The position numbers were made by a program, and so were the translations under genes. The notes below the pieces were generated by a model that did no database searches, was not told the origin of the DNA, and was given only the letters and a program-made list of their open reading frames with translations. From a virus, in IMG/VR virus record IMGVR_UViG_3300017593_001578, positions 1-25,458 of that record: a stretch of 25,458 nt of DNA; one strand, written 5' to 3'. This document shows positions 1-25,458 of this stretch, one piece after another. Position 1 is the stretch's first letter, and every line of letters starts with the position of its first letter.

Positions 1-2
1 GT

Positions 3-185
3 ATATTAGCCGTAATTGGGGTTGTTTCAGTATATCTAAAACCCTTTCGAGAGTCTTTTAATAACATTGAGGCTAAAGTAGAAAATTTAGATAGGAAATT
101 TAATAATTTAGATAAGAAAATAGCCTTGCAAAGTTTGAGACTCTCTAATATTGAAAAAGAAATAACTAAATTCAATTCAAAATGA
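3..185 (+). CDS. C-terminal part of a small membrane-anchored coiled-coil protein (partial)
   Basis: The reading frame is open from the left edge to a TGA at 183-185, and its start lies outside the window. The visible 60 residues begin with a hydrophobic stretch (ILAVIGVVSVYL), the end of a probable membrane segment. A charged heptad-like helix follows (NIEAKVENLDRKFNNLDKK), giving a short anchored coiled coil. The stop overlaps the terminase start as ATGA, so it is translationally coupled to the packaging genes. Small phage proteins of this shape include XhlA-like and holin-associated proteins, but nothing here identifies a family. The role is unknown. Confidence 0.6.
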   Translation: MLAVIGVVSVYLKPFRESFNNIEAKVENLDRKFNNLDKKIALQSLRLSNIEKEITKFNSK

Positions 186-1606
186 GGCCAAAAAAAAGAG
201 AGGACTTTGATGAGTCTAAAGCAAAATTGAAATTGCTTAGACTCAAAGAAGAAAAATTACTCCGTCTTTCTAGAAAAAATCCAGCTATATTTTCTCAGTA
301 CGCCTTCGAAGAAAAGAATGCACCTTTTCATAACGACATTCAGGAAAAAATTTCTGAACATAAAGATATCCTTATTGAGGCCCCTAGAGGATTTGGGAAA
401 ACTTCACAAGTAATCCGAAGAATTATTTGGGAACTGGGACGAAATCCTAATTTAAGAATTAAATATATTTCTCAAAACGATGACAAAAGCTCCGAGAAAG
501 TTTCGGAGATGATTTCTCATTTACTTTTTAATGAGAAAATAAAAAAGGTTTTTCCGCATCTAAAATTTGACAGGGAACCTTCAAAACATAAATTTTATTT
601 AGAAAGAGAAAAAATTTCTAAGGATGCCTCGGTTGAGGCGCAAGGCATTTTAAGTTCTGCCGTCGGAGGGCGAGCCGATATTTTGGTTTTTGATGATGTT
701 TGCGATCTCAGGAATTCCGTGACCCAGCCCTCTATGCGAGAATCAGTCATCACTGCCTTTCAAGAAGTATGGACTCCTATATTGGAGCCCTGGGGACGAA
801 GAGTATATATTTGTACGCCCTGGCATCTTTTAGATCTTACTGCATTTTTGAAAAAACAAGGTGTCTTTGAGGTTGTGAGATATCCTTGTGGTGGGCCACC
901 CAATTTTCATTCTATTTGGCCAGAGAGAATGAGTTCGAAACAACTAGAACAAAGATACCTCGAATCGCCTAGAGCGTATGCAAGGGCATATCAACTTAAA
1001 CCGATGTCAGAGGAGGAAACTCCATTCAGTGAAGAATCGCTTCAGAACTCTTTGAGGGCACAGGAATTTCCTGGGGTTATTCATGCAAGATGCCTTGGGA
1101 TAGATCCCGGATCTTCTAAGAGGGGAAAAAACTTTACTTGTCTATTTCTGATGGGGCTAGGCGAATGGAAAGGAGAAGATTATTTCGTATTTGAAAAAGT
1201 TGAAAAGTTTAGAACTACTTCGCCCCAGGTGAAATCTAGAATTTTGAGGCTGGTTAAAGAAAGATCGCCTCAAATGATCATAATAGAATCTAATGCCTAT
1301 CAAAGAAGTTTGGTTGAAATTCTTCAGGAAGAAAGACTCTCAGCCGAGGTTCTCGGTTTAGATACAACACCTAAAGCTCTTAACGACCCAACCCTCGGAA
1401 TGGCTGCGATGGGCGAAGACATTGCCTTGGGAAAATTCTGGGTTCCGATTAAGGATCATTTTGCGAATTGCAATTGCTCATTTTGTCTTTGGAGAAAGGA
1501 TTATTTGGAATATCCAATTGGAACCTGTGACGTTCTTATGGCCTCCTGGCTGGCTTGGAGAGGAATCAAGAAATATGGAAAACAACCTAGAATAATTTTA
1601 CTTTAA
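182..1606 (+). CDS. terL: Terminase large subunit (DNA packaging ATPase and nuclease)
   Basis: This motor protein cuts concatemeric phage DNA and pumps it through the portal into the prohead. The 474 residues have normal terminase length. The N-terminal ATPase shows a Walker A motif (APRGFGKT, residues 67-74), a Walker B strand with acidic pair (DILVFDD, 166-172) and a coupling-motif-like segment (YICTPWH, 209-215). The C-terminal RNase H-like nuclease shows the expected three acidic sites: D308 in GIDPG, E369 in IIIES and D450 in GTCD. A Cys cluster (C430, C432, C435, in CNCSFC) lies within the nuclease and could bind metal, which is not usual for the family. No small terminase subunit is visible in the window. 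The ATGA overlap with the upstream gene supports the start at 182. The portal follows within 14 bases. Confidence 0.95.
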   Translation: MRPKKREDFDESKAKLKLLRLKEEKLLRLSRKNPAIFSQYAFEEKNAPFHNDIQEKISEHKDILIEAPRGFGKTSQVIRRIIWELGRNPNLRIKYISQNDDKSSEKVSEMISHLLFNEKIKKVFPHLKFDREPSKHKFYLEREKISKDASVEAQGILSSAVGGRADILVFDDVCDLRNSVTQPSMRESVITAFQEVWTPILEPWGRRVYICTPWHLLDLTAFLKKQGVFEVVRYPCGGPPNFHSIWPERMSSKQLEQRYLESPRAYARAYQLKPMSEEETPFSEESLQNSLRAQEFPGVIHARCLGIDPGSSKRGKNFTCLFLMGLGEWKGEDYFVFEKVEKFRTTSPQVKSRILRLVKERSPQMIIIESNAYQRSLVEILQEERLSAEVLGLDTTPKALNDPTLGMAAMGEDIALGKFWVPIKDHFANCNCSFCLWRKDYLEYPIGTCDVLMASWLAWRGIKKYGKQPRIILL

Positions 1607-1619
1607 AGAGAGGATGTTT

Positions 1620-2894
1620 ATGAATCTCCTTGAAAAAGTTAAATTTAAAGTTTATAAGAAATTACAAAAATCAATAAGGGGCATTCCTCTTGAGGCTGAG
1701 GAGGAAGAATTTAAGAAAAGTAAAGACCCTGCAATGACTGATTACCTTGAACTATATAAAAACTATGTATGGGTCTATTCAAGTGTTTTTGCGATTTCTT
1801 CTGCTTGTGCAATGATTCCACTTAAATTTTATAAAAAAGTTAGTAAAAATAAAAAGATACCACTTGATGAAAATTCTGAAGTTGGCGCTTTATTTTTTCG
1901 CCCCAATCCCTGGATGTCTTCTTTTGACCTATGGGAATGGACATTTGGATTTCTTGAGTTGACTGGAAACTGCTTTTGGGAAGTGACTTATTCTGAGAAA
2001 GGCGGACGAAAAAAGCCAGTTCTTCTTTCGCCGCTTAGGAGCGACAAGATTAAAATCATTCCAGATCCTAAACGAAAGATCCAAGGATATGAATATGAAG
2101 TGAACGGAAAGAAGATATTCTTTGAGCCAGACGAGATAATTCATTTTAAATATTTCAATCCCACTTCTGAATATTGGGGCATGACTGCTCTTTCGCCTCT
2201 CCAACAGAGCGTAATAATTGATTTATATACCATGCTATATAACAAAAGATTTTTTCAAAAAGGAGCTAAAATGAGTGGGATTTTGGAGACGGACAGATCC
2301 CTTACTGATAACACGATTCAAAGACTACGAAAGCAATGGGAAGAAACTTATGCCGGTGCTTCTAAATCTCATAAGACTCTCATATTAGAAGAAGGGCTGA
2401 AATACAAACAAATTGAGGCCTCAAAAGGAGATATGGAATTTTCTGAAGGAAGAAAACTTTCAAGACAAGAGGTAATTTCAGGTTTCGGAGTTAATCCGGC
2501 TAAGGTTGGAATTTTTGATTTAACGACCTTTGCTTCTGCCTTTGAGATGAAAAGAGCTTTTTATGAAGATACTATTCTGCCTAAATTAAAAAAGGTTCAA
2601 GCACACTTGAATGAGTTGGTTTTTCCTAAATTTTTCACCAATGTATTTTGTGAATTTGACATATCGGGCGTAGATGCTCTTAAAGAAAATCTGGATATTA
2701 AGACCAGAATTTGGGAACGTGTTCTTAATTGTGGTGTTATGACAATAAATGAAATAAGAGCCCAGGAAGGACTTCCGGCAGTGCCATGGGGTAACGAGCC
2801 ACACTTCTCAACTCAGAGAAAGCAAAAATACGATGCTAGGACAGGTGGGCCCGACAGGGGATTGCCCGAGAACCCTAGAACTGAGGAAGAATAA
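1620..2894 (+). CDS. Portal protein, HK97-type (Phage_portal family)
   Basis: The portal forms the dodecameric ring at one capsid vertex through which terminase pumps DNA and to which the neck attaches. The protein has 424 residues, normal for the family. The recognisable core is the stretch WGMTALSPLQQSVIIDLY (about residue 185), followed by NKRFFQKGAKMSGILETD and, further on, RQEVISGFGVNPAKVGI, which is the pattern of the Phage_portal (PF04860) fold with stem and crown helices. An in-frame ATG at 1614 directly abuts the AGAGAGG motif at 1607-1613 and has no spacer. The ATG at 1620 has a 6-base spacer and is preferred. The C-terminus is polar and rich in Gly, Pro and Glu, probably a flexible tail. 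The stop overlaps the next gene by one base (TAATG). Confidence 0.92.
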   Translation: MNLLEKVKFKVYKKLQKSIRGIPLEAEEEEFKKSKDPAMTDYLELYKNYVWVYSSVFAISSACAMIPLKFYKKVSKNKKIPLDENSEVGALFFRPNPWMSSFDLWEWTFGFLELTGNCFWEVTYSEKGGRKKPVLLSPLRSDKIKIIPDPKRKIQGYEYEVNGKKIFFEPDEIIHFKYFNPTSEYWGMTALSPLQQSVIIDLYTMLYNKRFFQKGAKMSGILETDRSLTDNTIQRLRKQWEETYAGASKSHKTLILEEGLKYKQIEASKGDMEFSEGRKLSRQEVISGFGVNPAKVGIFDLTTFASAFEMKRAFYEDTILPKLKKVQAHLNELVFPKFFTNVFCEFDISGVDALKENLDIKTRIWERVLNCGVMTINEIRAQEGLPAVPWGNEPHFSTQRKQKYDARTGGPDRGLPENPRTEEE

Positions 2895-3418
2895 TGGCCA
2901 TTTCAGCGGATTCTTTGGTACCGGTTTGGACCAGAGAGAAAAAATGGAAAATCTTTCGCGCCTCTGAGATTGAAGGGTTCAAAATTTTGAGCTTGAAAAA
3001 AAATGAAAGTCCCTTCTTGGCCAAACTCCATCGCGAAAAAAATGTTAAAAACATTTTTCCGGATGGTCTCAGAATCTATTACGGAGAACTATTTGATTTT
3101 ATGGAGGTTACTCCAGATACGCCGATAGTAATATATTTAGACGGTTTAGGCCGGATCAAAGCTTCGAACTTAAAAGTAGGTGATGTAATCCCCACTTTGA
3201 ATCCCTTTCAATTTGGATTTGATTTTTCAAATTCAATTTTTAAGTTCGAGCGAATAATGAAAATTGAAAAAATTGATTTAATTGAGGCTATTCCTTTTAG
3301 ATTAAGAGCGCAAAATGGAACTCATTATTTTTTGTGTGATAAAATTTTTATAGGAGATTTCTATCTTGAAAGAACTCTTAAAAATAAAAAATCCCCTCGA
3401 TTACAAAATTCCATCTGA
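2894..3418 (+). CDS. Hint/intein-like domain protein, apparently inactive
   Basis: This 174-residue protein shows features resembling the Hint (hedgehog/intein) fold. Residues 73-101 read TPDTPIVIYLDGLGRIKASN followed by LKVGDVI, matching the block A pattern of inteins (GDT-V-x-DG-x-I-x-L-x-VGD-x-I). Residues 137-155, with GTHYFLCDKIFIGD, resemble the C-terminal block with its THxFf...I.HN pattern. The N-terminal part has a weaker second copy of the opening motif (ADSLVPVWTRE, 5-15, and FKILSL). The Cys or Ser nucleophile and the terminal His-Asn are absent at the expected places, so self-splicing looks unlikely. It follows the portal by a one-base overlap and overlaps the next gene by 53 bases. 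It could be a decayed intein or a structural Hint-fold protein. The fold call is an inference from pattern. Confidence 0.5.
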   Translation: MAISADSLVPVWTREKKWKIFRASEIEGFKILSLKKNESPFLAKLHREKNVKNIFPDGLRIYYGELFDFMEVTPDTPIVIYLDGLGRIKASNLKVGDVIPTLNPFQFGFDFSNSIFKFERIMKIEKIDLIEAIPFRLRAQNGTHYFLCDKIFIGDFYLERTLKNKKSPRLQNSI

Positions 3419-4547
3419 CGAGAGGGTTTTGGCAGACGACTTTCGTATTTGTTTGGCTTGGCTTTCTTCGGTCAAAAAAGGCGAAAAATTTAAATTTACT
3501 GAGCGACAAGTAATATCTATTCTCAAAAAAATTATAAATGCGATTCTTACTAAGTCAAAAATTACAATTCACTTACCGGATATTAAAGAAAGAGATTTAG
3601 TTTTTTCACTTATTAAGAAAAAGGTCCATAAAGTAATCGAGGTTTCTGATCCTGCACTCATAATTAAAGGAGTTCAAACCGCTTTCCTATCTAAGAAAAA
3701 ATATAGTGGACTTTACTTTCTAGCAGATGGGAGTTTTTTGCCAAAGGAAAAAATTTACGATGGTAAAGAAGATATTTGGGGTGTGATTAGGGTTGATTCT
3801 TCTAAGAAGATAGATCCCAGTAAATTTTTAGAGTACTTTGATGAACATAGAGTTTCCGAGGATGATTATGAAAAAACTTTTTTTGATTCTAAAGTATTGT
3901 ATCTTAACCGTTTTTCTTTGGTGGCTACGAATAAGGAAATTAGAAAAGCGTATGCGAGAGTTGGAGGATCTGGGGAAAAAATTGGAGAAACAATTAGATT
4001 ACCTGAGATCCTTGAAAAATTGGAAAGTTTTGTAATTTCAGATCCGTTTATTTTTTTGACTGGTGGTTTAGTAAATAGAGGCGAGACTGCAAATGATATA
4101 GATGTTCTTATAAAAGGCAATCTTCCTGACCATGTTTTAAAACCTATTTGGTTCAGAATGTTAAGACAGCTTCCTAAAGAATTATGGCATAGGTTTCAAC
4201 TTCTTCAGGATGAAGGTTTAGGGCCTTACACTTCCTATGTTCCTATTTATCGTCTAAAAGTTGAACGTATTCGTCCGCCCATTAGAGTTGAGTTGTCGGC
4301 GAAAGAAGCTCTCGCTTGGGATATGATAAAGGCCGAGGTTAGAGTTAAAGATCCTAAAGTTAAAAGAGAAGCTGAGCAAAGCAAGAAAGAAGATAAAGTA
4401 AAACTTTTCAGGTTTTTCTATCCTCTAAAAACTTCACTCTCAGCAATTCAAGCTTATCGGAAGGGGGAAATTTATCAGATTGATAAAGTGATAGAGTATT
4501 TTAAAAAACTTGAAGAAAGACGAGGAAAGAAAGATGAAACTCCATAA
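3366..4547 (+). CDS. Nucleotidyltransferase-fold protein (DNA polymerase beta superfamily signature)
   Basis: This 393-residue protein has an unassigned N-terminal half and a central segment FIFLTGGLVNRGETANDIDV (residues 228-247). That segment fits the polymerase-beta-superfamily nucleotidyltransferase motif: a Gly-Gly turn (233-234), then Asp-x-Asp (D244, D246) that would bind metal. The third acidic residue usual to the family cannot be placed with confidence. The Lys/Glu-rich C-terminus contains a segment FRFFYPLKTSL (348-358), AYRKGEIY and a helix. The start is TTG at 3366. It has an AGGAG at 3352-3356 with a 9-base spacer, and no in-frame ATG is available near it, so the 53-base overlap with the previous gene looks genuine. 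Family members transfer nucleotides to DNA, RNA, proteins or small molecules, and the substrate here is unknown. The DNA ligase/phosphoesterase gene at 11692 makes DNA end repair an attractive but unproven idea. Confidence 0.6.
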   Translation: MKELLKIKNPLDYKIPSDERVLADDFRICLAWLSSVKKGEKFKFTERQVISILKKIINAILTKSKITIHLPDIKERDLVFSLIKKKVHKVIEVSDPALIIKGVQTAFLSKKKYSGLYFLADGSFLPKEKIYDGKEDIWGVIRVDSSKKIDPSKFLEYFDEHRVSEDDYEKTFFDSKVLYLNRFSLVATNKEIRKAYARVGGSGEKIGETIRLPEILEKLESFVISDPFIFLTGGLVNRGETANDIDVLIKGNLPDHVLKPIWFRMLRQLPKELWHRFQLLQDEGLGPYTSYVPIYRLKVERIRPPIRVELSAKEALAWDMIKAEVRVKDPKVKREAEQSKKEDKVKLFRFFYPLKTSLSAIQAYRKGEIYQIDKVIEYFKKLEERRGKKDETP

Positions 4548-4689
4548 AAAAATTTCAAGTAGAGAATTTATAGTTTTCATAGTTGCAACCATTTTGTTAG
4601 TTTTAAGTAAATTGGATAGTCAGTCTTGGATTTTAGTAGCCATGGCTTTTATGGGTTTTCGTACATGGCAAAAAATAAAGGGCGTATAA
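4534..4689 (+). CDS. Small membrane protein, holin-like size
   Basis: A 51-residue protein begins with a basic N-terminus (MKLHKKISSRE). Two hydrophobic segments follow, FIVFIVATILLVL and SWILVAMAFMGF, separated by a short polar turn, and it ends with the basic tail RTWQKIKGV. This topology resembles small holins or other phage membrane proteins, but no lysin gene is seen next to it. A GAGG at 4522-4525 lies 8 bases upstream of the ATG. The start overlaps the nucleotidyltransferase-fold gene by 14 bases, and the stop abuts the next ATG (TAAATG). The coding call is good; the holin role is a guess. Confidence 0.65.
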   Translation: MKLHKKISSREFIVFIVATILLVLSKLDSQSWILVAMAFMGFRTWQKIKGV

Positions 4690-6510
4690 ATGGCATTTCA
4701 ATATTTTAGAGAATTAACTTTTGATTCTACTAAAGCTGGAACTTTCTATCTGAGACTTGAAAATTTTGATTATTCTCATTGTGACCCCGATGGAAAAGAC
4801 ATTAGATTTTTCGATGATTATGGCGAACCAATAGAATATAAAATTGAAAAGTGGGATGCAACTGGGGTCTCAGAATTTATTTTACTTAGAAAAAGAGAGA
4901 ATTCCAGAGCATTCTTAAAATATGGGAATCAGGAAATAGATACTTTAGCTACCAACCCCTCACTTTCCGCCTTAAATTCGACATGGATTGATGATTTTGA
5001 GGGATCAGAATTTGGAACGGCATGGAATAATGATGGAAAGTGGAGTCTTATTGGCGGAGCTGCTCATGTTGGATACGTTAAAAATGCTACCTTGCGATTT
5101 GAAGATCCTTTAGACCTTACAATAGGCGGATCGGCTCTTTTTCGTTTTGTAATTTATTGGAAGCCAACTGGGGATCAAAATGGGAATTATTTCTTAGTTG
5201 CCACTTTTGGACCGTCCTGGAATCGAGGAGTTAGGAATTCAAATGTCCATAACGATCGGGCTCAAAATGGAACTGGTGATTACGATTGGGGTGATTATTG
5301 GTATCAGAGCGGAGTTACCAATACTTCAATAGTTGATTTGCAAAATCAGTATTGTACTTATTATGTAAACGGTTCTAAAAGAGATCCATTTGGAATAGTG
5401 GGCGGCACCGAAAATATTTGGCCTCAATTCTTAATGTACAATGCAATAGTAGATATTGATAGAACTGAAATTATTAAATCCGATTGTGATGGCAATATTT
5501 CTTTGGGAAAAGAAGAGAATTTATTTCAAGTTGGTGGTACTGGTTTTCAATTGACATTTTCCACCTTTTCACCTTTATCTCAAGCTACCTTTCAAACTGT
5601 AATTCACGAGAGCGGCTCGTCTGAAAATATTACTCTTGCTACTTCAGGGACTGAATATGTTTTATCTGGTTCTTTTGTTACAGGTGTAATTGAGCTTCCA
5701 TCAAAACTAAACAATTTAAGGATTGAGGCTTGGCAAGGTTCTAGTTCTAAGATCGGAACTTTAATTGATGGAACGAAGAAAATATATTTAAAATCTTCTG
5801 ATGAGCCTCCTTCTTTAAATTATGAGGGAAGTGCTTGGAAGTCTGGTGATTTTCCGTCAGAGATGGCTGATTATTGGGGTAAAGAATTTTTAGGAACCTT
5901 TACTGAACACTTTGATGGTTCAGTTTTCAATGAAAATTGGAGTACTACCTCACCCTCTGACTGGTCGATTGGAGATGGTTTTGCAAGAACGCCCGCCTTT
6001 GGTGGGACTGGATATTTGTATATGACTTCACACTTGAAATATAAACCAGGAAACGAATTTCAATATTTTGCCTCAATGTATTTTGATAATTATGGGATTC
6101 AAGTACTTCAACCCTTTAGAGGGCATGCAATAGGCCAAATTCGAATTCATTACTGGAATAATGATATTGAATATTATTATGGAAATGGTGCTTATGATTA
6201 TATCAGCGGAACTAAGTGGGCTGATTTAGACACCTATTTCGTGAAAGTTAAATTTAAAAACTCAACTGCTACCGCATATTGGAAATGGGCTAATGATTCT
6301 AAGGAAGCTACTTTTATATGGGGATTACAGAATTCCTCGGCCTCTTTTTGTATGGGATTTGGTGGTTACGCTAATCGAGCCGCCTCTGTTTTTGAGTTTG
6401 AAATAAAAGGAGACCCTTATAATGTTTGGGAGCTTGTATCGCCAGTTCAAATTCCTGAAGAAAGAAAGAAAAAATATGTTCAACTAAAAATTCCATTTTA
6501 TGCAGGATAA
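4690..6510 (+). CDS. Tail fibre or receptor-binding protein with DUF2341 and jelly-roll domains
   Basis: This 606-residue protein starts with a DUF2341-type domain (about 1-85). The signature parts are DPDGKDIRFFDDYGEPIEY (32-50) and a final KYGN (77-80). A concanavalin/LamG-like beta sandwich follows, opening with WIDDFEGSEFGTAWNNDGKW (about 99-118). After a Ser/Thr-rich beta region (about 280-390), a second sandwich opens with EHFDGSVFNENW (about 406). Such domains bind carbohydrate and occur in surface and phage receptor-binding proteins. There is no signal peptide or membrane segment, which fits a virion protein. It heads the appendage block and abuts the preceding stop. Which domain contacts the host cannot be told from sequence. 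Confidence 0.7.
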   Translation: MAFQYFRELTFDSTKAGTFYLRLENFDYSHCDPDGKDIRFFDDYGEPIEYKIEKWDATGVSEFILLRKRENSRAFLKYGNQEIDTLATNPSLSALNSTWIDDFEGSEFGTAWNNDGKWSLIGGAAHVGYVKNATLRFEDPLDLTIGGSALFRFVIYWKPTGDQNGNYFLVATFGPSWNRGVRNSNVHNDRAQNGTGDYDWGDYWYQSGVTNTSIVDLQNQYCTYYVNGSKRDPFGIVGGTENIWPQFLMYNAIVDIDRTEIIKSDCDGNISLGKEENLFQVGGTGFQLTFSTFSPLSQATFQTVIHESGSSENITLATSGTEYVLSGSFVTGVIELPSKLNNLRIEAWQGSSSKIGTLIDGTKKIYLKSSDEPPSLNYEGSAWKSGDFPSEMADYWGKEFLGTFTEHFDGSVFNENWSTTSPSDWSIGDGFARTPAFGGTGYLYMTSHLKYKPGNEFQYFASMYFDNYGIQVLQPFRGHAIGQIRIHYWNNDIEYYYGNGAYDYISGTKWADLDTYFVKVKFKNSTATAYWKWANDSKEATFIWGLQNSSASFCMGFGGYANRAASVFEFEIKGDPYNVWELVSPVQIPEERKKKYVQLKIPFYAG

Positions 6511-6514
6511 AAAA

Positions 6515-6661
6515 ATGAACTATACATTAGAATTAGAGGATAAAGTCGATCTAAAGTTAATTAGGGGAGGTGAAACCGAGGGGGATCATTTAATAAAAGA
6601 ACTTGAAGAAATAGTGTTTAATGAACTTAGGAAATTAAAGGAGAATGAAAATGAAAATTAA
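6515..6661 (+). CDS. Small acidic hypothetical protein (48 aa)
   Basis: A 48-residue frame lies between two fibre-type genes and fills what would otherwise be a gap. An AGGA at 6504-6507 precedes its ATG by 7 bases. The sequence is charged and probably helical (KELEEIVFNELRKLKENENEN at its end). It overlaps the next gene by 11 bases. No family is recognised. A short, strongly charged product next to fibre genes could be a chaperone or connector, but nothing in the sequence shows that. Confidence 0.5.
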   Translation: MNYTLELEDKVDLKLIRGGETEGDHLIKELEEIVFNELRKLKENENEN

Positions 6662-7091
6662 AGGTTGGCTTGATATTTACTTAAAGGATGAATTGGGTTA
6701 CTTAAAAGAAGAACGGCACCTTTACAATGTAATAACTCACGATGGAAATGAGCACGTGGCCGATCAGATGTCCGATCAAGGACAAGCTACTATGGGGTAT
6801 ATGGCCGTTGGAACTGGTACTGAAGCTGCAACCTCAGCAGATACTGCCCTTCAAGCTGAGATTAGCCGCGTACCTTTAACCTCAAAGACTCAGCAACCTA
6901 GTCCAAATGAAAACCAGGTTAAATATGTTGCAGATTGGGGTGCTGGTACGGCAACTGGTGCTATCACCGAAGCTGGTATTTTTAACGCTGACTCGGGCGG
7001 GGTTATGATGTGTCGTCAAGTATTTGCCGAGATTAATAAAGGTACGGCTGACACCCTTACAATTAACTGGACCCTAACTTTTGGCTCATAA
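6651..7091 (+). CDS. Phage tail fibre/baseplate-type small protein
   Basis: This 146-residue protein has the pattern of a common small phage fibre/tip family: a leading Asn-rich strand (YNVITHDGNEHVADQM), then MAVGTGTEAATSADTALQAE and ISRVPL, and a C-terminal part GAITEAGIFNADSGGVMMC with QVFAEI and TLTINWTLTFG. These proteins appear beside fibres and baseplate components. They probably form beta-rich trimers or collars. An ATG at 6645 lies only one base after the GGAG (6640-6643). The ATG at 6651 has a 7-base spacer and is preferred. The gene sits between two fibre-like genes, supporting an appendage role. Confidence 0.65.
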   Translation: MKIKGWLDIYLKDELGYLKEERHLYNVITHDGNEHVADQMSDQGQATMGYMAVGTGTEAATSADTALQAEISRVPLTSKTQQPSPNENQVKYVADWGAGTATGAITEAGIFNADSGGVMMCRQVFAEINKGTADTLTINWTLTFGS

Positions 7092-7098
7092 TTAAAAG

Positions 7099-9336
7099 AT
7101 GGCAAATTATAGCCCGAAATTAAGAGGGATAGATCTTCTATCCTTATCTAAAGATTTCTATGAAGTTCTAAGCCTCTCTGACCAAATTGAGCCCTTGAGG
7201 GGAAAACATGGAACTTTTGGGGATTCTGTTTCCCTATCCGAATTCAGGCAAAGCAAGATCCTCAAAAACCCTTCTGAAGTAATGAATATCTCAGAAGATT
7301 TCTCTTGCTATGTTCCTAATTTTACACCTATCTTAAGGGCTATTGATCTTTTAGGTCTATCCCTCTCGTTTTCCGAAATACTATCTCTTAGCGATGAAAT
7401 TTTGCCGTTAAGAGGAAAACACGGTTTCTTGGATGATAGCTTTCAGCTTGTTGACAAAATCTCGAAATTTGAAATCGGGAAAGGAGTTTCAAGTCTGATT
7501 TCGATTTTAGAGGAATTTTCTATTCCCAATTTTAGCCCAGTATTATTTGCTCTAGATCTTTTACTGAAACCGCTTCAAGAAGGTAGTGACACTTTGCTTA
7601 TTTCCGAGCATTTCAGTATAAAAACTTCTGCTCCTATTTCTCTTTATGACTTGGTGGAAACCTCTGAATTGTTTTCAAAATTGTCTGAATTTAGACGAAC
7701 CTTTCCCGAATCTCAGGCTATCGGCGAATCCATCCTTAGGGCCGTTTCTAAATATTCTAAAGATTTACTTTCGCTCGAGGATCTTTTTGAATATGAATTG
7801 GGAAGGGCGACTTTGCTTTACGATATTTTATTAATGAGTGAAATTTTTAATTGGCAAACTTCTGGGGCGGTGGGGCTACATGATTTCTTAAAGTTGAAGG
7901 AATACTTTCAAAAACAAATTGCCTTTCCCTTAAGTGGCGCTCTGACTTTTTCAGATTATTTTCAAATGAAACCTCAGCTTAAAGAATTTGAGTCTATTCC
8001 TATTTCAGAGACCGATTACAATTTTGTAATTGGCAAGGGTTTCTATTCTGCTATTCCAGTTTGGGAGTCTAGATTTTATTTCAAATTACCAGTTTTTCGA
8101 CCAAGAGATTTTCTATTAATTGGTGAATTTCCATCTAAAATAATTTCTAGATCAACCGATGAAATCCAAAGTTTTCTTGATGAACTTCAATTACAATTTT
8201 GTAAGAACAAAGAAGATTTTCTTGATTTTTCAGAATTTAGAAATTCTGATCTTGGTAAATTTATTCAGGATAGTCTAGATAAGATTTTTGATAAAATTTC
8301 TTTTTCTGGAAATATAAATTTGGTTCTAAGGGAAACACTTTCATTATATTCGGACTTATTGGCTAGTTTTCAAAAAGAAGCCATTGATAGTGTTTTCAGT
8401 TCAGAGCAAATTTCTACCGCTATTTCAAAATTCTTTTTGGAGATTTTTCAGGTTTATACAAGTCAATTTACCAAAATATTTGGTAAGGAAGGTTCGCTTC
8501 AATATACCTTGGAATTTTTTACCGATTTCTTCTCAAATGAAAATCTTGAATATACTTTAGCAAAGCTTTGGGAAGAATTTCTTTCTGATACGCTCAGCTT
8601 TTTTGAAAGGCCTAGTCTTCATAATGGGAAATTTCTTGTTGAGAGCCCGATTGATTTCTCTGAAAAACTTTCCATTAAAGCGCCTCGCTGGAACTTATAT
8701 GATGAGGAAATTATTTCTGAAATTTTTAAGATAACAAGAGGTGTGATCCGAAGCTTTTTTGAAAGCCTTGAAATGGCGGAGGATTCTAGCCTTAAATTTA
8801 ACTCTGAAAAATTTGAATCGCTTTTATTGGAGCAAAAAGAGTTTTTCTTTCAAGTTGTAAAAAATCATTTTGAGCAGCAAGGCTTATCTGACTTATTTAG
8901 CTCCAGGAGCCAACTATTCAAATTTGACCAGCTTGAAACTCAGGGCTGGGTCAATAAATTGGTTGGAAAAAATTTCTTTGAAGACCTTTTAATAAAATTT
9001 GAGAGTCAAGAAAAATTTTTTAAGAAAAATATAGAGACAAATCTTCTCTTGAAGGAGCTGCTCCAAAAAATAGTAGGCATTTCCAAATATGATAACATTC
9101 ATTTGTCAGAGCAGCCTTCAATTCAAGTATTAAAAAAGATTCAAGATTTTCAAATTCTATCAGCATATTTTTCAATTTCAGTTTTAAAAACAATTTCTGA
9201 AATAGTTACAATTAGTTCTAAATTTCAGAGCGATCTATATAGAAAGATTGTGAGATTAGTAACTCTTTATGTCCAAAGGGCGGATTTTGTAGCCCTGGAA
9301 CAATTACGTAAATCCATAATTGAGTTAGATTTGTGA
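7099..9336 (+). CDS. Large leucine/serine-rich repeat protein, probable fibre or tip component
   Basis: This 745-residue protein is made largely of imperfect repeats with the recurrent short pattern L-S-L-S-x-x-F (LLSLSKDFYEVLSLSD, LLGLSLSFSEILSLSDE). Two large units align clearly: residues 3-73 and 74-143. Both begin N-[YF]-[ST]-P-x-L-R-x-I-D-L-L and share PLRGKHG, and a third copy starts at 144 (NFSPVLFALDLL). Beyond that the repeats decay, but the pattern of aromatic, Leu and Glu residues continues. No enzymatic motif, signal peptide or membrane segment is seen. Its place among fibre genes suggests an elongated virion structure. The stop TGA overlaps the next gene's GTG start (GTGA). Family unknown. 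Confidence 0.6.
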   Translation: MANYSPKLRGIDLLSLSKDFYEVLSLSDQIEPLRGKHGTFGDSVSLSEFRQSKILKNPSEVMNISEDFSCYVPNFTPILRAIDLLGLSLSFSEILSLSDEILPLRGKHGFLDDSFQLVDKISKFEIGKGVSSLISILEEFSIPNFSPVLFALDLLLKPLQEGSDTLLISEHFSIKTSAPISLYDLVETSELFSKLSEFRRTFPESQAIGESILRAVSKYSKDLLSLEDLFEYELGRATLLYDILLMSEIFNWQTSGAVGLHDFLKLKEYFQKQIAFPLSGALTFSDYFQMKPQLKEFESIPISETDYNFVIGKGFYSAIPVWESRFYFKLPVFRPRDFLLIGEFPSKIISRSTDEIQSFLDELQLQFCKNKEDFLDFSEFRNSDLGKFIQDSLDKIFDKISFSGNINLVLRETLSLYSDLLASFQKEAIDSVFSSEQISTAISKFFLEIFQVYTSQFTKIFGKEGSLQYTLEFFTDFFSNENLEYTLAKLWEEFLSDTLSFFERPSLHNGKFLVESPIDFSEKLSIKAPRWNLYDEEIISEIFKITRGVIRSFFESLEMAEDSSLKFNSEKFESLLLEQKEFFFQVVKNHFEQQGLSDLFSSRSQLFKFDQLETQGWVNKLVGKNFFEDLLIKFESQEKFFKKNIETNLLLKELLQKIVGISKYDNIHLSEQPSIQVLKKIQDFQILSAYFSISVLKTISEIVTISSKFQSDLYRKIVRLVTLYVQRADFVALEQLRKSIIELDL
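7105..7527 (+). repeat. Two diverged 70-71-residue coding repeats in the large repeat protein
   Basis: Protein residues 3-73 and 74-143 of the gene at 7099 are diverged copies. Shared landmarks in order are the NxxPxLRxIDLL opening, LSLSD, PLRGKHG, a DS turn and a final EEF/EDFS-[CI]. A partial third copy begins at residue 144. The DNA copies have drifted, so this is an old duplication, not a recent slippage tract. Confidence 0.7.
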
Positions 9337-9683
9337 GGTTTCGCTTTGGACCCCTTCTTCAATTTAAATTTTGGCACGAAAGATTCTTTGAGGACTTTGA
9401 GAGGGGATGGAAAATCTCAGGAAGTTTTTCTACCTTATTCCTTGAAAGCTTCGAAAACGGATGGAATATTGAGGGAAGTTTCTCCACCTTATTTTTTGAA
9501 GACTTTGAAAGTGGTTGGGAAGGTTCTGGAAGTTTTTATGAAATATTTTCAGAGGATTTTGAAAGTGGTTGGTCCATTGAAGGCAGTTTCAATACCTTAT
9601 TTTTTGAAAGTTTTGAAAATGGATGGACTATCTCAGACAGTTTCAATGTCTTATTTATAGAAGATTTTGAAAGTGGATGGTAA
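9333..9683 (+). CDS. Protein built of 18-residue tandem repeats (FxEDFESGW type)
   Basis: A 116-residue frame starts with GTG at 9333, which overlaps the previous stop. After a short aromatic leader (MRFRFGPLLQFKFWHERF) it consists almost entirely of five and a half 18-residue units: FFEDFERGWKISGSFSTL, FLESFENGWNIEGSFSTL and so on, ending with FIEDFESGW. The unit resembles the opening strand of LamG/concanavalin-like domains as found in the proteins at 4690 and 9700, but no full domain follows before the TAA. The GTG start has only weak RBS support, and a second frame is also open through the repeats (TTG at 9346). The frame chosen gives the motif shared with its neighbours. Function unknown; probably an appendage component or the remnant of one. 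Confidence 0.55.
   Translation: MRFRFGPLLQFKFWHERFFEDFERGWKISGSFSTLFLESFENGWNIEGSFSTLFFEDFESGWEGSGSFYEIFSEDFESGWSIEGSFNTLFFESFENGWTISDSFNVLFIEDFESGW
9384..9680 (+). repeat. 54-bp tandem repeat, about 5.5 copies
   Basis: Five complete 54-bp units and one half unit run head to tail inside the gene at 9333. Each unit encodes 18 residues with conserved F-x-E-[DS]-F-E-x-G-W and G-S-F positions. Units 2 and 5 (with FESFENGW or LESFENGW) are closer to one another than to the others, suggesting alternation of two sub-types. The unit length is a multiple of three, so gain or loss of copies would keep the frame. Confidence 0.85.
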
Positions 9684-9699
9684 ATAATGTGAGGTTTAT

Positions 9700-10218
9700 G
9701 TGGCAGCTACCGATTGGGAAATAACTGGAAAGTATGATGTAGTTCTAGTTGAAGGTTCGCATAGATTCCGAGGATGGGGGAATACGGACTCAAAATGGAA
9801 AGGGCGAGACGACTTAGAGGACTGCCGAGTTCAATTAAGTATGTTTTATAATAGCCAGAGCCAAGGCGGACCCTTTCTCCGTTTTGACAACGATTTTAAA
9901 AGAGGATACTACTTACAGACTAGACAACAAAGTTCTGAGAAAGCTTATATCTGGGTCTATCGCTATGAGAATTACATTGGAACCTGCATTTATTATATGC
10001 TAGATGATCATTTTACACCTTCGCCTTATACAATTCGTTTTTCAGCCTGTGGTTCTCTTTTTAATATAGATGTTCTTGAAAGTGGTACCTGGATCACTAT
10101 TGCCAATTTCATGGATGAAAATCCCATTGCCTCGGGATGCGTAGGATTTAGATGCCGACACTCAAGCGATAGTTATAGAATTGGTTTTGATGATATTAAG
10201 ATAGAGGAAAAGGTGTAA
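9700..10218 (+). CDS. LamG/concanavalin-like beta-sandwich protein, probable fibre domain
   Basis: This 172-residue protein looks like a single jelly-roll domain. It has an opening DWEITGKYDVVLVEGSHRF, internal strands with aromatic residues, and the typical closing GFDDIKIEEKV that ends many LamG-like modules. Such modules bind sugars or polysaccharides. The start is GTG at 9700 with GAGG at 9691-9694, 5 bases upstream. It begins where the preceding gene ends with DFESGW, so the two may once have formed one protein. A simple frameshift does not restore the fusion, because TAA codons block both relevant frames. The stop overlaps the next ATG by one base. Confidence 0.6.
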   Translation: MAATDWEITGKYDVVLVEGSHRFRGWGNTDSKWKGRDDLEDCRVQLSMFYNSQSQGGPFLRFDNDFKRGYYLQTRQQSSEKAYIWVYRYENYIGTCIYYMLDDHFTPSPYTIRFSACGSLFNIDVLESGTWITIANFMDENPIASGCVGFRCRHSSDSYRIGFDDIKIEEKV

Positions 10219-10430
10219 TGAGAAAAGTTTTCTGTCCCTATCATAATCAAGAAATTTATATCATAGAAGAGAGTGAAATTTTACTTTTAGGTTCGATTTC
10301 AGCTTCTAATTGTGTTATGCTAAAAACCTCTGATGATTTTTTAATTCCATTTAGATTTACCGAAGGCTACTGTGATCTTTCTTGTCCAAAAGTAATAGAA
10401 CTTCAAGGAACTTTTTCAAATGATAGCTGA
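10218..10430 (+). CDS. Small Cys-containing hypothetical protein (70 aa)
   Basis: A 70-residue protein has Cys and His positions that could form a metal site: C6 and H9 in FCPYHN, then C32, C52 and C56 in YCDLSCPK. It lies between two probable virion proteins, with TAATG coupling upstream and an 11-base overlap downstream. No family is recognised. The zinc idea rests only on residue spacing. Confidence 0.55.
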   Translation: MRKVFCPYHNQEIYIIEESEILLLGSISASNCVMLKTSDDFLIPFRFTEGYCDLSCPKVIELQGTFSNDS

Positions 10431-10995
10431 AGTAAGAGAAGGAATAAATTATATCAATGTATCAATTGGAATTACAAATTCAAATGGCGAGCCGGTCGAG
10501 CCAGATTCGGCCTGGGCATATTTTTTTAAATTGGATCAAAATTCTGGAACTTTATTTCCAGACCCAGCATTAGGAAATAATGGAACCTTTACGCTAGAAA
10601 AACAGTTTAATATAAAAGGGTTCTTTGGAACCTCAATTTACGTTGGAACTTTACCATCGGCTCAATATACGCTTCTTTTTCGGGCGCTTTATAATGGCAT
10701 GGAGACTATAAGTGTTGAAACATTATTTTTAGATCAATCAAAAAAGAAAATTTTCGAGATTTCTGATTCTCTAGACGTTCTTGGTTCTATGACAAAAAGA
10801 GTTCTAGGGTTGACGCAAGAAAATTTTAAAATTTATGACCAACAATATGATAATAATTATCTTACTTCATGTAAAATAAGAATATATGAAAACAAGGACG
10901 ATCTTGAATTGGATCAAAATGAAATTGCCGAGTATCACATGTCGGCAACTTATGATAATGGAAACTGTATTCACTATCAAGTAACGAGGGTTTAA
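10420..10995 (+). CDS. Phage appendage protein with Ig-like N-terminal domain
   Basis: This 191-residue protein has an N-terminal beta-rich domain (about 1-105) with the segment VSIGITNSNGEPVEPDSAWA and a strand GTLPSAQYTLLFRALYNG, like Ig-fold domains of baseplate upper proteins. A linker then leads into RVLGLTQENFKIYDQQYDNN, LTSCKIRIYENK and YHMSATYDNG. That second part recurs in tailed-phage accessory proteins of unknown exact role. It overlaps both neighbours. Position and fold point to the tail tip or fibre assembly. The assignment is by resemblance only. Confidence 0.55.
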   Translation: MIAEVREGINYINVSIGITNSNGEPVEPDSAWAYFFKLDQNSGTLFPDPALGNNGTFTLEKQFNIKGFFGTSIYVGTLPSAQYTLLFRALYNGMETISVETLFLDQSKKKIFEISDSLDVLGSMTKRVLGLTQENFKIYDQQYDNNYLTSCKIRIYENKDDLELDQNEIAEYHMSATYDNGNCIHYQVTRV

Positions 10996-11180
10996 TGAAA
11001 GCCATTTCAATAGTTACAAAAGGAATTTTAAGAAAAGGACGAGGCTTACCATTGGTCTCAAAGGGATTTTTATCTAGAATTTATCATATCCCACCCTCAA
11101 TATTGAGTCTCATCCCATTATATATAACCAAGAAAATAGTAGAAATTTTTATAGCGGGTATTGAAAATGACTATTCTTAA
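10995..11180 (+). CDS. Small basic hypothetical protein (61 aa)
   Basis: A 61-residue basic protein starts MKAISIVTKGILRKGRGLPL and has a hydrophobic middle (PPSILSLIPLYI) that is too short and broken to be a convincing membrane segment. It is coupled to the previous gene by TAATG and overlaps the next gene by 14 to 20 bases. No family or function can be named. Confidence 0.5.
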   Translation: MKAISIVTKGILRKGRGLPLVSKGFLSRIYHIPPSILSLIPLYITKKIVEIFIAGIENDYS

Positions 11181-11499
11181 ATATAAAAGACACGATACCT
11201 TACCAGCGCTTAGAGCTGTTATAAAATATTCAGATACAGGTGAAGTTGTTAATTTTGGAACTCATGCTACGGTTTTCTTTCATTTAAGAGAGAATCAAAC
11301 TAATTCCCTTTATCTAGCTTCAATGGCTACCATTTTAGATTCGAATGGAACCGTTGAATATAATTGGAATTCAGGCGATCTTAGAAAGTCTGGAATTTAT
11401 TGGGGGGAATTTGAAATTGAGATGTCTGGCGGCATACTTACCGCACCAACAGAAAACTCTTTAAAGATAGTAGTTTTCGATGATTTTGATAATGCTTAA
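11167..11499 (+). CDS. BppU N-terminal-like (DUF2479) Ig-fold baseplate protein
   Basis: This 110-residue protein matches the N-terminal domain of siphophage baseplate upper proteins. It opens with KYKRHDTLPALRAVIKYSDT. Strands with ATVFFHLRENQT, an exchange segment GTVEYNWNSGDLRKSGIYWG and the final TAPTENSLKIVVFDDF complete the fold pattern. In lactococcal phages the equivalent domain attaches receptor-binding proteins to the tail tip. An in-frame TTG at 11161 would add two residues; neither start has a strong RBS, and ATG 11167 is preferred. The protein holds only this domain, so its receptor-binding partner would be one of the neighbouring proteins. Confidence 0.65.
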   Translation: MTILKYKRHDTLPALRAVIKYSDTGEVVNFGTHATVFFHLRENQTNSLYLASMATILDSNGTVEYNWNSGDLRKSGIYWGEFEIEMSGGILTAPTENSLKIVVFDDFDNA

Positions 11500-11515
11500 A
11501 AAAAAGGAGGAAAAA

Positions 11516-11695
11516 ATGAGTGAGAAAACCTGTTGGGATTGTATCCATTTTCAAAGTGCTGGTTTAAAATGGCTTAATGATTTTGCCTGTTTAAAGTTTC
11601 CAAACAAAATTTTTAAAAATAACGATTTCAAACCCTGTGAACACTTTCAAGAAAGAATTAGAAAAAGAAAAAATAGTCAAGGAGCCTTAAAATGA
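11516..11695 (+). CDS. Small four-cysteine protein, possible zinc-binding
   Basis: A 59-residue protein has a CxxC pair (C6, C9 in TCWDCIHF), C25 and C41 (PCEHF), a spacing that could hold one zinc ion. The basic tail (ERIRKRKNSQ) could touch nucleic acid. The ATG at 11516 follows a strong AAAGGAGG with GGAGG at 11506-11510. Longer in-frame starts upstream overlap the previous gene and lack an RBS. The stop is joined to the ligase start as ATGA, so the two are coupled. Function unknown. Confidence 0.65.
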   Translation: MSEKTCWDCIHFQSAGLKWLNDFACLKFPNKIFKNNDFKPCEHFQERIRKRKNSQGALK

Positions 11696-14274
11696 AGTTT
11701 TATGCACAGAAAAAGTACGATGGAATAGCCTCTTCTATTCATTATGATGGTAAGGATAAGGTTTTAATTTTTTCTGATGACGGCTCCGATATTACCTCAA
11801 GGCTTCCCTGTATAGTCAAGGAAGTTAAGGAGATCCTTAAATCTCACTCTGCAATTTTATTGGCCGAGATTGAAAAGTGGAAGGGCAATGAACATCTTGG
11901 ACGCGAATTCATGTCAGGTTATTTGCATGAAAAGAGCCCGCCTGAATGCGAAGGTTTAGTGGCTAATGTTTTTGATATAGTTTATTGGGACGGAAAGGAT
12001 ATTCACAATTTACCCTTTGAAGAAAGATTACTTTATCTCAAGAAAATCCCTTTCAAAGAATCGACTATTGGTGTACCCAGAAAAGATGTTTATCTCAATT
12101 TGTCTCCGACCTATTTTGTAGATTCTGAAGAAAAAGCTAAAACTGTATTGAATAAACTAGCTAACGCCCCAGCCTCCGAGGGCGCTATGCTGAAACTTCC
12201 AGATTTTAAATACTCATTAAGTGGGAGCACGACAGGATTAATTAAATACAAAAAATATGCCGAGATTCATGCAATTGTCTGGGCTAAACAGAGAACGAAA
12301 GATGGAAAGGCTTACAATTACTACTTTGCAATTAAATTTGATCCAAATGATAATGTTGAACCAAATAGCGTAGTTGAAGTCAAGGGCAAAGAATATCTTA
12401 AGGCTGGGCGGACTTATAATACTAAAACAAAATGTGATATTGGCGATAAAATTACAGTAAGATTTCATTCTTTGAATTTATATAAAAATTATAAGACCGG
12501 AAAAATAAGAGTACATTTATATGAGCCTATATTTTATGAGAAGCTAGATGAAGATGCTTCCATTGATTCGGTCAAAACCGTTCTTAGCATAGGAAAAGAA
12601 TCCGGCCTTTTGAATGAGAAGCTGATCAAAAATCCTCAATTTTTGAGAATCGAACCCGGCACGGCTATCTTAACTCATTCAGTTGTATTGCCTGTCAATA
12701 TATCCCATTGTAAAATCCTAACTTCGAATCCATTTTTCCAGAAAGTTTTAGAAAATGAAAACGACTTCAAAGGTTTTTCATCTTTTCTAAAAGCTGAACT
12801 TCCTCCTGATTTCAAGGGTTTGAATAAAGTGGGTTTTATCCATCCTAGTTTCTTATATGCAATTCAAACAGAACAGATTTCTTATGATGAGGCTCGAAAT
12901 TTAATTACAAAACTTCTCTTTGTCGCTGAGGAAATTGAAGGTCCAACTGAAAAACTCAAAAGCTTAGGAATTTTCAAAGCAGCTAATATATATTTAGTTT
13001 ATCCTGATGAATCCAAGAATTACAAATATGTAATTCAAGCCCACTTCAGAGGAAAGTCGGTTCATTGGGACTTGAGGATGGAAAGTTCCGATAAAGATCA
13101 TTTAATAGGTTGGACTATTGATGTTCAAATGCCGGGTGTTCTTAAAAAGCCGGTTCTTACCATGGAAGATGCCAGAGAAGCCTTGAAAAATTCCAAACTA
13201 TGGAAAATAAATCCCCTAAGCGGCGAATGGGCTAAGAGAAAAAGAGGTTCCAAATATGTAAATGTATCAGTTCTTTGTGAAACTAAAGCTAAAGAACCCC
13301 TGCCCTGGATGGATTTCGAGGGGGTTACAAGAGCCGGCGGAAGAGAGGGCGAGCCAGGCTCTACTAAACAATACCCTGGAGTATTTATAATCATAGATAG
13401 GGGCGAGGTTGAGTATCTTGCGCAAAAAACCTATGTCCATGAATACTTCTTTCACGGCAAGATTCTCAAGGGAAGATATGTAATGAGACAACTTGAAAAT
13501 ATTTGGAGAGAAGAAAACAAAAATCTTGATTTTTTTGAGAAAAATGCTATATTATCAGTAGAAGATCAACTATTTGAAAAAAAGATTGAAGCACCAATAG
13601 AACCGCCAGTTGGACAGAGCCCAAAGGGTAAGGCTGCTTGGTTTTTTATAAGACCTAAGGATCAGACTCCTTATGTTCTTTCAAATAGGGCTGTCAAAAA
13701 AGAATGGTTGCCACCTAAAGGGATTTCGGCAATTCAGAGAGAACTAAGAAAGAAGGTTCCAAAAGAACTTCAGTATTGGAAGGTTGCCGACAGAAAAAAG
13801 GCTTTGGAACTTCGGAAGGAACTCAGAAAAAAATTTCTTGATTTGAAACTTATTAAATCCTTACCAACTGGAAAGTTTGTTTTACAATATCAATACTGGA
13901 GAGGTCCTATCATAATCAGAGAGGGTCCGTCCAGAGAACAATGGAATCTTCTGTTGGATTTTGGTGGTAAATTACTTAAATTTGTTTTAAATGATAATAT
14001 TTTAGAAGTTAATAAAACGGCGGGCTATGAGGATAAAGTTAAGGCTGAGGATTTTTCAGCTGAGGGTGAAATTAAGCCTAAAACTCGCCTGAATCCGACA
14101 AAGGAAACACCTTGTTGGATTGAAAAGTTAGATTCTGGTTCATTCAAAGTATTTGATAAAAAACCCTCCTTTATCAAAGTTGAGTTTAAGGGTAAGAAGT
14201 TAGGAGGGCTTTGGGCTTTTTCTAAAAAAGAAAATGTTTGGGAAATAGAAAGATCAAAACTTCCAGGAGAATAA
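11692..14274 (+). CDS. ATP-dependent DNA ligase fused to LigD-type 3'-phosphoesterase domain
   Basis: An 860-residue fusion. The N-terminal nucleotidyltransferase of an ATP-dependent DNA ligase shows motif I K8-Y-D-G (the adenylated Lys is K8), a motif III-like FDIVYWDG (94-101), motif IV SEGAMLK (162-168) and motif V GLIKYKKY (182-189). An OB-fold-like part runs to about 280. A LigD-type 3'-phosphoesterase domain lies at about 440-605. In it, YVIQAHFRGKSVHWDLR (446-462) supplies H451, H458, D460 and R462, and YVHEYFFHGKILKGRY (581-596) the later His/Tyr motif. It carries about 100 extra residues between these motifs. A second phosphoesterase-like copy (about 727-770) lacks the catalytic residues. 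Such enzymes seal nicks and trim 3' ends in bacterial end joining. No primase-polymerase domain is fused, and the order is ligase then phosphoesterase. It is placed directly before the prohead protease. Confidence 0.85.
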   Translation: MKFYAQKKYDGIASSIHYDGKDKVLIFSDDGSDITSRLPCIVKEVKEILKSHSAILLAEIEKWKGNEHLGREFMSGYLHEKSPPECEGLVANVFDIVYWDGKDIHNLPFEERLLYLKKIPFKESTIGVPRKDVYLNLSPTYFVDSEEKAKTVLNKLANAPASEGAMLKLPDFKYSLSGSTTGLIKYKKYAEIHAIVWAKQRTKDGKAYNYYFAIKFDPNDNVEPNSVVEVKGKEYLKAGRTYNTKTKCDIGDKITVRFHSLNLYKNYKTGKIRVHLYEPIFYEKLDEDASIDSVKTVLSIGKESGLLNEKLIKNPQFLRIEPGTAILTHSVVLPVNISHCKILTSNPFFQKVLENENDFKGFSSFLKAELPPDFKGLNKVGFIHPSFLYAIQTEQISYDEARNLITKLLFVAEEIEGPTEKLKSLGIFKAANIYLVYPDESKNYKYVIQAHFRGKSVHWDLRMESSDKDHLIGWTIDVQMPGVLKKPVLTMEDAREALKNSKLWKINPLSGEWAKRKRGSKYVNVSVLCETKAKEPLPWMDFEGVTRAGGREGEPGSTKQYPGVFIIIDRGEVEYLAQKTYVHEYFFHGKILKGRYVMRQLENIWREENKNLDFFEKNAILSVEDQLFEKKIEAPIEPPVGQSPKGKAAWFFIRPKDQTPYVLSNRAVKKEWLPPKGISAIQRELRKKVPKELQYWKVADRKKALELRKELRKKFLDLKLIKSLPTGKFVLQYQYWRGPIIIREGPSREQWNLLLDFGGKLLKFVLNDNILEVNKTAGYEDKVKAEDFSAEGEIKPKTRLNPTKETPCWIEKLDSGSFKVFDKKPSFIKVEFKGKKLGGLWAFSKKENVWEIERSKLPGE

Positions 14275-14275
14275 A

Positions 14276-15217
14276 ATGGAAAAAGAAAAACCAAAATTCA
14301 ATTTTCCTCTTCTAATCGAAAAAAGCATGGACGAAGATGGCGATTGGATTGTGGAGGGATTTGCTACCACCTCCGACCTTGACCTTGAATATGAAATAGT
14401 TTCTAAGGAGGCATATACAGATGCCGCTAAAGATCTCCTCAAATATTCTACGGTTCTCTTCAACCACGAAGTAGATAGGCCAATAGGCAAAGTTATAGAA
14501 GCTGAGCCCAGAGATGAGGGCCTCTTTGTCAAAATTCTGATTTCAAAGAGTGTTCCTGAAATTTGGACTAAAATCAAAGAGGGGATCTTAAATCACTTTT
14601 CCATCAGGGCTTGTATCGAAGACTACGAAAAGGAATATAATCAAGATGTTGGACGTGAAGTTCTTATTGCTACTAAGATGAGAATTTTGGAGGTCAGTTT
14701 AGTTTCCGTTCCCGCCAATCCTAATGCTAGATCTATTAGATGGTACGTCCAAAAAGCTTTTAAGGAGCTAGAAGAGAAAAACAAAAAAGAGGTAAAGAAA
14801 AACGAGAACGAAAAAGAAAAGGAGAAAAAGATGGGTGCAATTGAAATAATTCTAGACTTGCTGAAAGAGTTAAAACAGAAAGTCAAGGATGACTTAAAAG
14901 ATGAGGTGGAAAAGATCATAACAGAGATGGGTAAGCTTCAGCGAAGAGGGCAGAATTATCCTTATCCCTATCCGTACCCTTATCCATATCCTTATCCAGC
15001 CCCGAAAAAAGAAGCAGATCCTAACAACGAACCAGAAATTCAGAAAAATGGTGATCCAGAGCCAAAACCGAACGAAGAAGATATAGAAAAGAAAGTTGAG
15101 GCTAAGGTTCAGGAAAAAATCAAAGAATTGGAAGAGGGTTGGAAGGAAAAAGAAAACAAGATCTTAGATGCCCTTTCTTCGCTTAACCAATTAATTCAAG
15201 ACTTAAATAAAGAATGA
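14276..15217 (+). CDS. Prohead protease with C-terminal scaffold-like region
   Basis: The first 160 residues are an HK97-type prohead protease (S78 type), which cleaves scaffold and the capsid delta domain during maturation. The expected catalytic sites are visible: H64 in LFNHEVDRPIGKV, S109 in HFSIRA and an acidic residue before SLVSVPANPNA (E139 or a neighbour). From about 165 a Lys/Glu-rich helix (165-225) follows, then a (Tyr-Pro)7 tract at 228-241 and a second charged coiled coil (268-313), as expected for a fused scaffold. AGGAG at 14265-14269 serves the ATG. An internal in-frame ATG at 14831 with its own RBS-like sequence could yield the scaffold part alone. The capsid gene follows within 15 bases. 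Confidence 0.9.
   Translation: MEKEKPKFNFPLLIEKSMDEDGDWIVEGFATTSDLDLEYEIVSKEAYTDAAKDLLKYSTVLFNHEVDRPIGKVIEAEPRDEGLFVKILISKSVPEIWTKIKEGILNHFSIRACIEDYEKEYNQDVGREVLIATKMRILEVSLVSVPANPNARSIRWYVQKAFKELEEKNKKEVKKNENEKEKEKKMGAIEIILDLLKELKQKVKDDLKDEVEKIITEMGKLQRRGQNYPYPYPYPYPYPYPAPKKEADPNNEPEIQKNGDPEPKPNEEDIEKKVEAKVQEKIKELEEGWKEKENKILDALSSLNQLIQDLNKE
14831..15217 (+). CDS. Possible internally initiated scaffold protein (in frame within protease gene)
   Basis: Residue M186 of the protease gene (ATG 14831-14833) is preceded by AAAAGGAG ending at 14824, a 6-base spacer. The resulting 128-residue protein would start MGAIEIILDLLKELKQ and contain the coiled coil, the YP tract and the C-terminal helix, but no protease. 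Lambda makes its scaffold Nu3 in the same way from inside the protease gene C. The surrounding codons are Lys/Glu-rich, so a purine-rich RBS-like string can arise by chance. I therefore regard this as plausible only. Confidence 0.4.
   Translation: MGAIEIILDLLKELKQKVKDDLKDEVEKIITEMGKLQRRGQNYPYPYPYPYPYPYPAPKKEADPNNEPEIQKNGDPEPKPNEEDIEKKVEAKVQEKIKELEEGWKEKENKILDALSSLNQLIQDLNKE
14957..14998 (+). repeat. Hexanucleotide tract encoding (Tyr-Pro)7
   Basis: Seven consecutive TAT/TAC-CCN pairs encode residues 228-241 of the protease-scaffold protein. The third positions vary (cct, ccc, cca, ccg), so the tract is kept at protein level and is not a fresh slippage repeat. It separates two charged helices and would form a stiff extended linker. 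Confidence 0.85.
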
Positions 15218-15231
15218 TGGAGGAATAAGAA

Positions 15232-16467
15232 ATGGATAATATCTTAAAAGTCATAAAAGACATCGAAAACGGAATCCAAAAACTCAGTGAAAGAGAAAAA
15301 GAAACAACTAAGATGGCAAAACAATATTTCAACTCTACTCTTCGAAAGGGCGAGTTCTTAATTGATGAAAAAACTAAAAATTTGCCTATCGAGTTCCAGA
15401 AGGCAGCCGATTATGCCTACATTGCCTCTATTCTTTTAAATAAAAAGGTCTCTGATTTAAGATTGTGGAATGAGGTCGAAAAAGAATTTTCTGAGATTAA
15501 GAAGGCGATGAGTGATACCGCTGGTGTTGGTGGGGACTGGGTTCCTACTGGCTTTTCGACCGATCTGATCAAGAAAGTTCGTTTGGATACGAAGGTTGCC
15601 TCTTTGTTTAGGCGAATTGACATGCCTAGAGATCCTTATACTTTGCCAACTGCAACCGGGGATGCTACCGTTTATCTGCAGGGTGAAGCTAAAAATGATT
15701 CGCCCTCTAAATATAAGGCCTCTACCCCCACGACCGGGAATCTGCAGTTAAGTGCTAAAAAGCTTGCGGCTCGGGTTGTTTTTTCTGAAGAACTCGATGA
15801 AGATTCCTTAATTCCCATTCTGCCTTTTGTAAGGGACAATATCATAACTGCTTTAGCCGAGGCCGTTGAAAATGCAATCGTGAATGGCGATGATTCTGCG
15901 TCCCACATGGATTCTGATGTTACCGATTCTGATGATGTTCGTAAGGCGTTTAAGGGGCTGAGAAAACGCGGGATTATGTTGACCAACAGTCAGGTTGATG
16001 CCGGGAATTCCAAAATCACAAAAACCCTTTTAGCTCAACAAAGAGCAAAAATGAAAAAGTATGGAATCGATCCTTCCAAATTGGCTTATGTTGTAAGTCC
16101 ATTAGTTTACAACCAGTTCTTAAGTGAACTCGATAATGTTCAGACTCTTGACAAATATGGTCCAAAGGCTATCGTTTTTACCGGTGAGTTAGGAAAATAT
16201 ATGGGTGTTCCCATAATCGTTTCCGACTTTATGAGAGATGACCTGAAGAGCGATGGCACTTACGGTGGAAGTCTAGGTGCTGTTCTTTTAGTCTATCGTC
16301 CTGGGTGGTTAATTGGTGATCGACGCAAGATTACCTTCAAGACCAAGGAAGACATTGATACCGGGCAAAATGTGGCTGTTACCACGCAGCGTCTTGATTT
16401 CATTTATCTATATACTGGTTCTACTGATTATGTAGTATCCTTAATGAGAAACGTAAAATTGACTTAA
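15232..16467 (+). CDS. Major capsid protein, HK97 fold
   Basis: A 411-residue capsid protein. The first 95 or so residues are helical and charged (a delta-domain-like scaffold, including IENGIQKLSEREKETTKMAK). The HK97 core then opens with the family pattern GVGGDWVPTGFSTDLIKKVR (about 98-117) and continues with RIDMPRDPYTLPT, an E-loop-like region VYLQGEAKNDSPSKYKAST and the helix EAVENAIVNGDD. The C-terminal part shows SPLVYNQFLSELDN and GVPIIVSDFMRDD, and ends in typical A-domain strands. A GGAGG lies 8 to 12 bases before the ATG. It follows the protease, the standard order, and precedes a small accessory gene. The protease probably removes the N-terminal helix. Confidence 0.93.
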   Translation: MDNILKVIKDIENGIQKLSEREKETTKMAKQYFNSTLRKGEFLIDEKTKNLPIEFQKAADYAYIASILLNKKVSDLRLWNEVEKEFSEIKKAMSDTAGVGGDWVPTGFSTDLIKKVRLDTKVASLFRRIDMPRDPYTLPTATGDATVYLQGEAKNDSPSKYKASTPTTGNLQLSAKKLAARVVFSEELDEDSLIPILPFVRDNIITALAEAVENAIVNGDDSASHMDSDVTDSDDVRKAFKGLRKRGIMLTNSQVDAGNSKITKTLLAQQRAKMKKYGIDPSKLAYVVSPLVYNQFLSELDNVQTLDKYGPKAIVFTGELGKYMGVPIIVSDFMRDDLKSDGTYGGSLGAVLLVYRPGWLIGDRRKITFKTKEDIDTGQNVAVTTQRLDFIYLYTGSTDYVVSLMRNVKLT

Positions 16468-16484
16468 AATAAAAGGAGATTAAA

Positions 16485-16841
16485 ATGGCTTTTCAATTTG
16501 ATCCTTCTGAATTAGATGAACGATTTGGTTGGAATGAAGGTCCAAGTGGCTTCGGCCTCGGGACTGTTATAGATGAGATTGAAAATGGTTTAAGCGGAAT
16601 CTATTCCGTTGGTGTAGCTGGTGGGACTAAGTATGGTACTATAACTTCTGGGAATATTCTTTCCACAGATGATATAGTGCTAGGAGGGTTAGCGGCCAAG
16701 TTAAATGGAGGCACTGCTGTTAACCTTAATGCGGTTTCTGGCTATACCATACATTCTACCGGGACTAAAGGTGTGGTTCATTCCGCCAATGATTATTCCA
16801 GTTACGATTCTGTAATTCTTTTTGTCGTTCCTGTTAGCTAA
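16485..16841 (+). CDS. Small capsid accessory/decoration-type protein
   Basis: A 118-residue, Gly-, Ser- and Thr-rich beta-type protein (VGVAGGTKYGTITSGNILST, LGGLAAKLNGGTAVNL, AVSGYTIHSTGTKG) lies directly after the capsid gene, where decoration or cement proteins usually are. AAAAGGAG lies 7 bases before the ATG. No family-defining motif is seen, so the role comes from position and composition. The gene ends just before a terminator hairpin, making it the last gene of the head block. Confidence 0.55.
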   Translation: MAFQFDPSELDERFGWNEGPSGFGLGTVIDEIENGLSGIYSVGVAGGTKYGTITSGNILSTDDIVLGGLAAKLNGGTAVNLNAVSGYTIHSTGTKGVVHSANDYSSYDSVILFVVPVS

Positions 16842-16848
16842 AATAGGT

Positions 16849-16918
16849 GGGGGAGTTGAACAAGAGAAAATGGTTTTGGCCTCCTTTCCATGAGTATCTT
16901 GTTCAACTCCTCTTTTTT
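16849..16918 (+). terminator. Rho-independent terminator after the capsid block
   Basis: A perfect stem pairs 16852-16865 with 16897-16910 (14 bp, GGAGTTGAACAAGA with TCTTGTTCAACTCC). G-T and G-C pairs can extend it outwards by three. The loop is 31 bases, and a T-rich run (TCTTTTTT, 16911-16918) follows. It lies in the only sizeable intergenic gap around it, between the capsid accessory gene and the glycosyltransferase genes. It should reduce read-through from the highly expressed head genes. The unusually large loop is explained by the RBS-pairing element described next. Confidence 0.8.
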
Positions 16919-16937
16919 GAATGAAAGGAGGCTAAAA
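16874..16937 (+). promoter_or_regulatory. RBS-sequestering pseudoknot: terminator loop pairs with the next gene's RBS
   Basis: The terminator loop segment 16874-16887 (TTTTGGCCTCCTTT) is complementary over 14 positions (13 Watson-Crick, one G-U) to 16924-16937 (AAAGGAGGCTAAAA). That target is the whole Shine-Dalgarno (SD) sequence, its spacer and the A of the glycosyltransferase ATG at 16937. With the terminator stem it forms an H-type pseudoknot: stem 1 5', stem 2 5', stem 1 3', stem 2 3', with connecting loops of 8, 9 and 13 bases. It would silence translation of the first glycosyltransferase on read-through RNA. The pairing is read directly; the regulation is inferred. Confidence 0.55.
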
Positions 16938-16940
16938 TGT
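16924..16940 (+). repeat. 17-bp leader repeat, copy 1 (second copy at 19881-19897)
   Basis: AAAGGAGGCTAAAATGT occurs unchanged at the starts of the first and fourth glycosyltransferase genes. It comprises SD, spacer, ATG and the next base. The other two glycosyltransferase genes have different leaders. The terminator loop 16874-16887 is complementary to its first 14 bases. Confidence 0.8.
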
Positions 16941-17584
16941 TACCTATTAGTGCTTGTTTGATTGTTAGAAATGAAGAAAAATATATCAAGCGATGTCTTC
17001 AGTCACTACCAGAGGTTAAAGAAATTCTGATAATCGACCAAAACTCAACTGATAATACTTTAGAAGAGATTCGTTCTTTGAAAAAAGATAACATCAAAGT
17101 TTTTCAGCGTCCCAATATAGGGAATGCCGATCCGATGCGAAATTTTTTATATTCTCTTGCATCTCAACCTTGGATCTTAGCTCTTGATGCTGACGAGTAT
17201 CTCAGCAAGAAGACTAAATCAGTAATTCCATATTTAATTGATCTGAAACCCTCTTATGATGTTTTTTGGTTCTTTTTTGAGAACTTAGTAGAGGGGAAGA
17301 ATATAAGAGAGATTTTAGGCGATGATCCCCACCCCCGCCTTTTTAGAAAAGGTGCTCTGGTTTGGCCTACCACTTTACATACATACCCTGAAATAAAAAG
17401 TCCCTTCCAATTTTGGGTTGACCGTCAATATAAGATAATACACGATAGAACTTTAGAAGATATTAGAAGGAGCCATAAAAATAGAAAAAAACTTTTAGAT
17501 CCAAGAGCAAGACAACAAGAGTTAGTTTTTCTAAAAAAACTTATGGCTTATTTAGGAGTTGAGGACAACTTAGAATGGTTTTAA
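16937..17584 (+). CDS. Family 2 (GT-A) glycosyltransferase
   Basis: A 215-residue glycosyltransferase of GT2 type. It starts LPISACLIVRNEEKYIKRCL, with the nucleotide-binding IVRNEE, D34 in IIDQNSTDNT, and the metal-binding DxD as D84-A-D86 in LALDADEYLS. The segment HPRLFRKGALVWPTTLHTY (about 131-149) is the acceptor-side pattern seen in the lipopolysaccharide core glucosyltransferase-like group. It has no membrane segment. It would transfer a sugar from a nucleotide donor to a virion or host-surface acceptor. It heads a run of four glycosyltransferases, and its RBS lies inside the predicted pseudoknot. Confidence 0.85.
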   Translation: MLPISACLIVRNEEKYIKRCLQSLPEVKEILIIDQNSTDNTLEEIRSLKKDNIKVFQRPNIGNADPMRNFLYSLASQPWILALDADEYLSKKTKSVIPYLIDLKPSYDVFWFFFENLVEGKNIREILGDDPHPRLFRKGALVWPTTLHTYPEIKSPFQFWVDRQYKIIHDRTLEDIRRSHKNRKKLLDPRARQQELVFLKKLMAYLGVEDNLEWF

Positions 17585-17612
17585 TTTTAATTTTAAAAAG
17601 GAGGTATTAAAT

Positions 17613-19214
17613 ATGTTTATGGCAAAACCTATTAAATCGGCTCTTATCCAGAGATACGGGGGAATTGGGGATTCGATGATTTGCACTTCATTAGCAAGAA
17701 TCATCAAAGAAGTTTATAAGTGCAAGGTTGATTTTGCAGTAAGAGATACTCTTGCTCCCTTATTTGAAAATCTTGATTGTTTTGATAAAGTGTTTCCCAT
17801 TCAAAGGTTTCAACCTGGACATGTTGATACAATAAAAACAAAGTATGGATATGCCGCTCTTTCCAGTTTCAAGAGAAAATATGATCTTGATGCTGATATG
17901 AAAAATTCTATCGAAAACAATAAGAGTGGCAATAATTTTCATTTAGGTCCCTGGGCCAATTCAGTTAATTCCAACTATTTCCATTGGTTAGATATGCATC
18001 TTAGTTGGGTTAACATAGATTGGACCAAAATTCCAGACGAGTGGAAAAGACCAATTTATAGGGTGAAAGATGAAGAATCAAATTGGGCGGAATCTATTTT
18101 GAATGATTTTAAGACGAGAATTGGCGTCCAGATGGTTGCAAGTTCTCTGGCTAGAACTTATTATGCAGCCCATTTTTTACCACCCTTACTAGCAAAAAGA
18201 TTCTCAGCTATTGTTTTGTTCTGGGATGGAAATCAATGGCTGATTTTTACGAAAGAAGGAAGGATTGGTAATCTAAAATGCACCTTACGACAATCCGCTG
18301 CCTTAGTTTCTAAACTGAATCTGTTTATTTCGGCCGATTCTGGCTTTTCTCATATTGCTGAAGCTTTAGGCGTTCCTTCTATTTCGCTTTATTCAACTGT
18401 TCCCTCTTGGACTAGGGTTAAATATTATAAATACACAATTCCATTAGAGGTTGATATACCTTGTAGGCCATGTTTCACTCTTCAAAGATATTGTCCGGCC
18501 CGGCAAAAACAAGCAATTGATTCGCTTAGCAAAAGAGAAAAAAGAATTCTTTGGGCACAAAAAACCGGAGTTCCAATTCAAGTCGTAGCCCAGGAATTAA
18601 ATACCACGGTTGAAGGCATTTCAAGAGAGTTTGCATCAATAAAGGAAAGGCTTGAGTCTCAATCTATGATTCAGGCTAAGTGCTTGAATCTAATTTCCAT
18701 AGATGAGATTTTACTAACGGCTGAAAATATTTTGAAAGGAGAATTCAAGGCCTTTCAAATTAAAAGGCCCATCAATGTTTTCATAGAGGGAACCAAAGAA
18801 ACCAAAATCAAGAAAATCAAGAAAATCCTTTCTAATGAAAAGGTTGAAATTCGTTTTCTTAATTCGATTGGCGAGGCTGATCCTTCTTATCATCTTTTAA
18901 TTTTAACAGAAGATGTGATTCCGCCTCAGTTTTTTCTTGAGAGAATGGCGAAAAGGCTTGAAACCTTAAATTGTGACGCCTTGGTTCCACAAATTCGCTT
19001 TTGCAAGGTGAATGAGATTGAAAAGGTCTCAGAAGACTTTATGTCACAAATTCAAAATATTCCAATAGAAGAAACCAAAAAGGTGACACTGATTTCAAGC
19101 GCGGTTCTCAGGAAGTTAAATCAGCTTTCTAAAAAGAGTATTATTAATCACTTACATTCTATTTTTGAGGCCAAAGATATTTTTATATATGACAAAAAAG
19201 GAGGAAAAATATGA
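17613..19214 (+). CDS. GT9-like (heptosyltransferase-type) glycosyltransferase with degenerate GT-A-like C-terminus
   Basis: A 533-residue two-part protein. Residues 1-300 are a GT-B enzyme of the GT9 type, with an N-terminal GGIGD loop (16-20) and the donor-site hallmark ADSGFSHIAEALGVPSISLY (241-260), then Cys-rich CRPCFTLQRYC (284-294). Residues 302-350 are helical and resemble a helix-turn-helix segment (KREKRILWAQKTG, VVAQELNTTVEGIS). Residues 385-533 look like a GT-A fold without its metal motif: LLILTEDVIPPQFFLERM sits where DxD is expected but reads EDV. GT9 enzymes usually have about 350 residues, so this is enlarged. GGAGG at 17600-17604 supports ATG 17613. It overlaps the next gene by 4 bases. 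Confidence 0.75.
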   Translation: MFMAKPIKSALIQRYGGIGDSMICTSLARIIKEVYKCKVDFAVRDTLAPLFENLDCFDKVFPIQRFQPGHVDTIKTKYGYAALSSFKRKYDLDADMKNSIENNKSGNNFHLGPWANSVNSNYFHWLDMHLSWVNIDWTKIPDEWKRPIYRVKDEESNWAESILNDFKTRIGVQMVASSLARTYYAAHFLPPLLAKRFSAIVLFWDGNQWLIFTKEGRIGNLKCTLRQSAALVSKLNLFISADSGFSHIAEALGVPSISLYSTVPSWTRVKYYKYTIPLEVDIPCRPCFTLQRYCPARQKQAIDSLSKREKRILWAQKTGVPIQVVAQELNTTVEGISREFASIKERLESQSMIQAKCLNLISIDEILLTAENILKGEFKAFQIKRPINVFIEGTKETKIKKIKKILSNEKVEIRFLNSIGEADPSYHLLILTEDVIPPQFFLERMAKRLETLNCDALVPQIRFCKVNEIEKVSEDFMSQIQNIPIEETKKVTLISSAVLRKLNQLSKKSIINHLHSIFEAKDIFIYDKKGGKI

Positions 19215-19882
19215 AATTCAGTATTATAATTCCAACTTACAACGCTTCTGAATTTCTTGAATTCACATTGCAAGATTTGGTGAATTTCACAAATGGCGAT
19301 TTCGAAATTCTATTAGGATTTAAGAACGCAACACCAGAAGTCAAGGAGGTAGCCGATAAATTCTCAAGAAAATATCGGTACATCAAGAAAATGAGAACTT
19401 CTTCAGATGAGGTTTATCAGAAAATTAATGAGCTAGTTAAGCTATCTTCTAATGAAAAGGTTGTATTTTTAAACGATGACATGGCTTTTTCACCCGATTG
19501 GAATGTAGATTTGGTTTCAAGAATCAGGAAAGATACTTTTGTGGTTGCTCAGGTTTTCGATTCAAATTATTTGAACGATGGGATTGAGGCAGGTAATCAT
19601 CCAAAGGAATTCAACAGAGAATACTTTTATAGTAAAATTAAAGAGTATCAAAGACGAAAAATTAAAACTAGATTCTTTCCTATGCCGCTTGGTTTTATGA
19701 AGGCAGATTTTTTAGAGGTTGGAGGTTATCCCAACTCAAACTATTTTCCCTACCCCAATGATCTTGAGTTTTTGAATAAATTGGGAATGCTTAACAAAAA
19801 ATTTGATTTTGCTGAGAATTCTTTTGTGTATCATTTTATAAGAGGCTCTCAGCGCGAAGATAATTTAGGCTTAACGTATTAA
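19211..19882 (+). CDS. Family 2 (GT-A) glycosyltransferase
   Basis: A 223-residue GT2 enzyme. The start MKFSIIIPTYNASEFLEFTL is the classic nucleotide-binding strand and loop. The metal site is VVFLNDDMAFSPDW (84-97). The segment GFMKADFLEVGGYPN with the following FPYPNDLEFLNKLG is the catalytic-base region (an ND in place of the more usual ED). The GGAGG before the ATG lies inside the end of the previous gene, and ATGA joins the two. No membrane segment is seen, so it is probably soluble. Confidence 0.82.
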   Translation: MKFSIIIPTYNASEFLEFTLQDLVNFTNGDFEILLGFKNATPEVKEVADKFSRKYRYIKKMRTSSDEVYQKINELVKLSSNEKVVFLNDDMAFSPDWNVDLVSRIRKDTFVVAQVFDSNYLNDGIEAGNHPKEFNREYFYSKIKEYQRRKIKTRFFPMPLGFMKADFLEVGGYPNSNYFPYPNDLEFLNKLGMLNKKFDFAENSFVYHFIRGSQREDNLGLTY

Positions 19883-19897
19883 AGGAGGCTAAAATGT
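19881..19897 (+). repeat. 17-bp leader repeat, copy 2
   Basis: Identical to 16924-16940, covering the SD, spacer and start codon of the gene at 19894. The flanking bases differ, so the match stops at the translation signals. It is either selected or a trace of duplication between glycosyltransferase genes. Confidence 0.8.
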
Positions 19898-20655
19898 ATA
19901 TAGTGATTCCAAGTTATAATGCACCTCACAAATTGGAAGCTCTTTTAAAAGATTTGTCAGCATATAATTTGGATACAATTGTGGTTGAAAACTCAACACC
20001 AGAATACCAAGAAAAATGTTTAGAAGTTTGTAAAAAATTTCCCTTTGTGATGCCGCTTTCCTTTCCGGGACCACTAGGTTTTACAGAGGCTGTTAATCAT
20101 GGCTTAAAATGGGGTGGCGTACAGGATGTCTGGCTCTTGAACCAAGATTGTCGATTAATAGGTGATCCAATTACACCTCTAACTACTTTTATGGCGTCAA
20201 ATCCCAAAGCTGGAATTATTTCCTCAATTTTATTGGATATGAATTGTCATTCCAAAGTGGTTTTTGGCGGTGGGTTGTCAATTTTAAGGGGGCAGCATAA
20301 AACCGGTTTGGTTCAATTCTTCCAAAAGCCAACTAAGGAATCATGGGTCACTTTTGGCTCAGTTTATCTTAGAAGAGAAATGATAAGAGAGGTTGGCTTA
20401 CTAGACAAGAAGATGAGAATGATTTTCTCAGATTCAGACTATTGTTTAAGAGCTAGATATGCCGGATGGGAAGTCTGGGTTGAGCCTAAAAGCAAGGTCG
20501 CCCATCTTGAGGAGGAGGGATTTTCAAGAGCCAGCAATCCCGATAAAAGCAAAGAAAGACTTTGGATATTACAAAGGGATTCATTTTATTTTCATTTGAA
20601 ATGGGCTAATTCTTTAATTTTTGCTGATTTAGAAAATGAAGTATTGGAGGAATAA
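19894..20655 (+). CDS. Rhamnosyltransferase-like family 2 glycosyltransferase
   Basis: A 253-residue GT2 enzyme near the rhamnosyltransferase type. Visible parts are YIVIPSYNAPHKLEALLKDL (2-21), the GxxxAvNxG-like loop LGFTEAVNHGLKW (61-73), a metal-site region WLLNQDCRL (80-88, NQD in place of DxD) and the acceptor/base region MIFSDSDYCLRARYAGWEVW. A GGAGG lies in the leader AAAGGAGGCTAAAATG, which is base-for-base identical to that of the gene at 16937. The stop overlaps the ATG of the neck gene by one base, so the last glycosyltransferase is coupled to a structural gene. No close sugar specificity can be read. Confidence 0.82.
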   Translation: MYIVIPSYNAPHKLEALLKDLSAYNLDTIVVENSTPEYQEKCLEVCKKFPFVMPLSFPGPLGFTEAVNHGLKWGGVQDVWLLNQDCRLIGDPITPLTTFMASNPKAGIISSILLDMNCHSKVVFGGGLSILRGQHKTGLVQFFQKPTKESWVTFGSVYLRREMIREVGLLDKKMRMIFSDSDYCLRARYAGWEVWVEPKSKVAHLEEEGFSRASNPDKSKERLWILQRDSFYFHLKWANSLIFADLENEVLEE

Positions 20656-21413
20656 TGTATTCTTTGATCTCGGAATGGAACCTAATAGTAGAAGATATAG
20701 ATGATTATTGGGTTGGTTCGCAGGGTTCTATGATGGGCTCTTTCGTGTTTAGGAAAATTAACGAAGAGCTTAGAAGTATAGGATATGAAACACCTATTGG
20801 TACTATTGAAGAAACGGGGAGATTCCCTCAGAGCCTATCAGAATGGGAGGCTGCTTGGGCTTGTTATTATCTGATAAGAAGGCGCTTTCTCGGTGAATCT
20901 GCTGAGGTTCCAGAATGGCTTAATTCCTTATGGGAAATTGGAAATTTAATTAAACATAAAATTCAAAAAGGACAAATTGTTTTAAAGAGTGACTATTCAC
21001 CATTTCAAACTGGAATTCAGCCCCCACAAAAAGGATCGGAAAACCAAGGTGAAGCCACTCTTCATAATAATTTCTCGGGATATAATGGTCCTAGCTGTGC
21101 TACTGATTATACCAGAACTTATGTAGTTAAAATTGCAACTAAGGGTTCTAATTTTCTGAGTTCCGAATTTGAATGGTCTTGGGATGGCGGTCTGTCCTGG
21201 TTTGAGGGTACTTATTGTGCTACTGATTGGGTCTCATTAGGAACTGGCGATAAATTCAGGAATGTTTGGATTCGCTTTGAATATACTTCAACCGAGGTTC
21301 AGGTCGAAGAGGGAGATATTTGGTCTTTCATTGTATATCCAGATTATCTAATAGTTCGTGGCGATCAAGACCCTAAAACTAATTGGGTTGCAAGGAAAAG
21401 ATTTTTTGCATAA
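20655..21413 (+). CDS. Head-tail connector (neck) protein with C-terminal beta-sandwich extension
   Basis: A 252-residue protein. The N-terminal 105 or so residues are helical with the order expected of head-tail adaptors: DDYWVGSQGSMMGSFVFRKI, then SLSEWEAAWACYYLIRRRF. The second half (about 130-240) is beta-rich, with RTYVVKIATKG, FEWSWDGGLSWFEG and EEGDIWSFIVYPDY, a pattern found as an add-on domain in phage neck and tail proteins and possibly sugar-binding. The role is inferred from its location after the head genes and before the tail completion and tail tube genes. It overlaps the previous gene (TAATG). Confidence 0.6.
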   Translation: MYSLISEWNLIVEDIDDYWVGSQGSMMGSFVFRKINEELRSIGYETPIGTIEETGRFPQSLSEWEAAWACYYLIRRRFLGESAEVPEWLNSLWEIGNLIKHKIQKGQIVLKSDYSPFQTGIQPPQKGSENQGEATLHNNFSGYNGPSCATDYTRTYVVKIATKGSNFLSSEFEWSWDGGLSWFEGTYCATDWVSLGTGDKFRNVWIRFEYTSTEVQVEEGDIWSFIVYPDYLIVRGDQDPKTNWVARKRFFA

Positions 21414-21424
21414 GAGGAAAAAAT

Positions 21425-21871
21425 ATGGACACCAGCTTATCAACCGTTTTAAAAAAATTAAAAAGTGAAATTCAATCAGTTTGTACCGAGTCTGAAATTA
21501 TAATTTCGGAATCACCTTCACTTAAGAAATATAAGTTTAAGCGATCCTTAATTCTTCTGGTTCCATTGCGAGAGCCCAGAATTTTGTTAAAGGTAGGTAG
21601 GATTCAAACTAAGGTTTTTGAGATTGGGATCAAAATAATAGTCAAGGGACCATCGCCAAAAGAGCGTGTAATAGGTGTTATCAGAGAAGGATTGCTTGAT
21701 TTAGTTAGACGAATAGTACAAAAAATAAAATTGACCAATTTAGGGGGGCTTTTAGATACTTCACCAGTTTCTCAGGTTGGTGATATTCAGTACATAAAAG
21801 AAGATGAGGATAGGATTCTTTCAGCCTCATTCATTTGGACTGGAAAAATCTCAGAGGAAATTAATTTTTAA
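21425..21871 (+). CDS. Tail completion/terminator-type protein
   Basis: A 148-residue protein placed just before the tail tube gene, where siphophages keep the tail terminator. The predicted fold is a helix (TSLSTVLKKLKSEIQ), a beta hairpin around KYKFKRSLILLVPL, strands FEIGIKIIVKGPS, a helix ERVIGVIREGLLDLVRRIV and a final strand DRILSASFIWTGKI. This order suits the tail terminator fold. A longer frame from 21383 overlaps the neck gene and lacks an RBS; the ATG at 21425 follows GAGG at 21414-21417. Identity rests on position and secondary structure. Confidence 0.55.
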   Translation: MDTSLSTVLKKLKSEIQSVCTESEIIISESPSLKKYKFKRSLILLVPLREPRILLKVGRIQTKVFEIGIKIIVKGPSPKERVIGVIREGLLDLVRRIVQKIKLTNLGGLLDTSPVSQVGDIQYIKEDEDRILSASFIWTGKISEEINF

Positions 21872-21886
21872 GAAAGGAGAATAAAA

Positions 21887-22984
21887 ATGGTAGGTTGGGA
21901 AGGAAGAATAATCATATTTGAAAACTATAAGGGTTGGGATTCTTCGGATGTTAATCGAGGAATCATTCCCTGGTTGGATTCCGACGGGTTAACTGTCGGA
22001 CAAGAAGTCAAAGAAAGAGATGACAAGATGGTTGGTGCCCGCCTCTCCGACGCTGTGACTTACTCTGTCGAACAAAGAAAGCCAGGAGGGAATTTTCAGT
22101 TTCAACCTAGAATAGATGACTTGCTCTTAATTTTAATGTCTCATTTTCAAGCCGTTTCATTTCAGGGTACAGTCATAGGCTCTGCTGAAGTAGGTACTGG
22201 AACTTTTTCGTATTCATATATCGAGAAACAACCATCTTGGACTGGATCGAAATGGGGTACTTTGTTAGGCGGAACTTCTCCAGTTGCATATTCTGTTTAT
22301 CCCGTTTCTGTTTTAAGACATTATGGTTTTTCGGTCCAAGGGTCAAACTCCTTATTTTTCAGAAATGGGATCGTTGATGTTTTAGAGATTACTCAAGAAT
22401 ATGGTGCTGATTTAGTAGTGAACCCCACCTTCAAATTTCTAGATGTAGATTCGACTCATGTTTCCGAAGCTGGAGTAGAATCTATTGGCTCTCTATTCAA
22501 GGTAAGCCAATATACAGACTGGAAAGGCACTCTTTCTTTTACCAGGCGCGGTGAAAGTGTGAATTTGGAAATAAGTAAATTTGCTTTTACTTCGAATTTA
22601 GGGCTTTCTGAATTTGGAAAGATTGGAAAGAAAGGTTTTTCCAAATTTCCGTTCCAGAATAAGGTAATTACAGAAGTTTCATTGGATCTTGAGTTTACCG
22701 ATTCTTATTATCTCAATCAGCTTATCCATTTTGACGGTTCCTGCTCCCTTACAATGCGGTGGCAGAATTCTAATAAGGACTGGATGGAAATTACAATGAA
22801 TTGTCTCAAGTTAAGACCTTTTGAGCCTCAGCTTCCTGGTGGGCAGGCTGTTTTGAATTACACTTTGCCGTTTCGGGCCTATCCGGATTCTAATGGACTT
22901 CAGGCCAAAGTTTCGGTTTGCAAGGTTTTTGGAACTGCTTTTCAGACCCAATATCTAGGAAGTGGCGTTGATCAACAAACTTAA
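21887..22984 (+). CDS. Major tail tube protein
   Basis: A 365-residue beta-rich protein placed between the tail completion and tail chaperone genes, the usual tube position. It starts GWEGRIIIFENYKGWDSSDV. The central part (GSLFKVSQYTDWKGTLSFTR) and the following strands, ending NYTLPFRAYPDSNGLQAKVS, fit the tail tube barrel with alternating strands and the long hairpin. It has no contractile sheath partner, so the tail is probably siphovirus type. The length is above the usual 180-250 residues, suggesting an added domain (about 95-200, with GTVIGSAEVGTGTFSYSYIE). An AAAGGAG precedes the ATG by 7 bases. Confidence 0.75.
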   Translation: MVGWEGRIIIFENYKGWDSSDVNRGIIPWLDSDGLTVGQEVKERDDKMVGARLSDAVTYSVEQRKPGGNFQFQPRIDDLLLILMSHFQAVSFQGTVIGSAEVGTGTFSYSYIEKQPSWTGSKWGTLLGGTSPVAYSVYPVSVLRHYGFSVQGSNSLFFRNGIVDVLEITQEYGADLVVNPTFKFLDVDSTHVSEAGVESIGSLFKVSQYTDWKGTLSFTRRGESVNLEISKFAFTSNLGLSEFGKIGKKGFSKFPFQNKVITEVSLDLEFTDSYYLNQLIHFDGSCSLTMRWQNSNKDWMEITMNCLKLRPFEPQLPGGQAVLNYTLPFRAYPDSNGLQAKVSVCKVFGTAFQTQYLGSGVDQQT

Positions 22985-23010
22985 TCTAAAAAAAAGAAAA
23001 GGAGGTTCTT

Positions 23011-23400
23011 ATGTTAAAGACCTTAGATTTCGAAGTCAAAGAATTCATTCCCTCTAGCGAGAGACATCAACTAAAACCGACTACAATATATGCCAAACCT
23101 CTCTCTAAGGGAGAATATGACAGGTACCAAGACTCTATTTCGTCCTCATTCAAGGGTAAAGAAGTAAGAGTTAAGAGGGCTCAGGCGCTGCATAAAATTT
23201 ATCGGGAGAGAATCGTAAAGATCAAGAATGTTGAGATTGATGGCACAGTTTATGATGAGATCACCGACAAAGATAAGATTCTTTACTTTATGACTCATCT
23301 CTCGGATGTTGAAGCTGGCGCCGAGATCGACAATTTCTTGCTTGGAATCTCTAGCCTAAACGAGGATGAGAGAAAAAACTCAGAAGAGGAGTCCGATTAA
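23011..23400 (+). CDS. Tail assembly chaperone, short form (lambda gpG equivalent)
   Basis: A 129-residue charged protein lies between the tail tube and tape measure genes. It carries the helical, acidic C-terminus (SDVEAGAEIDNFLLGISSLN) of tail chaperones, which coat the tape measure during tail assembly. Near its end lies the slippery heptamer A-AAA-AAC (23373-23379) in the correct frame. After it a minor fraction of ribosomes would shift to -1 and enter the next open frame. The sequence itself is too divergent to recognise; the frameshift architecture and gene order make the call. GGAGG serves the ATG. Confidence 0.8.
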   Translation: MLKTLDFEVKEFIPSSERHQLKPTTIYAKPLSKGEYDRYQDSISSSFKGKEVRVKRAQALHKIYRERIVKIKNVEIDGTVYDEITDKDKILYFMTHLSDVEAGAEIDNFLLGISSLNEDERKNSEEESD

Positions 23401-23471
23401 ATTTAACGGTCGATCCTTCTAAGTATGATTGCGAGCTTTGTGAAAAGCGAACAATGAAGAATCGGACTCCT
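23373..23471 (+). promoter_or_regulatory. Programmed -1 ribosomal frameshift site with downstream stem-loop
   Basis: The slippery heptamer is A-AAA-AAC (23373-23379), in the 0 frame of the short chaperone. After a 7-base spacer a perfect 12-bp stem forms between 23387-23398 (AGGAGTCCGATT) and 23460-23471 (AATCGGACTCCT), with a 61-base loop. An SD-like GAGG (23362-23365) lies about 8 bases before the slippery site, as in dnaX-type signals. The -1 frame is open on both sides. Confidence 0.88.
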
Positions 23472-23849
23472 GGGAGACTATGCTTATTAAACCGGGATCT
23501 TGAAAAGGAACCCTTAAAGGTAAGGAGTGGAAAGGTCTTGCATTCTTTCTTAGAGCTAGATTCAGAATTGGAGGAACTAGAAGAAAAATATCCAATCGAA
23601 TTAGCTCTAAGAAAGTTGGGAATTTGCCCCAAGAGCTTTCCACTCGACCACTTTACTTTAAGGGCACTTGAGCTTTATGATTTAACCCATGGCGGACCCA
23701 ATGGAACCGACTTAATAAATCTTCCTTGTGCGCCTGTTGTGTTAGACAACCCAAATTTATTCTTTGAAATTAGGGAAATTATTACCGTTGAAAAACTTAA
23801 AATTTTAAAGGAGAAAGAAGAGGAAAATGCCCGTAAAAGCAAAAATTAG
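23379..23849 (+). CDS. Frameshift extension of the tail chaperone (lambda gpT equivalent)
   Basis: This frame has no good start of its own. The first ATG, at 23454, has no SD. Upstream the -1 frame stays open through the end of the previous gene and joins it at the slippery site, so residues 1-123 of the short form would be followed by 156 residues, giving a 279-residue fusion. The extension has a possible metal site (YDCELCEK with RLC downstream), a long charged region, and a final helix (ITVEKLKILKEKEEENARKS). It overlaps the next gene by 23 bases. In lambda the fusion gpGT recruits the tail tube, and the same role is inferred here. Confidence 0.8.
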   Translation, partial: LRRGVRLNLTVDPSKYDCELCEKRTMKNRTPGRLCLLNRDLEKEPLKVRSGKVLHSFLELDSELEELEEKYPIELALRKLGICPKSFPLDHFTLRALELYDLTHGGPNGTDLINLPCAPVVLDNPNLFFEIREIITVEKLKILKEKEEENARKSKN

Positions 23850-24333
23850 ACATACCGTTGATGGGCACGTTATGAACTTTTGGTTAGTACTTCCCAAGCG
23901 GTTTAATATACCGATTCAGAGAGAATTAAAAAGAAAAATCGCAGCTCTAATGGTAAGAGCCCTTAAGGGTCTTTCAGGGTTTAATACCGGCTTATTAAAA
24001 AATAAGGAACCTAGCGGGAAATCTTTTGCACCCTTATCTGAGACTACTTTAGAAATTCGGAAGAAAAGAGGAATAAGAGCCGGCGCCGATCAGATCCTGA
24101 AAGAAACCAGAAAACATATTTACAACCAAATAGACTACAAAATCGAAGAAAGTAAAGTTAGGGCTGGTGTTTTTACAGAGGATAAATGGATCGCGGGCCT
24201 GCATGACAAGGGATATACCACCAAAATTTTTGGCAAAAAAACTGTTAAAGTGCCTTCTCGAAAAATATTTGGTTTTTCAAAGACTTTAGAAGAAAAGATT
24301 TTAAAAGAACTAAAGGATCATTTCTATGCTTAG
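23827..24333 (+). CDS. Phage virion morphogenesis-like protein (gpG/tail completion type)
   Basis: A 168-residue protein matches the pattern of the phage virion morphogenesis family (PF05069-like). It has a basic N-terminal part, SFAPLSETTLEIRKKRG, ILKETRKHIYNQID, AGLHDKGYTTK and the end VPSRKIFGFSKTLEEKILKE. Related proteins assist head-tail joining or tail completion. Usually the gene lies next to neck genes; here it lies between the tail chaperone and tape measure genes. The ATG follows AGAGG closely (3 bases). It overlaps the tape measure gene by 8 bases. Confidence 0.6.
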   Translation: MPVKAKIRHTVDGHVMNFWLVLPKRFNIPIQRELKRKIAALMVRALKGLSGFNTGLLKNKEPSGKSFAPLSETTLEIRKKRGIRAGADQILKETRKHIYNQIDYKIEESKVRAGVFTEDKWIAGLHDKGYTTKIFGKKTVKVPSRKIFGFSKTLEEKILKELKDHFYA

Positions 24334-25458
24334 AACTGAGATTCAAGTTACCTTTGATGTTCAGCGAGCGAAACAGGCCGAATCTGCCATAGAGGGCGTT
24401 TCTAAAAGTATTGAAAAGCATAACTATTTTGTGGATTCCATGCTCCATAGATGGGATTCTGTGGCGAAGGCTTATGTTTCGTTTCAAATCATCAGAGGAT
24501 TAGGATTACTTTTCAAGGAGGTCGGATATGGCATTATAGAAGCAAACGCCCAGATGGAGTATTTTAGGGAGCAATTAAGTGTTGTGGCAGGTTCGCTTCC
24601 CAGGGCGCGAGAGCTTTTAGATTGGCTCACTAAATTTGCGATCGAAACCCCCTTTGTTATAAAGGATGTAATCGACGCTTCTATTCGAATGCAGTCCTTT
24701 GGTGTTGCCACTCAGAAATATCTAAAATATGTAGGTGATTGGGCTGCGATGATGAGAACTAGCATATCGGACATGGCCGTTCGGTTTGGAAAGGTTGTTC
24801 TGGGTTCGCAACAGACCAATCGCTTGCTTGCCAGAATGGGTATTAGTATGAGTGAATTCAACGCTGCCCTTATGAAAACTGGTGACAGAGCCGAGGCCCT
24901 CGCATCGATAATTCGGACCAAATTTCCTGATGCCATGCACAAAATGGTTTTCACCTTTAAGGGGTTGCTCTCTAACCTTGAAGACGTTTTCTTTATTTTA
25001 AAATACAAAATTGGACAAGCAGTTTTCACCCTAGTGAGTGAAGATTTTGCAAATCTTCATAAAAGATTAAGAGAAATTGCTACTAGTCGAACTGCGCTTT
25101 TAAGAATAGCTGAATCTATTAAAGAAATTTATATTAGGGCTAAAGAGGCTGCCATTAGCTTGGGAAATTTTTTCATTACAACCAAAAAAATAGTAGATTT
25201 GGTGACTTTAAGAGGAGGTTTAGGTGCTATATTCTGGGCTTCATTTATGCCCTTATTAATCACAGTCATTGAAAGAAGCCGAATTTTCCTTGCGCTTGAA
25301 AAGGCTTGGTTGACTTATTTTGTGGCCTGTAAAGGTTCTTTAGGGCAAATAGTTGGAATTCTAAAGCTAGCCCTGAAAGGTTCTATTGGAATCAAAGATG
25401 CTTGGCGAGCAATTTCTCTTGTGACCCTTCCGGTCAGGGGAACTTTAATGGGAATCTT
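24326..25458 (+). CDS. Tape measure protein, N-terminal part (runs off the window)
   Basis: The frame is open from ATG 24326 to the right edge (377 codons visible). The start is MLRTEIQVTFDVQRAKQAES, and the family-like segment is NAQMEYFREQLSVVAGSLPR, ARELLDWLTKFAIETPF, VIKDVIDASIRMQSFGV (about 74-126), the pattern of tape-measure N-terminal domains. Long helices and hydrophobic segments follow (GAIFWASFMPLLITVIE), as is normal for a protein that fills the tail tube and enters the host membrane. Its length sets tail length. Only the first part is present, so tail length cannot be estimated. Confidence 0.85.
   Translation, partial: MLRTEIQVTFDVQRAKQAESAIEGVSKSIEKHNYFVDSMLHRWDSVAKAYVSFQIIRGLGLLFKEVGYGIIEANAQMEYFREQLSVVAGSLPRARELLDWLTKFAIETPFVIKDVIDASIRMQSFGVATQKYLKYVGDWAAMMRTSISDMAVRFGKVVLGSQQTNRLLARMGISMSEFNAALMKTGDRAEALASIIRTKFPDAMHKMVFTFKGLLSNLEDVFFILKYKIGQAVFTLVSEDFANLHKRLREIATSRTALLRIAESIKEIYIRAKEAAISLGNFFITTKKIVDLVTLRGGLGAIFWASFMPLLITVIERSRIFLALEKAWLTYFVACKGSLGQIVGILKLALKGSIGIKDAWRAISLVTLPVRGTLMGI

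Follow-up and report, generated by a model that had tools for sequence, protein, structure and literature searches.

The mini-intein of Pyrococcus horikoshii (Pho) RadA (PDB 4e2u, 2lqm) splices and retains Cys1, His and the terminal HN pair, and bacterial intein-like (BIL) domains sit inside larger proteins. PMC7664689 sets BIL domains, which retain cleavage chemistry, apart from the ordinary splicing inteins within the Hint domains and attributes pseudo-twofold symmetry to the Hint fold. It also records that class 2 inteins have Ala1, that inteins may end in Asp and that either His residue is replaceable. The terminase of phage phiCbK, a packaging gene product, holds an intein of 341 residues that has Pro at position 1 and closes with His-Asn followed by Ser, as PMC3556154 reports. 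According to PMC3196547, the Arsp-FB24 Arth_1007 intein of Arthrobacter, annotated as being of phage origin, is an inactive orphan with 66 extein residues; it belongs to class 3, is recognisable by sequence, has no recognisable host protein, lacks a catalytic Cys and the block-B His, and does not splice. Here we describe a freestanding ORF directly behind a phage portal gene that we cautiously favour as an orphan, splicing-dead and strongly diverged Hint domain, formerly an intein. Its product (P0001) resembles the Arth_1007 intein in being similar to inteins while no host protein can be recognised, in its missing block-B His, in a proposed layout devoid of a catalytic Cys and in the lack of splicing, and differs from it in having no N-extein and in being similar to inteins mainly by profile comparison. 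It would share with the phiCbK intein a phage setting and a position 1 that is neither Cys nor Ser, and with BIL domains a Hint domain outside the ordinary splicing inteins; unlike the phiCbK and RadA inteins, which sit within their host proteins, it stands free, and unlike BIL domains it would lack cleavage chemistry. The Arthrobacter orphan intein pseudogene, annotated as phage-derived, is the closest precedent that we found for such a fate.

The window, the whole stretch of 25,458 bases that was analysed, is an IMG/VR virus record with genes for terminase, portal, prohead protease and capsid. The earlier note gave the right coordinates for the ORF (Table 1) and quoted its motifs correctly, in that TPDTPIVIYLDG starts at residue 73, LKVGDVI reaches up to residue 99, and the terminal segment THYFLCDKIFIGD occupies residues 143–155. 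Only three in-frame codons precede Met1; the portal gene is read in a different frame and ends ahead of the ORF, its TAA overlapping the ORF's ATG (TAATG). Downstream, AGGAGA falls within the codons for Ile153-Gly154-Asp155, ahead of a gene without a Pfam match whose GG...NDID motif we take to mark a nucleotidyltransferase-like (NTase-like) product. The TTG start of that gene is credible because its N-terminus aligns with those of the NTase-like genes of two relatives (loci L033 and L048), and the idea that the Hint-like segment is the N-terminal part of the NTase-like gene was rejected on the same start and alignment. The codon score of the ORF was 0.316, against 0.139–0.388 for 20 other scored window genes with a codon table built on those same 20 genes, and the ORF's other five frames scored 0.146 at most. 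It is plausibly a real gene, situated in a phage head operon, and the absence of decay from its codons speaks against a simple pseudogene. Elsewhere in the window, a short ORF at 9333–9683 consists of tandem repeats of the type FENGWxIxGSFxTLFxE, and the prohead protease (14276–15217) has a run of (PY) repeats in its C-terminal half.

Table 1. Positions of the Hint-like ORF, its putative blocks and its neighbours in the window
Feature	Position	Strand	Basis or remark
Portal protein gene	1614..2894	+	PF04860, E 1.4e-74
Shine-Dalgarno-like GAGGAAG ahead of the Hint-like ORF	2883..2889	+	Sequence; function inferred
Hint-like ORF	2894..3418	+	174 aa, freestanding; open frame of 177 codons
Putative block A, AISADSLVPV, residues 2-11	2897..2926	+	Block-A matrix; MAFFT alignments
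Putative block B, residues 71-99, EVTPDTPIVIYLDGLGRIKASNLKVGDVI	3104..3190	+	phmmer to the Pho RadA intein; hhalign
Putative terminal block (G), residues 140-155, QNGTHYFLCDKIFIGD	3311..3358	+	C-terminal matrix; co-linear mini-intein alignment to 152/153
AGGAGA, putative Shine-Dalgarno of the next gene (TTG 3366)	3352..3357	+	Sequence; function inferred
Tail of the Hint-like ORF, 19 residues	3359..3418	+	3366-3418 shared with the next gene, in another frame
NTase-like gene	3366..4547	+	TTG start; N-terminus alignable to L033 and L048

Comparison with intein profiles makes homology of P0001 to Hint domains likely. The profiles were drawn from related phages and phage records and rebuilt several times (N, A6, N2, N3 and mini), P0001 being excluded from every profile that served for scoring; one mini-intein, from L153, was omitted for want of a clear position of its first residue. 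With hhalign, an N-part profile of 27 inteins gave P0001 a probability of 74.9 (P 2.6e-5) and rank 1 of 451 targets, the next reaching 4.99; these targets were P0001, 120 shuffles and 330 control ORFs sampled at random from plus-strand ORFs of 110–280 aa. Smaller profiles of 6, 10 and 14 inteins returned probabilities of 25.0, 24.6 and 18.6, and with the last of these P0001 again ranked first, among 876 targets (P0001, all 575 plus-strand ORFs of 100–300 aa and 300 shuffles), with a next-best value of 6.3 and 0/300 shuffles above it. A profile of five mini-inteins also placed P0001 first (probability 15.6, rank 1/451, next best 4.1) and aligned 84 of its residues (69–152) co-linearly, starting at block B and running on nearly through the terminal block.

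Other measures gave little or no support. HMMER with our own intein profiles did not separate P0001 from ordinary ORFs: over 2000 shuffles and 3981 ORFs, taken from the window and 136 loci (one of which, L001, is a piece of the window), E was 0.69 with the 27-intein model and 0.65 with the mini-intein model. In the latter P0001 scored 8.7 bits, above all 2000 shuffles, but ordinary ORFs reach 8.3; the 18 ORFs that score higher than P0001 look intein-bearing. Profiles of the C-terminal part of inteins missed P0001, and in one such test 22/2000 shuffles scored higher. Local alignment to two mini-inteins was weak, being equalled by 45/1000 and 50/1000 shuffles, and global alignment to the five mini-inteins lent some support with z values of 2.0–3.7 (equalled by 1 to 29 of 1000 shuffles), far below the 6.3–13.3 that the five give with one another. 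P0001 would be, at best, a very diverged member of the Hint family.

Database searches returned little. The ORF had no match in Pfam or PHROG (E up to 1) or in NCBIfam (E up to 10), and PF14890 had no match anywhere in the window's record; that family was matched by each of five inteins taken from relatives, at E <= 4.3e-4 and in one case above the Pfam cut-off. Against 177,635 PDB sequences (E up to 10), phmmer gave two matches in all, both to the Pho RadA intein (E 0.034 and 0.072), thereby its best PDB sequence match, with residues 70–109 of P0001 lying on block B of that intein; the N- and C-terminal parts of P0001 searched alone found no intein in the PDB. Homologues of P0001 were absent from the IMG/VR, species-genome and phage records searched. 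In 18 whole viral records, the window's own included, it matched itself only, two further records gave no match, and phmmer and profile searches of the portal loci of relatives found no homologue. The best phmmer score over the ORFs of six further loci, 8.9 bits (L141:190-798, E 0.012 in a small set), we regard as noise, and a plasmid search gave a single match (E 2) that we take as meaningless. A guessed block-A DNA pattern yielded nothing useful in the window's record, and a literature search for a freestanding phage Hint domain gave no match. The record of a second IMG/VR contig (3300017593_001694, L031) likewise had no match to the ORF; its ligase is 100% identical to that of the window, and from its position the contig appears to carry the same phage on past the window.

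A matrix for block A, built from 27 inteins with position 1 left out, scored highest at residue 71 (EVTPDTPIVI, 12.6), then at residue 2 (AISADSLVPV, 7.4) and residue 92 (7.2). The blocks A and B look alike, which we ascribe to the pseudo-twofold symmetry of the fold; the A and B labels are partly ambiguous. Profile alignments set residues 71–99 at block B, co-linear with the downstream part; this assignment is favoured by the KASNLKVGD portion of VTPDT...KASNLKVGDVI together with the co-linear alignment to the C-terminus, and it would make the motif at residue 2 block A. A block A at residue 71 would shorten the domain to 85 residues, into which block B would not fit, whereas one at residue 2 gives 154 residues, a normal length for a mini-intein (133–166 aa in five full minis). 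The segment at residue 73, labelled block A in the earlier note, fits block B better by profile alignment and domain length. The note had also mentioned a weaker opening motif near the start; that motif, at residues 2–11 directly behind Met1, is second best as a block-A site, and is more likely to be the true block A. As an ORF start it is equalled by 4/1479 other ORF starts and 5/2000 shuffles. The C-terminal matrix peaks at residues 140/141 with a score that 17/536 control ORFs reach, so that the motif is weak by itself. Block B is individually well supported, and block A and the terminal block are each weak. Ala2 falls under Cys1 in the MAFFT alignments, as does Gly154-Asp155 under His-Asn in those made after misaligned row ends had been trimmed; in a global pairwise alignment to the L018 intein the start falls elsewhere than at residue 2, and two other alignments place parts of the protein differently. 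From these comparisons of sequence, the Hint-like domain probably spans residues 2–155.

The earlier note had also named structure prediction as a check, and both models obtained were of low confidence. An AF2 single-sequence model of the protein had a mean pLDDT of 36.6, and its top Foldseek match (E 1.6) was an unrelated protein. A second model, made with a 13-piece intein alignment (A12) whose misaligned row ends had first been trimmed, reached a mean of 45.3, with block means of 65–78 for residues 1–30 and 57–61 for residues 71–100; this alignment presupposes a Hint domain, so the model is not independent evidence. Its best two Foldseek matches were RadA inteins, weak at E 1.3 and 2.9. In VIA-align (17 chains) the PolII mini-intein 5bkh gave a weak match (Z 3.4, rmsd 3.1 over 43 residues), and it was the one intein entry among the matches listed.

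These low-confidence models, the lack of any curated family match, the failure of HMMER to separate P0001 from other ORFs and the negative C-part profiles would all suit a rival reading, in which P0001 is an orphan phage protein of chiefly beta structure with no relation to Hint domains and its LKVGDVI-type motif resembles block B by chance or convergence. Its role would then be that of some cargo in the slot behind the portal. The strongest signal is indeed limited to some 30–70 residues around block B, and the content of the slot varies. Against this reading stand the first ranks with hhalign among 876 and 451 targets, with the next target well below in each case, the co-linear stretch and the start motif in its place. 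We consider it the less probable explanation, though one with a real share of the probability. A strongly diverged Hint domain is the reading that we prefer; of the earlier proposal of a freestanding, non-splicing Hint domain behind the portal, the core is supported by profile comparison and unproven, and the block labels had to be changed.

The gene behind the portal was read in 12 relatives (L003, L004, L032, L033, L034, L035, L042, L045, L047, L048, L139 and L141, with the portals of L139 and L141 identified by position), and in 0/12 was a Hint gene found directly behind it. The slot is variable, holding an NTase-like, MBL-fold, MuF, glycosyltransferase-like or other gene, for example an MBL-fold gene (PF12706) in L042 and MuF (PF04233) in L048. 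This bears on the possibility that a domesticated, mini-intein-derived Hint domain serves non-catalytically, by structure or binding, as a factor of the portal vertex or of virion assembly. Its position directly behind the portal, the start overlap and the intact, coding-like frame would suit such a factor, but the absence of a Hint gene from the slot of the 12 relatives makes a conserved assembly factor unlikely, and no homologues were found in the collections searched. The virion or assembly role that the earlier note had raised is therefore unsupported: a domesticated assembly factor appears quite improbable, and any role of P0001 in the virion is similarly improbable.

As the earlier note had observed, the nucleophile (Cys1 or Ser1) and the final His-Asn are absent. 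On the proposed layout, position 1 of the Hint-like domain is Ala2; the TxxH motif of block B reads T73-P-D-T76, with Thr kept and His replaced by Thr76; and the penultimate His, the terminal Asn and the +1 nucleophile correspond to Gly154, Asp155 and Phe156. Splicing is impossible because there are no exteins to join, the N-extein in particular being absent, and we judge that a P0001 homologous to Hint domains almost certainly does not splice; from the substituted residues we infer that chemistry other than splicing has been lost as well. Class 3 inteins have a Cys at block F position 4. Assignment to this class (WCT motif) was rejected, since by eye on the alignments that position corresponds approximately to Arg (FRLRAQ) and the only Cys in the vicinity, Cys148, lies 7 residues ahead of Asp155. 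An active Hint domain of unusual chemistry, with a class 2-like Ala1 and with Asp155 as its terminal residue, might instead cut at Asp155-Phe156 and free the 19-residue tail. All canonical positions are altered together, a combination for which we found no parallel case, the +1 residue is Phe, no N-extein exists to be joined and the tail lies mostly within the overlap with the next gene; such activity is very improbable.

Least credible of all is a degenerate metallo-beta-lactamase-fold (MBL-fold) domain, a reading prompted by the similar position of an MBL domain or gene in L042 (PF12706), L045/L140, L038, L039 and L047 and rejected on weak similarity: a six-domain profile gives P0001 a probability of 0.4 and rank 106/876, 39/300 shuffles score at or above it, and global z values run from -0.6 to 2.5.

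MBL-fold genes also occur in these phages as part of a set that resembles one for nucleic-acid repair, comprising an MBL-fold protein, an NTase-like protein and an ATP-dependent DNA ligase, in the interval from portal to prohead protease. The set occupies 3366–4547 and 11692–14274 in the window, and L042:5064-5639, L038:7781-12292, L140:2234-6160 and L033:8657-13783 in relatives; in some loci it is fused into proteins of more than 1000 aa. Its ligase has a region weakly like the LigD phosphoesterase (PF13298, E 0.08). A 1096-aa protein at L139:3215-6505 has a DNA ligase domain (PF01068) and an N-terminus that by eye resembles a degenerate MBL domain.

Inteins are frequent in the relatives and lie in several of their genes. 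Among 3981 distinct ORFs, 17 passed the inclusion threshold of our first intein profile, 10 of which were members of the profile, and all 17 exceed 550 aa by their coordinates. Reading of the sequences located inteins at the Walker A motif of the terminase (e.g. GPRGSWK/C...HN/S) in L004, L034, L035, L038, L047, L059 and L060, at a second terminase insertion site in L017 and L018, in a glycosyltransferase-like gene (L015:801-3110), in the ligase protein of L033 and, at a conserved HPxC motif, in MuF (L090:1092-4190 and L066:6394-7803, the last below the profile threshold). None of the relatives' inteins that we read is freestanding; all are inserted in larger proteins. The MuF protein of L090 is in turn a fusion with the portal. 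We could see no intein in the terminase of the window (474 aa). The L066 MuF mini-intein (136 aa, PLHPH/C) is like P0001 in size and in lying downstream of the portal gene (global z 3.6–3.75), and unlike it is inserted in MuF, has Cys1 and HN, and matches PF14890 and PF04233. Descent of P0001 from a MuF intein was rejected as unsupported, since the MuF mini-intein does not stand out among several matches of about the same weakness, and neither the window's record nor that of L031 showed a MuF gene.

If P0001 is indeed a former intein, a mini-intein would have been freed from its host gene, a start codon gained at its first residue and its catalytic residues lost, and the orphan would persist, whether retained or simply not lost so far, as a small cargo gene that separates the portal and NTase-like genes. 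Its translation would probably be start/stop coupled to that of the portal gene, and its last Hint-like codons contain what is likely to be the ribosome-binding site for the gene that follows. A residual role, if any, would be non-catalytic, whether binding or merely the handing on of ribosomes; a mild function may exist, and is conceivable because the frame is intact and coding-like.

In a group of phages whose inteins lie in several genes and foremost in the terminase, P0001, if a Hint domain, would be an intein that persists as a coding gene in its own right after losing both its host gene and its chemistry, and would offer a natural test of whether a bare Hint scaffold can be used.
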